Shown: positions 1 to 64,000 of the stretch, piece after piece | Layout: each line of letters opens with the position of its first letter | Position numbering within the stretch: position 1 is the first letter of the stretch | Assembly: GCF_900129725.1 (NCBI RefSeq) | Contig: NZ_FQWQ01000001.1 | Span: 1,178,001 to 1,242,000, forward strand | From: Chryseolinea serpens | GTDB taxonomy: Bacteria; Bacteroidota; Bacteroidia; Cytophagales; Cyclobacteriaceae | Direction: 5' to 3' | DNA length: 64,000 bases | Notes under the pieces: generated by a model | The model's database searches: none | What the model saw: the letters and a program-made list of their open reading frames with translations, nothing else | Told to the model about the DNA's origin: nothing | Position numbers and translations under genes: made by a program

Positions 1-98
1 GCAACCTCCGGATCGTTGTTCAGGCTTTTGATGACCCAATACAACAGACCGTATTCGGCCCTCGTCCCTGTGACCACGCATATTTTCCGTTTACTCAT
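1..98 (-). CDS. neuC: UDP-N-acetylglucosamine 2-epimerase (hydrolysing), NeuC/LegG family, 5' end only
   Basis: Only the first 32 or so codons lie in the window; the gene continues beyond base 1. The product begins MSKRKICVVTGTRAEYGLLY, the N-terminal beta strand and loop of NeuC/LegG epimerases, with the conserved TGTRAEYG motif. These enzymes release a 2-acetamido mannose-type sugar from a nucleotide-activated GlcNAc as a step towards nonulosonic acids. The ATG overlaps the stop of the synthase gene by 8 bases, so the two are probably translationally coupled. The preceding synthase and LegB-like dehydratase suggest legionaminic-type rather than plain sialic acid synthesis; this is inferred from context. 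Confidence 0.8.
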   Translation of the reverse strand, partial: MSKRKICVVTGTRAEYGLLYWVIKSLNNDPEV

Positions 99-1119
99 AT
101 TTAAAATCTTTCCATGCCAGTTTGTGTCCTGCCGGCAGATCCTTCAAAACACGCAATCCCAAAACTGATTCATACTGCATCGGCGATATCCCATCGCCCG
201 GACGAAGCATGACCAGATCGTGGTCTTGGATCAGTTCACCTTCACGCTTATCCGCCACCAGATGAATGCTCTTGCGCGCAACCTGGATGTTCGGTTTTTC
301 AGATTCGGAAGGTTGTTTTATAGACGAACCCAGTGCTTTCTCGATGTTCCGGATGCTTCGCACCATGTCGATTAATTCAGCCGGCTCCAAAGATGCTTTA
401 TGATCGGGGCCGGGCAAATTCCGGTCCAGTGTAAAGTGCTTTTCGATAACGGTAGCCCCAAGCGCAACCGCCGCAATGGGAACCTCTATGCCCGTGGTGT
501 GGTCTGAATAGCCGACCGCAACATCAAAAGCCTGCGCGATGGTTTGCATGGCTTTGAGGTTCACGTCGTTCATGGGGGTCGGGTATTGCGTGTTGCAATG
601 CAGCACCGTGATATTCTTCTTGGCTACTCCAACGTTATAGAGCGCTTCCAGCGCGGCTTCAATGTCACCCAGGTTGCACATGCCCGTCGAGAGGATCACC
701 GGCTTAGCCAGCCGTCCTATCTTTTGGATCAGTGGAAGGTTGGTCATCTCGCCCGAGGGAATCTTGAATAGCGGAATGCCCAGGTCATTTAACAGATCAA
801 CACTCTCCAGGTCAAAGGCTGTCGACAGAAAGGCTACACCGCGTTCACGCGCATAGTTCATCAACACCTGGTGCTTTGCTTCATCCAATTCCAGCTTTTT
901 CAGCATGTTCAATTGGGAATTGTCCTGCCCGCTAAAATTCTTTTGCTGGTAGGCGGCCTTTACGGCCGCGGGCGATACCAATTTTTCGGCTGTAAAAGTT
1001 TGGAACTTCACAAAATCAGCGCCGGCGCTGGCGGCCACGTCGACGAGTTGCTTCGCCAGATCGAGGTCGCCGTTGTGGTTCACTCCCGCCTCGGCTATGA
1101 TTAAGGTCTTATTTTCCAT
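91..1119 (-). CDS. neuB: N-acetylneuraminate/legionaminate synthase (NeuB/LegI family)
   Basis: This 342-residue protein condenses phosphoenolpyruvate with a six-carbon 2-acetamido sugar to give a nine-carbon nonulosonic acid. Residues 1 to about 270 form the NeuB TIM barrel: EAGVNHNGDL near the start, KFQTFTAEKL, FKIPSGE, ILSTGM, the GYSDHTTGIE loop and the EKHFTLDR segment, all typical of the family. The last 60 or so residues are the SAF (antifreeze-like) domain. Length is normal. It lies between a LegB-like dehydratase and a NeuC/LegG epimerase in one minus-strand operon. Sequence alone does not separate sialic, legionaminic and pseudaminic substrates; the LegB neighbour favours legionaminic acid. 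Confidence 0.92.
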   Translation of the reverse strand: MENKTLIIAEAGVNHNGDLDLAKQLVDVAASAGADFVKFQTFTAEKLVSPAAVKAAYQQKNFSGQDNSQLNMLKKLELDEAKHQVLMNYARERGVAFLSTAFDLESVDLLNDLGIPLFKIPSGEMTNLPLIQKIGRLAKPVILSTGMCNLGDIEAALEALYNVGVAKKNITVLHCNTQYPTPMNDVNLKAMQTIAQAFDVAVGYSDHTTGIEVPIAAVALGATVIEKHFTLDRNLPGPDHKASLEPAELIDMVRSIRNIEKALGSSIKQPSESEKPNIQVARKSIHLVADKREGELIQDHDLVMLRPGDGISPMQYESVLGLRVLKDLPAGHKLAWKDFKYE

Positions 1120-1191
1120 ATTCGTTGTCTTCGTTCATTGTTCACCGACATGGCCGCATCTCCTTTTTAGATGATCGGTTTGCCGTATGTC

Positions 1192-2184
1192 CTAAACATT
1201 ATAAATATCAGCCTTATACGCTTTCAGATTCTCTGGGTCTCTAAACCAAGCGATGGTAGCTTTCAGGCCACTCTCCAATGTATGCTGGGGTTTCCACGAA
1301 GTGTATTTCATGATCTTTTCGTTGGCTCCGAATAAGCGGAACACTTCGCTTTTTTCCGGACGGAGGCGCTGATCATCAGAAGAGATGGTAGCCGAAGGGT
1401 TTATTTGCCTGATGATTTCCCGCGCCAGGTCACCGATTCCAATTTCGCTGGCTGTGGCCAGGTTACAGTCCTCCCCGATCAATCCCTCGGCCTCTGCAAT
1501 GGCCACAAATCCCGCGGCGGTGTCTTCGACAAAAAGTAAATCACGTGTCGGTGTCAGGTCACCCAACATGATCTCTTTTTTCCCATTGAGAAGTTGCGTG
1601 ATCACCGTCGGTACGATGGCTCTTGCCGACTGGCGTGGGCCATAAGTATTAAAGGGCCTTACAATGGTTACCGGAAGGTTAAAGCTTCGGTAGAACGATT
1701 CGGCTAAACTGTCGGCACCAATTTTAGACGCCGAGTAGGGTGACTGTGGTTGCCGGGGATGTTTTTCATCGATGGGAACATACTGTGCAGTTCCATATAC
1801 TTCGGATGTGGACGTGATGAGCACCCGTTCCGTTTTAAAATCACGGGCCGCCTGCAGTACATTCAAAGTACCCTTCACATTCGTGTCGATATAGGAGTCG
1901 GGCGAATGATAGCTGAACGGTATGGCAATCAACGCCGCCAGGTGGAAAACCATGTCAACGCCCTGCATGGCGGTGCGCACGCCATTCGGGTCGCGTATAT
2001 CTCCCGTGAAAATTTCAATTTTACTAAGGGTCTCCTTGGGCAAGGTGTCCAGCCATCCCCACGAGTTAAAAGAGTTGTAGTAGCAAAACGCTCTTACGTC
2101 ATAGCCTTTTTGCAAAAGCTTCTCGGTGAGGTGACTGCCAATGAAACCGTCGGCACCGGTAACTAAAACCTTTTTATTTTTCAT
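1192..2184 (-). CDS. legB: NAD-dependent 4,6-dehydratase, LegB type
   Basis: This extended short-chain dehydrogenase/reductase has 330 residues. It carries the Rossmann motif VTGADGFIGSHL (residues 8-19), a serine/threonine-rich catalytic strand (TSTSEVYG, near 125) and the YxxxK pair Tyr150/Lys154. The overall pattern, including FCYYNSFNSWGWLD after the second strand and RQSARAIVPT in the sugar-binding part, is that of LegB, which removes the 6-hydroxyl of a nucleotide-activated GlcNAc in legionaminic acid synthesis. The start overlaps the stop of the Wzt gene by 11 bases, tying sugar synthesis to the exporter operon. Aminotransferase (LegC) and acetyltransferase (LegH) genes are not in the window and may lie beyond base 1. 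Confidence 0.87.
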   Translation of the reverse strand: MKNKKVLVTGADGFIGSHLTEKLLQKGYDVRAFCYYNSFNSWGWLDTLPKETLSKIEIFTGDIRDPNGVRTAMQGVDMVFHLAALIAIPFSYHSPDSYIDTNVKGTLNVLQAARDFKTERVLITSTSEVYGTAQYVPIDEKHPRQPQSPYSASKIGADSLAESFYRSFNLPVTIVRPFNTYGPRQSARAIVPTVITQLLNGKKEIMLGDLTPTRDLLFVEDTAAGFVAIAEAEGLIGEDCNLATASEIGIGDLAREIIRQINPSATISSDDQRLRPEKSEVFRLFGANEKIMKYTSWKPQHTLESGLKATIAWFRDPENLKAYKADIYNV

Positions 2185-3499
2185 CGTCGCTTTTCTTCAT
2201 GAGTTCCCACTCCAGTTGGGGTCTGAAATAGGTCAGATCAAAAGGAGCATAAACATATTTTGGATTCTCGTACTGCACCTTGAATTTGACAACGCCATTG
2301 TAGACGTAATGTTCTTTCTTCACATTGATCAAATGCAACGTGAGCATATACGTATTGGTGGCAAAAAAATCCTTTGGGAAATGGCAGATAGCCGAGTACG
2401 ATCCGGGACGTATCGTGTTTTCATGAACGGCGGAGTCCGTTAACTGTGAATTCAGAATGGCATTGTTGTCATTGTCTACCACGGAAATCACAATCCTGAA
2501 ATCGGGAGCCACGAAATGAATATCGAAATCAAATTTGATGCTGATCGATTCTTTCGATGTGAAGGACGACGTTGGCTTGCCCTCCCCGTTTAAGATCGAA
2601 ACCTGGCGAAGCGTAAGAAAGGGTGATGTGCCGTCTTTCACACCATCCAGGTTTCTGCGCAAGGTCTCGCGATCCAGGATAGCCGGAAACTCGGAAATGC
2701 TGTCGACATTGAGGTTAAGATATTTTTCTACAGCGGTTGTTGTGTCGCCCTGATATTCCAATTGTCCTTGCCCCAGGATGATGCAGCTCTTGCAAAGTGT
2801 TTTAATGGACGGCATACTGTGACTCACAAACAAAACCGTTCTTCCATCGCCGCGGCTCACTTCCTGCATTTTGCCGATAGCTTTCTTTTGAAATTCAGCG
2901 TCCCCCACTGCCAGCACTTCGTCCACGATAAGAATTTCCGGTTCCAGGAACGCCGCCACAGCAAACCCCAGACGTACCATCATACCGGACGAATACCTTT
3001 TCACCGGCGTATCGACGTACTTCGCCACCCCGGCGAAATCCACAATTTCGTCGAATTTCCGATCGATCTCATGGCGTCGCATTCCGAGCACGGTTCCATT
3101 CATGTAGATGTTCTCACGGCCGGTCATCTCGGCATGAAATCCCGTTCCGACTTCCAGGAGCGAGGCCACTCTTCCTTTTATTTTCACCTCTCCCACCGAA
3201 GGCGCCGTGATCCGGGACAATATTTTCAATAACGTAGATTTACCGGCACCGTTTTTTCCGATCACACCCACAATGTCGCCCTGCCGTATTTGAAAACTCA
3301 TATTCCTCACGGCCCATACATACTCATTGTCAACAGCACGCTTTGTTCGGTCGTTGACGCTCCCAATTTTAGCATAGGGATCTTCCTTGCCTCGTGTTTT
3401 CGCCCACCAACGCTTCAGGTCATGGCTCAACGTACCCGTGCTTATTTCACCGAGTCGGTAGAGCTTACCCAAATTATCAACCTCTATAACAGTACTCAT
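2174..3499 (-). CDS. wzt: Polysaccharide ABC transporter ATP-binding protein with C-terminal Wzt domain
   Basis: This is the ATPase of a polysaccharide exporter, 441 residues. The nucleotide-binding domain has Walker A GKNGAGKST (81-89), the signature YSSGMM (about 169) and Walker B ILIVDEVLAVGD (about 189-200), followed by the switch histidine in FVSHSM. The extra 170 or so C-terminal residues match a Wzt C-terminal domain, a beta-sandwich that in O9a-type systems recognises the capped end of the glycan before export. It is encoded directly after the permease gene. The Wzt tail implies that export is tied to a specific end-modified polymer; the glycan itself is unknown. Confidence 0.92.
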   Translation of the reverse strand: MSTVIEVDNLGKLYRLGEISTGTLSHDLKRWWAKTRGKEDPYAKIGSVNDRTKRAVDNEYVWAVRNMSFQIRQGDIVGVIGKNGAGKSTLLKILSRITAPSVGEVKIKGRVASLLEVGTGFHAEMTGRENIYMNGTVLGMRRHEIDRKFDEIVDFAGVAKYVDTPVKRYSSGMMVRLGFAVAAFLEPEILIVDEVLAVGDAEFQKKAIGKMQEVSRGDGRTVLFVSHSMPSIKTLCKSCIILGQGQLEYQGDTTTAVEKYLNLNVDSISEFPAILDRETLRRNLDGVKDGTSPFLTLRQVSILNGEGKPTSSFTSKESISIKFDFDIHFVAPDFRIVISVVDNDNNAILNSQLTDSAVHENTIRPGSYSAICHFPKDFFATNTYMLTLHLINVKKEHYVYNGVVKFKVQYENPKYVYAPFDLTYFRPQLEWELMKKSDDEK

Positions 3500-3508
3500 A
3501 CGAAAATG

Positions 3509-4366
3509 CTAAACATTGTCAATAAATGTCTTCTCGACTTTACTAAAGGTCACCATCCCCAAGAAAAGAACAACGACCATAAAACAGGCGGTGTACGCTA
3601 AACCTCCCCATGACCAAGATCCCGCTCCCATAAAAGCATAGCGAAATCCTTCCACTATCGGCGTGACCGGGTTCAACAGGATATAAGACTTATATTTCTC
3701 CGGGACTGAAGAGAGTGGATAAATCACGGGAGTGGCGTACATCATTAGGGTGACGCCGAATTGAATAAGGAAAGTGAGGTCGCGATACTTCGCCGTCATG
3801 GAAGTAAACACAATACCGATACCCAATCCGAGACCCGCCATCAGGAGGATGAGCAGCGGGAAATATATGATGTGATAGTGCATTTGAATGGGAGTGCCTT
3901 TCAAAAGGTACACAACCATAACCACCACAAAAAACAAGAACTGGACAAAGAACTTTAATAGACCGGACAGAACCTTAGCAATGGGAACAATAATCCTCGG
4001 GAAATAGACCTTTCCAAACAAATTCGCATTGTCCGTAAAGGTTCTCGACGTGAGGGTCAGGGATTCCGAAAAATAGTTCCACACCACGATGCCCGCGCTG
4101 TAGAATAATGCCTTGGGGACACCATCCGTAGAAATGCCGGCAATTCCGCCAAAAACGACAATATAAATAACCGTAGTAAGAATGGGCTGTATAAAAAACC
4201 ATACAGGTCCTAGGACGGTTTGCTTGTAAATGATAACGACATCGCGTTTGACAAACATGTAAAGCAAATCCCGGTATCGTAACACGTCACGCCAAGGAAA
4301 CACGAACAAGCCGCTTCGAGGTCTGAGAATGGTATCCCACTTTTCATCTTGCTGCATAGTCTTCAT
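3509..4366 (-). CDS. wzm: Polysaccharide ABC transporter permease (ABC-2 type)
   Basis: This 285-residue inner-membrane permease has about six hydrophobic segments in its C-terminal two thirds. It carries the ABC-2 features of Wzm/TagG/KpsM proteins: an N-terminal amphipathic region followed by LLYMFVKRDVVIIYKQTVLGPVWFFIQP, quoted here only to show the coupling helix that contacts the ATPase. The ATPase gene follows 9 bases downstream, and the kinase gene lies 36 bases upstream. It moves a lipid-linked or end-capped glycan across the inner membrane. No truncation or frameshift is visible. Confidence 0.9.
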   Translation of the reverse strand: MKTMQQDEKWDTILRPRSGLFVFPWRDVLRYRDLLYMFVKRDVVIIYKQTVLGPVWFFIQPILTTVIYIVVFGGIAGISTDGVPKALFYSAGIVVWNYFSESLTLTSRTFTDNANLFGKVYFPRIIVPIAKVLSGLLKFFVQFLFFVVVMVVYLLKGTPIQMHYHIIYFPLLILLMAGLGLGIGIVFTSMTAKYRDLTFLIQFGVTLMMYATPVIYPLSSVPEKYKSYILLNPVTPIVEGFRYAFMGAGSWSWGGLAYTACFMVVVLFLGMVTFSKVEKTFIDNV

Positions 4367-4402
4367 AAAAATGACCCCTTCTCGGGCTCTTCGATACTTT
4401 GT

Positions 4403-6835
4403 TTAATCGCTGTAATATCCGTCGCTCTTATCCTTTTTGGACGATCCATAGTGATAACCGTGTCCATAGCCATAGCCATAACCGTAACCATAGCTATATC
4501 CATATCCGTAACCCAATCCCGTTTTTCGGATATCGTTGAACAAAACGCTTATTCTGGCAAGCTTACCGGCCTCATAGAATTCGTCGATTGCCCGCAGGGA
4601 TTCTCTGGGCGTAAAATCCTGCCGGACGACAAACAAGCTGTGGTTAGCAAATTTTGAGAGCACAAACGCGTCCGTCACAAAAGACAATGGCGGCGTGTCC
4701 ATAACGATAAAATCGTATTGCTTCTTCAATTCCTCAATCAGGTCTCCCATGGCCGAACGAAGGAGTAATTCACTTGGGTTCGGTGGCATCGGGCCACCCG
4801 ATATAAGAAACAAATTTTCGATTTGGGTGGCTTGGGTCACTTCTTCGCGCGTAGCCATACCGGATAGATATTGACTTAAGCCAACACTATTGTTCAGGGA
4901 CAAATCATCAAACAATTTTGGTTTCCTTAAATCCGCGCCAACAATGATGGTCCGTTTACCGGCTAATGCAAAAACAGTCGCCAGGTTCAAGGTTGTAAAC
5001 GATTTTCCTTCCCCTGGTATCGAAGAGGTAACCATAAAAACCTGCTTCTCTTTATTTCCCGTGAAATAGTTCATATTCGAACGCAAGGCTCGAAACGATT
5101 CGGAAAGGGCCGACCGGGGTTTGTTAAAGACAATGAGCGGGTCTTTGGCCGAGTTATGACCGATGACACCAATGATAGGAATGCTGGTGAGCTTTTCAAT
5201 ATCATCCTTGGATTGGATACGGCTATTCAAGAGTTCCAGCAAAACAAAGACAGCCAGGGGAAGCGCTATACCTGCTACGGCAGCAAAAACATAATTTTGC
5301 CCCACCTTGGGCGTGATTGAACCACCGGCCATCGGAGGGTTAACGACAACAATATCGGATGTTGTGGACGCTTTCGACAGCCCGGCTTCTGTGCGCTTTT
5401 GCAACAGAAAAACGTATAGATTTTCCTTCAGCGAATAGTTCCGTTTTATGGTGACTAGCTCGCGTTGCGTACTGGGTAGTTTCGACAGTTGGTCGTTCAC
5501 CAACCCGATCTGTCTATCGATAAATTTGACATTGATGTCCTGGGTCGCACGGCTATTGGCGATGGTCTTCAGAACATCCCTTTTCAGGTACTCGATGCGT
5601 GCCAGTTTTTCCGCAAGGCGTGGATTGTCCTGAAGTTTGTCAACCCCTTTATCCAGGTTACTCTTATAGATATTAACCTGAGTCTGTAGTTCGATAATTT
5701 GAGTAATCAAACCAACCACGATGTTATCGGTTATGCCAACACTGGCGGGTGTAAATACACCATCGTATTGATCATTTTCTAAAAGTTGGGAGATATACGT
5801 GTAATAGTTATCAATTAGCTTCAGTTGGAATTTCTTTTCATCGTAGTCCTTGATTTTCGCATAGAGTCGGTTCGTCTCCTCTTCCAGGGTGGTAATAATA
5901 TTTCTACGTTTAAAATCCTCCACCTGATCTTCATAGTGTCTCAGTGAATCCCCGATAGCCAACAATTGTTCATCTAAAAAGTGGATAGCCATCGTAGCCA
6001 CTTTATTTTTATTTTCTATATCATAAAACTGATACCGCTCAATAAATTTATTCAGAAAATCAATCTCTTTCTGGGCAACAGGCCCTTTGATCTCAAGATC
6101 TACTACCGAAGCACCTACCGCCGCCCAGTTTGCATTCAACTTACTGGAATATTGTTTCGCCAACCCGAGCGGATCGTTGAACTGGACTACAAATTTCTTA
6201 TCGATGAGGGCCTCAACGGATCCCGTTAATTTTACATACAGTTGATAACCATTGATGGCAATGGTATCGTTGAAAGCCAACGGGGCAAATTCCTTCCCAC
6301 CGTGATCATCGTCGGACGTGATATATTGTAAGGAAAACGAATGCTGATCCATCGCCTGGAAGTACATAGACTTGCCATACGGCCTTTTGCTTCCGGGCAA
6401 AATGGAAATTACAACCGGAAAATTCGGGTCATAATATTCGGTGGTCAGGATATCTCCTTCTCTGTAAAACGAAACATCAAACCGTAGATCTTCCAATACC
6501 TCCTGCAACAGTGGAAAGGATTTCATGATATAAATTTCGTTTAAGAAATTCCGGTGCGGGTTGATCAGTGCATTGTTATATAGGAATTTCGCGCCTGCGT
6601 TTTCTTCATTCTCTTTGATAATGATAGACGCTTTGACCGGGTAAATATGCGCGCTGTAGCGATTAACAATAAAAGCTACGGTAAGCCCCGCCACCAATGA
6701 TAGCACAATGAAATACCAGAACCGGAGAATCCGCTCCAGCACACGCTTGATGTTAAGCGAAATCCCCCCGCCTTCTTCCTTAGCGCCGGCAGGGTCCATT
6801 CCGGGAAAATCAGATGTCGATTGACTTGTATTCAA
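4403..6835 (-). CDS. wzc: Wzc-type polysaccharide co-polymerase with bacterial tyrosine kinase domain
   Basis: This 810-residue inner-membrane protein combines a Wzz-like chain-length domain with a BY-kinase. A first membrane helix lies near residues 35-55, followed by a long coiled-coil-rich periplasmic section, a second helix near 515-540, then the cytoplasmic kinase. Walker A (PGEGKSFTT, about 604-612), Walker A' (GADLRKPKLF) and Walker B (FIVMDTPPL, about 710) are present. The C-terminus is a glycine-tyrosine run ending in GYYSD, with 12 tyrosines in about 40 residues, the usual autophosphorylation cluster but unusually regular. It is located between wza and the ABC exporter genes, which is an uncommon pairing for a kinase-bearing Wzc. 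Confidence 0.93.
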   Translation of the reverse strand: MNTSQSTSDFPGMDPAGAKEEGGGISLNIKRVLERILRFWYFIVLSLVAGLTVAFIVNRYSAHIYPVKASIIIKENEENAGAKFLYNNALINPHRNFLNEIYIMKSFPLLQEVLEDLRFDVSFYREGDILTTEYYDPNFPVVISILPGSKRPYGKSMYFQAMDQHSFSLQYITSDDDHGGKEFAPLAFNDTIAINGYQLYVKLTGSVEALIDKKFVVQFNDPLGLAKQYSSKLNANWAAVGASVVDLEIKGPVAQKEIDFLNKFIERYQFYDIENKNKVATMAIHFLDEQLLAIGDSLRHYEDQVEDFKRRNIITTLEEETNRLYAKIKDYDEKKFQLKLIDNYYTYISQLLENDQYDGVFTPASVGITDNIVVGLITQIIELQTQVNIYKSNLDKGVDKLQDNPRLAEKLARIEYLKRDVLKTIANSRATQDINVKFIDRQIGLVNDQLSKLPSTQRELVTIKRNYSLKENLYVFLLQKRTEAGLSKASTTSDIVVVNPPMAGGSITPKVGQNYVFAAVAGIALPLAVFVLLELLNSRIQSKDDIEKLTSIPIIGVIGHNSAKDPLIVFNKPRSALSESFRALRSNMNYFTGNKEKQVFMVTSSIPGEGKSFTTLNLATVFALAGKRTIIVGADLRKPKLFDDLSLNNSVGLSQYLSGMATREEVTQATQIENLFLISGGPMPPNPSELLLRSAMGDLIEELKKQYDFIVMDTPPLSFVTDAFVLSKFANHSLFVVRQDFTPRESLRAIDEFYEAGKLARISVLFNDIRKTGLGYGYGYSYGYGYGYGYGHGYHYGSSKKDKSDGYYSD

Positions 6836-6837
6836 CG

Positions 6838-7632
6838 TTATCGTGTAAGGGTAAGAATAAGTAGACCAAAAGAAATCGCCGTCGTAATGATGGCAAGGTT
6901 GGATGTAAAATACTTTCTGAATGTGCGCTGCTTCAACGGCGGCACGACGATCACGTCATTCTGTTGCACATAGTAATGCGGAGACTCTATAAATTCCTCC
7001 TCCAATAAGTTGATATAGTATACCTCGGTTATCCCCTCTCGTTGTCGGATCACCTTCACCAGCGTCCGGTCGGCAAGTTCGGAAAGTCCTCCCGCCAAGC
7101 CTAGCGCCTCACTGATGGTGAGTCTGGTATTTTGAGACACCACCGTCTGTTCCTTGCTAACCTCTCCGAGCACAGTAAAACGAAAGTTGAGCAATCGCAA
7201 CCTCACGATCACGTTGGGCAAATACTTTGATGCCACCGCCCGAATGGAATCTTCGGCCTGAAACGGCGTAAGACCGGCAAGTTTGATCTTCCCTAAAACG
7301 GCATATTCAATATAGCCCTCCCGGTCAACCAGAATACCACCCATCTGCGCTGAGTTTACCCCACCTGACATACGGGTTTGTGGAGAGAGCTTCCCAAGAA
7401 AATCAAATGTGTCATTTTCATCGGTCAAGGTCTCAAAGCTTACGCTTACCATGTCCAGCGGCTGAATACGGTACTCCTGGATGTTCAGGGTATGTTTTCG
7501 CAATACCGTATCCCGCGGAATATTTTTCCGATGCTTCAAATCATCCTTCTGATAATACACCAGCTTTTTGTTGGGGACGCAAGCGCTGAAAAAAATAAGG
7601 GCAAGTCCAAAAAGGAGCCAATTACGGGTCAT
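6838..7632 (-). CDS. wza: Outer-membrane polysaccharide export lipoprotein, Wza/BexD family
   Basis: This 264-residue lipoprotein has a signal peptide ending in a lipobox (FFSAC, lipidated Cys18). A poly-export domain follows (the YRIQPLDMVSVSF region, about 50-150), then SLBB-type segments (the FTVLGEV and LAGGLSELADRT regions). A hydrophobic helix at the very C-terminus (TTAISFGLLILTLTR) may cross the outer membrane as in Wza. It would form the outer-membrane channel working with the Wzc protein encoded 2 bases downstream. It is the first gene of the export operon: a -7 box (TATATTTG on the coding strand) lies about 30 bases upstream. Confidence 0.9.
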   Translation of the reverse strand: MTRNWLLFGLALIFFSACVPNKKLVYYQKDDLKHRKNIPRDTVLRKHTLNIQEYRIQPLDMVSVSFETLTDENDTFDFLGKLSPQTRMSGGVNSAQMGGILVDREGYIEYAVLGKIKLAGLTPFQAEDSIRAVASKYLPNVIVRLRLLNFRFTVLGEVSKEQTVVSQNTRLTISEALGLAGGLSELADRTLVKVIRQREGITEVYYINLLEEEFIESPHYYVQQNDVIVVPPLKQRTFRKYFTSNLAIITTAISFGLLILTLTR

Positions 7633-7661
7633 TTATTCTGTTTTTAAACCGCCAGTGACGG

Positions 7662-7669
7662 CAAATATA
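7662..7669 (-). promoter_or_regulatory. Candidate Bacteroidota -7 box for the wza-wzc-wzm-wzt-leg operon
   Basis: The coding strand reads TATATTTG, an exact match to TAnnTTTG, ending 30 bases before the wza start. A -33 TTTG lies upstream at 7683-7686, but the 13-base spacing is short, so the -33 assignment is weak. The genes downstream are separated by at most 72 bases or overlap, consistent with one transcript. Confidence 0.45.
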
Positions 7670-7746
7670 CTTTACAAAAGTCCAAACTATAGGCCCGGCC
7701 TGCGACCATTGGCAGGCTTCAGCAGGCCATTAGCCCCGCCTATCTC

Positions 7747-8865
7747 CTACTCGTGAAAATTATACACCCTAAATCCACCCTGCTTCAAATGGCTCTCCCC
7801 ACGCATCAAATCCAAATCAGCGTCTACCATTTCACGCAGCAGCGCGTTCACATCGTATTTCGGCTTCCAACCCAGTATGCTCTTGGACTTGGTCGGGTCG
7901 CCCAGCAGCAGGTCTACTTCCGTAGGCCTGAAGTAGCGGGGGTCGATGGCCACCACTTCATCTCCGGCTTTCAGGCTATTGCCCTCTACGACGTTCTTTA
8001 CTTCATCGATGATGCCTACTTCTTTCACACCCTGACCTTTGAAGACGAGCGACGCGCCCACGTGTGCAAAGGCGCGCACCATGAAATCGCGAACCGATGT
8101 GGTTTCGCCCGTGGCAATAACATAGTCATCGGCTTTTTGTTGCTGAAGGATGAGATACATGGCCTCGATATAATCCTTGGCATGGCCCCAATCGCGCTTG
8201 GCGTCGATGTTGCCCATGTATACTTTCTGTTGCAGGCCCAACACCATACGCGCAACGGCGCGCGTGATCTTGCGCGACACAAACGTTTCGCCACGCAAGG
8301 GCGACTCGTGGTTGAACAGGATCCCGTTACAGGCATACATGTTGTATGCCTCGCGATAGTTCACCGTGATCCAATAGGCGTACATTTTAGCCACAGCATA
8401 GGGCGAACGTGGATAGAAAGGGGTTCTCTCCGACTGTGGGATTTCCTGCACCTTACCGTATAGCTCCGACGTGGAGGCCTGGTAGATGCGGGTCTTTTCC
8501 GAGAGGCCCAGCAAACGCACGGCTTCCAGGATACGCAGGGTGCCGATGGCATCGGTGTTGGCTACATACTCGGGCATTTCAAAGCTCACACGCACGTGAC
8601 TCATAGCCCCCAGGTTGTAAATTTCATCGGGCTGTATCTCCTGGATCAGTCGGATCAGGTTGGTCGAATCGGTGAGGTCGCCGAAGTGGAGCTTCATGCG
8701 CGCACCCTTGTCGTGCGGGTCCTGGTAGATGTGATCGATGCGGGCGGTATTGAAAAGAGACGATCTTCTTTTCAAGCCATGAACTTCATAGCCTTTTTCG
8801 AGAAGGAACTCCGCCAGATAGGCTCCATCTTGGCCGGTGATGCCGGTTATAAATGCTTTTTTCAC
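7747..8865 (-). CDS. gmd: GDP-mannose 4,6-dehydratase
   Basis: This 372-residue enzyme converts GDP-D-mannose to GDP-4-keto-6-deoxy-D-mannose, the first step to GDP-L-fucose. It shows the Gmd Rossmann motif [16 protein letters not shown], the signature [15 protein letters not shown], a serine/threonine strand ([13 protein letters not shown]) and Tyr/Lys in [12 protein letters not shown]. The loop [16 protein letters not shown] is diagnostic for Gmd. Length is normal. The fcl gene, which uses its product, lies 36 bases upstream on the same strand, so fcl-gmd form a two-gene unit that supplies fucose to the polysaccharide locus. Confidence 0.96.
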
Positions 8866-8901
8866 TTTGCAATAAGTTAAGGTTGACCCGTCGGGTATAG
8901 T

Positions 8902-9849
8902 TTATTTCACAAGACTATAGGATGCTATCTTCTCCAGGAAATCCTGATAAGTGATCCGGATGCCTTCTTTTAAATTGACTTGATGCCGGAAGCCGAGTTT
9001 GTGTAACCGCTCCGAATCCATAAGTTTCCGGGGTGTGCCATCGGGTTTGGTTTTGTCAAAACCGATGCGGCCCTTGAAGCCCACCGCTTCGGCGATGGTA
9101 TGGGCCAGGTCCAGGATGGACACTTCCTCGCCGGTACCCACGTTGACGATATCGGGCTGATCGTAGTGCAGCATCAGGAACAAACACGCCGCACCCAGAT
9201 CGTCGGCAAACATAAATTCCCGGAGGGGTGTGCCCGAGCCCCAGATCACCACCTCATCCAAATCCTGCTCTTTGGCTTCATGAAAACGGCGCAGCAAGGC
9301 CGGCAGCACGTGCGAGTTTTGTGGATGGTAGTTGTCGCCGTAACCGTAAAGGTTCGTGGGCATCACGGATATAAAATGGCGGTTATGTTGCTTGAAATAA
9401 GCCTGGCAAAGCTTCACGCCGGCAATTTTAGCAATGGCGTAAGCCTCGTTGGTAGGTTCCAGGGGGCTGGTGAGCAAGCTTTCCTCGTGGATCGGCTGCG
9501 GGGCAAACTTGGGATAAATGCAGGATGAGCCGAGGAACAAAAGTTTTTTTACATCATTCCTGAACGACGCTTCGATGACGTTGTTCTGGATCATCAGGTT
9601 GTCGTACAAAAAATCGGCGGGAAAGTTATTGTTGGCCAGGATACCGCCCACTTTGGCAGCGGCCAGGAACACATATTCGGGTTGCTCCTTTTCAAAAAAA
9701 CGGTCTACCGCGACCTTGTCCTTCAAATCGAGCTCTTTTGAAGTTGCCGCACAAAGGTTGGTATAGCCTTCCTTCTGCAGCTTCCGGTAGATGGCGGACC
9801 CCACCATGCCCCGGTGTCCGGCTACATATATCTTTGCATTCTTATCCAT
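8902..9849 (-). CDS. fcl: GDP-L-fucose synthase
   Basis: This is a 315-residue epimerase/reductase that turns GDP-4-keto-6-deoxymannose into GDP-L-fucose with NADPH. It has the Rossmann motif [12 protein letters not shown] (8-20), the catalytic GSSCIYP strand and the Tyr/Lys pair in [11 protein letters not shown], followed by the family motif [20 protein letters not shown] (20 residues). It is complete and is encoded ahead of gmd. A good -7 box sits about 35 bases upstream. Its place next to the exporter operon suggests the exported glycan contains L-fucose; that is an inference. Confidence 0.96.
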
Positions 9850-9882
9850 GTTAAGGTATTTCCTCTTAAGTTAATTCCGGTG

Positions 9883-9890
9883 CAAATATA
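9883..9890 (-). promoter_or_regulatory. Candidate -7 box of the fcl-gmd promoter
   Basis: On the coding strand this reads TATATTTG, an exact TAnnTTTG, 33 bases upstream of the fcl ATG. The best -33 TTTG (9916-9919) is 25 bases away, slightly long. The sequence is identical to the candidate -7 box before wza. Confidence 0.45.
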
Positions 9891-10039
9891 CCAGCCTTGT
9901 AAGATTTTACCACCCCAAAACGCCATTCCGGGACCACACTTTGAAGAAAAACCCGTCTCTCCACCGCCAATAAAGATCTCCGCGCTCATTCACCAGGACA
10001 CGCTTTTGGCAGAAAACAGGTAATAAATGCCCTGAAAAA

Positions 10040-10828
10040 TCAGCACACCAAAAAAGAAGGGTTCAACAGGTTCTCCTTATTATACCTCAACGGGCGCTCC
10101 ATCCCCGCTTTAACACCCCCACCCAACTCCTGACTCCTAACCACCAACCCAATTTCGCGCACAATGGCATCCGCTGCTGCGGTGTCCCACTCCATCGTGG
10201 GTGCATAACGGGGATAGACATCTGCTTTTCCTTCGGCCAGCAGCATAAATTTCAGGCTGCTCCCAGCCGAAACCAGCTCGGGGGCCGTGAGCCTTTCCAT
10301 AAAAGCCTCCGTTTCGGGGCTCATGTGCGACCGGGAGGCCACTACCCGCAATCCCGGCTGATGAAGGTCAGGCGTTGGCCTGCGGGGAAGGGACACCACG
10401 GCGCCATTCCTTTTCACAAACGCGCCCTGGCCCTCGGCCGCATAGAAAACGTCGCCGGTGACGGGCACGGCCACTACGCCCAGCACGGGCCGTTCCTGGT
10501 GGATGAGGGCGATGTTCACGGTGAACTCGTCGTTGCGTTTGATGAATTCCTTCGTGCCATCCAGGGGGTCCACCATCCAAAAGTAGTCCCAGTCTTTGCG
10601 TTGGGCATAGGGAATGGCCTGGCCCTCCTCGCTGAGGATGGGATAGGTTGAAGAGGCCTGGAGGATGGCAGTGATGGCTTGGTGCGCTTTTCGGTCCGCG
10701 AGGGTTAGTGGGGAGTTATCGCCTTTGGCTTCGGCTTGGAAGTCGCTAGAGTGATAGACATTCAGTATCTCGGCGCAGGCTTTTTCTGCGGCATCGATGG
10801 CGGCGGCTAGTAAAGTGGGTGCGTGCAT
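10040..10828 (-). CDS. cysQ: 3'(2'),5'-bisphosphate nucleotidase CysQ
   Basis: This inositol-monophosphatase-fold enzyme removes the 3'-phosphate of PAP or PAPS, recycling the by-product of sulfotransfer. The metal-binding motifs are present: the acidic pair in ILSEEG, DPLDGTKEF, and WDTAAADAIV. The ATG at 10828 (product MHAPTLLAAA, 262 residues) is preferred. An in-frame TTG at 10846 would add six residues but lies inside a simple GCAAAG-rich repeat. The gene lies 3' of cysCDN on the same strand but is separated by a terminator, a gene remnant and a repeat, so it is probably transcribed separately. Confidence 0.9.
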   Translation of the reverse strand: MHAPTLLAAAIDAAEKACAEILNVYHSSDFQAEAKGDNSPLTLADRKAHQAITAILQASSTYPILSEEGQAIPYAQRKDWDYFWMVDPLDGTKEFIKRNDEFTVNIALIHQERPVLGVVAVPVTGDVFYAAEGQGAFVKRNGAVVSLPRRPTPDLHQPGLRVVASRSHMSPETEAFMERLTAPELVSAGSSLKFMLLAEGKADVYPRYAPTMEWDTAAADAIVREIGLVVRSQELGGGVKAGMERPLRYNKENLLNPSFLVC

Positions 10829-10865
10829 AGTCAAATTTAACCGCAAAGAAGCAAAGGGCGCAAAG

Positions 10866-11150
10866 TTAACGCAAAGGGTGCTTTGGCACTTTGACAGTTT
10901 GTACGACTAGAGGTTTGTTTACGAATCTTTTGAGGCCCTGCATTAGCAAGGGGACGTTAAAGTTAATAAGAAATCCTAACCTCTTTTGAGCAAGTTTCAT
11001 ATAACTGATGAGTTGAGCTTCGTAGATCGGCAGAACGTCTGCCACAGCTTTTAACTCCAATATTATTTCGTCTTCAACAAGGATATCGATAACATAATTT
11101 TTATTCAAAATCTGGTCCCTGCATACAATTGGAACAACGCATGCCAGGAG
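10866..11150 (-). pseudogene. GxxExxY-family protein, 5'-truncated remnant
   Basis: The reading frame keeps the C-terminal two thirds of a GxxExxY protein (typically about 125 residues): VIDILVEDEIILELKAV, then IYEAQLISYMKLAQKRLGFL and INFNVPLLMQGLKRFVN, listed in pieces. The frame can be followed upstream through VVPIVCRDQIL to a TAG stop at 11151-11153, just before the poly-A tract of a terminator. The N-terminal GxxExxY helix is absent, and only a TTG (11106-11108) could start translation. The family's function is unknown. It appears cut by insertion or deletion near the dispersed 26-bp repeat at 11202. An 80-residue short protein from the TTG cannot be excluded. Confidence 0.65.
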
Positions 11151-11157
11151 CTAAGGC

Positions 11158-11191
11158 AAAAAAAAAAAACGCAAAGACATTTCCTTGCGTT
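11158..11191 (-). terminator. Rho-independent terminator downstream of cysN
   Basis: On the minus strand an AACGCAA/TTGCGTT stem with a 10-base loop (11168-11191) runs directly into a 12-T tract (11158-11169). It lies 57 bases after the cysN stop and would end the cysC-cysD-cysN transcript. Confidence 0.7.
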
Positions 11192-11201
11192 AACTTTGCT
11201 T

Positions 11202-11227
11202 GCCCGCCGAAGCTTCAGCGAAGGAGG
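11202..11227 (+). repeat. Single copy of a 26-bp near-palindromic repeat
   Basis: This copy contains CCGCCGAAGCTTCAGCGAAG, nearly identical to the tandem units at 12570-12676 and, in inverse orientation, to 29502-29530. Its core is almost its own reverse complement. It lies just past the end of cysN. Confidence 0.75.
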
Positions 11228-11247
11228 GCGGTTAAAAATTCCGTCGC

Positions 11248-12504
11248 CTACACGATCATCCCCGCCGCCACCGTCTCATTCGTTCCCTCATCAATCAAAA
11301 TCACGCTACCCGTGATCCGATTGCGCCGGTAACTATCAAAGGCCAACGGCTGCGCTGTACGAATCTTCACTCTCGCGATTTCGTTCATTGTCAATTGATC
11401 TACGTTCTCGATGCGGTGCAAGGTGCTGATGTCAAGCTTGTATTGGATCTCCTTCAACACGCCACGCACTTCCTTGGTGTTGTGGCGCACGTAGAGTTTT
11501 GTGTTCAGGCTGATCGGTCGCTGGTTCATCCAGCACAACATCATGTCGATGTCCTGATCGGCATGCGGGTGATTGTTGGGCTTGGCAATGATATCGCCGC
11601 GACTGATGTCGATCTCGTCTTCCAGGGTCATGGTCACGGACATGGGCGCGAAGGCTTCTTCCAGTACCTCATTCCCCAAAGAAATGGATTTGATCTTCGA
11701 GGTGAATCCGGACGGAAGCACCACCACCTCTTCACCGGGTCTGAATATTCCCCCGGCCACGCGGCCTGCATAACCCCTGAAATCATGATACTCCTTCGAC
11801 TGCGGCCGCACCACATATTGCACGGGGAAACGGCTGTCGATATGATTGTAGTCGCTTTCAATGTGCGCAGTCTCCAGCATGTGCATCAAGGTAGCGCCCT
11901 GATACCACTCCATATTTTCAGAACGGTGCACGACGTTGTCGCCAACCAGCGCGCTGATGGGAACAAACTGAATATCGGAGATCTCCAGTTTAGAAGAGAA
12001 GGCTTTGTAGTCTTCAACGATCTTATCGTAAACGTCCTCGGCATAATTCACGAGGTCCATCTTGTTCACACACACGATCACGTGAGGGATCTTCAACAAC
12101 GACGCAATAAACGAGTGGCGATGGGTCTGCTCCACCAGGCCCTTGCGCGCATCGATGAGAATCAGGGCCAGGTTGGCCGTTGAGGCGCCGGTCACCATGT
12201 TGCGGGTATACTGGATGTGGCCCGGGGTGTCGGCAATAATGAATTTGCGTTTCGGCGTGGCAAAGTAGCGATACGCCACATCGATCGTGATGCCTTGCTC
12301 CCGCTCCGACTTCAACCCATCCGTCAGCAACGAAAGGTCAACATAGTCAAATCCTTTCTTCGCGCTGGAAGCTTCCACGGCCTCCAACTGATCTTCAAAA
12401 ATCGATTTGCTATCATACAACAAGCGCCCGATAAGGGTACTCTTTCCATCATCCACACTACCCGCCGTTGTAAACCGAAGAAGCTGATTATTCACGTTAC
12501 TCAT
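11248..12504 (-). CDS. cysN: Sulfate adenylyltransferase subunit 1 (GTPase)
   Basis: This 418-residue GTPase subunit of ATP sulfurylase couples GTP hydrolysis to formation of adenosine 5'-phosphosulfate. The elongation-factor-like G domain has GSVDDGKSTLIGRLL (16-30), the switch II motif DTPGH, and NKMD; beta-barrel domains follow. There is no C-terminal APS kinase domain, consistent with the separate cysC in the same operon. Product and order cysC-cysD-cysN are as expected, but cysD and cysN are separated by 200 bases holding a tandem repeat array. It ends 57 bases before a strong terminator. Confidence 0.95.
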   Translation of the reverse strand: MSNVNNQLLRFTTAGSVDDGKSTLIGRLLYDSKSIFEDQLEAVEASSAKKGFDYVDLSLLTDGLKSEREQGITIDVAYRYFATPKRKFIIADTPGHIQYTRNMVTGASTANLALILIDARKGLVEQTHRHSFIASLLKIPHVIVCVNKMDLVNYAEDVYDKIVEDYKAFSSKLEISDIQFVPISALVGDNVVHRSENMEWYQGATLMHMLETAHIESDYNHIDSRFPVQYVVRPQSKEYHDFRGYAGRVAGGIFRPGEEVVVLPSGFTSKIKSISLGNEVLEEAFAPMSVTMTLEDEIDISRGDIIAKPNNHPHADQDIDMMLCWMNQRPISLNTKLYVRHNTKEVRGVLKEIQYKLDISTLHRIENVDQLTMNEIARVKIRTAQPLAFDSYRRNRITGSVILIDEGTNETVAAGMIV

Positions 12505-12541
12505 AAACCTTAATGCCTTTAAAAACTTTGTATTGACTTTG

Positions 12542-12568
12542 CTTACTTACTTGCTTGCTTGCTTGCTT
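12542..12568 (+). repeat. Tetranucleotide microsatellite (TTAC/TTGC)n
   Basis: Two TTAC units followed by four TTGC units lie in the cysD-cysN spacer, directly before the 26-bp tandem repeats. Such tracts are prone to slippage, but no start codon depends on this one. Confidence 0.7.
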
Positions 12569-12569
12569 T

Positions 12570-12676
12570 GCCCGCCGAAGCTTTAGCGAAGGAGGGCCCG
12601 CCGAAGCTTTAGCGAAGGAGGGCCCGCCGAAGCTTCAGCGAAGGAGGGCCCGCCCGAACTTCAGCGAAGCAAGGCG
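12570..12676 (+). repeat. Tandem array of a 26-bp near-palindromic repeat
   Basis: There are three close copies (12570-12595, 12596-12621, 12622-12647) and a fourth degenerate copy (to about 12676). Each contains CCGCCGAAGCTT, then C or T, then AGCGAAGGAGG. Units abut without spacers, so this is not a CRISPR array. Single copies lie at 11202 and, inverted, at 29502. The array sits in the cysD-cysN intercistronic gap and could form hairpins in the mRNA. Confidence 0.85.
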
Positions 12677-12704
12677 GTTAAAATTATTTTTATCGCAAAG
12701 TCTC

Positions 12705-13643
12705 TTAAAAATATCCACTCTTTTTCCGATCCTCCATCGCCGTCTCCGAACGCTTGTCATCATGACGCGTACCCCGCTCGGTTTTACGGGAAGCAGCAAT
12801 CTCTTCAATGATCTTCTCGACGGTGTCCGCATATGACTCCACCGCCCCTGTGATCGGCATGTCACCACACGTGCGGAAGCGCACGACTTTGCGCGTTGGC
12901 ACTTCATGGTCTTTCAATTTCAACCACGGCGATATGGAAAGGATGGCACCATCGCGCTCAACCACTTCCCGTTCGTGCGACAGATAGAGACTGGGGATGG
13001 GAATGTTTTCTGACTGGATGTATTGCCACACATCCATCTCGGTCCAGTTACTGATGGGAAACACCCGGAAGTGCTCGCCGATGTGTTTGCGGCCGTTGAA
13101 CAGGTTCCAGAGTTCAGGACGCTGGTTCTTCGGATCCCATTGTCCGAATTCGTCGCGGTGGGAGAAGAAGCGTTCTTTTGCACGGGCCTTTTCCTCATCC
13201 CGACGCGCACCACCCATGGCGGCATCGTATTTATTTTGTTCGATGGTATCCAGCAAGGTAACCGTCTGCAGGGCATTGCGGCTGGCATTGAAGCCGGTCT
13301 CCTCTTTCGCCCTGCCCTTATCGATGCTTTCCTGAACGGAGCCGACCACGAGCTTCACATCCAGCTCTTTCACCAGCCAGTCGCGATACTCCATAGTCTC
13401 CGGAAAATTATGACCGGTGTCGATGTGAACCAACGGAAAGGGTATGCGCGCAGGGGCAAAAGCTTTGCGCGACAGAAAGGCCAGCACGATGGAGTCCTTG
13501 CCTCCGGAAAACAACAACGCCGGTTTCTCAAACTGCGCCACCACTTCACGGATCACAAAGATCGCTTCCGCTTCCAGCTCTTTTAAATGACTTAAATAAT
13601 ATTGGCTCATTCCTGGTGTTATTACAAAATTCTGTTCTTTCAT
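12705..13643 (-). CDS. cysD: Sulfate adenylyltransferase subunit 2
   Basis: This 312-residue catalytic subunit of ATP sulfurylase belongs to the PP-loop ATP pyrophosphatase family. It shows LLFSGGKDSIVLAFLSRKAF (about 43-62), the LVHIDTGHNFPET segment and the CGDMPITGAVES motif towards the C-terminus. With CysN it forms APS from ATP and sulfate. The ORF is full length and ends with the family-typical ERGTRHDD and KKSGYF region. It is the second gene of the cysC-cysD-cysN operon, 31 bases after cysC. Confidence 0.96.
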   Translation of the reverse strand: MKEQNFVITPGMSQYYLSHLKELEAEAIFVIREVVAQFEKPALLFSGGKDSIVLAFLSRKAFAPARIPFPLVHIDTGHNFPETMEYRDWLVKELDVKLVVGSVQESIDKGRAKEETGFNASRNALQTVTLLDTIEQNKYDAAMGGARRDEEKARAKERFFSHRDEFGQWDPKNQRPELWNLFNGRKHIGEHFRVFPISNWTEMDVWQYIQSENIPIPSLYLSHEREVVERDGAILSISPWLKLKDHEVPTRKVVRFRTCGDMPITGAVESYADTVEKIIEEIAASRKTERGTRHDDKRSETAMEDRKKSGYF

Positions 13644-13674
13644 TCTTGCTATTACGCGTTCATGACATTTCCCG

Positions 13675-14268
13675 TTACCTCAATTTTACACGTGGTAAAA
13701 TAAACGCCATAAGCTTCCCGATCGACTCCTCCACGCTCCATTCGCCGGTAGGAACGGTCAGATCGGGATGGACAGGTGTCTCATACGGCGAATCGATGCC
13801 CGTGAAATTCTTCACCTCCCCTGCCCGCGCTTTTTTATACAATCCTTTCACGTCGCGTTGCTCACACACTTCCAGCGGGGCATCGACAAAGATCTCGATA
13901 TAGTTTTCGACTCCCACAATGTCCCTCACCTGGTCGCGGTCGGCATTGAATGGCGAAATGAAGGCCGACAGCACGATGATACCCGCATCGGTCATCAATT
14001 TGGATACCTCGCCGATGCGACGGATGTTTTCCACACGGCCTTCGTCGGTAAAGGTCAGGTCTTTGTTGAGGCCGGTGCGGATGTTGTCGCCGTCCAGCAA
14101 ATAGGTCTTAAATCCCAAAGCGTGGAGCTGTGCCTCCAATTGCACAGCCAGCGTCGACTTCCCCGATCCGGATAAACCCGTAAACCAGATCACAGAGGCA
14201 CGTTGGTTCAATACCTGCTCGCGCTGGTGTTTGCTGACTTTCGTCTTAATGGGATACAGATGATTCAT
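13675..14268 (-). CDS. cysC: Adenylyl-sulfate kinase
   Basis: This 197-residue enzyme phosphorylates APS to PAPS. Walker A is [11 protein letters not shown] (about 31-41), followed by [15 protein letters not shown], the APS-binding [10 protein letters not shown] segment and the [20 protein letters not shown] region, all standard. It is the first gene of the operon and has a candidate promoter about 50 bases upstream. Since the window's CysH looks like a [4Fe-4S] type that can use APS directly, PAPS from CysC may serve sulfotransferases; this is an inference. Confidence 0.96.
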
Positions 14269-14320
14269 GGGACTGAGCTGGTCTACGCCAAAGTCTACTT
14301 ATCCTATAGCGTATTTCGGA

Positions 14321-14350
14321 CAAAGGTAGAAGTAATGGATAAAACTACAA
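14321..14350 (-). promoter_or_regulatory. Candidate promoter of cysC-cysD-cysN
   Basis: On the coding strand TTG (14348-14350) is followed after 19 bases by TACCTTTG (14321-14328), matching the Bacteroidota -33 TTTG / -7 TAnnTTTG layout. It predicts a 5' leader of about 45-50 bases before the cysC ATG. Confidence 0.6.
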
Positions 14351-14439
14351 GGTGAGGATTTTGAAAAGTATCTCTCACTAACGCTTGTTGGCAAACGCAA
14401 AACCGTCTGGCAACCGTTGCAGTGCATGATGTGTTTTTT

Positions 14440-15276
14440 CTATTCTTCACGTCCCATTTTCCAATAGCGCTGCAGCATCCTCAAAAAATCTTCCATCTCC
14501 CGCAAGGGGATCATGTTGGGTCCGTCGCTGAGGGCCTTTTCCGGGTGAGGGTGCGTTTCAATAAAAAATCCGTCCACACCGGCTGCGGCTGCTGCGCGAG
14601 CCAGGAAGGGTGCAAACTCTCGTTGCCCGCCAGAGGTCGATCCTCTTCCACCCGGTTGTTGGATGGAATGGGTCACATCGAAAACCACGGGCGTGAACTT
14701 GCGCATGATCGGCAGGGCACGCATGTCTACCACCAAAGTGTGATAGCCAAAGCTGCTGCCACGCTCCGTCAAAAAGACGTTGGGGTTGCCTTCGTTGCGC
14801 ACTTTGTCCACAGCATACTTCATGTCTTCCGGCGCCATGAACTGTCCTTTTTTCACCTTCACGGCCTTGCCCGTGCGGGCCGCAGCCTTGAGCAAGTCAG
14901 TTTGGCGACACAGATAAGCCGGTATTTGCAGCACATCCACCACCGTGGCCACCTCGGCGCATTGATACGATTCATGGACGTCCGTAACGATCGGCACATG
15001 AAGCGCCTGCTTCACGCGCGACAGTATTTCCAGTCCGCCTTCCAGCGACGGGCCACGATACGAGGTAGACGCGGTGCGGTTCGCTTTGTCGAACGAGGAT
15101 TTGAAAACGTAGTCGATGTCGAGTTCTTCGCAGATGGCCTTCATGCGCGTGCCGGTCTCCAGGCAGAGGTCGTAGCTTTCGACCACGCAAGGCCCGCTGA
15201 ACAAAACCATGCGGTCACCTCCCAGCGTGATGGTGTCGGTCACCTTCACGGTTTCTTCAAACGTATTCATTCTCAT
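14440..15276 (-). CDS. kdsA: 3-deoxy-8-phosphooctulonate (Kdo-8-P) synthase
   Basis: This 278-residue enzyme condenses arabinose 5-phosphate with phosphoenolpyruvate to make Kdo-8-phosphate for the LPS inner core. Family signatures visible: [21 protein letters not shown]-like text ([13 protein letters not shown]), [24 protein letters not shown] and the C-terminal [20 protein letters not shown]. The start Met is part of [12 protein letters not shown]; the second Met is equally possible. It is encoded 3 bases after kdsC, so the two Kdo genes are coupled. Confidence 0.96.
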
Positions 15277-15279
15277 GGT

Positions 15280-15819
15280 CTATCCTCTTATAATTTTTTC
15301 CATTTCGCCGCGGGCGGCCAGCACCAGGTCGGCCACTTCGCGCAAGGCGCCTTGTCCGCCACCGGCGCGCGTCACCAGGTCCACTTCCTGCTTCATGTAG
15401 TCGAACGTGTCGCTGGGGCAAACGCTGAGGCCGGCGAGGCGCAGCACAGGCAGGTCGTTGATGTCGTCGCCAATGTAGGCCACTTCTTTCATTTTGAGTT
15501 TATAGTGCTTCACCAGTTTTTCAAACACGGAAGCTTTGTCGAGGATGCCCTGGTGGCAGAAGTCCAGTTTCAATTCAACGGCCCGCTTGGCGGTGGCGCC
15601 GGAATCGCGACCGGAGATAATACCGGTGAGAATGCCTGCTTTTTTCAGGTGCGTGATGATGAATCCGTCCTTCACGTTGAAGTTCTTGGTCTCCTTGCCG
15701 TTTTCGTCGTAGATGATCTTGCCATCGCTCAACACGCCATCGGCATCAAAGAAAATGGCCTTGATGTTGCCGGCCTTTTTGATGAGTTCCTTGCTGTAGG
15801 GGGATAAGATGAGTTTCAA
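15280..15819 (-). CDS. kdsC: Kdo-8-phosphate phosphatase (HAD family)
   Basis: This 179-residue HAD phosphatase hydrolyses Kdo-8-phosphate to Kdo. It has the nucleophile motif FFDADGVLSDG (about 23-33), the second-motif serine in TGIISGRDSG, and the acidic motif YIGDDINDLPVL (about 115-126). Like other KdsC proteins it has essentially no cap domain and is short. It is the first gene of the kdsC-kdsA pair, transcribed away from the penicillin acylase gene. The 119-base divergent intergenic region has no clear -7 match that I can find. Confidence 0.92.
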   Translation of the reverse strand: MKLILSPYSKELIKKAGNIKAIFFDADGVLSDGKIIYDENGKETKNFNVKDGFIITHLKKAGILTGIISGRDSGATAKRAVELKLDFCHQGILDKASVFEKLVKHYKLKMKEVAYIGDDINDLPVLRLAGLSVCPSDTFDYMKQEVDLVTRAGGGQGALREVADLVLAARGEMEKIIRG

Positions 15820-15938
15820 ACGTTTGTTAATTTTCGGTGATGTGTTCCGAAAATTAGGAAAAGCTTTTTATTTTACCTCCCTGTTTCCGCTGCATTCCCC
15901 GAACCTCTCCTCTGGATGCAAGCCGTTAATCCCGGATT

Positions 15939-18401
15939 ATGCGTGTCTTCAAATTTTTTCTTTGCCTGGCCATCACCGTAGGGCTTGTTTATGCGTTGGA
16001 TCGTCCCTGGACCATCAAGAATGCGCCGGTGCCTCCCGTGGGCCGTTTCCTGGACCCTTTTCAGGGATTCTGGGCAAACCTGGAGGATTCCGGTCCCCAA
16101 ATCGCCGATGCAATGCCCATCCCAGGCCTGCACGACAAGGTGAACGTGCTGTTCGATAGCCTGGCCATGCCCCACATTTTTGCCCAAAACGAAGAAGACC
16201 TCTACTTCGCGCAAGGCTACATCACCGCCCACGACCGCCTCTGGCAAATGGAATTCCAAACCCATGCCGCCGCCGGCCGCCTCACCGAGATCATCGGTCG
16301 TGGCCCTGGCGACGCCGTCCTGAACTACGATCGCGGCCAGCGACGACTGGGCCTGGCCTTTGCAGCCGAACACGCCTTAAAATCCTTGGAAAGCGATCCC
16401 GTGACGCACAAAATAGTTGAAAAATATACGGAAGGCGTCAATGCCTATATCCAGACACTCGACTACAAAACCCTGCCTTTCGAATACAAGCTCCTGCACT
16501 ACAAACCCGAGCCCTGGACGCCGCTAAAATGCGCGCTGCTCCTCAAAAGCATGGCCCAGACCCTGAACATGCGCGACAAGGACATGGAAATGACAAACGC
16601 CTTGAGAATGTTCGGCTTCGATGTGCTGCAGGCGCTCTACCCCGACCGTGAGCCCGTGAGCGACCCGATCGTAGACAAGCCAAACGGCTGGAAATTCAAA
16701 CCGGTAACCCTCGACACGGTGCCACTGGCGCTTCCCGACGAACTGGTCCAACTCAAAAAACTTCCCGCCGAACCGATCAAAGTCAAAAAACTTCCCAGCT
16801 CCGACCCCACCACCGGGAGCAACAACTGGGCGGTGAGCGGCAGCAAAACCGCTACGGGATCTCCCGTCCTCTGCAGCGATCCTCACCTCGGATTGAATCT
16901 TCCGTCTTTGTGGTATGCCCTTCAACTCCACGCCCCCGGCGTCAACACAATGGGCGCTTCCCTTCCAGGTGCCCCTGGCATCATTATCGGCTGTACCGAT
17001 TCTATCGCATGGGGTGTGACCAATGCGCAGCGCGACCTGGTGGATTGGTACCAAGTTTCTTTCCAGGACAACAAGCATGACAAATACCTGCTCGACGGCC
17101 AGTGGGTGGACACAAAGAGAACGGTTGAGAAATTCGTGGTGAAAGATGGCCCCGCTTACTACGATACGGTGCTCTACACGCACTGGGGACCGGTGACTTA
17201 CGACGACACTTTCGGCGAACGAGGCAATCCAAAATACTATGCATTCCGCTGGATCTCGCACGATCCTTCAAACGAATTCCTCGCGTTCTATAAACTCAAC
17301 CGCGCCAAGAACCACCACGACTACATGGAGGCTTTGGATTTATATGAATCGCCCGCTCAAAATTTTGTATTTGCCTCTGTCGCTGGCGACATCGCCATGC
17401 GCGTCCAGGGAAAATTCCCGGTGCGCCGCCAACAGGAAGGGAAGTTTCTGCTCGACGGAAGCAAAAGCTCCAACGGGTGGAACGCGTTTATTCCCAACGA
17501 TCAAAATATCATGGACAAAAATCCGGCACGGGGATTTGTGAGCTCCGCCAATCAATACCCCGTGGATGGCACTTACCCGTACTACATCACCGCCTCCAGC
17601 TTCGAGGCCTATCGCAACCGCCGCATCAACCAAACGCTCGCCGGTCTGGACCACATCCGCCCGGAGGACATGATGAAATTGCAAACCGACAATTTCAACC
17701 TGAAAGCCGAAGAAAGCCTCCCCTATTTTCTAAAAGCACTGGACTCGGCCTCGCTCACGCCAGCAGAACAAAAAGCCCGGCAAATATTGGTTTCGTGGAA
17801 TCGCTACAACGACAAGGCTTCCGAAGGAGCTTCCTATTACGAAGCCTGGTGGAACAGCCTGATGCCGTTGATCTGGGATGAGATGGCCGGCCACACGCTG
17901 GAAATCCCCACCACCTTCAACACGATCTACCTGCTGAAGGAGAACCCTACGTTCTCTTTTTTCGACATCGTGAAGACGCCTGAAAAAGAAACGGCTACCG
18001 AAGTGATCCGTAAAGCGTTTTCACAAAGCGTGGCGTCGATGGAGAAGTGGAAGAGTGATCATGGACAAACCACTGCGGCGTGGGGCGAATACAAAGACGG
18101 CTATGTGGGACATCTCACTCGCCTGGAGCCCTTGCGTGTATATATAAAGGCTGGTGGCAATCGTGACATTGTGAACGCGCATTCACGTACACACGGGCCG
18201 TCCTGGCGCATGATCGTGAGCCTGGAGAAATCCGGGGTCAAGATGTGGGCCGTGTATCCCGGAGGTCAATCGGGCAACCTGGGCAGCGCCCACTATGTCG
18301 ATATGCTTCAGCCTTGGGTGGATGGTCAATACTTCTCGATCCCCTTCCTGCGCGACCCCCGCGACGGCAGAATCAAATATTCAACTCAACTCCATCCGTA
18401 A
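15939..18401 (+). CDS. Penicillin acylase family protein (Ntn hydrolase)
   Basis: This is an 820-residue secreted or membrane-anchored amidohydrolase with a hydrophobic N-terminus (FKFFLCLAITVGLVYAL). The proenzyme would be cleaved before Ser294, in the motif TTGSNNWAVSG, giving alpha and beta chains, as in penicillin G acylase and acyl-homoserine lactone acylases. Other family segments: the AQGYITAHDRLWQME helix in the alpha chain, SDPHLGLNLPSLWY and GVTNAQRDLVD in the beta chain, and HSRTHGPSWR with GGQSGNLGS near the end. Substrate cannot be told from sequence; beta-lactams, N-acyl amino acids or homoserine lactones are all known for the family. A small membrane protein gene follows 6 bases downstream. 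Confidence 0.9.
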   Translation: MRVFKFFLCLAITVGLVYALDRPWTIKNAPVPPVGRFLDPFQGFWANLEDSGPQIADAMPIPGLHDKVNVLFDSLAMPHIFAQNEEDLYFAQGYITAHDRLWQMEFQTHAAAGRLTEIIGRGPGDAVLNYDRGQRRLGLAFAAEHALKSLESDPVTHKIVEKYTEGVNAYIQTLDYKTLPFEYKLLHYKPEPWTPLKCALLLKSMAQTLNMRDKDMEMTNALRMFGFDVLQALYPDREPVSDPIVDKPNGWKFKPVTLDTVPLALPDELVQLKKLPAEPIKVKKLPSSDPTTGSNNWAVSGSKTATGSPVLCSDPHLGLNLPSLWYALQLHAPGVNTMGASLPGAPGIIIGCTDSIAWGVTNAQRDLVDWYQVSFQDNKHDKYLLDGQWVDTKRTVEKFVVKDGPAYYDTVLYTHWGPVTYDDTFGERGNPKYYAFRWISHDPSNEFLAFYKLNRAKNHHDYMEALDLYESPAQNFVFASVAGDIAMRVQGKFPVRRQQEGKFLLDGSKSSNGWNAFIPNDQNIMDKNPARGFVSSANQYPVDGTYPYYITASSFEAYRNRRINQTLAGLDHIRPEDMMKLQTDNFNLKAEESLPYFLKALDSASLTPAEQKARQILVSWNRYNDKASEGASYYEAWWNSLMPLIWDEMAGHTLEIPTTFNTIYLLKENPTFSFFDIVKTPEKETATEVIRKAFSQSVASMEKWKSDHGQTTAAWGEYKDGYVGHLTRLEPLRVYIKAGGNRDIVNAHSRTHGPSWRMIVSLEKSGVKMWAVYPGGQSGNLGSAHYVDMLQPWVDGQYFSIPFLRDPRDGRIKYSTQLHP

Positions 18402-18407
18402 CCATTT

Positions 18408-18758
18408 ATGAAGTTCGTTATACAATTCCTTGCCATCCTGGTCTCCGCGTTTATCGTCCAACTGTTCCTGCCATGGTATAGCCTTGCCGTGGTGGCATTG
18501 GCCATGGGATATTTTTTCAAGTCGAATGCAAATTTCCTGGCGGGATTCCTGGCCATCGCACTGTTGTGGTTCCTGAAAGCCTGGTGGGCTGATGCGCACA
18601 CCGTGTCTGACCTGTCCACCCGCGTGGCTACAATCCTCACCGTTAAAAGTAAACTCGTGCTGATGCTGGTGACGGCCCTGATCGGTGGATTGGTCGGTGG
18701 GTTTGCTACGCTGACGGGAGCCTTGTTAAAGTACAAGCGGAAGATGCGGTGGTATTAA
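18408..18758 (+). CDS. Small membrane protein of unknown function
   Basis: This 116-residue protein has about four hydrophobic stretches: residues 1-25, 25-45, 45-62 and 77-105 (LVLMLVTALIGGLVGGFATL). It begins 6 bases after the penicillin acylase stop on the same strand, so it is probably co-transcribed. No catalytic motif is visible. Similar short proteins often follow acylase genes in Bacteroidota, but I cannot name the family. Confidence 0.75.
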   Translation: MKFVIQFLAILVSAFIVQLFLPWYSLAVVALAMGYFFKSNANFLAGFLAIALLWFLKAWWADAHTVSDLSTRVATILTVKSKLVLMLVTALIGGLVGGFATLTGALLKYKRKMRWY

Positions 18759-18772
18759 GCCCCGCGTCCACT

Positions 18773-19540
18773 TCACGCAAATACCTCGCCTATCAATCTC
18801 AGTCCATTTAAGGTTAAGTTTGGATCGATGTGGTCGAACGTTTCTTTTAGCGAGGGAATGATAGACGAAAGCCCACCGGTGGCAACAGCCTTCAGGCTAT
18901 CATCATTCAGCTCCGTGCGAATCCGCTGCAGCATATGTTTCACCATGCCTTCATACCCCACCAACACGCCCGCCTGAATAGCATGCACGGTCCCTCTTCC
19001 TAAAACCGACGTTGGCATAATCAAGGGAACGTCGAACAACTTCGCGGTATTTTGTGACAGCGACTTGATGGCCGTCTTCAACCCCGGCGCTATCGACACT
19101 CCCAATATCTCCCCATCCTGCGACAGGGTGGTGAAGGTCAGGGCCGTTCCAAAATCAATCACGACACAACTGCGTTTAAAAAAAGTGTAGGCTGCAAAAG
19201 CGTTACAAACCAGGTCTGAGCCAATCTCATAGGGACGCAATATTTTTATCGGCAACTTTTCGTACACCGCTGGTCCCAGCACGAGGGGATCCTTTTCAAA
19301 CAACGTCCGCGCGGCATGCACCAGCTTTCCCGTGAGATCGGGCACCACGCTGCTGATCGCTACACGGCTCACCTCGTCCAGCCCGATCCGGCTCTCCAGG
19401 AAATAGTCGCGCACTTTCATCGCATAGAACATTTCCGGCAAGTCAGCCTGCGAGGGCACACGCCACGTGTGCTGCCAGGCGCTGTCTTTGTACAATCCTA
19501 TCGTGATGTCGGAGTTACCAATGTCGAACGCTAATACCAT
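18773..19540 (-). CDS. coaX: Type III pantothenate kinase
   Basis: This 255-residue ASKHA-fold kinase performs the first step of coenzyme A synthesis. Family motifs: the phosphate-binding loop FDIGNSDITIGLY (5-17), SSVVPDLTGKL, the ribose/pantothenate segment RPYEIGSDLVCNAF (GxD), and VIDFGTALTF. Length is normal for CoaX. It is convergent with the preceding plus-strand genes (14-base gap) and follows the CotH protein gene on the same strand after 31 bases. Confidence 0.94.
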   Translation of the reverse strand: MVLAFDIGNSDITIGLYKDSAWQHTWRVPSQADLPEMFYAMKVRDYFLESRIGLDEVSRVAISSVVPDLTGKLVHAARTLFEKDPLVLGPAVYEKLPIKILRPYEIGSDLVCNAFAAYTFFKRSCVVIDFGTALTFTTLSQDGEILGVSIAPGLKTAIKSLSQNTAKLFDVPLIMPTSVLGRGTVHAIQAGVLVGYEGMVKHMLQRIRTELNDDSLKAVATGGLSSIIPSLKETFDHIDPNLTLNGLRLIGEVFA

Positions 19541-19571
19541 AATTCACTGTATTGAAAAAAAATCGATTGCT

Positions 19572-21212
19572 TCACTGTTTGTTCAGCTTGCCATGTCCCA
19601 GCACGCTGGCACCTTGTTGCAAGCGGTAATAATAAAAACCTCCCGGCACATCCACCTGCCAGGTGTATTGATAATGACCGGCCTGTTCCGACTTCAGCGT
19701 GATGCTCTGTGCAGCCCGGCCCAACCCATCGTAAAGCTGAAGATTCACTTGGCCCGGTTTCTGAAGCGTGTATTCCAGCGTGAGTGCAGACCGGAAAGGG
19801 TTCGGGTAAAGTTTCACTTCGGCTTGGTTTAGGGGGGGTTGCTCCGCGTCTGTAACCAACTGCGGAAGGTTCTGGTCAAGCCAGGCGAGCCGGTCGCTGA
19901 TCCAGTTCTTCAAATAGTCGACCTCTTGCTTGTAGGTATTGCCGACAAAGAAATTGGGCCATATCTTTTTTCCCAGCACTGACCACGCTTCAAAGTTGCG
20001 CTGTTGGGCTCCCCCGTTGAGCACGTTGGCAACTGAATCAACATACGCCAACAAAACAGGCTCTTGCCACTTTCCGGCGCGCAACTCCGTCCAGCGCGCG
20101 GCTAATTTTTGTTTGAAGTCCTCGTCTTCCAGCAACCGTGTCCACCAGAAGGGGATTTGCCACGTGTCGTCGGAACAAACCGCATTGAAACCCAAGACGA
20201 AGCCGTCGGGCGTGCCACCGGTGCAATAATCGGCATTGCCAAAACCGAGGTTGAAATCCCAGATGGGACCCATCGATAGTTTGCCACCATCGGAATCACG
20301 CTGTTTGTAGAAAAAAGTGCTGAGCCGGTAGCCATCCACATTCTTGGTCACCTCCTGGATCAACATGTAGTCGATAAAGGAATTTACATCGATATACTTA
20401 GCATAGCCGTTGACTGGATCCTTGAAGCCATCGCCGGCGAGCGCGCCTTCGAACTGCGCGATGTAGTTTTGGATATAGGTCTTTTGCTCGGGAACAATGT
20501 CGTCGTATGCGGGTTCTTCGTATTGAAAGTTGGTGCTTTGCCAGGCGCTCGGATACGGCTTGTGGGCGGAGTACCATCCCCCATCGCCATCCCCCGTCGA
20601 CTTATCGATCTTGATGATGTAGCCCCCGGTAAGGTTGTCGCCACTGATCTCTTCGGGATCGAGCTTGTTGATGTTCACACGACCTTTGTCGCGCTTGATC
20701 TTCTCGATCACGACATACACACCCATATACGTTCCATTCAAAACCAACTCGCAATACTTTGTTCGCGGCGCATAGCGTCCCTGGTCGCGACCCATCTTGT
20801 AGGCCAGCACGTCACGCATAAGGCTTTTATCATTGTAGGGCGCAAAAAACACCCAGTCTTCTTCCTTGGGAAAACCAAACAACGCGGTTTCATTGTCTTT
20901 GCCCAGATCATCGTGAAGCTCCACACCGTATTGCTTTTTAGGGAACATCTGCGACGACGAACCGCGGATCTCGATACCCATCTTGCCGTCGTATACATTG
21001 AAAGCATCTGTCGCGGAATTTTGCATACCCACACCGTTATCGACAATCCCCAGGTCGACCTCGATCTTGGGATCGTCCAGGATGTCCTGACCATGAGTCT
21101 GGATGACGATCACGGGAAGATTGGACGTCGTGAACGCAACGATGTTGTCTTGGGCGATGATGGATTGTCCGGCTCCGCAGAGCACTATAAGAAATAGGAT
21201 CGTTCGCAGCAT
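19572..21212 (-). CDS. CotH kinase family protein with type IX secretion sorting domain
   Basis: The protein has about 546 residues counted from the ATG at 21212, which starts a signal peptide (MLRTILFLIVLCGAGQSIIA). An upstream start at 21242 would put ten residues before this signal and is less likely. The central 350 residues are a CotH domain, an atypical protein kinase fold, with GIEIRGSSSQMFPKKQYGVE, DKSLMRDVLAYKM, YMGVYVVIEKIKRD and the acidic GPIWDFNLGFGNADY. The last 80 or so residues form a T9SS type A sorting domain (LYPNPFRSALTLEYTL to the end). It is therefore expected to be exported and surface-attached or released; the target is unknown. Confidence 0.9.
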   Translation of the reverse strand: MLRTILFLIVLCGAGQSIIAQDNIVAFTTSNLPVIVIQTHGQDILDDPKIEVDLGIVDNGVGMQNSATDAFNVYDGKMGIEIRGSSSQMFPKKQYGVELHDDLGKDNETALFGFPKEEDWVFFAPYNDKSLMRDVLAYKMGRDQGRYAPRTKYCELVLNGTYMGVYVVIEKIKRDKGRVNINKLDPEEISGDNLTGGYIIKIDKSTGDGDGGWYSAHKPYPSAWQSTNFQYEEPAYDDIVPEQKTYIQNYIAQFEGALAGDGFKDPVNGYAKYIDVNSFIDYMLIQEVTKNVDGYRLSTFFYKQRDSDGGKLSMGPIWDFNLGFGNADYCTGGTPDGFVLGFNAVCSDDTWQIPFWWTRLLEDEDFKQKLAARWTELRAGKWQEPVLLAYVDSVANVLNGGAQQRNFEAWSVLGKKIWPNFFVGNTYKQEVDYLKNWISDRLAWLDQNLPQLVTDAEQPPLNQAEVKLYPNPFRSALTLEYTLQKPGQVNLQLYDGLGRAAQSITLKSEQAGHYQYTWQVDVPGGFYYYRLQQGASVLGHGKLNKQ

Positions 21213-21276
21213 GTCGGGTCTAAGTTTACCCGAATCTACCATTCCTCCAGGTAAAATTAAAACGGGTGCCGATCGC

Positions 21277-21969
21277 TCAGGCCAAACCCATCAACGCCTG
21301 CTTCACCTTCTCCATGCCCGTACTCGCCTTTTCGGCAACCATCTGCAGGCTGGGGATGTTCCCCATCTCCGGAAGCTTGGGGTCCACCACAAACTTCAAC
21401 GCATCGTGCGGAACATAACTGATCAGGCCCGCGGCAGGATACACCACCATCGACGTGCCCACCACCACAAAGAAGTCGGCATTGGCGGCGTGGTCTGCCG
21501 CTACTTCCATGAGAGGCACCATCTCGCCAAACCACACGATGTTCGGCCGGAGCTGTGAACCTTTAGCGCATACATCGCCCAGGTTGAGCTCCCAGCCCCG
21601 GATGGGATAGACCAACGTCTCGTCCTTGGTGCTGCGAGATTCAAACAAGCTGCCGTGAAGATGGATCACGTGCGAAGAGCCGGCGCGCTCGTGCAGGTCG
21701 TCAACATTCTGAGTCACCACGGTAACGTCGAAATAATTTTCCAACTCCGCCAGGATCTCGTGTCCACGGTTGGGCTTCACTTCGAGGGCGCGCTTGCGGC
21801 GTTGGTTGTAGAAGTCCAGCACAAGGGCGGGATTTCTCTGCCATCCCTCGGGCGTAGCCACGTCCATCACGTTGTGACCTTCCCATAGGCCATCCGAATC
21901 GCGAAAGGTAGGTATTCCGCTCTCGGCGCTGATGCCGGCACCGCTAAGCACCACCAGTTTCTTTTTCAT
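21277..21969 (-). CDS. NAD-dependent protein deacylase (sirtuin) lacking the zinc cysteines
   Basis: This 230-residue sirtuin has the NAD motif GAGISAESGIPTFRD (10-24), TQNVDDLHERAG (86-97) and catalytic His105 in HLHGSLFES. Tyr54 and Arg57 form the YxxR pair that marks SIRT5/CobB-type desuccinylase/demalonylase specificity. The usual four zinc-binding cysteines between the HLHG motif and the RPNIVWFGE strand are absent; Cys134 is the only cysteine in the whole protein. The structural zinc site must be missing or replaced. It stands alone on the minus strand between the CotH and topA genes. Confidence 0.9.
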   Translation of the reverse strand: MKKKLVVLSGAGISAESGIPTFRDSDGLWEGHNVMDVATPEGWQRNPALVLDFYNQRRKRALEVKPNRGHEILAELENYFDVTVVTQNVDDLHERAGSSHVIHLHGSLFESRSTKDETLVYPIRGWELNLGDVCAKGSQLRPNIVWFGEMVPLMEVAADHAANADFFVVVGTSMVVYPAAGLISYVPHDALKFVVDPKLPEMGNIPSLQMVAEKASTGMEKVKQALMGLA

Positions 21970-22110
21970 AAAATAAAAAGGATGAGGACGAAAATACGAT
22001 TTTGTGCGATGGATCTGAACGGAGATCCGCTTTTTTACAGCAAGGGCACGGAGAGCAAAGTCAGGGCAAAGAAAGCGCTGGGCTTTCTTTGCGTGACTTC
22101 GATGGATAGA

Positions 22111-24621
22111 TTATTTCTTCTTTTTAGGAGCCGCTTTTTTTGCAGCTGTCTTTTTCGCGGCAGTTTTCTTGGCAGCGGTTTTCTTTGCGGCCACTTTCTT
22201 CGGCGCAGTTTTTTTAACGGCCGTTGCTTTTGTAGTCTTCTTGGGTGCTTCCCCGGTTTTGGTCGCCGTTTTGGCGGCCGTTTTTGTTGCCGTCTCGGCA
22301 GGCGCTCTGCGGCCAAATCTTCCTCTTCGCTCCGGTGCGTCCGCGGCAAGGGCCACACATTCTTCATACGTGAGGGAGGCGGGCTCTCTGTCTTTCGGGA
22401 TCTTCACATTCTTCTTGCCCGCTTTGATGTAGGGACCAAAGCGACCGTTGAGGATCTGTATCTCGGGATCTTCCGCAAAAAGCTTGATGGTCTTGTTGGC
22501 GTCGGCAATGCGCTTGGCTTCGATCAGCTCGACGGCTCTCTCGGGAGTGATGGTATAAGGGTCGATGTCCTTGGGTATCGACACGAACTTCTTGTCGTGC
22601 AACACGTACGGCCCAAACCGGCCGATGCTCACCACTACAGGTTTTTCTTCGAACAAGCCCAGGTCGCGGGGCATTTTGAAAAGCTCCATCGCGTCTGCCA
22701 TCGTGATGTTCTCGATGAACTGGCCAGGACGAAGACTGGCAAACTTTGGTTTCTCCCCGCCATTGTCGTCGGGGTTCTCGCCGATCTGAACATAGGCGCC
22801 GAATTTTCCCAGCTTCGCATACACATTCTTGCCGGTCTTTGGATCGACACCCAATTCTTTTGTTTTACCAACCGACGAGCGTTCCACTTTTTCCGTCAGC
22901 GCCACTTTTTTGTGGAAGGGACGGTAGAAGTTGTCGATCATCTTTTTCCAGTCCAGCTTGCCATCGGCGATCTCATCGAACTCCTGTTCGATCTCCGAGG
23001 TGAATGAAAAATCGGTGATGTCGGGAAAGTGATCCACCAGGAAATCGTTCACCACCATGGCGGTGTTGGTGGGGAAAAGCTTATTCTTTTCTGCGCCGGT
23101 AATTTCCGTTTCGACCACACGTGAGATGTCGTCCGACTTCAGGGAAAGTACGGTATATTTTCTTTCAACACCTTCGCGGGCCTCCTTCACTACATAGCCG
23201 CGCTTTTGCACGGTGGTGATGGTGGGCGCATAGGTGGAAGGCCGGCCGATGCCAAGCTCTTCCAGTTTTTTCACGAGGCTCGCTTCCGTGTAACGGGGCG
23301 GGTGGCGGGTAAATACTTGCTTGGCCACAAGCTCATCCAAAGTCAACTGCTGGCCGATAGTGAGGGGCGGCAGCACTTTGCTGTTCTCCTCCTCATCGTC
23401 GTCGTCGCCCGACTCCATATATACTTTCAAAAATCCTTCGAACTTGATCACTTCTCCCGATGCGATCAGGGTTCTGGGGTTGGTGGAAATGCTGATGGTC
23501 GCTGTCGTCTTCTCCAATTCTGCGTCGGCCATCTGCGATGCAATCGCACGTTTCCAGATGAGGTCGTACAAGCGGAGTGCATTCCGGTCCATGCCGGGAT
23601 CGTTCACCGAAAAATCCGTCGGGCGGATCGCTTCGTGAGCTTCCTGTGCCGACGACGACTTGGTTTTATAAACACGCGATTGAAAAAATTCTTTGCCAAA
23701 CGCTGACGTGATCTGTTTCTGAGCACCGTTGCGCGCTTCGTCAGAAAGGTTCACAGAGTCGGTACGCATGTAGCTGATCTTACCGGCCTCGTATAACTTC
23801 TGCGCCACCATCATGGTCTGGACCACCGAGAAGCCCAGCTTGCGGGCCGCTTCCTGTTGCAAGGTCGACGTGGTGAAGGGAGGTGCCGGTGAACGTTTGG
23901 AGGGCTTCGTTTGCAAATCGGCGATCGAAAACTTTGCTCCTTTGCACGATTCCAGGAAGGCCATGGCCTCTTCTTCAGAATCGAAACGCTCCGAGAGCTC
24001 TGCGACAAGGTTTTTTCCCTTGCCCAGGTCGAAAAGTGCGTTCACTTTGAAGGACGACTTGGCCTTGAACTCCGTGATCTCGCGTTCGCGCTCCACCACC
24101 AGACGCACCGCCACCGACTGCACGCGGCCGGCCGACAAACCCGTTTTGATTTTTTTCCAGAGAATGGGCGACAGCTCGTAACCAACCAACCGGTCAAGTA
24201 CACGACGGGCCTGTTGCGCGTTAACCAGGTCAATATCGATGCCGCGAGGGCTTTCCAGCGAGTTGAGGATCGCTTTCTTGGTTATTTCTGTGAATACGAT
24301 GCGCCGCGTCTTGGCGTCGGTCAGATCCAGCACTTCCTTCAAGTGCCAGGAAATGGCTTCCCCCTCGCGGTCCTCATCGCTCGCCAGGTAAACCATATCG
24401 GCGTCGTCGGCAAGTTTTCTGAGTTTGGAGATAATATCCTTTTTATCGGCGCTCACCTCATAGGTGGGCTCGAAGTTATTTTCGATGTCGATGGCCCCAC
24501 TTCCCTTCGGCAAATCGCGAATGTGTCCCATGCTCGACGCCACCTTAAAGTCCTTACCCAGGTAACCTTCAATGGTCTTTGCTTTCGCCGGAGATTCAAC
24601 TATTACTAGATTTTTTGACAT
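22111..24621 (-). CDS. topA: DNA topoisomerase I with lysine-rich C-terminal tail
   Basis: This 836-residue type IA topoisomerase relaxes negative supercoils. The TOPRIM domain (VIVESPAKAKTIEGYLG at the start and ASDEDREGEAISWHL near 79-93) is followed by the catalytic domain with Tyr284 in SYMRTDS. C-terminal topoisomerase repeats (KFGAYVQIGEN, RFGPYVLHDKK, RFGPYIKAGKK) replace zinc fingers. Residues 775-836 are a low-complexity tail made of KKTAAKK- and KKTAPKK-type units, as in eukaryotic histone H1. Such tails are known on some bacterial TopA proteins, where they bind DNA. A similar tail occurs on the aconitase at 46.5-49.1 kb. Confidence 0.96.
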   Translation of the reverse strand: MSKNLVIVESPAKAKTIEGYLGKDFKVASSMGHIRDLPKGSGAIDIENNFEPTYEVSADKKDIISKLRKLADDADMVYLASDEDREGEAISWHLKEVLDLTDAKTRRIVFTEITKKAILNSLESPRGIDIDLVNAQQARRVLDRLVGYELSPILWKKIKTGLSAGRVQSVAVRLVVEREREITEFKAKSSFKVNALFDLGKGKNLVAELSERFDSEEEAMAFLESCKGAKFSIADLQTKPSKRSPAPPFTTSTLQQEAARKLGFSVVQTMMVAQKLYEAGKISYMRTDSVNLSDEARNGAQKQITSAFGKEFFQSRVYKTKSSSAQEAHEAIRPTDFSVNDPGMDRNALRLYDLIWKRAIASQMADAELEKTTATISISTNPRTLIASGEVIKFEGFLKVYMESGDDDDEEENSKVLPPLTIGQQLTLDELVAKQVFTRHPPRYTEASLVKKLEELGIGRPSTYAPTITTVQKRGYVVKEAREGVERKYTVLSLKSDDISRVVETEITGAEKNKLFPTNTAMVVNDFLVDHFPDITDFSFTSEIEQEFDEIADGKLDWKKMIDNFYRPFHKKVALTEKVERSSVGKTKELGVDPKTGKNVYAKLGKFGAYVQIGENPDDNGGEKPKFASLRPGQFIENITMADAMELFKMPRDLGLFEEKPVVVSIGRFGPYVLHDKKFVSIPKDIDPYTITPERAVELIEAKRIADANKTIKLFAEDPEIQILNGRFGPYIKAGKKNVKIPKDREPASLTYEECVALAADAPERRGRFGRRAPAETATKTAAKTATKTGEAPKKTTKATAVKKTAPKKVAAKKTAAKKTAAKKTAAKKAAPKKKK

Positions 24622-24848
24622 GCTGCTTAACTTTCAAGAGGTTCAAATATCAGTAAATTTTTAAAAAATCAAATTTGACCCCTCCTTCCACGCCCCAAAC
24701 GGGGATGAACGGATGGTCTGCGCGCTATTATTTAGAGGCTGACCTTCACGTGATTAGCATATTTTCAACATTCTTTTTCAACTTTTTTAATTTAGGCTGC
24801 TTAATATTGAAGCGATTAGCCCAACCATACTGCTATTCTGACCCCGGT

Positions 24849-25352
24849 ATGACACGACACCTCTATTTATTGCGCCATGCTGAAAGTGCCGAAAAACAGT
24901 CTGGCCAGTCCGACAAAGACCGCTCGCTGACGCCCCGTGGCCTGCGCGAATGTGTTGTCATCGGCACCCACCTGTATCAGCAAAACATCTCCTTCGATTG
25001 CATACTGACCAGCGCAGCACAACGCGCCGAAGACACCGCACGCTTCGTGGCCGACGCCATGAAGATGGACACCGAGAAGATTTCCGTCGTCGAAGAACTC
25101 TACGAAGCTTCGTCGCGCACGTTCTTCCAGTTTCTCAGCGGCCTCGACGACCGGTTTAACACTATATTAATTGTCGGCCACAATCCCGTCATCACCTACG
25201 TGACCGAGTACCTCACACAATCCGAGATCGGCGACATGGCCACCGGCGGCGTGGCGGTCATTAAATTCAACATTCATTCCTGGAAAGAAGTGAGCCAGGG
25301 GAACGGCGAACTTGAAAACTACACCCACCCCGGCATCTTACAACCGGATTGA
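24849..25352 (+). CDS. sixA: Histidine phosphatase family protein, SixA-like
   Basis: The ATG at 24849 gives a 167-residue protein starting MTRHLYLLRHAESAE, the RHG catalytic motif with the phospho-accepting His10. A longer frame exists upstream but reads through AT-rich intergenic DNA. The other catalytic elements are DKDRSLTPRGLRE, SAAQRAEDTARFV and IVGHNPVI (second histidine). Size and motifs match SixA, a phosphohistidine phosphatase acting on phosphotransfer proteins, but small-molecule activity is possible. It sits 25 bases ahead of the arginase-family gene on the same strand. Confidence 0.85.
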   Translation: MTRHLYLLRHAESAEKQSGQSDKDRSLTPRGLRECVVIGTHLYQQNISFDCILTSAAQRAEDTARFVADAMKMDTEKISVVEELYEASSRTFFQFLSGLDDRFNTILIVGHNPVITYVTEYLTQSEIGDMATGGVAVIKFNIHSWKEVSQGNGELENYTHPGILQPD

Positions 25353-25377
25353 TCGTCTCTTAATTTTTTTGCCGTCC

Positions 25378-26439
25378 ATGCTCTCCAAAGAAGAAGCCAT
25401 ACAACGTTTCGACCCAAACGGTCCCGGAATGAAAGGGAATATTTTCGGTCTCCCCTTTTCTCCCGACAACGCGGAACTCATCCTCGTTCCCGCACCTTGG
25501 GAAGTCACCGTTTCCTATCATGACGGGACGGCGAACGGACCGCAAGCCATCCTGGATGCGTCCCTTCAAGTGGACCATTTCCTCCAAGACATCCCCGACG
25601 CCTGGAAACTCGGCGTAAGCATGCTCCCTATTCCTGCCGACATGCTGGAAGAAAACAAAAAGCTGCGCAATTGGTCACGCGAACACCTCGCCCGCATTGA
25701 AAACGGCGAAACCATTTCGCCCGACGATGTCGTACTCTCAAAAATCAACGAAGCTTGCGAAAACTTCAACATCTACATCAAGTCGGTCACACAAGGTTAT
25801 CTGAAACAAGGAAAGCTCGTCGCCTTGGTCGGCGGCGACCACAGCACACCCTTGGGTTTTCTTAGAGCCCTGAGTGAACAACACCCCCGCTTTGGCATCC
25901 TCCAGATCGATGCCCACGCCGATCTGCGCAGATCCTATGAAGGCTTCACCCATTCGCACGCCTCCATCATGTACAACGCATTGAAAATTCCCGCCGTCGG
26001 AAAGCTCGTTCAAGTGGGAGTGCGCGATTATTGCGCCGAAGAAATGGATGTTATCCACCGGGCTATGGGACGCATCACCACTTTTTTCGACGACGACCTC
26101 AAGGCCTATGCCTACCAGGGAAAAACCTGGTACGCCCAATGTGACGAGATCATCAAACAACTTCCTCCCCTGGTCTACATCAGTTTCGACATCGACGGTC
26201 TCGACCCTAAACTCTGCCCCAACACGGGAACGCCGGTCCCTGGCGGCCTGGAATTTCAACAGGTAACATATCTTCTAAAAAAACTGGTCCTCTCCGGAAA
26301 AAAGATCATCGGCTTCGACCTGAACGAAGTGGCCCCCGGCAACGACGACTGGGACGCTAATGTCGGCGCACGCCTGCTCTATCAACTTTGCCACTGGATG
26401 GGCGCCTCCCAAGGAAAGCTTGCACTACGCAAATCGTAA
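25378..26439 (+). CDS. hutG: Arginase/formimidoylglutamase family hydrolase
   Basis: The ATG at 25378 gives a 353-residue ureohydrolase. The binuclear manganese ligands are in GGDHSTPLG, QIDAHADLR and SFDIDGLDPKLCPNTGTPVP. The extended N-terminal region (MLSKEEAIQRFDPNGPG) resembles Bacteroidota formimidoylglutamases of histidine degradation. Arginase or agmatinase activity cannot be excluded because no other hut genes are nearby. It follows the SixA-like gene closely and may share its transcript. Confidence is high for the fold and moderate for the substrate. Confidence 0.8.
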   Translation: MLSKEEAIQRFDPNGPGMKGNIFGLPFSPDNAELILVPAPWEVTVSYHDGTANGPQAILDASLQVDHFLQDIPDAWKLGVSMLPIPADMLEENKKLRNWSREHLARIENGETISPDDVVLSKINEACENFNIYIKSVTQGYLKQGKLVALVGGDHSTPLGFLRALSEQHPRFGILQIDAHADLRRSYEGFTHSHASIMYNALKIPAVGKLVQVGVRDYCAEEMDVIHRAMGRITTFFDDDLKAYAYQGKTWYAQCDEIIKQLPPLVYISFDIDGLDPKLCPNTGTPVPGGLEFQQVTYLLKKLVLSGKKIIGFDLNEVAPGNDDWDANVGARLLYQLCHWMGASQGKLALRKS

Positions 26440-26527
26440 TAGCAGCAAATACCTAATCAGCGGCGCGATCGTGACGACAAATTTTCCAGCCGTAGTGATT
26501 GGACGTAGACGGAAAGAATCCGGTGAT

Positions 26528-27061
26528 TTAAAACTTCAGATCAATTTTCAGCAACGGCGAATAAATGTGACCGATCCGATCGCCCGCCAACACAAAGATG
26601 CCATCGATCCATTGAAACACGTGGGCCCGCTTCGAAAAGGGGTCAACAACCCAATATTCCTTCACACCAAAGCGTTCGTAGAGTTCCTTCTTCAGGATGA
26701 GATCATAGGCCTGACTTCCGTCCGAAAGCACCTCTACCAGCAAGTCCGGCGTTCCATGAATATGTCCGAAATTTTCCCGAACGGCAGGGTTCGTGTCTAA
26801 CAAAACCACCAGGTCGGGTTGAACAGACGTTTTCTCCTCCTCAAAGAACACATCCATGGGTGCAATCACGACTTCACCGTGGCCCATTTCTTCCAGGTAG
26901 TTGAAAAGTTTGTTATTGATTTTGTTGAGGATCCGTTGATGTATCATAAACGGAGCGGGTGACATATAAATTTGGCTATCGATAATCTCTGCACGCAATC
27001 CTTCCGGGAGCATTTTGTATAGCTCCATCGTTGTCATCAATTCTTCCTCCCGTCGTTGCAT
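26528..27061 (-). CDS. Uma2 family endonuclease-like protein (DUF820)
   Basis: This protein has 177 residues from the ATG at 27061; an in-frame GTG at 27094 would add eleven. It has the PD-(D/E)xK core of the Uma2 family: VQPDLVVLLD (about 100), PDLLVEVLS, then DLILKKELYERFGVKEYW ending in VVDP. Members are abundant in cyanobacteria and Cytophagales and are often linked to mobile DNA or restriction, but no specific role is known. The gene stands alone, converging with the arginase-family gene; no partner is seen. Confidence 0.82.
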   Translation of the reverse strand: MQRREEELMTTMELYKMLPEGLRAEIIDSQIYMSPAPFMIHQRILNKINNKLFNYLEEMGHGEVVIAPMDVFFEEEKTSVQPDLVVLLDTNPAVRENFGHIHGTPDLLVEVLSDGSQAYDLILKKELYERFGVKEYWVVDPFSKRAHVFQWIDGIFVLAGDRIGHIYSPLLKIDLKF

Positions 27062-27297
27062 ATCCAAAGCTACTCTTTTCCCCCAGATCACCAAACAAAC
27101 ACGCCACCAAATTTCAATTAAATGCTTATCTCAAGTACAAAACAGCCACCCCAGCCGTTGTACACCGTCTTGCCAGTTATTCTTTAGAAATAAAAATTGA
27201 ATTTGCCATGGAGCGTAGCCATAACGTTGCAAAATAATCCTGTCAATTTGGACTACAGGGACGGGGAAATCCTCTTACCGTGAGATGGAATCGAATG

Positions 27298-28731
27298 CTA
27301 ACCGCCCACCGAAACCTGGTTGGTGGCCTGCTCTTTGGGATAGTCGAACAAGCCAAAGTTCTTAATGGCCTCTTCCACTTTGTGGGGCACAAATTTTTCC
27401 CAGCCCGGCTCGCCTTTCTTGATCATGGCCAGGACATTGTCGGAAATGATGTGCAGGTTTTTCACGTTGGCTTCCTGAATCTCTTCCAGCTTGTTGTTGT
27501 CCATCAGAAAGCGGAAAAGGTTTTTCAGGTTTGGCGGCAGGGTTTGTTCGAAGTTCTTCAGGGTGAACAGCTCGTTGTTCTGCCACGCCGGGTAAATGTA
27601 TAGCTTCACATTGGTGCCAAACAACGACGCAAAGCATTCCAGGATTCCGCCGCGAAGATTTTCGTAGGTCTTTTCTTCAAAAACCTTTTGCAACGCAAAG
27701 ATTCCCATGGTGATGCCGATCTTCTTCCCTCGTGTGATCTTGGACAGGTATTCTACCAGGCGGTAATATTCAAAATAGTTGGAGATCAGCACGTTCTGTC
27801 CCAGCGAACACAAAATGTCGGCACGGTGCAGGAAGTCTCGTTCGTCGATCTTGCCGTCGGGGCTAAGGTCGTTGAGCGTCAGTTCCGAGATCAAAACGAT
27901 ATTGGAGCGATCCACATCCGATTCATGCTTGAAATGCCGGCGCGAAGCCAACAGCATATCCACGTTCACGTGGGTGGGCGGACGGAAACGGCCGCGCAAT
28001 ACCAATACATTCTTTTTATAAAGTTCATCCGAAGGCTGCATCACGTTGCCGTCGGGGCCGAACATGGCGGCTTTGGTGAGGCCGTTCTTCACGAGCTTCA
28101 ATGCCATGAGCCGGTTGTCGACGTGTTTGAAATCCGGTCCATTCAGGCGAAACATATCGATCTCGATCCGTCGCGCGGTCAACCCGTCGATCAGCGACAT
28201 CAGGATCTCTTCGGGGTTATTCAGGAACATACAGGAATACAGCATGTTCACTCCCACAATGCCCAGCGCATATTGCTGTTGCAGGGGATCGTTGTCGTGC
28301 ATTTTCAAGTGCAGCACGCAATCGTTTGGCTCGCTCTGGGGGGTGAGTTGGAAACGCAATCCCATCCAGCCGTGACCTTGGTTGGTGCGGTCGTAGTTGA
28401 GCACCTCTACGGTGTCGGCAAAGGCAAAAAAGCGGGTGGTCTCGATGCGGTGTGGTAGCCGCTCGGGGAGCAGCACGTATTCGTGATCCAACATGCGGAT
28501 CAGTCGCTCTTCACAAACATAGCGATCGCCCACGCCGTAGATGGCGTCGCTGAACTTCATGTCGTAGGCCGACATGGTTTTGGCCACCGTTCCGGAGGCT
28601 CCTCCTACTTTAAAGAAATTGGCTGCTACTTCCTGTCCTGCGCCGATCTCGGCGAAAGACCCATAGATGGCTCTGCTTAGGTTGATACGAAGGGCTTTCT
28701 CCTGGGTAGTGAGTTTTCTGTATTCATCCAT
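27298..28731 (-). CDS. Conserved 477-residue protein of unknown function
   Basis: The protein begins with a conserved stretch, YGSFAEIGAGQEVAANFF and GGASGTVAKTMSAYDM, that I recall from widely distributed proteins labelled inconsistently in databases as TonB-dependent receptor or nicotinate-nucleotide adenylyltransferase. Neither label fits: there is no signal peptide, no beta-barrel pattern and no nucleotidyltransferase HxGH motif. The middle contains RGRFRPPTHVNVDML and ISELTLNDLSPDGKIDERDF. It is probably cytoplasmic. A perfect 12-bp inverted repeat lies about 60-120 bases upstream. The function is unknown. Confidence 0.85.
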   Translation of the reverse strand: MDEYRKLTTQEKALRINLSRAIYGSFAEIGAGQEVAANFFKVGGASGTVAKTMSAYDMKFSDAIYGVGDRYVCEERLIRMLDHEYVLLPERLPHRIETTRFFAFADTVEVLNYDRTNQGHGWMGLRFQLTPQSEPNDCVLHLKMHDNDPLQQQYALGIVGVNMLYSCMFLNNPEEILMSLIDGLTARRIEIDMFRLNGPDFKHVDNRLMALKLVKNGLTKAAMFGPDGNVMQPSDELYKKNVLVLRGRFRPPTHVNVDMLLASRRHFKHESDVDRSNIVLISELTLNDLSPDGKIDERDFLHRADILCSLGQNVLISNYFEYYRLVEYLSKITRGKKIGITMGIFALQKVFEEKTYENLRGGILECFASLFGTNVKLYIYPAWQNNELFTLKNFEQTLPPNLKNLFRFLMDNNKLEEIQEANVKNLHIISDNVLAMIKKGEPGWEKFVPHKVEEAIKNFGLFDYPKEQATNQVSVGG

Positions 28732-28792
28732 AACCTGCTACTGCTTTCCTCCTCAATTTACCGTTAATCGTCCAATCGTTGAAAGGTAATAA

Positions 28793-28850
28793 CATTTAAA
28801 TCTTCCGACAAACTGGGGCTCCCGCATTTCGGGTGTGCAAGATTTAAATG
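28793..28850. promoter_or_regulatory. Perfect 12-bp inverted repeat upstream of the 477-aa protein gene
   Basis: CATTTAAATCTT at 28793-28804 is the exact reverse complement of AAGATTTAAATG at 28839-28850. The 34-base centre holds a smaller CCCG/CGGG stem. It is located 62 bases upstream of the start codon at 28731. There is no adjacent T tract, so an operator or an RNA structure is more likely than a terminator. Confidence 0.55.
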
Positions 28851-28961
28851 CATTCCAAGCCATTAAGGTTCCCTTCAGGATCGGGCAGTGATTTTCATAA
28901 AATTCAAACGATTACCGGCGCACATTTAGTGTTCAACCCAACCCGGCAACGGTGAAGGTAC

Positions 28962-29393
28962 CTACAGTACAAAGTTCGCTTTCGCCTCGCGCTTGATCTC
29001 CTCCCACTCTTCAGGGGGCGGAGGTGTGCCTCTTTCGAACTCCTGCAATAACCATCCAACCAATTCTTTCTTCATACCAAAGCGCGTCACCGCGTCTTCG
29101 CAGAATTCGATCTCGTGCTGGTCCACCACCTCGTCGGCATACACCATCAGGATGAGATCGTAAAGCAGGTTCATTTTATCGTTGTGATTATCCGGAACAT
29201 TCACCTCAAATCTCTCCTCCGTTTCCGAAAGCTCCCGCACCTGGCGGTCTTTCAACCCATAGCGTTTCGCGATCTTGTACAGCAAAGCCTCCTCCTTGGG
29301 GTGCATGTGCCCATCTGCCTTGGCCAGGGCAAGGAGGTTCTTAATGTGATTTTTTTTGTACGAGAGGTACTGATGTTCGAAAAAGCCAATCAT
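28962..29393 (-). CDS. TerB-like (DUF533/TerB domain) protein
   Basis: This small, mostly helical protein has 143 residues. The segment LLALAKADGHMHPKEEALLYKIAKRYGL followed by DLILMVYADEVVDQHEIEFC (each part under 30 residues, cited for position: about 20-47 and 80-99) shows the two acidic, metal-coordinating helices of the TerB fold. TerB-domain proteins bind divalent metals and occur in tellurite-resistance and other stress systems. No ter operon surrounds this gene, so it is probably a stand-alone member with a general or unknown role. Confidence 0.72.
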   Translation of the reverse strand: MIGFFEHQYLSYKKNHIKNLLALAKADGHMHPKEEALLYKIAKRYGLKDRQVRELSETEERFEVNVPDNHNDKMNLLYDLILMVYADEVVDQHEIEFCEDAVTRFGMKKELVGWLLQEFERGTPPPPEEWEEIKREAKANFVL

Positions 29394-29501
29394 ATACAGT
29401 AGAATTAAGGATCAGAAACTAAAATACCGAACTCTGCCCGAATAAAAAACGTCTTTGTTTCAGACTTTGTGCTTTTGCAACCTGACGGTAAAATTTTCAA
29501 C

Positions 29502-29530
29502 GCCTCACCTTCGCTAAAGCTTCGGCAGGC
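29502..29530 (-). repeat. Dispersed copy (inverted) of the 26-bp near-palindromic repeat
   Basis: The reverse strand reads GCCGAAGCTTTAGCGAAGG with flanking GC-rich bases, matching the repeats at 11202 and 12570-12676. It lies in the 160-base gap between the fadD-like and terB-like genes. Confidence 0.7.
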
Positions 29531-29553
29531 GCGGAGGCGCAAAGAAACGCGCG

Positions 29554-31242
29554 TTATGCCACCGCGTGGTGGGCTGCTTCTTCTTCCTCCTTCAAGGCCC
29601 TCCGCAAAATTTTACCCACGTTGGTCTTCGGGAGCTCCTTCCGGAATTCAACGTGCTTGGGGACCTTATAGTTTGTCAGGTTTTCATGACAATATTTTAT
29701 CAACTCCTCTTCCGTGAGGCTCTGGTCTTTCTTCACCACAAAGATCTTGATCACCTCCCCCGACTTCGCATCGGGCACGCCAATGGCCGCCACTTCCAAC
29801 ACCTTGGGATGGCCCGCCACCACATTCTCGATCTCGTTGGGAAACACATTAAAGCCGGAAACCTTGATCATGTCCTTCTTGCGATCCACGATCTTGAAAA
29901 ATCCGTCGGCATCCATGAGGCCTATATCGCCCGTGCGGAACCAGCCGCCGGGGAAGAAAACACCTTCATTGTCTTTTTTCCAATAGCCCGACATCACCTG
30001 CGGGCCACGCGCGCAAAGTTCGCCGGTTTCGCCCTGGGGCAACTGATTGCCCGCTTCATCAAACGCCGCCACTTCAGTGCTGGGCACCGGCAGACCGATC
30101 GTACCCAGTCGGTGTTTGCCGTCCAGCGGATTGCAGCACAGCACCGGCGAAGTCTCACTGAGGCCATACCCTTCTACGAGGGCGGTGCCGGTCACCTCTT
30201 TCCACTTTTTCGCTACAACATCCTGAACGGCCATGCCGCCGCCAACCGCACCATGCAAGTGGGAGAAATCCAAATCTTTAAAATGCGGATTGTTCAACAT
30301 GCCATTGAACAACGTGTTCACGCCGGTGAGGATGGTAAACTTATGTTTCTTCAATTCCTTACAAAATCCCTCCATATCGCGGGGATTGGTGATGAGCACA
30401 TTCTTCACACCGGTGCTAAACATCAGCAACCCGTTCACGCTCAGGGCGAAGATGTGGTACATCGGAATGCCGGTCACGATCAGGTTGTCGGCGTTCTTGT
30501 TCATGTAGGGCTTAAACCACTCGGTGATCATGGAATTGTGGGCGATCAGGTTTCCGTGTGAAAGCTGAGCGCCTTTGGCAATGCCGGTTGTGCCTCCTGT
30601 GTATTGAAGCACGGCAATGTCTTTCAGATCGACTTCCACCGGTTTCAGTTTCAGCGAAGCGCCTTTCTTCATGGCCGTTTTGAAAGCAATGGCCTGGGGT
30701 ACATTGTAGGCCGGGATCATCTTCTTAATGTTCTTCACCACAAAATTTACCAGCGCTCCCTTCAAGCCGCCCAGCATATCGCCAAGCTGCGTAATGATGA
30801 CGTGTTTTATTTTCGTGGTGGTCAATACCTTTTCCAGGTGGAAGGCAAAATTGGAGACGATGACAATGGCCGAAATCTCCGCATCCTTAAACTGGTGCTC
30901 CATCTCCCGAGGGGTGTACAAGGGATTGGTATTCACCACGATAAGCCCTGCGCGCAAGGCACCGATGAAGACCACAGGGAATTGCAGCATATTGGGCATC
31001 TGGATCGCGATGCGTTCACCCTTTTTCAAACCGAGGTCTTGCTGCAGATAGGCGGCAAAGTTGGTGGAAAGCTCGTCCAGTTGGCGGTAAGTCATTGTCA
31101 CGCCCATGTTTTCATAGGCTACGCGGTCGCTGTATTTTTTGAAACCGGCGTCGAAGAAGGCCAGCAGTGAAGGATAGTCGTATAATTTTATTTCGCGAGC
31201 AACGCCTTCCGGGTAATTTTTGAACCAGGGGAAATCTTTCAT
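29554..31242 (-). CDS. fadD: Long-chain fatty acid-CoA ligase
   Basis: This 562-residue AMP-forming ligase activates fatty acids to acyl-CoA. Adenylate-forming motifs: YTGGTTGIAKGAQLSH (P-loop-like, about 213-228), the gate motif GYGLSETSPV, FRTGDIGLMD and DRKKDMIKVSGFNVFP (the fatty-acyl signature), with the catalytic lysine in NVGKILRR near the end. It is closely FadD-like in length and order. It lies downstream of the tRNA-like pair on the same strand, but a good terminator separates them. Substrate chain length is not determinable here. Confidence 0.92.
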   Translation of the reverse strand: MKDFPWFKNYPEGVAREIKLYDYPSLLAFFDAGFKKYSDRVAYENMGVTMTYRQLDELSTNFAAYLQQDLGLKKGERIAIQMPNMLQFPVVFIGALRAGLIVVNTNPLYTPREMEHQFKDAEISAIVIVSNFAFHLEKVLTTTKIKHVIITQLGDMLGGLKGALVNFVVKNIKKMIPAYNVPQAIAFKTAMKKGASLKLKPVEVDLKDIAVLQYTGGTTGIAKGAQLSHGNLIAHNSMITEWFKPYMNKNADNLIVTGIPMYHIFALSVNGLLMFSTGVKNVLITNPRDMEGFCKELKKHKFTILTGVNTLFNGMLNNPHFKDLDFSHLHGAVGGGMAVQDVVAKKWKEVTGTALVEGYGLSETSPVLCCNPLDGKHRLGTIGLPVPSTEVAAFDEAGNQLPQGETGELCARGPQVMSGYWKKDNEGVFFPGGWFRTGDIGLMDADGFFKIVDRKKDMIKVSGFNVFPNEIENVVAGHPKVLEVAAIGVPDAKSGEVIKIFVVKKDQSLTEEELIKYCHENLTNYKVPKHVEFRKELPKTNVGKILRRALKEEEEAAHHAVA

Positions 31243-31349
31243 AGACAGGGACTAAAAAATGGGAAATCCTTCAATTTTTATCAGATTCAAAGCAAACGAT
31301 TGTTTGCCAGCAAATCAATAGCGAATATGCGAAAGGAATAAAATAAAAA

Positions 31350-31378
31350 ACCCGCCCCGAAACCGGGACGGGCAGCTC
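31350..31378 (-). terminator. Rho-independent terminator of the tRNA-like transcript
   Basis: On the minus strand a hairpin with stem arms CCCGTCCCGG and a G-rich partner ending CGGGGCGGG is followed by TTTTTTATT. It lies 32-59 bases beyond the 3' end of the downstream tRNA-like copy and about 110 bases before fadD. Confidence 0.8.
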
Positions 31379-31408
31379 TGAATAACTCATTAACCTAAAC
31401 TGAGCTAG

Positions 31409-31557
31409 CTGTAGAGGAAGGAGTCGAACCTCCACGGAGCGGTTAGGTGACAGACCTGATCCTGGTAGTAGTTACTGGGATCAGGGTGCTTACACTTTCT
31501 TCCGTACTCTCCACCCCCGAGACCGGAGGGCTTGTCTGCCAATTTCAACACCCTACA
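31409..31557 (-). ncRNA. tRNA-Leu-like RNA with 78-nt variable region, copy 1
   Basis: The minus strand folds as a class II tRNA. The acceptor is TGTAGGG/CTCTACA (7 pairs, one G-U) and positions 8-9 are TG. The D stem TTG/CAA encloses a Leu-type loop ending GGCAGA. The anticodon stem is CCCTC/GGGGG and the T arm is GGAGG-TTCGACT-CCTTC. Two things are abnormal. The anticodon loop is CGGTCTC, so position 33 is G, not the universal U. The variable region is 78 nt (31436-31513) instead of 12-20; it is closed by GGAG/CTCC and carries an internal perfect 8-bp hairpin (31455-31462 with 31478-31485). CCA is not encoded. A role in normal decoding seems unlikely; a tRNA mimic or decayed tRNA are the main alternatives. 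Confidence 0.75.
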
Positions 31558-31586
31558 ATGTTGTTGTGTGTGTGCGTGTGTGGTTG

Positions 31587-31704
31587 CTGTAGAGGGAGGG
31601 TTCGAACCTCCACGGAGCAGTTAGGTCGCCAAAGGCTGGACTTTATCCCGTTGTCTCCACCCCCGAGACCGGAGGGCTTGTCTGCCAAATTTCAACACCC
31701 TACA
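31587..31704 (-). ncRNA. tRNA-Leu-like RNA with 45-nt variable region, copy 2
   Basis: This is the first copy in the transcript. The acceptor, D stem, anticodon arm (including loop CGGTCTC) and closing GGAG/CTCC of the variable arm are identical to copy 1. The T arm is a perfect GGAGG-TTCGAAC-CCTCC. The inside of the variable arm (31618-31654) differs from copy 1 in length and sequence except for a conserved ACCTAAC segment next to CTCC. Both copies are preceded by a CA-rich leader (TGTGTGTG on the plus strand), so the unit duplicated is leader plus RNA. Compensated stems in both copies argue for a retained structure. Confidence 0.75.
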
Positions 31705-31753
31705 AGTTGTGTTTTGTTGTGTGATAAATGTGTGTGCGTTGTAAAATCTTTAA

Positions 31754-31787
31754 CAAAGTAACGCAAAAGCTGCTATGCTAAACAATG
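31754..31787 (-). promoter_or_regulatory. Candidate promoter of the tRNA-like pair
   Basis: On the minus strand CATTG (31783-31787) and, 21 bases on, TTACTTTG (31754-31761) approximate the -33 and -7 boxes; the -7 has one mismatch to TAnnTTTG. Transcription would begin about 40-50 bases before the first tRNA-like copy and run away from the lrp gene. Confidence 0.5.
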
Positions 31788-31801
31788 AAACATTTGAATA
31801 A

Positions 31802-31834
31802 TTGTATATTTTTTAATTTAATTTCATATTTTTG
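31802..31834 (+). promoter_or_regulatory. Candidate promoter of the Lrp/AsnC gene
   Basis: TTG (31802-31804), 22 bases, then TATTTTTG (31827-31834), an exact TAnnTTTG. The start codon at 31861 would have a leader of about 20 bases. The sequence around it is strongly AT-rich, as expected where an Lrp protein binds its own promoter. Confidence 0.6.
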
Positions 31835-31860
31835 AATTATAGTCAAAACTCAAATTTTAC

Positions 31861-32325
31861 ATGGCCGAAAATTATAAAGTTGACAATGTCGACCTGAAGA
31901 TCCTCGAAATCCTCATGCAAGACGCCAAAAAGCCTTATACGGAAGTAGCCAAGAAAGCATTTGTCTCCGGGGGCACCGTCCACGTCCGCATGAATAAGCT
32001 CGAAGAAGCCGGTATTGTCGAGAAAACAACCCTGAAAGTGAACTATGCCAAGCTGGGCTACGACATCACAGCCTTCATTGGCATCTTCCTTCAGAAGAGC
32101 GCCCTCTATGACCAGGTGATGGCCAAACTCAAAGCCATCCCCGAGATCACGAACATCCACTACACCACCGGAAACTACAGCATGTTCACAAAGATCCACT
32201 GCAAGGACACCAATCACCTCAAACAGGTGTTACACGACAAGATCCAGCAAGTGGAAGGCATCGAACGGACGGAGACCATGATATCGTTGGAAGAGAGCCT
32301 GGACAGGAGTTTGAACCTCACCTGA
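31861..32325 (+). CDS. Lrp/AsnC family transcriptional regulator
   Basis: This 154-residue regulator has an N-terminal winged helix-turn-helix (NVDLKILEILMQDAKKPYTE and VAKKAFVSGGTVHVRMNKLE, about 8-55) and a C-terminal RAM/AsnC ligand-binding domain (about 70-150). Such proteins sense amino acids and form octamers. It lies 109 bases upstream of sufB and is divergent from the tRNA-like RNAs. The suf operon has its own promoter, so the gene may be monocistronic. The effector is unknown; control of the suf operon or the tRNA-like pair is only a positional guess. Confidence 0.92.
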   Translation: MAENYKVDNVDLKILEILMQDAKKPYTEVAKKAFVSGGTVHVRMNKLEEAGIVEKTTLKVNYAKLGYDITAFIGIFLQKSALYDQVMAKLKAIPEITNIHYTTGNYSMFTKIHCKDTNHLKQVLHDKIQQVEGIERTETMISLEESLDRSLNLT

Positions 32326-32393
32326 CGGTGGTTGGTACTCCTCATAACGAAAACTTCTGGGCCTCAAAGAACCTAAAAATGGCATTTTTGTTA

Positions 32394-32401
32394 TACTTTT
32401 G
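32394..32401 (+). promoter_or_regulatory. Candidate -7 box of the suf operon
   Basis: TACTTTTG exactly matches TAnnTTTG and ends 33 bases before the sufB ATG. No convincing -33 TTTG was found at the usual distance, which could mean the promoter needs an activator. Confidence 0.5.
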
Positions 32402-32434
32402 TAGGTTGTTTAAAATTAGTCTAAATAGACTGCT

Positions 32435-33880
32435 ATGAGTAAAGACAATCAGGTTTTAGAGGAGTTGACCTCGAAGGAGTACGAACATGGCTGGACTATA
32501 GATATAGAAACCGATTCGGCGCCTAAGGGTCTCAACGAGAGTATCATACGGTTTATTTCCACCAAAAAGAACGAGCCTGAATGGTTGCTGGAGTGGCGTT
32601 TGAGCGCTTTTCGCCAGTGGACCAAGATGAAGGAGCCCAAATGGCCCAACGTGACCTACCCTCCCATCGATTACCAGGACCTCATTTACTATTCTGCTCC
32701 CAAACAAAAAGCAAAAGCCAAAAATCTCGAAGATGTCGACCCTGAGTTGATCAAAACTTTCGAGAAGCTGGGCATTTCTTTGACGGAGCAAAAACGCCTT
32801 ACCGGTATCGCGGTAGATGCCGTGATCGACAGCGTTTCCGTCGCTACTACTTATAAGGAAACACTCGCCGAGCTGGGCATCATCTTTTGCTCTTTCAGTG
32901 AAGCCGTTCAGGAACATCCTGAATTGGTGAAGAAATACATGGGATCTGTGGTCCCTGTGAACGACAACTATTTCGCCGCACTGAATTCTGCGGTATTCAC
33001 AGACGGATCTTTCTGCTACATCCCCAAAGGTGTGCGCTGCCCGATGGAATTGTCGACGTACTTCCGCATCAATGCCGCCAACACAGGTCAGTTCGAAAGA
33101 ACGCTTATCGTGGCAGATGAAGGAGCTTATGTGAGTTACCTCGAAGGCTGCACGGCACCCATGCGTGACGAAAATCAACTTCACGCCGCCGTCGTAGAGA
33201 TCTATGCCATGAAAGATGCGCAAGTAAAATACTCTACTGTGCAAAACTGGTATCCCGGCGACAAGAATGGCAAAGGTGGTATCTACAACTTCGTGACGAA
33301 ACGCGGCTTGTGCTTTGGCGACAGCTCGAAGATTTCGTGGACACAAGTGGAAACAGGCTCGGCCATCACCTGGAAATATCCTTCGTGTATTTTGAAGGGC
33401 GACAACTCCATGGGCGAATTCTATTCCGTGGCCGTCACCAACAATTATCAGCAAGCCGACACGGGCACGAAGATGATCCACATTGGCAAGAACACGAAGT
33501 CGCGCATCGTATCGAAAGGAATTTCCGCGGGTCACTCGCAAAACAGCTACCGTGGCCAGGTGCATATCATGAAACGCGCCGAAAATGCGCGCAACTTCTC
33601 ACAATGCGATTCGCTCCTGATGGGCGATAAATGTGGGGCGCACACCTTCCCCTACATCGACGTAGAGAACAACACGGCACGCATCGAACACGAAGCCACC
33701 ACATCCAAGATCGGTGAAGACCAGATCTTCTACTGTTTGCAACGCGGCATCGACGAAGAATCGGCCGTGGCATTGATCGTGAACGGTTATGCTAAGGAAG
33801 TGTTGAACCAACTCCCCATGGAGTTTGCCGTGGAAGCGCAAAAACTTTTGGCCCTTACCCTCGAAGGCAGCGTAGGGTAA
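32435..33880 (+). CDS. sufB: Fe-S cluster assembly scaffold protein SufB
   Basis: This 481-residue scaffold of the SufBC2D complex builds [Fe-S] clusters. The characteristic N-terminal [14 protein letters not shown]-type region, the beta-helix core with [20 protein letters not shown] and [20 protein letters not shown], the [20 protein letters not shown] segment carrying the conserved cysteine, and the C-terminal [20 protein letters not shown] helices are all present. Length is normal. It is the first gene of a run sufB-C-D-S-E-T followed by a bacilliredoxin. No SufA-type carrier is encoded in the run. Confidence 0.97.
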
Positions 33881-33919
33881 TTATCTCATCTTATTTTTTT
33901 ACAATCGGAATTACGAACT

Positions 33920-34675
33920 ATGTTAAGCATAAAGAATCTGACAGCGAAGATCGGCGACAAGCAAATATTGAACGGTATCAACCTGGAAGTAAAACCGGGC
34001 GAAGTGCATGCCATCATGGGCCCCAACGGCTCTGGCAAAAGCACCTTGGCCTCCGTGTTGGCCGGCCGCGAGGAATATGAAGTGATGGCGGGTGAAGTGG
34101 ACTTCCTCGGCAAAGATCTGCTGGCACTCGCTCCGGAAGATCGCGCCCGTGAAGGATTGTTCCTCGCCTTTCAATACCCCGTGGAAATTCCCGGTGTGAG
34201 CACGATCAACTTTATGAAAACGGCGCTGAACCAGATCCTGGAACACCGCGGCCAGCAACCCTTGGATGCGGTCTCGTTTCTGAAGCTGATGAAAGAAAAA
34301 ATGAAGCTCGTGGAGATCGATCAATCGTTGTTGAACAGGTCTTTGAATGAAGGCTTCAGCGGCGGCGAAAAGAAACGCAACGAGATCTTCCAAATGGCCA
34401 TGCTGGAACCCAAACTCGCCATCCTCGACGAAACCGATTCGGGTCTCGACATCGATGCCTTGAAGATCGTGGCAAACGGTGTGAACAAGCTGCGCAATAA
34501 ATCAAACGCCGTAGTCGTGGTGACTCACTATCAGCGCCTGCTGGATTATATCGTGCCAGACTATGTACATGTGCTCTACAAAGGCAAGATCGTGAAGTCG
34601 GGAACGAAAGACCTGGCCCTGGAGCTGGAAGCAAAAGGATACGATTGGATCAAAGACGAAGTGGCCATTGCCTAA
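33920..34675 (+). CDS. sufC: Fe-S cluster assembly ATPase SufC
   Basis: This 251-residue ABC-type ATPase drives conformational change in the SufBCD scaffold. It has Walker A GPNGSGKST (35-43), the Q loop in FLAFQYPVEIPGV, signature FSGGEKKRNEI (about 143) and Walker B LAILDETDSGLD, the DSGLD form being typical for SufC. It lies between sufB (39 bases upstream) and sufD (15 bases downstream). Confidence 0.97.
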   Translation: MLSIKNLTAKIGDKQILNGINLEVKPGEVHAIMGPNGSGKSTLASVLAGREEYEVMAGEVDFLGKDLLALAPEDRAREGLFLAFQYPVEIPGVSTINFMKTALNQILEHRGQQPLDAVSFLKLMKEKMKLVEIDQSLLNRSLNEGFSGGEKKRNEIFQMAMLEPKLAILDETDSGLDIDALKIVANGVNKLRNKSNAVVVVTHYQRLLDYIVPDYVHVLYKGKIVKSGTKDLALELEAKGYDWIKDEVAIA

Positions 34676-34690
34676 CCCGGAACAGAGCGC

Positions 34691-36004
34691 ATGAACGTAG
34701 CGGTGAACGAGAAAAACACGACCCCGGAAATGGTTAGCCAAATTCAAAAAAGCATAACCCAATATCCGGCCCAAGCCTACCGGAAGGAAGCCCTGGAAGC
34801 TTTTCAGAAGCTGGGTCTTCCGGAAAATAAATCGGAAGAATATAAAAACACGCCCATCACCCGGTTGCTGCAAAAGAACTTTGTGTTCGACCAACCCAAT
34901 GCAGCAGCACAAAAACTTGATGTTAAGGATTTCTTTATTCCCGGCGTCGAAGGAAATGTGATCGTGGTGATCAACGGCGTCTTTTCAGAGGAGCATTCGG
35001 TTATCGTTTCGCCGTCCTCGGAAATAACCATCACAAACCTGGGCACCGCTATCGCCGGACAACATCCGGTAGCCATTGCCCATTTGGCCAAATATGCCGA
35101 CACGGCTGCGGATGCATTCACCGCCTGGAACACCGCCACGTGGCAAAGCGGCGTATTCATTCACGTGCCGAAAGGCAAAGTAGTGGAGAAGCCTATCGTG
35201 ATCTACCATATCCATGACACCCGTGGAGGTCAGGTGATCACGGCGAGCCGCAATCTGATCGTGACCGAGTTGAACAGCGAGGTCACCATCGTAGAGAAAT
35301 TTGATTCAGTAGGCAGTGGCAATCATTTTTCCACGCTTGTTACCGAAGTGGAGGTCGCCGAAAATGCGGGCTTCAATCACTATACCATACAAAACGACGC
35401 CGGCAATCGCTACCAGGTTGTCACCACCAACATTCACCAGGAAAGATCGAGCCGTGTCAATACCTATACGTTTACCCTTTCCGGTAAGCTGGTACGGAAT
35501 AACTTACAGCTTTCCATCGACGGTGAAGGAATTGAGTCGCACATGTTCGGCTTGTACCTGGTGACGGGCGATACACTGGCCGATAACCACACCGTGGTGG
35601 ATCACCGGAAAGCAAATTCGTTTAGCAACGAGCTTTACAAAGGAATTATGGATGGAAACTCCCGCGGAGTTTTCAATGGCAAGATCTATGTGCGTCCCCA
35701 GGCGCAGAAAACCAATGCGTTTCAGGCCAACCGGAACATCCTGATGTCCGACAAGGCCACGGTGAACACCAAGCCCCAACTGGAGATCTGGGCCGACGAT
35801 GTGAAATGCTCTCACGGTTGCACTACGGGGCAACTGGACGAAGAAGCATTGTTCTACCTGCAGACCCGCGGCATTGCCAAGGAAACGGCACGCGCCATGA
35901 TGCTCTACGCTTTTGCGGCCGAAATCCTGGAAAATGTGAAACACGCGGAACTGAAAGCGTACCTCGATCAGTTAGTGAGTGAACGGCTTCACAAAAACTT
36001 CTGA
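34691..36004 (+). CDS. sufD: Fe-S cluster assembly protein SufD
   Basis: This 437-residue SufB paralogue forms the heterodimeric scaffold with SufB. It has a helical N-terminal domain, a central beta-helix (GVFIHVPKGKVVEKPIVIYH region) and the conserved C-terminal part KCSHGCTTGQLDEEALFYLQ followed by TRGIAKETARAMMLYAFA, which includes the histidine/cysteine region implicated at the SufB-SufD interface. The sufS start codon follows 3 bases after its stop. Confidence 0.96.
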   Translation: MNVAVNEKNTTPEMVSQIQKSITQYPAQAYRKEALEAFQKLGLPENKSEEYKNTPITRLLQKNFVFDQPNAAAQKLDVKDFFIPGVEGNVIVVINGVFSEEHSVIVSPSSEITITNLGTAIAGQHPVAIAHLAKYADTAADAFTAWNTATWQSGVFIHVPKGKVVEKPIVIYHIHDTRGGQVITASRNLIVTELNSEVTIVEKFDSVGSGNHFSTLVTEVEVAENAGFNHYTIQNDAGNRYQVVTTNIHQERSSRVNTYTFTLSGKLVRNNLQLSIDGEGIESHMFGLYLVTGDTLADNHTVVDHRKANSFSNELYKGIMDGNSRGVFNGKIYVRPQAQKTNAFQANRNILMSDKATVNTKPQLEIWADDVKCSHGCTTGQLDEEALFYLQTRGIAKETARAMMLYAFAAEILENVKHAELKAYLDQLVSERLHKNF

Positions 36005-36007
36005 CAT

Positions 36008-37258
36008 ATGACCTCTCCGGCCTCTTCTACCCTGTCCACCGCCCTCGACGTCGAGAAGATCAGGAAAGAATTTCCCATCCTCCACCAGACTGTGAACGGT
36101 CGCGACCTCGTCTATTTCGACAACGCCGCCACGTCACAAAAGCCCCTGGTGGTGATCAACGCCCTCGCGGAATATTACAAAGGCTACAACGCCAACATCC
36201 ACCGCGGCATTCATACGCTGGCGGAAAAGGCGACCAAAGCTTTTGAACAAACGCGCCTCACAGCAAAGGAATATATCAACGCCAGGTCGGAACAAGAGAT
36301 CGTCTTCACCCGTGGCGTGACGGAGAGCATAAACCTCGTGGCGTCTTCGTATGGAAGAACCTTCATCAAGGAAGGCGACGAGATCATCGTTTCCGAATTG
36401 GAGCATCACTCCAACATCGTTCCCTGGCAATTTGTTGTCGAGGAGAAAAATGCCGTGCTGAAAGTGATCCCCGTAACCGATCGTGGCGAACTCGATCTCG
36501 ACGCTTACCGGAAACTACTCTCATCCAAAACCAAGATCGTATCGGTGAACCATGCTTCCAACAGCCTGGGAACCGTCAACCCCATAAAAGAAATCATCCG
36601 CCTCGCACATGCGGTTGGAGCCGTAGTGTTCATCGATGGCGCCCAAGCTGGCGCTCACCTGGACATTGACGTGCAGGACCTGGATTGTGACTTCTACACC
36701 GTGTCGGCCCACAAAATGTATGGCCCGACCGGCGCCGGTTTTCTCTATGGCAAGAAAGAACTGCTGGAGAAAATGCCTCCCTACCAGGGCGGTGGCGAAA
36801 TGATCAAAGAGGTGACCTTCAAAAAGACCACCTACAACGACCTGCCCCACAAGTTTGAAGCCGGCACCCCCAACATCGCCGATGTGGTGGCGTTCCGCTA
36901 TGCCATGGACTTCATCACGGAAACCGGCCGCGCGGCCATGGCGGCTCACGAACACGATTTGTTGCAATACGCAACCGAACGCGTGTCTCGCCTGAAGGGT
37001 GTGAACCTGGTAGGCACGGCCCCCGAAAAGGTGAGCGTGCTCTCCTTCACCGTAGACGGCATTCACCCGTTTGATATTGGCCAAATGCTCGACGCGCGCG
37101 GCATTGCTGTGCGCACAGGACACCACTGCACGCAACCGCTCATGGACCGGTACGGCATTGAAGGAACCGTTCGCGCATCGTTTGCTGTTTACAACACGAA
37201 AAAGGAAATTGACCAGCTCGTGGAAGGGCTGGAACGCGTGATTAATTTCATGAAATAG
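36008..37258 (+). CDS. sufS: Cysteine desulfurase SufS
   Basis: This 416-residue pyridoxal-phosphate enzyme takes sulfur from cysteine for cluster assembly. Group II desulfurase features: YFDNAATSQKP, ELEHHSNIVPW, VNHASNSLGTVNPI, the PLP lysine in SAHKMYGPTGAGFLYG (about Lys236) and the catalytic cysteine in RTGHHCTQPLMDRYG. It works with SufE, encoded 27 bases downstream, as sulfur acceptor. Confidence 0.97.
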   Translation: MTSPASSTLSTALDVEKIRKEFPILHQTVNGRDLVYFDNAATSQKPLVVINALAEYYKGYNANIHRGIHTLAEKATKAFEQTRLTAKEYINARSEQEIVFTRGVTESINLVASSYGRTFIKEGDEIIVSELEHHSNIVPWQFVVEEKNAVLKVIPVTDRGELDLDAYRKLLSSKTKIVSVNHASNSLGTVNPIKEIIRLAHAVGAVVFIDGAQAGAHLDIDVQDLDCDFYTVSAHKMYGPTGAGFLYGKKELLEKMPPYQGGGEMIKEVTFKKTTYNDLPHKFEAGTPNIADVVAFRYAMDFITETGRAAMAAHEHDLLQYATERVSRLKGVNLVGTAPEKVSVLSFTVDGIHPFDIGQMLDARGIAVRTGHHCTQPLMDRYGIEGTVRASFAVYNTKKEIDQLVEGLERVINFMK

Positions 37259-37285
37259 ACGGCCGGAAGGCTGTTTCCGTAATAC

Positions 37286-37720
37286 ATGGACATCAACGAC
37301 ATACAGGAAGAGATCATCAGCGAGTTTTCACTGCTGGACAGCGATATGGAAATGACAGTGTTCTATATTATGGAACTCGGCCAAAAGCTTCCGGTCATGG
37401 ACGATGCCCTGAAAACGGAAGAAAATGTCGTCAAAGGCTGTCAGTCCAAAGTGTGGCTCACCGCCAACCTCGATGACGACAAGATCTACTTCTCGGCCGA
37501 TAGCAACACGGCCATCACCAAGGGCCTTGTCAGCCTTCTCATCCGCATCTTTAACGGGCAATCTCCCGAAGCCATATTGAACGCCAATCTGCACTTTATG
37601 CAAAAGATCGGTATGGAACGGTTCATCGGCACGCAACGGTCCAATGGTTTTGCGGCCATGATCAAGCAAATGAAATTGTATGCCCTCGCCTTTAAAACCA
37701 AACTGGAAGTGAAGTCATGA
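37286..37720 (+). CDS. sufE: Cysteine desulfuration protein SufE
   Basis: This 144-residue sulfur acceptor enhances SufS. The active cysteine lies in NVVKGCQSKVW (about residue 51), in the usual loop, and the C-terminal helices (RSNGFAAMIKQMKLYA) match. Its stop overlaps the start of the SufT gene by 4 bases (ATGA), indicating coupled translation. Confidence 0.95.
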   Translation: MDINDIQEEIISEFSLLDSDMEMTVFYIMELGQKLPVMDDALKTEENVVKGCQSKVWLTANLDDDKIYFSADSNTAITKGLVSLLIRIFNGQSPEAILNANLHFMQKIGMERFIGTQRSNGFAAMIKQMKLYALAFKTKLEVKS

Positions 37721-38079
37721 GCGAGCAAACTGAAATACCCCCACAAACCGAAAAAGTGGTGTCCACAACGGCCATCCCAGACCTGCAGGAAAAGGTGTTG
37801 GCCGCTATAAAAACGGTCTACGATCCTGAAATTCCCGTGGATATTTACGAACTGGGGCTCATTTACGAGATGAATATCTACCCGGTGAACAATGTTTACG
37901 TGCAGATGACCCTGACGTCGCCCTCCTGCCCTTCGGCAGAAGTGATTCCCGGCGAGGTGGAGCAAAAATTAAAAGCCATCGAAGGTGTAAACGATGTCAA
38001 AGTTGAAATTACCTTCGACCCGCCGTATTCGCAGGACATGATGTCGGAAGCGGCGAAACTGGAACTTGGATTTTTATAA
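37717..38079 (+). CDS. sufT: SUF-associated MIP18/DUF59 family protein SufT
   Basis: This 120-residue protein of the MIP18 family helps mature Fe-S proteins. It has the family core KTVYDPEIPVDIYELGLIYE, VYVQMTLTSPSCPSAEVIPG with the conserved Cys, and VKVEITFDPPYSQDMMSEAA. It is in the suf operon after sufE, overlapping it by 4 bases, the usual Bacteroidota arrangement. Confidence 0.93.
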   Translation: MSEQTEIPPQTEKVVSTTAIPDLQEKVLAAIKTVYDPEIPVDIYELGLIYEMNIYPVNNVYVQMTLTSPSCPSAEVIPGEVEQKLKAIEGVNDVKVEITFDPPYSQDMMSEAAKLELGFL

Positions 38080-38098
38080 TTTGTTATAACAATACAAT

Positions 38099-38106
38099 TA
38101 ACTTTG
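38099..38106 (+). promoter_or_regulatory. Candidate internal -7 box before the bacilliredoxin gene
   Basis: TAACTTTG matches TAnnTTTG exactly and ends 7 bases before the ATG at 38114. A TTTG lies upstream at 38080-38083, but the 15-base spacing is short. If active, the transcript would have almost no leader. Confidence 0.35.
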
Positions 38107-38113
38107 TAAACTT

Positions 38114-38530
38114 ATGTATCCCGAACAATTAGTGGCCCCGATGCGTACCGATCTGACGAGCGCGGGCTTTACTGAATTTAAAACCGCCGACGAGGTGGAT
38201 AGCAATCTAAAAAATCAAAAGGGAACCACCCTTTTGGTGATCAACTCCGTTTGTGGATGCGCTGCCGGTGCGGCCCGCCCCGGCGTGAAATGGGCCTTGC
38301 AGCACTCTGGCAAGAGACCCGATAACCTGACCACGGTTTTCGCCGGGGTAGACAAAGACGCGGTGGCAAAGGCCCGGGAATACACCCTCCCTTATCCGCC
38401 GTCTTCACCTGCCATTGCCCTGTTCAAGGACGGCGAGCTGGTGCACTTTGTAGAACGTCACCACATTGAAGGCCGCAATGCCCAAATGATCGGCCAGCAC
38501 CTGGTTGAAGTGTTTGACGAGTTTTGTTAA
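38114..38530 (+). CDS. brxB: BrxA/BrxB family bacilliredoxin
   Basis: This 138-residue thioredoxin-fold protein has the CGC active-site motif (NSVCGCAAGAARPGVKWAL, about residues 47-65) that defines bacilliredoxins (formerly YphP/YqiW). In Firmicutes these remove bacillithiol from oxidised protein thiols. It ends the suf run, 34 bases after sufT, and is followed by a strong terminator. Its linkage to Fe-S assembly suggests a role in thiol redox control or cluster-protein repair; that is an inference. Confidence 0.93.
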   Translation: MYPEQLVAPMRTDLTSAGFTEFKTADEVDSNLKNQKGTTLLVINSVCGCAAGAARPGVKWALQHSGKRPDNLTTVFAGVDKDAVAKAREYTLPYPPSSPAIALFKDGELVHFVERHHIEGRNAQMIGQHLVEVFDEFC

Positions 38531-38553
38531 GAGAATAAGTATAAGTAAAGAAC

Positions 38554-38582
38554 AAAGCCACCTTCGCAGGTGGCTTTTTTTA
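38554..38582 (+). terminator. Rho-independent terminator of the suf-brx operon
   Basis: A stem AAAGCCACCT/AGGTGGCTTT with a TCGC tetraloop is followed by a run of T. It lies about 25 bases after the bacilliredoxin stop and also separates it from the convergent antiporter gene. Confidence 0.9.
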
Positions 38583-38595
38583 TGCGTTATGCTTT

Positions 38596-40182
38596 TCAGG
38601 CTATGCCGCGCTCCAGGATGAGACGGGTTTCCTCCAGGTCGAGTTCGTATTCGATTTTGCGCAGGGCCTCGTCGCTGATCTGGCCGTCATCGCGCATGCG
38701 CAGCGTGAGCTGGCGTTCGCGTTCCAGCAACTCTTTTTGGATGCGATGAAACTCGTTGATCTCCTGCTCGGCCATTTTTTGGGTGGACTCATCTTTCCGG
38801 ATGCGCTGAATCCGGATCTCATATTTCGTCTTGATCTGATTCAGTACTTCATCGCTCAACGCCAGGGCGTAGTTCTCCTCGATGTGCTCGATCACGGCCG
38901 AAGCAATTTGCAGCCGCGCTTTTTGCTCCTGTTTATGTTCTTCATCGCCGGCGGTGATGCCCAGCCATTGAATGAGCGGGCGCAAGGTTAGCCCCTGCAA
39001 AACCAGCGTGGACAAGATCACGCAAAACGTAAGGAAGATGATCAGGTTCCGGTTTTTGAAGGGCTCACCGTCGCCGAGGGTCAGGGGTAATGCCAATGCG
39101 GCGGCGAGCGACACCACCCCGCGCATGCCCGACCAGGCGATGATGGTTACCAGGCGGAGGGGCGGCCGGACTTCGGCGGTACGCACCCGTTTGCTGAGGC
39201 GGGGAAGATAGGTTCCGGGATATACCCAAATGATGCGGCCCACAATGACGGCCACGCTCACGATGACGCCATACCAAAGCAACGTGCGGAAGGAGTGCGT
39301 GCCGATGTCTTGCAGCACGCTGCGGAGTTGCATCCCGATCAGAATAAAAATAAGACCGTTCAGGATGAAGATCACCGTGTTCCAAACACCATAGGCCTGC
39401 AGCCTGCCCTGCTGTGAAAATACCTTTGACGACTGGCGCCCCAGGTACAAGCCGCACACCACTACGGCCAGCACCCCGGAAATATGGATGCTTTCCGCCA
39501 GGAGATAAGCGACGAAAGGTGCCAGGAACGTAAGCGTAGTATCGTTTGTGGGATTGTCTGGGGTGAGCTTATGGATCCATTTGAAGATGACGCCTACCAC
39601 CAACCCCAGCGCGATGCCGACACCGGCCACCACGATGAATTGAAGACCGGCATGCCATACACTAAAGGCGCCGGTGACCAGCGCAGCAATCGCATATTTA
39701 TAGGCAATAAGACCGGTAGCGTCGTTCACCAGGCTCTCCCCTTCCAGGATGACGGTGACACGTTTGGGAATGCTCAGTCCCTTGGTGGCGGCAGCGGCGG
39801 CCACGGCGTCGGGAGGCGAAATGATGGCGCCGAGCAGGAAGCACTCCGGCCAGCTCATGATGGGGATGAACAGGTGCGCTACCCAGGCCACGGCACAGGT
39901 GGTGAAGATCACACAGCCGATGGCCAGCAACGTGATCGGGCGTTTGGCGGCCTTGAACTCTTGCCAGGGCATGGTCCAGGCGGCGGCGTAAAGAATGGGT
40001 GGCAGGAACACCAGGAACACGATGTCCGGGTTTAGGGTGATCGACGGCAGGCCGGGGACCATGCTGATGGTGATGCCCGTGAGCACCAACAGGATGGGAT
40101 ACGGGATTTTTACCCGCTCCGTCACCTCGGCCAGGGCCGTTACAATAGCAAGCAATATGATAATGGTAGCGATGTTCTCCAT
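38596..40182 (-). CDS. Na+/H+ antiporter, CPA1 family
   Basis: This 528-residue inner-membrane exchanger has about 12 hydrophobic segments in residues 1-420 and a charged cytoplasmic C-terminal region. Transport-site motifs are present: GAIISPPDAVAAAAATKG with the paired acidic/proline motif, LEGESLVNDATGLIAYKYA and the helix SGMRGVVSLAAALALPL. These are the CPA1 (NhaP/YjcE-like) signatures. It is convergent with the suf operon. The exact ion preference cannot be read from sequence. Confidence 0.9.
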   Translation of the reverse strand: MENIATIIILLAIVTALAEVTERVKIPYPILLVLTGITISMVPGLPSITLNPDIVFLVFLPPILYAAAWTMPWQEFKAAKRPITLLAIGCVIFTTCAVAWVAHLFIPIMSWPECFLLGAIISPPDAVAAAAATKGLSIPKRVTVILEGESLVNDATGLIAYKYAIAALVTGAFSVWHAGLQFIVVAGVGIALGLVVGVIFKWIHKLTPDNPTNDTTLTFLAPFVAYLLAESIHISGVLAVVVCGLYLGRQSSKVFSQQGRLQAYGVWNTVIFILNGLIFILIGMQLRSVLQDIGTHSFRTLLWYGVIVSVAVIVGRIIWVYPGTYLPRLSKRVRTAEVRPPLRLVTIIAWSGMRGVVSLAAALALPLTLGDGEPFKNRNLIIFLTFCVILSTLVLQGLTLRPLIQWLGITAGDEEHKQEQKARLQIASAVIEHIEENYALALSDEVLNQIKTKYEIRIQRIRKDESTQKMAEQEINEFHRIQKELLERERQLTLRMRDDGQISDEALRKIEYELDLEETRLILERGIA

Positions 40183-40217
40183 GCTATGGCCTTTGCCTAA
40201 ACTTTAAATTTAAGTGA

Positions 40218-41138
40218 TCAGAAGCTAAACCGCGCTAAAAATTCCTGCAACTCCTCTTTCAAAAGTTTCGGATTGTTGATGCCCAGGGTCTTGTTCACCA
40301 GGGTATTCTCCTTGACTTTCAACTCCGACAGCTTGAGGTGCTGGTTGATAAAGATAAACTCCAACTCGGGGATCAACTGCTTCAGCTCGTCCACGATGTC
40401 GAATATTTTGATGGTGCGCTCCACCAGGTTGTAAGTGCCGCGGGGCAGTTCGGCGGTGAGCAGGTTGTTCAGGGCTTTCGAGATCAGGTCGATGTGGATG
40501 AACGAGCGCGACTGCTTGCCGTCGCCCTGGATGGTGACCAGCTTGTTGAAGTTGGCCTCCCATACAAACTTGTTGATGACGGAATCGAACCGCATGCTTT
40601 TGCTATAGCCATAAACGTTGCCGCAGCGCAGGATCCAGGTATCCATTTTGTCCATGAGGCGGCGCACATGCTCCTCGCCCCGGAGTTTGGAGATGGCATA
40701 AAAACTTTTGGGATCGGTGACCGACTGCTCGTCCACGGCGGTTTCGGATGAGCCATAAACGCCGGAACTGCTGGCATAGATGAACTTCTTGACGTTGCTT
40801 TCCTCCACGGCATAGACCAGTTCGGCCGTGCCCCAGTGGTTCACCTGCTCGTAGGCGTGGGAGTCGGCGTGGGCAAAGGGGGTGGTTACTTTGGCGGCCA
40901 GGTGATAGACCACATCCACCCCTTTGAGCACTTTGCGCAACATCCGGGAGTCGAGCAACTCGCCTTTTACGAAGGTGAGCTTGGCGTGCTTTTGGAGCTT
41001 GAGGCCCAGGAATAAATTATAGTTTAACCGGCTCAGGTTATCGTAGATGATCACCTGTTCAACCGAATCGTTTGCAACCAGTAAATTGATTAGCTCGGTG
41101 CCCATGTAGCCTGCACCGCCCGTGACGAGAACCTTCAT
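40218..41138 (-). CDS. NAD-dependent nucleotide-sugar epimerase/dehydratase family protein
   Basis: This 306-residue extended SDR protein has the Rossmann motif VTGGAGYMGTELINLL (4-19), the downstream FVKGELLD and VYHLAAKV segments, the SSSGVYGSSE catalytic strand and the pair Tyr/Lys in KSFYAISKLRGEEH. The substrate is unknown; it could act on a nucleotide sugar. It is followed upstream by cysH (15-base gap, same strand), so cysH and this gene form a two-gene unit. Confidence 0.85.
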   Translation of the reverse strand: MKVLVTGGAGYMGTELINLLVANDSVEQVIIYDNLSRLNYNLFLGLKLQKHAKLTFVKGELLDSRMLRKVLKGVDVVYHLAAKVTTPFAHADSHAYEQVNHWGTAELVYAVEESNVKKFIYASSSGVYGSSETAVDEQSVTDPKSFYAISKLRGEEHVRRLMDKMDTWILRCGNVYGYSKSMRFDSVINKFVWEANFNKLVTIQGDGKQSRSFIHIDLISKALNNLLTAELPRGTYNLVERTIKIFDIVDELKQLIPELEFIFINQHLKLSELKVKENTLVNKTLGINNPKLLKEELQEFLARFSF

Positions 41139-41153
41139 TCTTTCTTTACGCGC

Positions 41154-41819
41154 TTATTTTGTTGTAGTGACTAGATCTGTGTTCAGGCCGCATTCCACCT
41201 TGTTCATTCCAAACCATCGGGCTTCGCGTTCCTGCATTTCGGGGTCTAATTTACGCGTACAAGGCTCACAACCTATACTGACAAATCCCTTTTCTTCCAG
41301 CGGGTGTTTGGGCAGCTTATATTCCTTTTGGTATTGCCAGATCATTTTCGGGTTCCAGTCCAGCATGGGGTGAAACCTCAGACAGCCGTGTTTGGCGGGC
41401 TGCTCCACTTTCATGGCGGCGCGCACCGCGCTTTGGTCGGCTCGCACGCCGTTGATCCAAATGTCTTTGGCCAGCAGGATAGCATCCATGGGTGCTGTCT
41501 TGTTGAGGTGGCAGCAATGGTCCGGGTCGGAAGTGAAAAGCAGGCGGCCTTCGGGGTCGCGTTGCATGAACTTGGGAACGTCCGATTTGAGGTCGATGGT
41601 GTTGAGTCCGAACTGCTCCGTGATCTGGTCGCGGAAGCTTACGGTCTCCGGAAAATGGTAGCCGGTGTTTATAAAATAGACGGGGATGGACCGGTCTATC
41701 CGGCTCAGGATATGGAGCAGCACCAGGCTGTGCGATTGGAAGGAAGAGGTCGTAAAAAGGGTCTTCCCAGCCTCTTTATACTCGTTTAGCTTCGACTGAA
41801 TACCTTCAAAATTCATCAA
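41154..41819 (-). CDS. cysH: Assimilatory phosphoadenylyl-/adenylyl-sulfate reductase
   Basis: This 221-residue PP-loop reductase forms sulfite from activated sulfate. It carries the two cysteine pairs of the [4Fe-4S] type (DHCCHLNK near 122-129 and IGCEPCTRKLDP near 182-193) and the catalytic ECGLN at the C-terminus. Proteins with this iron-sulfur motif generally use APS, though some accept PAPS. It is encoded about 28 kb from cysCDN and with a sugar epimerase rather than sulfite reductase genes. The P-loop region (TTSSFQSHSLVLLHIL) is normal. Confidence 0.93.
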   Translation of the reverse strand: MMNFEGIQSKLNEYKEAGKTLFTTSSFQSHSLVLLHILSRIDRSIPVYFINTGYHFPETVSFRDQITEQFGLNTIDLKSDVPKFMQRDPEGRLLFTSDPDHCCHLNKTAPMDAILLAKDIWINGVRADQSAVRAAMKVEQPAKHGCLRFHPMLDWNPKMIWQYQKEYKLPKHPLEEKGFVSIGCEPCTRKLDPEMQEREARWFGMNKVECGLNTDLVTTTK

Positions 41820-41937
41820 CTTGTCGTTTAATTAAAACATTCTAACTGCCTAATAATCAAATCGCCCATTTGGCGCGACCGAAGAATTACTTTAAACTAT
41901 TATCTTCGGTTACCTTAAACCAAATCAAACCTATCCC

Positions 41938-43863
41938 TTGAGCCCTAAATATCGCTTACTTTTGGCGGTCTTGCTCACCCTGCTTGCCTTTTATAGCCAG
42001 GTACTGCGTGCCCAGACCAAAAAATTCGAACAGGCGTATTCGGTGAAGAACGCCTCGAATTGCAACTGCTCCCTCTTCGTAACGCAATTAATCACAAATT
42101 CATCCGCTTGTGACAAAAAAGATGGTGCAATTTCCATCTCTACTACCGGCGGTTCTGGTGATTTCTTGTTTCAATGGAAGACCCAAGCGGGTGTCGTCGT
42201 GTCGTCCTCGAAAGATCTCACCGGGGTATTGCCCGGTAGCTATTTCCTGGAAGTCACAGACGTTCAGAGCCCCTATTGCGGCACCTACGTGTATGGGTTC
42301 ACCGTCAGCTCCAACCTGATCCTTACCGCCGCGCATACGGACGTGACCAATTGTGCTGTTGCCAACGGATCCATTACGCCCACGGTTACCGGAGGCTCCG
42401 GGATTTATACCTACCGCTGGAAAATGACCGACGGGACCGAGGTCACCACCAAAAACCTGACCGGCCTCAAAGCCGGATCGTACTTCCTAGTGGCGACCGA
42501 CGCTAAACTGGGATGCTCAGTATCTGCTTCCGTCTACGTGCGGGCCAATAACCCACTCACCATCAGTCAAAATTCCCTCACCCCCAACACCTCTTGTGCA
42601 ACCCCAAATGGCGGCGTGGACGTGCGTGTTGCAGGGGGTTCGGGACAGTATCAGTTCTATTGGTATGACCTGGCGAGCTATGGCGTCGTCTCCGATAAAG
42701 AGGACCTGACCGCCATAAAAGGGGCCGACTACAGCGTGTATGTGAGCGACAAGGTGTCGGGCTGTTCGGGTTATCAATACTACACCGTGGCGGATCAAAC
42801 CGTGCACCCTCAATTTTCACTAAAAGATATTAAGCCTAATACCCAATGCAGCAGCCCCTTCGATGGGGCGGCAACCCTGGAAATTACCGGTTCCACCGGG
42901 CCCTATGACGTGACCTGGTTGAAGAATGGCGGGACCGTTTCCACACAGCAAAACCCCACCGGCCTGAGCAGTGGGGTTTATAGTTTCACCATCACCGATA
43001 GCCAAACCAAATGTCAGACCCTCGTGCCGGCCACCGATCCGAACGCGCTGACCATTGCCGATGAATCGATCCCTCACATCAAAGTAAACCTTGACCTGGC
43101 ACAGGATAATACGCAATGCATCAAGTTTGATGGTGCGCTTAGCGTTTCCGTTGACGACCCGAAAGTGCCTTACACCCTCTCGTGGACAGGCCCCAACAAT
43201 TTTACTTCCAACCAGGCTTCCCTTACCGGGCTTGCCGCCGGAAATTATTTCCTGACCGTGGAGGCTTCCTGCAACAAACCCCCAGTGATCTCTCAACCCA
43301 GTCCTACCGTGGAGATCGCCCGGGTCACCCTCGACCTTTTGGCGCTCACCACCGACCCGGATAACAACCTGGATCCTTCGTCTTTCGCGATCCTGGATCA
43401 GCCGTTGAGCAAAGCCAAAGCCATGCTCACCCCGGACCATATGCTGGACATCGACTACAACGGCATCACCTTTAGCGGCACCGACCAGGTGAAGGTGAAG
43501 GCCTGTGACTTTTTATCGGCCTGCACCGAAAGGACCTTATCGTGGACGGTGGATGTGAAGACAGAAGCTCCCGTTACAAAAACCGGCGAGGTGATTGTGC
43601 ATAACGCCGTGGCACCCAACAGCCCTGGCGACAATCACTACATGCGGATCGTGAACCTGCCGACCGACAATAAAGTGAGCATCTTCAACCGCTGGGGCGA
43701 CCTGGTGTTTGGCACCCAGAACTACAACGACGAGACTCCCGGCAAGCGCTTCGAGGGTTTTAGCAGCGACGGCAAGAGTCTCCCTTCCGGCACCTATTTC
43801 TATAAGATCGAATTCGCAGACGGACGTTCGGCCATGACCGGCTATCTCGCTTTAAAGCAATAA
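41938..43863 (+). CDS. SprB-repeat surface protein with type IX (type B) sorting domain
   Basis: This 641-residue exported protein starts at a TTG codon; no in-frame ATG lies upstream of its signal peptide (LLLAVLLTLLAFYSQVLRAQ). It then has four or five repeats of about 90 residues with C...DG, a GGSG stretch, then W and an AG(S)YFL element, the SprB-repeat pattern found in gliding adhesins. The C-terminal 85 residues are a gliding-motility/T9SS type B sorting domain (SIFNRWGDLVFGT, LPSGTYFYKIEF). A PorP/SprF-like protein, usually needed for secreting type B cargo, is encoded 13 bases downstream. Confidence 0.88.
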   Translation: MSPKYRLLLAVLLTLLAFYSQVLRAQTKKFEQAYSVKNASNCNCSLFVTQLITNSSACDKKDGAISISTTGGSGDFLFQWKTQAGVVVSSSKDLTGVLPGSYFLEVTDVQSPYCGTYVYGFTVSSNLILTAAHTDVTNCAVANGSITPTVTGGSGIYTYRWKMTDGTEVTTKNLTGLKAGSYFLVATDAKLGCSVSASVYVRANNPLTISQNSLTPNTSCATPNGGVDVRVAGGSGQYQFYWYDLASYGVVSDKEDLTAIKGADYSVYVSDKVSGCSGYQYYTVADQTVHPQFSLKDIKPNTQCSSPFDGAATLEITGSTGPYDVTWLKNGGTVSTQQNPTGLSSGVYSFTITDSQTKCQTLVPATDPNALTIADESIPHIKVNLDLAQDNTQCIKFDGALSVSVDDPKVPYTLSWTGPNNFTSNQASLTGLAAGNYFLTVEASCNKPPVISQPSPTVEIARVTLDLLALTTDPDNNLDPSSFAILDQPLSKAKAMLTPDHMLDIDYNGITFSGTDQVKVKACDFLSACTERTLSWTVDVKTEAPVTKTGEVIVHNAVAPNSPGDNHYMRIVNLPTDNKVSIFNRWGDLVFGTQNYNDETPGKRFEGFSSDGKSLPSGTYFYKIEFADGRSAMTGYLALKQ

Positions 43864-43876
43864 GTCACCCACGACT

Positions 43877-44782
43877 ATGAAACACTTTCTACCCGGCCTT
43901 CTGCTCTTTGTAGCACTGCTCCCGGCCCACGCACAAGAAGATCCTTTGTATGCCCAATACCTGAACAACCCGCTGGTGATCAACCCGGCCTATTCCGGCT
44001 TGAACCGCAGCTTCAACGCAGCCGTCACGTATCGCCGGCAGTGGGGCGGTTTTGATGGGGCGCCCTCCACGGGAAGTCTGACGGCGCATACGGCACTGGC
44101 CGACAACAAGATGGGTGCTGGTTTGGTGTTTGTGCGTGACAAATCGGGGAACACGAATAACACCGAAGCGCTGGCCACCTACGCCTACCGGATCTCCGGG
44201 GGCGGCAGGACCTTGTCGTTCGGTTTGCAGGGTGGGTTCATCAACTACAAGATCATGAACTCGGAACTGAACCCTTATGATCCCGCCGACCCTGCTTTTG
44301 CCAGCAACCAGAGCATCACCCGCCCGAGCGTCGGGGCCGGTCTCATTTTTAGTAGTGAGCGCTTTTTCCTGGGGTTGTCAGCTCCGCGCTTATTGAAAGC
44401 GGAGGACACTTCGGGGGACGTCACAGCACGACTTTACAGCCAGCATTACTACTTCATGGGTGCCTATGTGTTTCACCTCAACGAGCGGGTCCGGTTCAAG
44501 CCCTCCGTTCTTTTTAAGGGCGTGAAGGGAGCGCCTTTCTCTACCGACTACAACGCCGCCATCAACCTGGACGAACGCTATACGGCCGCCCTGTTCACCC
44601 GCAACTTCAACACCTATGGTTTCCTGGCTCAGATTAGGTTGGGCGATCTATACCGGTTGGGGTATGCTTTTGAGGTGCCCACCAATTCGTCTGTCGGCAC
44701 GCGATTTACCACCCATGAGTTTAGCTTTGGGGTGAACCTGGCTTTCCTGAAATCGCACGAGACCACCGTCACAAACTTCTAA
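43877..44782 (+). CDS. PorP/SprF family type IX secretion system membrane protein
   Basis: This 301-residue predicted outer-membrane beta-barrel has a signal peptide (FLPGLLLFVALLPAHAQ). It begins EDPLYAQYLNNPLVINPAYSG, the typical start of PorP/SprF proteins, and proceeds through alternating strands to a terminal aromatic Phe (TTVTNF). In Flavobacterium SprF is required for SprB secretion. Its gene directly follows the SprB-repeat protein gene, giving a cargo-plus-exporter pair. Confidence 0.92.
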   Translation: MKHFLPGLLLFVALLPAHAQEDPLYAQYLNNPLVINPAYSGLNRSFNAAVTYRRQWGGFDGAPSTGSLTAHTALADNKMGAGLVFVRDKSGNTNNTEALATYAYRISGGGRTLSFGLQGGFINYKIMNSELNPYDPADPAFASNQSITRPSVGAGLIFSSERFFLGLSAPRLLKAEDTSGDVTARLYSQHYYFMGAYVFHLNERVRFKPSVLFKGVKGAPFSTDYNAAINLDERYTAALFTRNFNTYGFLAQIRLGDLYRLGYAFEVPTNSSVGTRFTTHEFSFGVNLAFLKSHETTVTNF

Positions 44783-44864
44783 ACCGGGTCATTTTTGCAC
44801 GGAAAGCGGTTTTAAGCGGCTGGAAACTGAACCTTTTGCAAGGATTCCTGTTTAACTTTACCAC

Positions 44865-45275
44865 ATGAAGGTTAAAGTTTCCCGAAGAGAACATTTTAAC
44901 GCGGCACACCGCCTGCACAATCCTGCCTGGACGGCCGAGAAGAATCAACAGGTATTCGGGAAGTGTAACAACCCCAACTACCACGGCCACAACTACGAAC
45001 TTGTTGTCAGCCTTATTGGCGAGCCTAACCCCGACACGGGGTATGTGTATGATCTGAAAGTGCTGAGCGATCTGATCAAAGAGAACGTGCTGAAGAAATT
45101 TGATCACAAGAACCTGAACCTGGATACTGAATATTTCAAGGATATCAACCCTACCGCCGAGAACATCGCGGTGATGATCTGGAGGATATTGCGTCAAAAA
45201 ATTGATTCGAATTTGGAACTGAAAATTACTTTGTATGAGACAGAAAGGAATTTCGTTGAATATCCGGCCGCTTAA
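44865..45275 (+). CDS. queD: 6-pyruvoyl tetrahydropterin / 6-carboxytetrahydropterin synthase
   Basis: This 136-residue PTPS/QueD family enzyme has zinc-binding histidines in FNAAHRL (about 11-17) and NYHGHNYELV (about 37-46). It converts 7,8-dihydroneopterin triphosphate either to 6-carboxytetrahydropterin for queuosine synthesis (QueD) or to 6-pyruvoyltetrahydropterin. Its substrate is made by FolE, encoded immediately downstream with a 41-base overlap, so the pair is functionally matched. Confidence 0.9.
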   Translation: MKVKVSRREHFNAAHRLHNPAWTAEKNQQVFGKCNNPNYHGHNYELVVSLIGEPNPDTGYVYDLKVLSDLIKENVLKKFDHKNLNLDTEYFKDINPTAENIAVMIWRILRQKIDSNLELKITLYETERNFVEYPAA

Positions 45276-45924
45276 ACCGGAGGATGACGACTTCGAAGAT
45301 GAACATCCCTACTCTTCCATCGAGACGCCGTTGCGTGCCGATGCTTTCGAGCTGGAAGATGATGTGAAGATCGAGCGTATTGAAAAGCACTTTACCGAGA
45401 TCATGAACATCCTGGGTCTGGACCTGACCGACGACAGTCTGAAGGGTACACCCCGGCGCGTGGCCAAGATGTATGTGAAGGAAGTTTTCAGTGGCCTCAA
45501 TCCCAAGAACCGCCCTAACGCTCGTCTGTTCGAGAATAAATACAACTACGACCAGATGCTGGTAGAGAAGGACATCACCTTCTACTCCCATTGCGAGCAC
45601 CATTTTGTGCCCATTTATGGCAAGGCGCACGTAGCCTATTTCAGCAACGGCAAGGTGATCGGCCTATCCAAGATCAACCGCATCGTGCAGTATTTTGCCA
45701 AGCGGCCGCAGGTGCAGGAGCGTCTTACCGTGCAGATTGGCAAGGAGATAGAGCGCGTTTTGCACACGGAAAACGTGGGCGTGGTCATCGATGCCAACCA
45801 CATGTGTGTGGCCTCGCGGGGCGTTGGCGACACCAATAGCAAGACGGGAACGGCTTATTTCTCCGGAAAATTCAAGGATGAGAACATCAAACGCGAATTT
45901 TTAAATTACATCAACAGCAAATAG
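45235..45924 (+). CDS. folE: GTP cyclohydrolase I FolE
   Basis: This 229-residue homodecameric enzyme makes 7,8-dihydroneopterin triphosphate from GTP. Motifs: KGTPRRVAKMYVKEVFSGL, the zinc site in FYSHCEHHFVPIYGKAHVAY, GLSKINRIVQYFAKRPQVQE and HMCVASRGV. The ATG at 45235 overlaps queD by 41 bases. A TTG at 45256, still within queD, is an alternative start; the first 40 residues are poorly conserved in the family, so the start is uncertain. Confidence 0.94.
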   Translation: MRQKGISLNIRPLKPEDDDFEDEHPYSSIETPLRADAFELEDDVKIERIEKHFTEIMNILGLDLTDDSLKGTPRRVAKMYVKEVFSGLNPKNRPNARLFENKYNYDQMLVEKDITFYSHCEHHFVPIYGKAHVAYFSNGKVIGLSKINRIVQYFAKRPQVQERLTVQIGKEIERVLHTENVGVVIDANHMCVASRGVGDTNSKTGTAYFSGKFKDENIKREFLNYINSK

Positions 45925-45929
45925 GCGTA

Positions 45930-45972
45930 AAAATGACTACTTTGGTGGTACCTAAACCTAAGTAGTCATTTT
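45930..45972. promoter_or_regulatory. Perfect 13-bp inverted repeat, candidate MarR operator
   Basis: AAAATGACTACTT (45930-45942) and its exact complement AAGTAGTCATTTT (45960-45972) flank 17 bases containing GGTACC. The right arm ends 3 bases before the MarR-family start codon. The site is expected to bind a dimeric winged-helix repressor, probably the product itself. Part of it (TACCTAAACCT plus GTAGT) recurs before the ligase gene at 55737. Confidence 0.75.
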
Positions 45973-45975
45973 ACT

Positions 45976-46509
45976 ATGTCCCTTGAGAAGGATATCATGC
46001 TTGCTGACGTTCGCAGCGAACATCAGCGTGCGCTTATTAACATCCTGTATACCTACTATTACCTCGTTGACAGGATGAACAGTCTCTTCAAAAACAATGA
46101 GGTCACCCGGCAACAATACAACGTGTTGCGAATCCTCAAGAAACACCACCCCCACAACATCTCCGTCAACGTCATCAAACGCTCTATGTTCGATAAGATG
46201 TCGGATGTGTCCCGCATCGTGGAGCGCCTGCGTATCAAAGGGTTAGTCCAACGCCAGAGCGGGCTGAAGGACAAGCGTTCCGTCGACGTGAGCATCACCG
46301 AAAAAGGCCTGGAATTACTGAGCATTATGGACCCGCAGGTCGACACCCTGGGGCAGCTTTTGGGGAATCTCACCGAACCCGAAACCCTGGTGCTCAATAC
46401 GCTGTTGGATAAGATAAGAACGCTCGAAGAAACCACTCATATAAGTGGTGCGCAGCGCGGTCATCATTCCGATGAAAAAATTATTACTTTAGCAGCGCTA
46501 AAATTATAA
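45976..46509 (+). CDS. MarR family transcriptional regulator
   Basis: This 177-residue winged helix-turn-helix protein has a helical dimerisation start, then [20 protein letters not shown], the recognition region [20 protein letters not shown], and the wing [20 protein letters not shown]. It stands just before the aconitase gene (4-base gap) and directly after a perfect inverted repeat, suggesting autoregulation and possibly co-transcription with aconitase. The ligand is unknown. Confidence 0.9.
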
Positions 46510-46513
46510 AACT

Positions 46514-49054
46514 ATGGCATTCGATTTAGACATGATCAAAGCCTTGTATGCGAAAATGCCCGCCAGCATCGCCAAGGCTCGAAAAGTTGTTAACCGCCCT
46601 TTAACCCTCTCCGAAAAAATCCTCTACTCCCACCTCCACGCAGACCAAAAACTGGAAAACTTTGGACGGGGTAAATCGTATGTAGACTTCGCTCCCGACC
46701 GCGTGGCCATGCAGGATGCTACCGCGCAGATGGCCTTGTTACAATTCATGTCGGCCGGAAAGCCCAAAGTGGCTGTACCTTCCACCGTGCATTGCGACCA
46801 CCTCATCGTGGCCAAGACCGGCGCAGCCGAAGACCTTACTGTAGCCAACACCGAAAGCAAGGAAGTATTTGACTTCCTGTCTTCCGTGTCCAATAAATAC
46901 GGCATCGGTTTCTGGAGACCGGGTGCCGGCATCATCCACCAGGTGGTGTTGGAAAACTATGCCTTCCCCGGAGGCATGATGATCGGAACAGACTCGCACA
47001 CCGTGAACGCCGGCGGCCTTGGGATGGTCGCTATCGGGGTGGGCGGTGCCGACGCTGTAGACGTGATGGCCGGCATGGCCTGGGAGCTGAAGTTCCCCAA
47101 GCTGATCGGTGTGAAGCTGACCGGTAAACTCAGCGGCTGGACCTCTCCCAAAGATGTGATCCTGAAAGTGGCCGGTATCCTCACCGTGAAAGGTGGAACG
47201 GGTGCCATCGTAGAATATTTCGGCGAAGGCGCAACGTCCATGAGCTGTACCGGTAAAGGAACCATCTGTAACATGGGTGCCGAGATCGGTGCGACAACCT
47301 CTACGTTTGGCTATGATGCCTCCATGGAGCGCTACCTCAATGCCACCGGTCGCACGGAAGTAGCCAAGCTTGCCAACAAAATAAAAGAACACCTCACGGG
47401 CGATCCGGAAGTTTACGCCAACCCTGAGAAATATTTCGACCAGGTAGTAGAGATCAATCTCTCGGAACTGGAGCCACACCTGAACGGCCCCTTCACCCCC
47501 GACCTGGCCACACCCATCTCGAAGATGAAAGAGGAAGCCTCCAAGAACGGATGGCCCACCCGTGTCGAAGTCGGATTGATCGGCTCCTGCACCAACTCTT
47601 CTTATGAAGACATCTCCCGCGCCGCCAGCCTGGCCCGCCAGGTAGCGGACAAAGGTTTGAAGACCAAAGCGGAATTCACCATCACACCCGGTTCGGAAGT
47701 GGTGCGCTATACCATCGATCGCGATGGATTTATCGACTCGTTCGAAAAGATCGGGGCAAAGGTTTTTGCCAATGCCTGCGGGCCCTGCATCGGTATGTGG
47801 AACCGCGTGGGTGCCGACAAGAAAGAGAAGAACACTATCGTTCACTCCTTCAACCGGAACTTCCAGTCGCGCAACGATGGCAACCCCAATACCTACGCCT
47901 TTGTGGGATCGCCCGAACTGGTGACGGCCATTGCCATTGCCGGTGATCTGACCTTCAACCCTGAGACCGATTTTCTCACCAACGAAAGTGGCCAAAAGGT
48001 GAAGCTCGATGCTCCTACCGGCGACGAACTGCCAAAGCGCGGTTTCGATGCTGAAGATCCCGGCTACATTGCTCCGGCCAAAGACGGCAGCAAAGTGCAG
48101 GTGAAAGTGAGCCCGACCTCGGACCGCCTCCAGTTGCTGGCACCCTTTAAAGCCTGGGAAGGCACCGACCTCCGCGGTCTGCGCCTGCTCATCAAGGCAA
48201 AAGGAAAATGTACGACCGATCACATTTCGATGGCCGGCAAGTGGCTGAAATACCGTGGTCACCTCGACAACATCTCCAACAACCTGCTCATTGGCGCCAC
48301 CAACTTCTTTAACGAGAAGATCAACAGCGTGAAAAATAACCTGACCGGCCAGTTTGACGAAGTACCCAAAGTGCAACGCGCATACAAAGCCGGAGGCATC
48401 GGTTCGATTGTCGTGGGCGATGAAAACTATGGTGAAGGTTCCAGCCGTGAACACGCGGCGATGGAGCCCCGTCACCTGGGTGTTCGCGCGATCCTGGTGA
48501 AATCTTTCGCCCGCATCCACGAGACCAACCTGAAGAAACAGGGGATGCTCGCCCTCACGTTTGCCAACAAGGACGACTACAACAAGATCCTGGAAGACGA
48601 TGTGATCGACATCACCGGCCTGACCACCTTCGCCCCGGAAAAACCTTTGACGATCGTTCTGCACCACAGCAACGGCACAGAAGAATCCATCTCGGTGAAC
48701 CATACCTACAATAAGGGACAGATCGAATGGTTCAAGGCCGGATCCGCCCTTAACATGATGGGCAAAGGCGCTACCAAAGCTGCTCCGAAAAAAGTAGCTG
48801 CAAAACCCGCGGCCAAGCCGGCTGCGAAAAAAGCAGCGCCTAAAAAGGCTGCCAAGAAAGCTGCTCCAAAGGCCGCCAAAAAAGCGGCACCTAAAAAAGT
48901 GGCCAAGAAAGTGGTAGCCAAGAAAGCTGCTCCTAAAAAAGCCGCAAAGAAGGTGGTTACTAAAAAAGCAGCTCCGAAAAAGGCCGTCAAGAAGGTTGCT
49001 AAAAAAGTAGTCGCTAAGAAGGCCGCGAAAAAAGTAGCGAAGAAAAAGAAGTAG
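46514..49054 (+). CDS. acnA: Aconitate hydratase with histone H1-like C-terminal tail
   Basis: This 846-residue protein catalyses citrate-isocitrate conversion in the TCA cycle. Residues 1-752 are a complete mitochondrial-type aconitase: [20 protein letters not shown], the cluster cysteines in [10 protein letters not shown] and [11 protein letters not shown], and the swivel domain with [17 protein letters not shown]. Residues 753-846 are a 94-residue tail of KAAPKKA and KKVVAKK-type units, almost only Lys, Ala, Pro and Val. The tail is not needed for catalysis and is probably DNA- or RNA-binding. Codon use across the tail is a repetitive AAA/AAG/GCN pattern. The gene follows the MarR gene by 4 bases and ends 28 bases before a terminator hairpin. 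Confidence 0.95.
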
Positions 49055-49082
49055 AATATTGCAGTACCTTTAACTTTTGGAA

Positions 49083-49121
49083 AAAGTCCCTGCCCCAAAC
49101 GGTAGGGACTTTTTTATTTTC
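49083..49121 (+). terminator. Rho-independent terminator after aconitase
   Basis: An AAAGTCCCT/AGGGACTTT stem with a 12-base loop is followed by TTTTTATTTT, about 28 bases past the aconitase stop. Confidence 0.88.
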
Positions 49122-49229
49122 AGCCTTTTTTCCGTCACGCCATGCCCATACGCCGTTGTTAAAATAATGACTTGAATCGCCAACATCCGTGCCCCCTGCG
49201 CCGTTAGTATCGCAGCATTTGCGAACGGA

Positions 49230-50387
49230 ATGAAAACGCCCCTCTCTCTCTTTATTTTTTTATTGACAACAACACTCTTTGCTCAGCAGGTCAACGATGA
49301 TTCGTTGGCGCGTAAAATTGTGGACCGGAACCTGATGGTCAAGACAGGGGAAACCGTTCACATTTATAGCGATCAAAACGGAGTGTCGCTCATGGAAGCC
49401 TTGTCCAAGGCTTGTGCCGCAAAAGGCGCCACCGCCTATCCAAAATTGAACCCTGATAAATTTCAAGGGGCCGAAAGCATGAACACTTTCCTGGCGAGCG
49501 AACTTTCGCCTGCCGACAAGCTTGTGAATTGGCTGAACACGACCGATGTCTGCATCATTCTGACACCTTTTGATAAGGACCCAACGTGGCTTTTTAAAGA
49601 TCTGGGGCGCCGTCACGATGCATCCGTGAACCAACAGGCCGTCCGCGACGCGCTCATAAACACCCATACCCGCATCCTCTACATCAATACCCCCACCCAC
49701 GCTTTTGCCGAAGGGTTATCGCTGAACTATAACACCTATGAGCAAATGAGCTGGTATGCCATCGATGCGCATTATGATAGCGCCTTGGCCACCCGCGTGA
49801 ACGGGCTAAAAGGTATGCTTGCCAAGGCCAAACAAATACGGATCACCTCTCCTCTCGGAACCAATCTCACGTTCTCCACCACCGGAAGACCCGTGCTTTC
49901 CTACGATGGACAAGTTACCACCGAAGAGGCGGCGGGGCGCGCCCTCTTCAAGAAGATCGACAAGCTTCCCGCCGGTATGCTTGAAGTGAGCATTGTTGAA
50001 AACTCCGCCAACGGCAAAGTCGTCGTTTCACAAACGGAATGCGATTACGAAGCCGTGAATCAGGCCACGCTTACGTTTGTCGGTGGCAAGTTGCAGTCCA
50101 TCTCCGCCAAGGACGGTGGCGAGTGTCTGAAGAATAAGTTCGCCTCGCCCCAGGGACCTCAGGATGTGATCGGCAGCATCTCCTTCGGATTCAATCCCCT
50201 GTTAATGCGGATGGATACCCATGGTAGTCTTTACTGGCCAAAAGCCGCCTCGGGATTGGTGACGCTCACCGTGGGAAGCAATCAATTTCCCGGTGGAAAC
50301 AATGCGATCGATACACCGCAGGTCAGTTTCCCGCTCACCAATGTAACGGTGGAGATCGATGGCAAAGTAGCGTTCAAGGCGCATTGA
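49230..50387 (+). CDS. Secreted M29-like aminopeptidase family protein, probably inactive
   Basis: This 385-residue protein has a signal peptide (LSLFIFLLTTTLFAQ). Its fold follows the M29 (AmpS/PepS) pattern in order: an N-terminal alpha/beta domain (VKTGETVHIYSDQNG) and a C-terminal domain with a GxN-type FGFNPLL segment. The histidine and acidic positions that bind the two metals in M29 enzymes, expected in the last 100 residues as a GTxH-type and an HxD-type motif, read GLVTLTVGS and DTPQVSF here. Thus the metal site appears lost. It could be a binding or structural protein. Function is not assigned. Confidence 0.75.
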   Translation: MKTPLSLFIFLLTTTLFAQQVNDDSLARKIVDRNLMVKTGETVHIYSDQNGVSLMEALSKACAAKGATAYPKLNPDKFQGAESMNTFLASELSPADKLVNWLNTTDVCIILTPFDKDPTWLFKDLGRRHDASVNQQAVRDALINTHTRILYINTPTHAFAEGLSLNYNTYEQMSWYAIDAHYDSALATRVNGLKGMLAKAKQIRITSPLGTNLTFSTTGRPVLSYDGQVTTEEAAGRALFKKIDKLPAGMLEVSIVENSANGKVVVSQTECDYEAVNQATLTFVGGKLQSISAKDGGECLKNKFASPQGPQDVIGSISFGFNPLLMRMDTHGSLYWPKAASGLVTLTVGSNQFPGGNNAIDTPQVSFPLTNVTVEIDGKVAFKAH

Positions 50388-50491
50388 GCTCTCGGCCTAA
50401 TCCAACCCGGAATGTGCGCGCGTCAAAAATTTGTCGGCGTCTTCCGTAACGTTTCTTCTTCCTGTCGCGTCAAAATTGAAAGTCAACGCGC

Positions 50492-51088
50492 ATGGAATCC
50501 ACCCTTCCCATTTCAAAAACTACCGGCGGTCTTTCCCTGATCGCGGCACCGCTGGTGTTTGCCACTTCCACTTTCTTTTGGAAAGAGGGTCAGTATGGAG
50601 TGACGGGGGGAACGCTGATCAATCTGTCGCAAGTACCTTGGATCATTTCCTTCATCGTGCTTTTCGATAAACTGAAAATGGAAGTGCCGCGCTATGCCAC
50701 GGTGGGATTGATCATCGCCATCTATGGTTGTCTTTCCGGTGCGAACTTCGGCTTTGTTGGGGTGTTTGGTGAAGCGTTTCAGATCCCGCATAAAACCTAT
50801 TTGGAGACCTTCTTGCACTATCCGCTGAGTGCAAATCTTTTGCTGTTCTGGCCTGGGCCTTTGTTTCCGCTCAGTCTGTTGGTGCTGGGAATTGTGTTGA
50901 TCCGCCGGAAGAAGGTTGATCTTTGGCTGGGCATCCTGTTGTGTCTTGGTGCGATCGCTTTTCCGTTGAGCCGGATACCGCGCATTGAGAGTGTTGCTCA
51001 CGCCGTTGATATTTTGTTAGCCATACCGTTGGTCATTATTGGATACAAAGAATTGGTTACTTCCAAATTGGAGTCCTTATCCCTGTGA
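50492..51088 (+). CDS. Multi-pass membrane protein of unknown function
   Basis: This 198-residue protein has about six hydrophobic helices (for example WIISFIVLFDKL, YATVGLIIAIYGCLSG and LLLFWPGPLFPLSLLVLGIV). No transporter or enzyme motif was recognised. The ATG gives a plausible start 104 bases after the M29-like gene. It is not obviously in an operon with the KefB-like gene, which starts 240 bases downstream. Confidence 0.72.
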   Translation: MESTLPISKTTGGLSLIAAPLVFATSTFFWKEGQYGVTGGTLINLSQVPWIISFIVLFDKLKMEVPRYATVGLIIAIYGCLSGANFGFVGVFGEAFQIPHKTYLETFLHYPLSANLLLFWPGPLFPLSLLVLGIVLIRRKKVDLWLGILLCLGAIAFPLSRIPRIESVAHAVDILLAIPLVIIGYKELVTSKLESLSL

Positions 51089-51328
51089 TAGGCCTGTAAA
51101 TTTTTATCTAAACACCTGGCGTTATTTCTGTTCGCCGTGACGCGGGCAATCAACCCAGGAAACCTACCTAGGGCGCGCAGACTTTGTGCAAAGCACAGGT
51201 AATCTAACAGGCGCCGTCCATCCTAAACCTGCGTCCTTACGGCCATGCCGGCTCAATTTTTGCGTTTGCTTATCCGCCCAAAAATGGGTTAGTTGAAACG
51301 CTGATTTTTCTCATCTCACTCCCCTGCC

Positions 51329-53554
51329 ATGACGCACTTGCCACATTTTGTAACCGACCTGGGGCTTATCCTTGCCGTGGCGGCGATCACCACGCTGATC
51401 TTTAAAAAGATAAAACAACCGGTTGTCCTGGGCTATATCATCGCCGGCTTTCTCGTGGGCCCGCACAGTTCGCTTTTGCCCACGGTGGCCGATGAGGGCG
51501 GTGTGAAGACCTGGTCGGAGATTGGTGTGATCTTTTTGTTGTTCACCCTGGGCCTGGAATTCAGTTTTAAAAAGCTCGTGAAAGTGGGTGGCTCGGCTTC
51601 CATCACAGCATTGGTGGAGATCGTGCTGATGATCGGCGCAGGCTACCTAACGGGCCACCTGATGGGCTGGTCGGTGATGGACAGTATCTTTCTGGGCGCC
51701 ATCCTGGCAATGTCGTCGACCACCATCATCATCCGGGCTTTTGGTGAAGCGGGGGTGCGGACAAAAAAGTACGCCACATTGGTCTTTGGCATTCTCATCG
51801 TAGAAGACCTGGTGGCGATCTTGTTGCTGGTGTTGCTCTCCACGCTGGCCGTGACCCAACAGTTTGGTGGTGGACAATTGCTGGCGGAAATATTGAAGCT
51901 GGCGTTCTTCCTGATCTTGTGGTTTTTGGCCGGGATCTTTTTTATTCCAACATTTTTAAAACGCACCAACACGTTGCTCAACGACGAAACCATGCTCATC
52001 GTCTCGCTTGCCCTTTGCCTGGCGATGGTGTTGCTGGCAGTGAAGGTGGGATTCTCCGCGGCGCTCGGGGCCTTTGTGATGGGCTCCATCCTGGCCGAGA
52101 CCACGCAAGCCGAGCGTATCGAGCACCTCGTCAAATCGGTTAAAGACCTGTTTGCCGCCGTCTTCTTCGTGTCGGTGGGCATGATGATCGATCTGCAGGT
52201 TTTGGTCGACTACGCCGTGCCGGTCCTGGTGATCACGCTCATCACGATCTTTGGAAAGCTCATCGCCACCACGCTCGGCGCTTTCCTGTCGGGCCAGTCG
52301 CTGAAACACTCGGTGCAGGCCGGGATGAGCCTGGCGCAGATCGGTGAGTTTTCGTTCATCATTGCATCGTTGGGGGTTTCGTTGAATGTGACCAGCGCCT
52401 TCCTCTACCCTATTGCCGTGGCGGCTTCTGCGGTCACCACGTTTACCACACCCTTCATGATAAAAAAATCGGGTGATTTCTACGCGTTCCTGGAGAGGCG
52501 ATTGCCCGAACGGTGGATCAACAGTTTCAATCGCTACAGCAGTGGATCGCAGCAGCTCTCCGCCTACAGCGATTGGAAAGAATTGATCCGGACCTACACC
52601 GTGAATGTGGTCATCCACGCCGTGATCCTGGTGGCGATCATTTTTCTATCGCAGCGATTTCTCTATCCCACACTCGTCAATATCGTTCCCAATGCTTTTG
52701 CATCGCGGATCATGACCATCGCGATCACGTTGTTGCTGATGACGCCGTCGATTTGGGCACTGGCGATACGCAGAATAAACCGGGAAGCATATTCCAACCT
52801 ATGGCTGAATCGGCGATTGAACCGCGGGCCGCTCATTGCCATCGAGATCGCACGCATTGGCATCGCGGTTGTTTTCGTCGGCGTATTGATCAAAATGTTT
52901 ATTTCCCTGACCGTGGCGTTTGGCATCGCGCTTTTCGCCATGGCGTTGGCGATCGTCATCTTTTCCCAAAAGCTCCAGTCCTTTTATGATCGCGTAGAGG
53001 GACGCTTTCTCCAGAACCTGAACGAACGTGAACAGCAAAAAACACCGCGCCCGGAGATCGCACCCTGGGACGCCCACCTCGCGGACTTCGAGGTGCTCCC
53101 CGAATTTCCACAGGCCGGCAAATCTTTGCAGGAGCTCCAGCTTCGCGAAAAATACGGTGTAAACATCGCCCTCATCGACCGCGGAAAGATCTCCATTCTC
53201 GCGCCCGATCGCTACGAGCGTCTGTATCCTGGTGACCGGGTTTCTATTATCGGTACCGATGATCAACTCGCCACGATCAAAGAACTTTTTGAATTCACTC
53301 CACCGGGTGATGCAGAACCCGAGATCCATTCCGATGAGATCATCCTTCAAAATTTTAAAATCCGGAGCGGCTCTCGTCTTCACAACACCATCATCCGTCA
53401 GTCGGGCATCCGTGAAAAAGCGCAGGCGCTGGTTGTGGGATTAGAGCGCAACGGCGAACGCTTTCTCAATCCCGACTCGACCGTGAAGCTGGAAGAAGGT
53501 GACGTGGTCTGGATTGTTGGCGTAAAGGAAAAAGTGAAGGCCTTTTTAGCATAG
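51329..53554 (+). CDS. Cation:proton antiporter, CPA2/KefB-like with two TrkA-C domains
   Basis: This 741-residue inner-membrane protein starts with the CPA2 exchanger domain: about 12 helices, with QPVVLGYIIAGFLVGPHSSL, GLEFSFKKLVKVGG, the AILAMSSTTIIIRAF core and SLAQIGEFSFIIASLGV. A second hydrophobic segment of about four helices follows (residues about 430-550). The C-terminus holds two TrkA-C (RCK) domains around residues 595-660 and 675-741, each with a GDRVSIIG or GDVVWIVG strand. A TrkA-N (NAD-binding) domain is absent. It probably exchanges K+ or Na+ for protons. Confidence 0.88.
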   Translation: MTHLPHFVTDLGLILAVAAITTLIFKKIKQPVVLGYIIAGFLVGPHSSLLPTVADEGGVKTWSEIGVIFLLFTLGLEFSFKKLVKVGGSASITALVEIVLMIGAGYLTGHLMGWSVMDSIFLGAILAMSSTTIIIRAFGEAGVRTKKYATLVFGILIVEDLVAILLLVLLSTLAVTQQFGGGQLLAEILKLAFFLILWFLAGIFFIPTFLKRTNTLLNDETMLIVSLALCLAMVLLAVKVGFSAALGAFVMGSILAETTQAERIEHLVKSVKDLFAAVFFVSVGMMIDLQVLVDYAVPVLVITLITIFGKLIATTLGAFLSGQSLKHSVQAGMSLAQIGEFSFIIASLGVSLNVTSAFLYPIAVAASAVTTFTTPFMIKKSGDFYAFLERRLPERWINSFNRYSSGSQQLSAYSDWKELIRTYTVNVVIHAVILVAIIFLSQRFLYPTLVNIVPNAFASRIMTIAITLLLMTPSIWALAIRRINREAYSNLWLNRRLNRGPLIAIEIARIGIAVVFVGVLIKMFISLTVAFGIALFAMALAIVIFSQKLQSFYDRVEGRFLQNLNEREQQKTPRPEIAPWDAHLADFEVLPEFPQAGKSLQELQLREKYGVNIALIDRGKISILAPDRYERLYPGDRVSIIGTDDQLATIKELFEFTPPGDAEPEIHSDEIILQNFKIRSGSRLHNTIIRQSGIREKAQALVVGLERNGERFLNPDSTVKLEEGDVVWIVGVKEKVKAFLA

Positions 53555-53771
53555 GATCCGGAGCCAATAAATTATTCTACTGCACTCCGTATCTCTGCCT
53601 CGATACCGTGACCATCCGTCAGTCTGAATATTTTTGGCTTGGAAGGATTTCCCGTTTTGCTTAGCTTGGCGTCTGATCAGAATTATTTTATTCTTACTTT
53701 TTATATCACACGATTCACCGACGCCGTTGCTAGGACAAAATTGAATCGGCAATCTTTAGACAGCGATCAAA

Positions 53772-54467
53772 ATGGGTTTCTTTAGCAAAAAACGCCCTGT
53801 TGCTTCCTCCAACTATTCGGAAGGCGACATTTTCTACACAAGTTCCGAGGGAAAGTACCACACCTGTAAATTATTAAAATCTGATCCGGATTCTGGAACC
53901 TATCATGTTCTGATCTACACAACCCTGGACAAATTGCCAACGCTCTCCGACCTTGATCATCTTGGTGTGTCGATCTATCATGCTCCCATCGATAGAAAAG
54001 GATTTTCAAATCCAGTTTTACTGACCAACAAACCGGTTAAATCAGACGACCTGATCGGCTATCACGAATATCTGAGGCAGACCCAGGATCCCAGCGACTA
54101 TATTCCCCTGGTCAATAGTTATTATCAGTCAGGGCTGGTGCTGACTGACGCAAAATTACATGAAGACGCGATCGATGCTTATTCAAAGGCCATAGACCTA
54201 TTCCCTCAATTTTTTGAAGCGATTGATAATCGCGCTTTCTGTAAAATGGATCTGGCGCGGTGGAATGAGGCCATTGAAGACTTCCATCTTTCCCTGCAAG
54301 TGAATCCCGACAGCGTGCTGGCTGAATTTTCTATTGGAGAATGCTACTTCAAAATGAAAGACTATCCGAACGCCAAGAGCCAATTTGAAAAAGCGCAGCG
54401 AATCGATCCAAGCCATGAAGCACCACGCCTGTTTTTAGATAAAGTCAATAAAATACTCAACGGATAA
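53772..54467 (+). CDS. Tetratricopeptide repeat protein
   Basis: This 231-residue protein has no signal peptide. Residues about 1-110 are a globular part without recognised motifs (EGDIFYTSSEGKYHTCKLLK); residues 115-228 contain three TPR-like helix pairs (EDAIDAYSKAIDLFPQFFEA, WNEAIEDFHLSLQVNPDSVL, YPNAKSQFEKAQRIDPSHEA). TPRs mediate protein-protein contacts. The partner is unknown, and neighbours give no clue. The 217-base upstream gap shows no clear promoter box. Confidence 0.85.
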   Translation: MGFFSKKRPVASSNYSEGDIFYTSSEGKYHTCKLLKSDPDSGTYHVLIYTTLDKLPTLSDLDHLGVSIYHAPIDRKGFSNPVLLTNKPVKSDDLIGYHEYLRQTQDPSDYIPLVNSYYQSGLVLTDAKLHEDAIDAYSKAIDLFPQFFEAIDNRAFCKMDLARWNEAIEDFHLSLQVNPDSVLAEFSIGECYFKMKDYPNAKSQFEKAQRIDPSHEAPRLFLDKVNKILNG

Positions 54468-54475
54468 AACAGGGC

Positions 54476-55228
54476 TTATTTGGCCGGTTGTTTTGCCGAC
54501 CACTCGATCGCCTGTTGGATCAGTCTCCTGAAATTCGGATTCGTATAGCAGGAAGGACCATGCCCCAATTGAATGCAAATGACCTCTGAGTTTCCGTAGT
54601 GATTGACCCAGGCCAGATAGCGCATGCTCTTCGGATGCGTGGTGCTGAGCAAGGGTTTGACACCGGGCAATATTTCAACGTCACTGTACACTTCATCGAC
54701 AACTTCAAAATCACGGATACCCTTGGTCACCGGATGATTTTTATCTTCCACTTTCACGGGGATGTTCACATCGTGGTCGTAGTTGGCTTTTAGGGTATCG
54801 CCATTCACCACCACAGGTTGGGTGTGATATTGTCCGCCCACGATCTTTACGAACTCGGGCCAGTTTTGGTACGACACCAAGGCATGGTGGAGGAAGATCA
54901 TGGATGCGCCTTTTTTCAGCAAGTCGATGTAGGCCTGCTGCTGCGCGAGGGAAATAGAGTCAGCCAGGTCATAAAACACGAGCACATCATATTGGTTTAC
55001 TTCCGCGGAGGCGATGAGTGCATTGGCTTGTGGCTGGACCAAGGTATCGTAGGTAATAGACGGGATGGCGTTAAAAACGTCATAAAAAGGTTTGTGTTTA
55101 AATCCATGTCCACCGGTCACGACAAGCACCCTGATCTTCTTGTGTTGTGCGTAAGAAAAATGAATACATCCCACAAGAATAAAAAGCAGCAGGAAGGGTT
55201 TTGCCGGAAAAGAGGGTGTTTTTATCAT
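54476..55228 (-). CDS. ThuA-like domain-containing protein, secreted
   Basis: This 250-residue protein has a signal peptide (PFLLLFILVGCIHFSYAQ). The class I glutamine-amidotransferase-like ThuA fold follows: VLVVTGGHGFKHKPFYDVF, a DVLVFYDLADS strand, GASMIFLHHAL, HPVTKGIRDFEVVDEVYSDV and WVNHYGNSEVICIQLGHGP near the end. ThuA proteins are linked to sugar (trehalose or cellobiose-type) metabolism and often occur with carbohydrate-degrading genes, but none is nearby. It converges with the TPR gene (8-base gap). Confidence 0.88.
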   Translation of the reverse strand: MIKTPSFPAKPFLLLFILVGCIHFSYAQHKKIRVLVVTGGHGFKHKPFYDVFNAIPSITYDTLVQPQANALIASAEVNQYDVLVFYDLADSISLAQQQAYIDLLKKGASMIFLHHALVSYQNWPEFVKIVGGQYHTQPVVVNGDTLKANYDHDVNIPVKVEDKNHPVTKGIRDFEVVDEVYSDVEILPGVKPLLSTTHPKSMRYLAWVNHYGNSEVICIQLGHGPSCYTNPNFRRLIQQAIEWSAKQPAK

Positions 55229-55391
55229 TTGATTAAATTACAAATTTTCGTTTTATCAAATGACCATTTCACGAGTCTGTTGCTCCTTTTTTTTGAGACA
55301 CGAAGCATACCCAGCGGCACCGTTACCCTGAATAATTCAACTTTGATAGATTTCCGGTTATTCTTATCTTCGATTTCAAATTAAAACAAAC

Positions 55392-55646
55392 ATGACTAAT
55401 CGTTGGCGTAATCGAATCACCTTTTGGCTGCTCTGCCTTATTCCTTTCTACTGTGTTTTTTTACTCGGGCAATACTTTGGCCCTACGTGGTTTGCCGTTT
55501 CCCTGATGTTCTACGCAGCAATCTACAGACCCCTCCTCGCGATTTACAGGCTACTACAATTGGGTCTGATTGAAAAAAACGACGCCTGGAAATTGTTTAT
55601 CCCCTTCTACCACACAAACTACACAGTAGAGCTTTGGGTTGGGTAA
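55392..55646 (+). CDS. Small membrane protein of unknown function
   Basis: This 84-residue protein has two hydrophobic helices (FWLLCLIPFYCVFLLGQYFG and WFAVSLMFYAAIYRPLLAIY) and an aromatic C-terminus (FIPFYHTNYTVELWVG). The cysteines and aromatic residues are irregularly placed, without a known motif. It is transcribed on the plus strand 163 bases after the divergent ThuA start. No family was recognised. Confidence 0.6.
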   Translation: MTNRWRNRITFWLLCLIPFYCVFLLGQYFGPTWFAVSLMFYAAIYRPLLAIYRLLQLGLIEKNDAWKLFIPFYHTNYTVELWVG

Positions 55647-55736
55647 CGGCCGGAAAATCCGATTGACAACATCATAGCGCTAAAGCAACAATTTGTTAAC
55701 TTTAGTAAGGTCGACCTACCTAAACCTTGTAGTGCT

Positions 55737-57389
55737 ATGAAAATAAAAAAGCTGCCCCCGGCCGCTAACAGCCATGCCTTCCCCCTGCTGATAAAAAGTC
55801 TGCTGGCCTATTCCCTGGTGCTGGAACCTGAGCGGGAAATCGTATACAGGGACCTGGTACGATACAACTACTACACCTTCAATGAACGCGTCAGGCGCCT
55901 TTCCAATGTGCTGGGCAGACTGGGTCTGAAAGGCGGGGAAACTGTGGCTGTGATGGATTATGACAGCCACCGGTACCTGGAGTGCTATTTCGCCATTCCC
56001 ATGACTGGAAATGTGCTCCACACGATCAACTGGCGATTGTCGCCTGCCCAAATTCTGTATACCATCAACCACGCGGAGGACGCCGTGCTGATCGTGCATG
56101 AGGAATTCCTGCCCCTCATCGAGAAGTTCGCCGGGGAGATGCCCACGGTGAGGCACATCATCGTTACGACCGATGGCCCCGCTACTCAGACTGCCCATCC
56201 CGACTATGAGTCGCTGCTCAACGCGGCCGACACGCACTACGATTTCCCGGACTTCGACGAGGATGCCGTTGCCACGACTTTTTACACCACGGGAACCACC
56301 GGCGATCCCAAAGGAGTTTACTTCACGCACCGCCAATTGGTACTCCACACCCTGAGCCTGGCCGCAACGTTTGGATTCGTTGACAGCGCGTCCGTCCGTT
56401 GCCGCAGTAATGACGTGTATATGCCCCTGACGCCAATGTTCCATGTGCATGCGTGGGGCATTCCATACCTGGCCACCCTGTTTTCGTTGAAGCAGGTTTA
56501 TATCGGCAAACTATCCCCGCCAATGGTGGCCGACCTGATGAAACGGGAAAAGCCCACCTTTTCGCACTGCGTCCCCACGATACTCCAGATGATCCTGCAT
56601 TGTCCCGAGGCAAAAGAGATTGACCTGAGTGGATGGAAGGTCCTGATCGGTGGCGCAGCTTTGACAAAGGGGTTGGCCAAGCTGGCCCTCGAGCGGGGGG
56701 TGGATGTTAATGCGGGATTTGGCATGTCCGAGACCTGCCCGGTAATCGCCGTCGGCTATCTGCGGGTGGCCGATGCCAACATGGATCGGGAAGCCCAACT
56801 GACAGCCCGGACGCGCACGGGCGTTCCCACGATCTTTACCGATCTCCAGGTTTGGAATGAGGCAGGAAAACCGGTGGCGCCAGATGACAAAGAGAGCGGC
56901 GAGATCGTGGTCCGTTCTCCGTGGCTCACACAAGGCTATGTGAAGGACCCCGAAAAGGGAGCTGCACTTTGGAAGAATGGCTACCTGCACACGGGCGATG
57001 TGGCGACCATCGACGGAAATCATTCACTCAAGATCTCCGACCGCATCAAGGATGTGATCAAGAGCGGGGGCGAGTGGATCTCGTCGATAAGCCTGGAGAG
57101 CCTGATCGCCTTGCATCCGGGTGTAGCCGAATGTGCGGTGGTGGGCCTGCCCCATGCCAAGTGGGGCGAACGGCCACACGCATTGATCGTGTTGCATGCT
57201 GAAGCCCGCGTGGAGCACGCCGACTTGCGAGAACACATCCAACCCTTCATTGAGCAAGGGCAACTGAGCAAATGGGCCATGCCGGAGGAATTTGTATTTG
57301 TCGCCGCCATTCCCAAAACCAGTGTGGGCAAGATCGATAAGAAAAGGATTCGCGCGGAGTGGCCGCAGACCATCAGCCAAAAAATATAA
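55737..57389 (+). CDS. AMP-dependent acyl-CoA synthetase
   Basis: This 550-residue adenylate-forming enzyme has TTGTTGDPKGVYFTH (P-loop-like, about 184-198), GFGMSETCPV, LHTGDVATID, the ISDRIKDVIKSGGEWISS signature and the catalytic lysine in KTSVGKIDKKR. It resembles medium/long-chain fatty-acyl-CoA ligases of the family sometimes labelled FadD3-like, but its substrate is open. A TACCTAAACCT motif shared with the MarR promoter lies 10 bases before the ATG. Confidence 0.92.
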   Translation: MKIKKLPPAANSHAFPLLIKSLLAYSLVLEPEREIVYRDLVRYNYYTFNERVRRLSNVLGRLGLKGGETVAVMDYDSHRYLECYFAIPMTGNVLHTINWRLSPAQILYTINHAEDAVLIVHEEFLPLIEKFAGEMPTVRHIIVTTDGPATQTAHPDYESLLNAADTHYDFPDFDEDAVATTFYTTGTTGDPKGVYFTHRQLVLHTLSLAATFGFVDSASVRCRSNDVYMPLTPMFHVHAWGIPYLATLFSLKQVYIGKLSPPMVADLMKREKPTFSHCVPTILQMILHCPEAKEIDLSGWKVLIGGAALTKGLAKLALERGVDVNAGFGMSETCPVIAVGYLRVADANMDREAQLTARTRTGVPTIFTDLQVWNEAGKPVAPDDKESGEIVVRSPWLTQGYVKDPEKGAALWKNGYLHTGDVATIDGNHSLKISDRIKDVIKSGGEWISSISLESLIALHPGVAECAVVGLPHAKWGERPHALIVLHAEARVEHADLREHIQPFIEQGQLSKWAMPEEFVFVAAIPKTSVGKIDKKRIRAEWPQTISQKI

Positions 57390-57516
57390 CGTCCGAAAAC
57401 GACCAACTCAATCCATTTACGGACCCTATTTCGTATGAAAAGGGCCATTTTTATTGCTTATTGTCCTATATTATGGATGGCATAACTATTGGGACCCCTA
57501 CACAAAACCCTTTCGC

Positions 57517-59910
57517 ATGTTGTTGAACTACTTCGTCATTTCGATTCGGAATCTCCTTCGTCATAAATTGTTTTCGTTGATCAACATCGGTGGGCTGGCG
57601 CTCGGGCTGGCGGCTACGTGGATCATTGCATTGCACGTAGGCCATGAGTTAAGCTTCGATCGTTACCATGAGCGTTCAAGTCGCATATTCCGGATCGCGC
57701 AACACGCGCAATGGGATGGCGGAGAATTTAACGGTGCCACTACCCCCGCTCCTTACGGCGCCGCGCTGAAGGCAGACTTTCCAGAGGTGGAGGAATTCGT
57801 TCGGATCGATGCGGAAGGCGGCGGCACGTTCGCCTACAACAACAAAGAATTCAAGGTGGGTGATGTCCTCCTGGTCGACAAGAGCTTCTTCCGGGTATTC
57901 TCGGGCACCTTCCTGTATGGTGACCAGTCCACAGCCCTGGATCAACCCCAATCGATGATCATCACGCGCGGCCTTGCAAAAAAAGTCTTTGGCAACGAAT
58001 CGACTGCACTCGGAAAGACACTGCAGGCGGGAAATGAGACGGTTGTCATCAGCGGTGTGATCGAAGATGTGCCGTCCAACAGTCATTTTTCTTTTAGCGG
58101 ATTGCGCCCGCTGCCCAACAACCTGGAGGGCCCCTGGACGAACGCCTATTTATACACCTACGTCCTGCTGCATCGGGCAGAGGATGCTACGAGTGTTCAG
58201 CAAAAGCTGTCGGGCTTCTTTGACCGGCACATGTCGGCCGCGATGCCCCCCGGCATGCAATACCGCGCCGAGATGCAACCGTTGACCGCGATACACCTTC
58301 ATTCCAATCTTAGCTTTGAGCTCGGCACCAACAGCCAGGCCCGTTGTGTTTATATTTTGAGCGCCATCGCCGCATTGATCCTGATCATCGCCTCGATCAA
58401 CTACATGAATTTGTCAACCGCCCGGGCTTCTTTAAGACTCCGTGAAACCGGGATGCGAAAAGCGATGGGCTCGACAAGAACACAACTGATGGGACTGTTC
58501 CTTTCTGAATCGGTGCAGATCACCATCGTCGCGTCCTGCATGGCTGTGGTGCTCATGACATTTATTGTGCCACTGCTTCAGTCGTTCGCGCCGGTAGCGG
58601 CCGACATCTGGCAGTTTGGGACGGTGCCCACGATCGCGGCCCTCCTGGTATTCTCCGTTTTCGCCGGTCTGCTGAGTGGCCTATACCCTGCCCTGTTCAT
58701 GTCGGGCTTTCGGGTGGTTCCTTCGCTCAAAGGGCTCACGGGAGATTTGAACAGCACCATACTTTTCCGGCAGTCGCTGGTGGTTTTCCAGTTTGTAGTC
58801 ACCATTGCCATGATTGCGGCTTCGGTGGTGATCTATCAGCAACTCCGTTTTGTTTCGCACAAAGATCTGGGGTTCAATAAAGATCAGGTGATCACCTTCC
58901 ATCTCGACAATCCGGCGATGCGCCTGCAGACGGATGCCCTGCGAACCCAGCTGTTGCAAAATCCATTGATCGAGGAAGCGGCCACCGCCGGCAACCCGAT
59001 TGGCAATAACAACATTGGCAGCCGCCAATACACCATCGAACACCAGGGCAAAATGGAAGACCGCCCGCGCGTGGCCAACTTTTTCACGATCGACGACACC
59101 TTCGTGCCCACCCTGCAGATCGCGGTGACAGCCGGCAGAAATTTGTCAGCGGCAATACCCTCCGACAAGAACGAGGCTGTGCTGGTGAATCAAACCCTCG
59201 CCGATGACGCCGCCTGGGACGACCCCGTGGGAAAGAAAATACAAATGGGAACCGATTCTGCCGGCCGGCCTATCCTCCTCACCATCGTGGGGGTTCTGAA
59301 AGATTTTAACATTTATTCGCTCCAGCACAAAGTTGAGCCGTTGATCCTTCAACTTCCCCGGGATGCGATGGACAAGGACAACATGTATCTCCGAATGAGT
59401 GAGACCGATCTGCCAGGGGCCCTTGCCCACGCGGAAAGTATTTTCAAAAAATTCAATCCTGCCGGCGCATTTGAATACAATTTTCTGGATGACAATTTCG
59501 GGCGTCAATACGAGGCTGAGCGCAGGCAGGCGAACCTGATGTTGTCGTTCACCATCCTCGCGGTCTCCATAGCGTGTCTGGGTCTGTTCGGACTCATGAC
59601 TTTCGCCGCGGAAAGACGAAGAAAAGAAATCGGCATACGGAAAGTTCTGGGGAGCTCCGTGGGTAACATTGTCTTTATCCTGGCAAAAGATCTTTTGATC
59701 CTCGTGACGGTCGCGGCCGTCATTGCCATTCCCATTGCATGGACGGCGGCGAATGAGTGGCTCAGCGATTTTGCCTACCGGATAGAGATCAGTTGGTTGG
59801 TTTTCGCTTTCGCGGGATGTGTGGCGGTGGTGATAGCCTTTGCTACCGTCTGCTTTCAGGCGATCAGCTCTGCGAACGAGAATCCCGTGAAAAGCCTGCG
59901 GGCGGAATGA
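57517..59910 (+). CDS. ABC transporter permease, MacB/FtsX type
   Basis: The ATG at 57517 (MLLNYFVISIRNLLRHKLFS) gives 797 residues. An upstream start at 57454 adds 21 residues of unlikely sequence. It has the N-terminal helix followed by a periplasmic MacB domain, three to four helices and a repeat of the FtsX helices near the C-terminus (LLIVTVAAVIAIPIAWTAA and VAVVIAFATVCFQAISSANE, each quoted partly). Such proteins transport or extrude substrates from the periplasm. No ATPase gene is adjacent; it lies between an acyl-CoA ligase and an esterase gene. Confidence 0.88.
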   Translation: MLLNYFVISIRNLLRHKLFSLINIGGLALGLAATWIIALHVGHELSFDRYHERSSRIFRIAQHAQWDGGEFNGATTPAPYGAALKADFPEVEEFVRIDAEGGGTFAYNNKEFKVGDVLLVDKSFFRVFSGTFLYGDQSTALDQPQSMIITRGLAKKVFGNESTALGKTLQAGNETVVISGVIEDVPSNSHFSFSGLRPLPNNLEGPWTNAYLYTYVLLHRAEDATSVQQKLSGFFDRHMSAAMPPGMQYRAEMQPLTAIHLHSNLSFELGTNSQARCVYILSAIAALILIIASINYMNLSTARASLRLRETGMRKAMGSTRTQLMGLFLSESVQITIVASCMAVVLMTFIVPLLQSFAPVAADIWQFGTVPTIAALLVFSVFAGLLSGLYPALFMSGFRVVPSLKGLTGDLNSTILFRQSLVVFQFVVTIAMIAASVVIYQQLRFVSHKDLGFNKDQVITFHLDNPAMRLQTDALRTQLLQNPLIEEAATAGNPIGNNNIGSRQYTIEHQGKMEDRPRVANFFTIDDTFVPTLQIAVTAGRNLSAAIPSDKNEAVLVNQTLADDAAWDDPVGKKIQMGTDSAGRPILLTIVGVLKDFNIYSLQHKVEPLILQLPRDAMDKDNMYLRMSETDLPGALAHAESIFKKFNPAGAFEYNFLDDNFGRQYEAERRQANLMLSFTILAVSIACLGLFGLMTFAAERRRKEIGIRKVLGSSVGNIVFILAKDLLILVTVAAVIAIPIAWTAANEWLSDFAYRIEISWLVFAFAGCVAVVIAFATVCFQAISSANENPVKSLRAE

Positions 59911-59971
59911 TTCCGTTATCGTATTTTGTTTTAGCCGATGTTGCTTCCTTTCTATATTCTTAAAATTAAAA

Positions 59972-60853
59972 ATGACAATCCCCGTTTCGCCCTGCTCAAA
60001 AGGCCTGATGTTGCTTTTCGTGCTCCTCGCCCTTCACACCACGGCTCAGAAGATCTCACCGTATGTACAGACCACCAGCAAACTCCTCGAGCTTCCTTCG
60101 AAGGTGTTGGGCGAAACGCGCACGATCTATATCCACTGCCCCAAGGCAGATTCTACAAATCCGAACAAGACGTACCCGGTGTTGTATTTAATGGACGGAG
60201 AGAGTCACTTCGATATGCTCGCCCAATACGCGGATTATCTTAGCCGGTGGGATGTGAACGTCATTCCCCAAATGATCATCGTGGGCATCGTCAACAGCAA
60301 GCGCACCCGCGACCTCACCCCTACCGAAAGCATCATCAACTATTTTGGTCAACCCGACACCAGCAAGGTCTCGTGGATGAAACCGAGTGGCGGCAACGAG
60401 CGGTTCCTGCAGTTTATCCGGGAAGAACTGAAGCCCTATGTGGAGCGCCATTACAAGACCCAACCCTACACCATCCTGGCGGGGCACTCGTTTGGTGGCC
60501 TGGCCTCCATCTATTGCCTGTTGACACATGCCGACATGTTCCAGGGATATATTTCGGTGAGTCCCTCGCTTTGGTGGGACAGGGAATACGTATTGAAGCT
60601 CACCGATCAAAAACTAAAAAAAGGCGCCCCGCTAAACAAAACCCTTTTCTTTAGCGACGCCAGCGAAGGCGTGTCTGACTCCAGCACGTTTCACACGAAC
60701 CTGTTAAAGTTTGATGCTGTGCTGGCGGCGAAGGCGATGACCGGGTTGCGTTATCAATACAATTATTATCCTAAAGAGACACATATGACAGAGCCGATGC
60801 TCGCCTACTATGATGCGTTACGGTTTATTTATAAGGATTGGAAGAATCCTTAG
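59972..60853 (+). CDS. Alpha/beta hydrolase, putative esterase (esterase D / IroE-like)
   Basis: This 293-residue secreted hydrolase has a signal peptide (LMLLFVLLALHTTA). The nucleophile elbow GHSFGGLAS holds Ser (about 174), the oxyanion region is in YPVLYLMDGESHFDML, and the acid and histidine are likely in FFSDASEG and YYPKETHMT. It fits the esterase-D/PF00756 group that includes siderophore (enterobactin-type) esterases; neighbours give no support for a specific substrate. Confidence 0.85.
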   Translation: MTIPVSPCSKGLMLLFVLLALHTTAQKISPYVQTTSKLLELPSKVLGETRTIYIHCPKADSTNPNKTYPVLYLMDGESHFDMLAQYADYLSRWDVNVIPQMIIVGIVNSKRTRDLTPTESIINYFGQPDTSKVSWMKPSGGNERFLQFIREELKPYVERHYKTQPYTILAGHSFGGLASIYCLLTHADMFQGYISVSPSLWWDREYVLKLTDQKLKKGAPLNKTLFFSDASEGVSDSSTFHTNLLKFDAVLAAKAMTGLRYQYNYYPKETHMTEPMLAYYDALRFIYKDWKNP

Positions 60854-60970
60854 GCCATGCAAAAATTTGATATGCACCACCGAAGATATAAGTTCACTAT
60901 GTTTACCCTTCTGAGTAGAAATATCTAAACAGAAAAAAATAGAGAAACTACGAGGATTTTTCTTAGATTA

Positions 60971-62350
60971 ATGAAAATCCCAAGTGCCGTTGTGAAAAAT
61001 AGCATAATACTCATAATCGCCTTATCGTTTAGCACACCCTGCCATGGGCAACTTGACTCAGCTTTCTTTAACGAGTGGCAACTATCAGCGGGACATTCTT
61101 TCGACTATCACGACTCAATATCAGGAAAAATAAAAAATACGGCATGGGGTAAACGTGGATTTACGATATATTTATCGGGCGATGTCCGTTTTGCGTTGCA
61201 TCAGATGACCGTTGCTGTAGGCAAAAATTCGTTATTAATTATCGAAAATCCCACTAGAATCGAGCTCAACTTACGCGGACGATCTAAACGCCAGCACGCT
61301 TTGTCCGAAAACACATTCTATCAAGCCGACATGTCAATCTTTGGATCCCGAGTCTCACTAACAACCTTTGAGTCGGGAAGCACTATGACTGTCGGGGAGG
61401 CCTACTTCCACGATACTGTTTCGCTTGAAACACGTAAATACAACGGGAGCTGGGAATATTGTGGTCTTGAAAAAAAATTATTAGCTAGTCACAATTTTAT
61501 AGAATACATCAGCTTCGAGAACTGTGGGTTTAGAGAGGGAGCCAACTTTAATTTTTCAAGCCTTAACCACTTTCCTGTATTTAAAAATTGCACGATAAAA
61601 GGCAAGCTAGATTTGAGTTACACCAAAATAGACAGCACATCGATTCCTTTCTTCAACACGCCATTCTTTAATACACCATTACCCGACTCCATTGATCTAA
61701 GTCATTCCAAATTAGGTCAAGAACTTGATCTTACAACCACCTTCCTTAGAAAGGGCATTAATACTTGCTGCTTGAACCTGTTCGAAACCGATGCTTCAAA
61801 AATTAAATTACAGTATCGAAATTTCCAATTGTACTTTGTTGACTCTGTTCACTACAACAAAAAATATTATGACGGCGTCAGTAGCACGTACGAAAGACTA
61901 TTAGCAGGTCTCAAAACAAATGGGTTCACAGATAGCTATAGAAAATTGGATATTGAATATCACGATTGGCAAAAACATTTTGACTCATCGCTATGGATCG
62001 CTGATCTTTGGTGGAGGTATGGATACCAAAAGTGGAGAATTGTTTTATACTCATTATCGGCGGTGCTATTTTTCTCATTCTTCAACTATCGACTCTACGA
62101 TAAACTTCAGGCCGTCTATCCGAACGACAAATTAGATTTATCCCATATACCAGAGAATCGAAATTTAACAATCCAAACGATTAAAAGATATATTGCCATC
62201 TTGCTTTATACAGGTATTATCTTTTTTCGATTTAATATCGACTTGAAAAATATGGAGTTTTTCCCTTTGAGATATTCACTTCTCATAATTTTCCAATACA
62301 CCATCGGCCTAGTGTGCACAGGCTTTCTGATCAATTGGATTATTGGTTGA
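60971..62350 (+). CDS. AT-rich gene for a membrane protein with pentapeptide-like middle
   Basis: This 459-residue protein has a signal-type N-terminus (ILIIALSFSTPCHGQL). The middle has repeated five-residue-like stretches (SIDLSHSKLGQELDLTTT), reminiscent of a pentapeptide repeat or right-handed beta-helix, though irregular. The last 130 residues contain about three membrane helices (IVLYSLSAVLFFSFFNYRLY and LLIIFQYTIGLVCTGFLINW). It is distinctly richer in A and T than its neighbours, and its codon use differs (more AAA, AAT, ATT). Function is unknown; transfer is inferred from composition. Confidence 0.7.
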   Translation: MKIPSAVVKNSIILIIALSFSTPCHGQLDSAFFNEWQLSAGHSFDYHDSISGKIKNTAWGKRGFTIYLSGDVRFALHQMTVAVGKNSLLIIENPTRIELNLRGRSKRQHALSENTFYQADMSIFGSRVSLTTFESGSTMTVGEAYFHDTVSLETRKYNGSWEYCGLEKKLLASHNFIEYISFENCGFREGANFNFSSLNHFPVFKNCTIKGKLDLSYTKIDSTSIPFFNTPFFNTPLPDSIDLSHSKLGQELDLTTTFLRKGINTCCLNLFETDASKIKLQYRNFQLYFVDSVHYNKKYYDGVSSTYERLLAGLKTNGFTDSYRKLDIEYHDWQKHFDSSLWIADLWWRYGYQKWRIVLYSLSAVLFFSFFNYRLYDKLQAVYPNDKLDLSHIPENRNLTIQTIKRYIAILLYTGIIFFRFNIDLKNMEFFPLRYSLLIIFQYTIGLVCTGFLINWIIG

Positions 62351-62422
62351 TTCGAAATCGCTGAAACATCCACCGTCGAAAATCAACATTCTTGAGGTAC
62401 CGTGCCTCAATCTTCTCACAAT

Positions 62423-62542
62423 ATGACGGACTTAATCGCCGATATCAAAAATGTATTCACGAACGTGATCAACGAAAATGATGAGCCTCAAGACCATACA
62501 CAAAAAGTTGCAATTGTTTCCGATTTGCCACCCAGGGCGTAA
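62423..62542 (+). CDS. Short hypothetical ORF (39 aa), possibly a fragment
   Basis: ATG to TAA encodes MTDLIADIKNVFTNVINEND and 19 more residues, an amphipathic acidic beginning with no family match that I recognise. It starts 73 bases after the stop of the AT-rich gene. It could be a small protein or the leftover start of a disrupted gene. Confidence 0.25.
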   Translation: MTDLIADIKNVFTNVINENDEPQDHTQKVAIVSDLPPRA

Positions 62543-62654
62543 CTAAACGTGAATTGTTGCATAACCGATTGAAGGGCGCTTGAGTGTCTTTAACAGGCGA
62601 GGATGCCTTGGTCTTTCTGCACATCTACGAAAGAATGAAATCGCGGTAAGCTTT

Positions 62655-62680
62655 AAAAAAAACCTAAAGGGGCTTTTTTT
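62655..62680 (-). terminator. Weak terminator downstream of the tRNA-Pro remnant
   Basis: On the minus strand AAAAAAAGCC, a six-base loop, then GGTTTTTTTT forms an A/T-rich hairpin ending in T. It lies 9 bases beyond the 3' end of the tRNA remnant and probably belonged to the intact gene. Confidence 0.5.
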
Positions 62681-62688
62681 AGATTTTC

Positions 62689-62728
62689 GTCGGGCGGCCA
62701 GATTCGAACTGGCCACCTCATGATCCAA
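62689..62728 (-). pseudogene. 3' half of a tRNA-Pro gene (from the anticodon loop on)
   Basis: On the minus strand this reads, in order, part of an anticodon loop (TTGGA), TCATG as the 3' anticodon strand, AGGTG, a complete T arm GCCAG-TTCGAAT-CTGGC and the acceptor 3' strand CGCCCGA. The expected 5' half (CATGA before the loop, D arm, acceptor TCGGGCG) is absent. The loop remnant fits a TGG anticodon, so it is tRNA-Pro-like. Break points in the anticodon loop are common integrase attachment sites. Confidence 0.65.
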
Positions 62729-62895
62729 TGCCCTGTTAAAGTATGAAAATATCCAGCATTCGATTAATTGGCAACTTATTAATATTCAATAATTTATAAC
62801 ATAAAAGGAACGCAAAATCCACCGGGTGGCCTGTTTTTTTGTGGTGACTTAGGAGGTATGCGAATAAAATGTATCTTTGCGCTCCCTTATGGGAT

Positions 62896-62969
62896 CGGGG
62901 CGTAGCGTAGCCCGGTATCGCGCTTGGTTTGGGACCAAGAGGTCGTCAGTTCGAATCTGGCCGCCCCGA
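62896..62969 (+). tRNA. tRNA-Pro (UGG)
   Basis: This is a complete cloverleaf: acceptor CGGGGCG/CGCCCCG, D stem GCG/CGC, anticodon stem CTTGG/CCAAG with loop TTTGGGA (anticodon TGG), variable AGGTC, T arm GTCAG-TTCGAAT-CTGGC, discriminator A. CCA is not encoded. It is followed after 3 bases by a strong terminator. Its 3' part shares 20 bases with the remnant at 62689, on the opposite strand. Confidence 0.95.
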
Positions 62970-62972
62970 CAC

Positions 62973-63005
62973 AAGCCCCGTCACATCTTGACGGGGCTTT
63001 TTTTA
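62973..63005 (+). terminator. Rho-independent terminator of tRNA-Pro
   Basis: AAGCCCCGTCA pairs with TGACGGGGCTT around a CATCT loop and runs into a T tract. Confidence 0.9.
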
Positions 63006-63464
63006 TGACCTTATACTAGCTATAGCGAATCATGCCGGAAATTTTACACCGGCGATACCCAACATCTTTAAAATCCCGTTGCCTCCAGATCGTTATCGAT
63101 GGTCGTAAGGCAGGCATTTTCCAGGAGCGATTTTTTTCTGGACGCTTAAGTTGTGTCTTGCACGGAGTAAAAACCGGTCGCCGGCCTAGATGACCTTCAA
63201 CCCAACCTCGATCCGCAAATCTGACACTTGGCCCATCGGATAGTTTTACTTCTTCATTCCTCCTTAGTGATCATCTACAAAGCGTGGAACCCCGAAATAG
63301 GCACGAGCGACTAGTTCTGGGCTTACTTATCGGCAATTGATAATGGACAAAATCTAGAGTATATTAGTTTCCAAGTCAATCCTAACTTCTTCGTTCGAAG
63401 AAGTTGGATGGCTTTTGCTCTACTGTCCGTTGGTTTTCGCACTTTAAATTGTAGACCCTATCCT
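63006..63464. other. Gene-free region with one strong inverted repeat
   Basis: No open frame of useful length was found in 459 bases. The only structure is an AACTTCTTCG-TT-CGAAGAAGTT hairpin at 63384-63405 (10 pairs, extended by one G-U and one G-C pair), without a T tract right after it. No tRNA or promoter box was recognised. Confidence 0.6.
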
Positions 63465-64000
63465 ATGAACCCCCGTGCACATCATTATCTGTTTGCCCAT
63501 CGAGAACTACGCGAGATTTTATTTCAAGATCTTTCAGCGTTTGTAAAGTTGACGGAGTCATCATTATTCGGGTCCTGGCTGAGTCGCCTGTGGACCAAAG
63601 TTGGAGACGACGTCTATGCTGGCGGCCTAGGGGCAAAATTACCGGGTACAGCTCTCGCCTTTGAATCCATTGCTGACGGCGGAGCAAGGTACACGCTCAT
63701 TACGCTCCCCACGCCGGAAGCTGTTGTCGAGGTCTTCTTCATCGCAATCGTTGTGTGTGAGCAGCCCTACAAATACTACAGGTATCTGGTCCTGGAAAAA
63801 TGTGAGGAGGGTCGGGTTGGGATTGGCCCCTCAGCAGGTGTACTCTGTGAATGGTTTTCCGACGGTGGACGTCGGAATCATAATTGGTATTTGTCTCCCG
63901 AAAAAGAACTCTTTCACTCGGCGATTAAAGAAATGCACCGGAGAGAAAGAGTACGATTTGAACTTGGTCTGAATTCAACGATGAAGTCGCTGTGGAATCC
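63465..64000 (+). CDS. Hypothetical protein, 3' end beyond the window
   Basis: The frame opens at ATG 63465 (MNPRAHHYLFAHRELREILF) and stays open for 178 codons to the last base. It has a soluble, mixed alpha/beta look: YTLITLPTPEAVVEVFFIAI, then YKYYRYLVLEKCEEG, CEWFSDGGRRNHNWYLS and FHSAIKEMHRRERVRFELGL. No signal peptide, membrane helix or known motif is seen. Composition is closer to the chromosome than that of the AT-rich gene at 61 kb. It may belong to an island entered at the tRNA-Pro locus. Confidence 0.6.
   Translation, partial: MNPRAHHYLFAHRELREILFQDLSAFVKLTESSLFGSWLSRLWTKVGDDVYAGGLGAKLPGTALAFESIADGGARYTLITLPTPEAVVEVFFIAIVVCEQPYKYYRYLVLEKCEEGRVGIGPSAGVLCEWFSDGGRRNHNWYLSPEKELFHSAIKEMHRRERVRFELGLNSTMKSLWN

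Follow-up and report, generated by a model that had tools for sequence, protein, structure and literature searches.

The window, as we call the whole stretch of DNA analyzed here, comprises 64,000 nt of Chryseolinea serpens (GCF_900129725.1, contig NZ_FQWQ01000001.1, forward-strand positions 1,178,001 to 1,242,000) and carries two tRNA-like RNA units on its minus strand: copy 1 at 31587..31704 (118 nt), with a short apical hairpin in its variable arm, and copy 2 at 31409..31557 (149 nt), with a long variable arm that contains a CCTGATCC...GGATCAGG hairpin. They score 124.9 and 115.0 bits, respectively, against the covariance model R1 described below. Both fold as class II tRNAs, with a 7-bp acceptor stem, a 3-bp D stem, a 5-bp anticodon stem and a 5-bp T stem with TTCGA, and in both the anticodon loop reads CGGTCTC, placing a G at position 33. 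The initial annotation of this DNA had claimed two minus-strand class II units with intact arms, and both were recovered at that place (31704..31587 and 31557..31409). It was also right that the variable arms are large; the lengths it gave, 78 and 45 nt, become about 80 nt (copy 2) and about 48 nt (copy 1) when all bases from the anticodon stem to the T stem are counted, a difference of borders alone.

Upstream of copy 1, at 31754..31785 of the minus strand, a promoter-like element can be read from the sequence as TTG, 21 nt and TTACTTTG, one mismatch away from the Bacteroidota consensus TTG...TAnnTTTG. A Rho-independent terminator-like hairpin of 10 pairs with a T run after it lies 3' of copy 2, at 31350..31373 on the same strand; as the terminator scan gave one site against a shuffle mean of 0.6, the hairpin is backed by its position and not by number. 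Divergent from the RNA units, 157 nt off copy 1, stands an AsnC/Lrp-family regulator gene (31861..32325, plus strand, 154 aa), whose product matches Pfam AsnC_trans_reg and HTH_AsnC-type over the cut-off, and NCBIfam PRK11179 AsnC at 170.9 bits, under the cut-off of 227. Genes that we read as suf-type follow 3' of the asnC-like gene at 32435-36004 of the window and in many related contexts. Across 40 contexts of the RNA (about 6 kb on each side, some of them from one genome), six gene families occur in at least five. We read them as the AsnC gene, genes of suf type (with one cluster also taking in other ABC proteins), an acyl-CoA ligase and a small protein found repeatedly at those same asnC loci.

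The window copies were called neither by ARAGORN nor by Rfam at gathering scores, and at E values up to 10 Rfam gave only matches far under any gathering score (best E 0.15). In the 8.36-Mb window genome there are 49 tRNA hits; within the stretches that were fetched, ARAGORN found 48 genes for tRNAs, covering all 20 amino acids and including five for tRNA-Leu and one for tRNA-Asp. tRNA-Tyr, tRNA-Asn, tRNA-Cys and tRNA-Lys(ttt) have two genes each, and a weak tRNA hit at C8:387786-387856 of G000 (30.9 bits) received no ARAGORN call.

An RNA family of Bacteroidota and their phages

Used as a DNA query, copy 1 found matches in 74 of 98 relatives, and a full-length alignment extends across 30 copies. 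The covariance model R1 was built from 22 of these first 30 aligned copies, leaving out L002, L003, L004, L006 and L007, which lie near copies that were kept, together with L013, L016 and L029. For the 22 relatives in the alignment, standard pairs fill 96.4% of the pair cells (shuffles, 88.0%; partners slid, no more than 61.6%), and 61 cells have changed on both sides; for neither value was any of 500 shuffles as high, and a weaker measure, the number of pairs with both-sided change (nine), was reached in 33 of the 500. The larger set holds 105 distinct copies drawn from 136 hits in 93 sources, with L097-L103 and L105 omitted because their genomes were already included as 3-kb loci. In that set, whose alignment was fitted to the covariance model and whose pair counts lean toward it, both-sided change is seen in 20 of 29 pairs, no shuffle out of 500 was as high in any of the five measures, and sliding the partners drops pairing to 55-62%. 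The initial annotation had made its case depend first on homologues with compensatory stem changes, and these were found.

The covarying parts, judged from the 105 copies, are the D, anticodon, variable-arm, apical, T and lower acceptor stems, and the first three acceptor pairs and G73 are constant in 105 of 105. In the variable arm a basal stem leads through a conserved GGAUAAA/CUAAC internal loop to an apical part of differing length, giving a variable region of 55 nt (median) and at most 123 nt in the relatives; GAGCTC or GAGCTT occurs in 30 and TTGACC in 20 of the 105 copies. Copies are single or in tandem, with a leader and the body and, judged by eye, frequently a terminator. Given the strong covariation and the invariant positions, above all at the acceptor end, we reject decayed pseudogenes: to judge from its sequences, this is a real and strongly conserved RNA family. 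A protein-coding reading of the conserved region was likewise ruled out, as the length of the D loop differs by one to three bases.

With the covariance model, members score 64.5 to 147 bits and hits as long as a tRNA-Leu no more than about 61 bits, so that the two are set apart. In the phylum sample we counted a genome as carrying the RNA at 64.5 bits or more, which gives 41 of 395 genomes; the raw tally, 343 of 395, also contains hits some 82-87 nt long that score up to 61 bits and were taken for tRNA-Leu genes by their length. No family of Rfam 15 matches the RNA, and our literature search, mainly of papers outside subscription, found no description of it. As far as these two sources show, the family is undescribed, in agreement with the first impression that no described class has such features.

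Several variants accompany the main form. Two weak hits kept outside the copy counts, at L123:5362-5455 (26.9 bits) and L121:6877-6943 (21.1 bits), both on minus strands, are shortened relatives that retain only the acceptor stem, the T arm and the conserved trailer with its terminator; lacking the D and anticodon arms, they are either minihelix-like RNAs or decayed copies. A trailer similar in sequence to CAGGTTATTTTGGGTTTATTGTTAATTGACTAA, followed by a terminator-like hairpin, lies 3' of the RNA in L094-L096 and L121-L129, and in one subtype this trailer is near-identical across genera, though tRNA-like processing should remove it. At L134:5339-5414, on the minus strand, a 76-nt member lacks the giant arm and has the loop CTATCTC; its host, G071, has AsnA and lacks GlnRS.

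A search with a DNA pattern returned at least 120 stretches in named genomes, and all 80 among the matches listed bear Bacteroidota names, among them Chitinophaga, Dyadobacter, Spirosoma, Algoriphagus, Cyclobacterium, Echinicola, Niabella, Saprospiraceae and others. The same pattern occurs in 114 viral contigs, of which 80 were fetched from IMG/VR (L290-L369); each of the 80 holds one match to the RNA (67-120 bits), complete in 79 and ended by the contig edge in one. ARAGORN, run on 25 phage loci, placed at least one tRNA gene nearby in 22 and at least five tRNA or tmRNA genes in 12, with tRNA-Ser often adjoining the RNA. This company of tRNA genes suggests tRNA-like processing and use of the RNA. 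Ten proteins of seven contigs were compared with PHROGs; six contigs gave matches (RNA and DNA ligases, exonucleases, DNA polymerase, GroEL and carbamoyltransferase) and L337 gave none. U1-A72 is present in 58 and G73 in 60 of the 61 distinct phage copies. In 40 of these 61 the arm contains G(G/A)TTGACCA, and some phage copies have the perfect palindrome TTGTGCACAA. Two phage copies had no match among 50,697 records of cultured phages.

Identity elements and loss of decoding features

The constant acceptor bases are U1-A72, G2-C71, U3-A70 and G73, each found in 105 of 105 distinct copies. The anticodon loop has GUC at positions 34-36 in 100 of the 105 (the remaining five read CUC in three copies, UUC in one and AUC in one) and C38 in all of them; its commonest form, CUGUCUC, differs from the CUGUCAC of the window genome's tRNA-Asp at position 37 alone. 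According to part of PMC9976931, the five strong Asp determinants are G73, G34, U35, C36 and C38, which are the very bases of the RNA (G73 in 105/105, GUC in 100/105, C38 in 105/105). Bacterial tRNA-Asp is there credited, again in a portion of the text, with G1-C72 and G10 as additional elements; the former is absent from the RNA, and G10 is rare, the position-10 pair being AU in 46 copies, UA in 41, GC in 6 and another in 12. Passages of PMC9976931 and PMC4206432 state that U1-A72 permits amidation of Asp-tRNA-Asn by GatCAB and that tRNA-Asp escapes by G1-C72 and U20a. This GatCAB determinant, U1-A72, is present in all 105 cellular copies. The D loop, AAATTGGCAGA in the RNA against AAATTGGTAGA in the genome's own tRNA-Leu genes, is of Leu type (GGCAGA) and has A, not U, after C20; it is longer than that of tRNA-Asn, so the comparison with U20a is loose.

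Taken together, G73, the Asp-type loop and U1-A72 point to the enzymes of aspartate and asparagine. Leucine identity is rejected on account of G73 in 105 of 105 copies, as tRNA-Leu has A73, so that the tRNA-Leu-like character first proposed stands for the D loop and the long variable arm and falls for identity. The absence of U33, also claimed at the outset, holds for the window copies and fails as a family trait: U33 occurs in 66 and G33 in 31 of the 105 copies, in a lineage-specific manner. Position 37 is always a pyrimidine (U in 103, C in 2). The features of decoding, U33 and a purine at 37, are thus not kept as far as the aligned copies tell, and G33 and U37 are unlike a decoding tRNA. 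The initial annotation's idea of selection on the tRNA shape and not on decoding agrees well with a free position 33, a pyrimidine at 37 and covarying arms; among the functions it offered, an aminoacylated RNA outside translation fits best, with an identity of Asp/Asn type in place of leucine.

Distribution with GatCAB, AsnC and asparagine synthetases

The invariant bases gave rise to the idea of an RNA charged by AspRS and amidated by GatCAB, and gatB, from which alone we judged the presence of GatCAB, was looked for next. It is present in 41 of the 41 RNA-positive genomes of the phylum sample (395 genomes) and in all 56 RNA-positive genomes among the 325 of a class sample; 30 of these 56 are new, which makes 71 of 71 overall. 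The hypergeometric value for gatB with the RNA in the class sample is 4.6e-9, and the Fisher values are tiny, the latter being uncorrected for phylogeny. Among the genomes examined the RNA is found only with GatCAB. The reverse does not hold, and gatB alone does not predict the RNA: under strict filters, and with the Gln-tRNA uses of GatCAB included, 56 of the 239 class-sample genomes over the gatB cut-off show it. Among 29 RNA-negative genomes hand-picked from those listed (16 of the same class, 13 not), 13 have gatB, 12 of which lie outside the class, the other being G138, which has no GlnRS. Among the genomes that were checked for GlnRS and have it, the split is complete, with gatB in 34 of 34 genomes with the RNA versus 0 of 12 without it.

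AsnRS is over the cut-off in 41 of 41 RNA-positive genomes, which leaves GatCAB unexplained by the charging of tRNA-Asn; with GlnRS also present in 34 of the 41, GatCAB has no evident canonical duty in these 34. A specialized AspRS in RNA-positive genomes was looked for and not found: among the 21 AspRS sequences compared (580-611 aa, of bacterial type by our own reading), no alignment column tracks the RNA between the 11 from RNA-positive and the 10 from RNA-negative genomes. This likeness fits charging by an ordinary AspRS and lends it no positive support. No second full-length asnS- or aspS-like protein is conspicuous among the strong hits of the RNA-positive genomes; two of these genomes have shorter asnS-like ORFs, of 346 aa (G088) and 195 aa (G479).

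The distribution of canonical AsnB is the mirror image of that of the RNA. Canonical AsnB (NF006949 over the cut-off) is present in 0 of 41 RNA-positive genomes versus 31 of 39 RNA-negative ones, the latter hand-picked from those listed and all of the same class, and two more of the 39 fall just under the cut-off (491 and 494 bits). Among the genomes examined the RNA never occurs with canonical AsnB. AsnA is present in 4 of the 41 and 8 of the 39, so that 37 of 41 RNA-positive genomes have neither enzyme. The pattern is repeated within family f23: gatB is present, and both AsnA and canonical AsnB are missing, in seven RNA-positive genomes, and three RNA-negative genomes show the opposite, with canonical AsnB but no gatB, and with AsnA too in two of the three. 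AsnB-family paralogues over the broad TIGR01536 cut-off, most of them of about 600-690 aa, are found in 36 of the 41 RNA-positive genomes, including that of the window, where two of the three strongest lie among genes that we read as polysaccharide-type. In five RNA-positive genomes (G412, G361, G087, G069 and G245) AsnA is absent and nothing of the AsnB family passes either cut-off, and weaker AsnB-family hits remain in them.

The regulator, too, goes with the RNA. AsnC-family proteins at E<=1e-25 occur in 99 of the 395 genomes of the phylum sample, 44 at the level of orthologues (at least 167 bits) and 55 more distant (at most 150 bits). The orthologue is present in all 41 RNA-positive genomes and in 3 of the 354 others, and those three are all without gatB; within this sample, the RNA is found only with an AsnC-family regulator. 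In 30 of the 41 genomes asnC is divergent from the RNA at a distance of 123-217 nt. G150 and G447 have the same layout with a different partner: there an AsnC-like gene of lower similarity (109 and 112 bits, respectively) lies divergent from an AsnB gene. No remnant of the RNA was found near asnC in G099, G451 and G218 at E<=1. An AsnC-like gene convergent on asnS is seen in G439, which has no RNA (L141:2129-2599 and 2666-4072). The exact motif TAnnTTTG occurs in 25 of 39 asnC-RNA intergenic regions versus 6.4 in shuffles. A candidate operator, TTGAAATATTTGCAA, with 13 or more of 15 positions matching in 10 of the 39 regions versus 0.16 in shuffles, was set aside as a lead: it overlaps the presumed -33 box, was picked by eye from the same sequences and is matched in the window's intergenic region at 11 of 15 positions only.

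A possible asparagine carrier and its alternatives

We consider it likely that the RNA has some direct role in GatCAB or asparagine metabolism. For the form of that role, we incline, at slightly better than an even chance, to a non-decoding carrier derived from tRNA-Leu that would be charged by AspRS and amidated by GatCAB, and would so supply asparagine. In such a pathway the transcript would be processed by RNase P and given CCA in the fashion of a tRNA, Asp would be attached by the cell's ordinary AspRS, and GatCAB would amidate it to Asn by way of U1-A72; the altered loop and the giant arm would bar an Asn-RNA that bears an Asp anticodon from the ribosome, and the divergent AsnC-type regulator would tune transcription of the RNA to asparagine. 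Release of Asn, for AsnRS and for metabolism, would be the weakest step: by our estimate the ester would probably hydrolyze too slowly without an enzyme for this to be the sole means, and we know of no Asn-releasing enzyme. The broader proposition, which we advance tentatively and at a little less than even chance, is that a non-decoding RNA gene stands in place of a metabolic enzyme gene, an Asp-to-Asn carrier that would substitute for asparagine synthetase in much of Bacteroidota, in the same divergent arrangement with an asparagine-type regulator that asnB shows in some relatives, and carried by phages among their tRNA genes. If true, this would explain where many Bacteroidota with AsnRS and GlnRS, and with neither AsnA nor canonical AsnB, obtain their asparagine, and why they retain GatCAB; it would present an RNA gene devoted to the making of an amino acid, with decoding abandoned, and a testable reason for phage carriage. 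The same puzzle, AsnRS, GlnRS and GatCAB with no Asn synthetase, is noted for 18 genera of several phyla in part of PMC4206432.

In an alternative that we hold unlikely, ordinary tRNA-Asn would itself be the carrier on which a non-discriminating AspRS and GatCAB produce asparagine, with the RNA scaffolding the transamidosome or reporting Asp/Asn charging to control the pathway; some role as sensor, decoy or scaffold may exist. Such a role accounts for the RNA's tie to GatCAB and the AsnC gene, and passages of PMC4206432 deem the tRNA-Asn route likely in bacteria, including Bacteroidetes, with AsnRS, GlnRS and GatCAB and no Asn synthetase. The window genome has two tRNA-Asn genes, of which one carries U1-A72, and the self-complementary stretches of several apical parts (GAGCTC, and TTGTGCACAA in phage copies) could dimerize the RNA. 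A pure scaffold, however, has no obvious need of a complete Asp loop with invariant G73 and U1-A72, and AspRS is alike in genomes with and without the RNA. The identity elements would also fit an RNA that donates its amino acid, Asp or Asn, to an enzyme acting on peptides, lipids or the cell wall and yields no free Asn, and dedicated donor tRNAs exist, such as the staphylococcal tRNA-Gly for peptidoglycan; we nonetheless think this quite improbable, for the common neighbors in the 40 contexts include no candidate transferase within about 6 kb on each side, and the mirror-image distribution with AsnB points to a supply of free Asn.

Still a little less probable is a serine acceptor, charged by SerRS through G73 and the long variable arm. 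The change of A73 to G73 reportedly turns human tRNA-Leu into a serine acceptor, and the body of the RNA is tRNA-Leu-like. Part of PMC9976931 gives G73, G2-C71 and a large variable region as determinants of serine identity, but C72, listed there for bacterial Ser, is absent from 105 of 105 copies (all A72), and C11-G24 is the exception, the pair that we number 11-24 being UA in 92 copies, CG in 10 and UG in 1. Serine charging would, moreover, leave unexplained the GUC-C loop and the tie to GatCAB, AsnC and AsnB. It is scarcely credible that the units are plain or degenerate tRNA genes without a function apart, or that the fold is an artefact: the missing ARAGORN and Rfam calls, a genome with tRNA genes for all 20 amino acids and the two shortened copies in relatives would suit such an origin, but covariation, the invariant acceptor end, promoter-like elements beyond chance and phage carriage speak against it, as do the co-occurrence with gatB and asnC and the avoidance of canonical AsnB.

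The asparagine carrier that we favor would have its nearest parallel in tRNA-dependent Asn synthesis, in which a non-discriminating AspRS and GatCAB act on tRNA-Asn (Deinococcus, Thermus, Bdellovibrio, S. aureus). The two are alike in GatCAB and U1-A72 and, in the RNA-positive genomes, in the general absence of a canonical Asn synthetase beside AsnRS and, in 34 of 41, GlnRS; they differ in that a separate RNA is present here, with an Asp-type anticodon loop and features incompatible with decoding. With tRNA-Leu the RNA shares the type of D loop, the long variable arm and the general body, but it has G73 in place of A73, U1-A72 in place of G1-C72, an Asp-like loop and a larger variable region. 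It resembles tRNA-Asp in its loop (CUGUCUC in many relatives and CGGUCUC in the window, against CUGUCAC), G73, G2-C71 and C38, and departs from it in U1-A72, U37, the class II arm and the rarity of G at position 10. The staphylococcal tRNA-Gly for peptidoglycan is a dedicated non-translational tRNA and thus likewise a tRNA-derived RNA reserved for metabolism, though with a different amino acid, different enzymes and a different structure. Finally, tRNA-Sec and the allo-tRNAs, as described in part in PMC7609411 and as generally understood, are also of class II and unusual in shape, whereas the RNA reported here keeps the standard 7/5 acceptor and T stems, has no UCA anticodon and is extended in its variable arm only.
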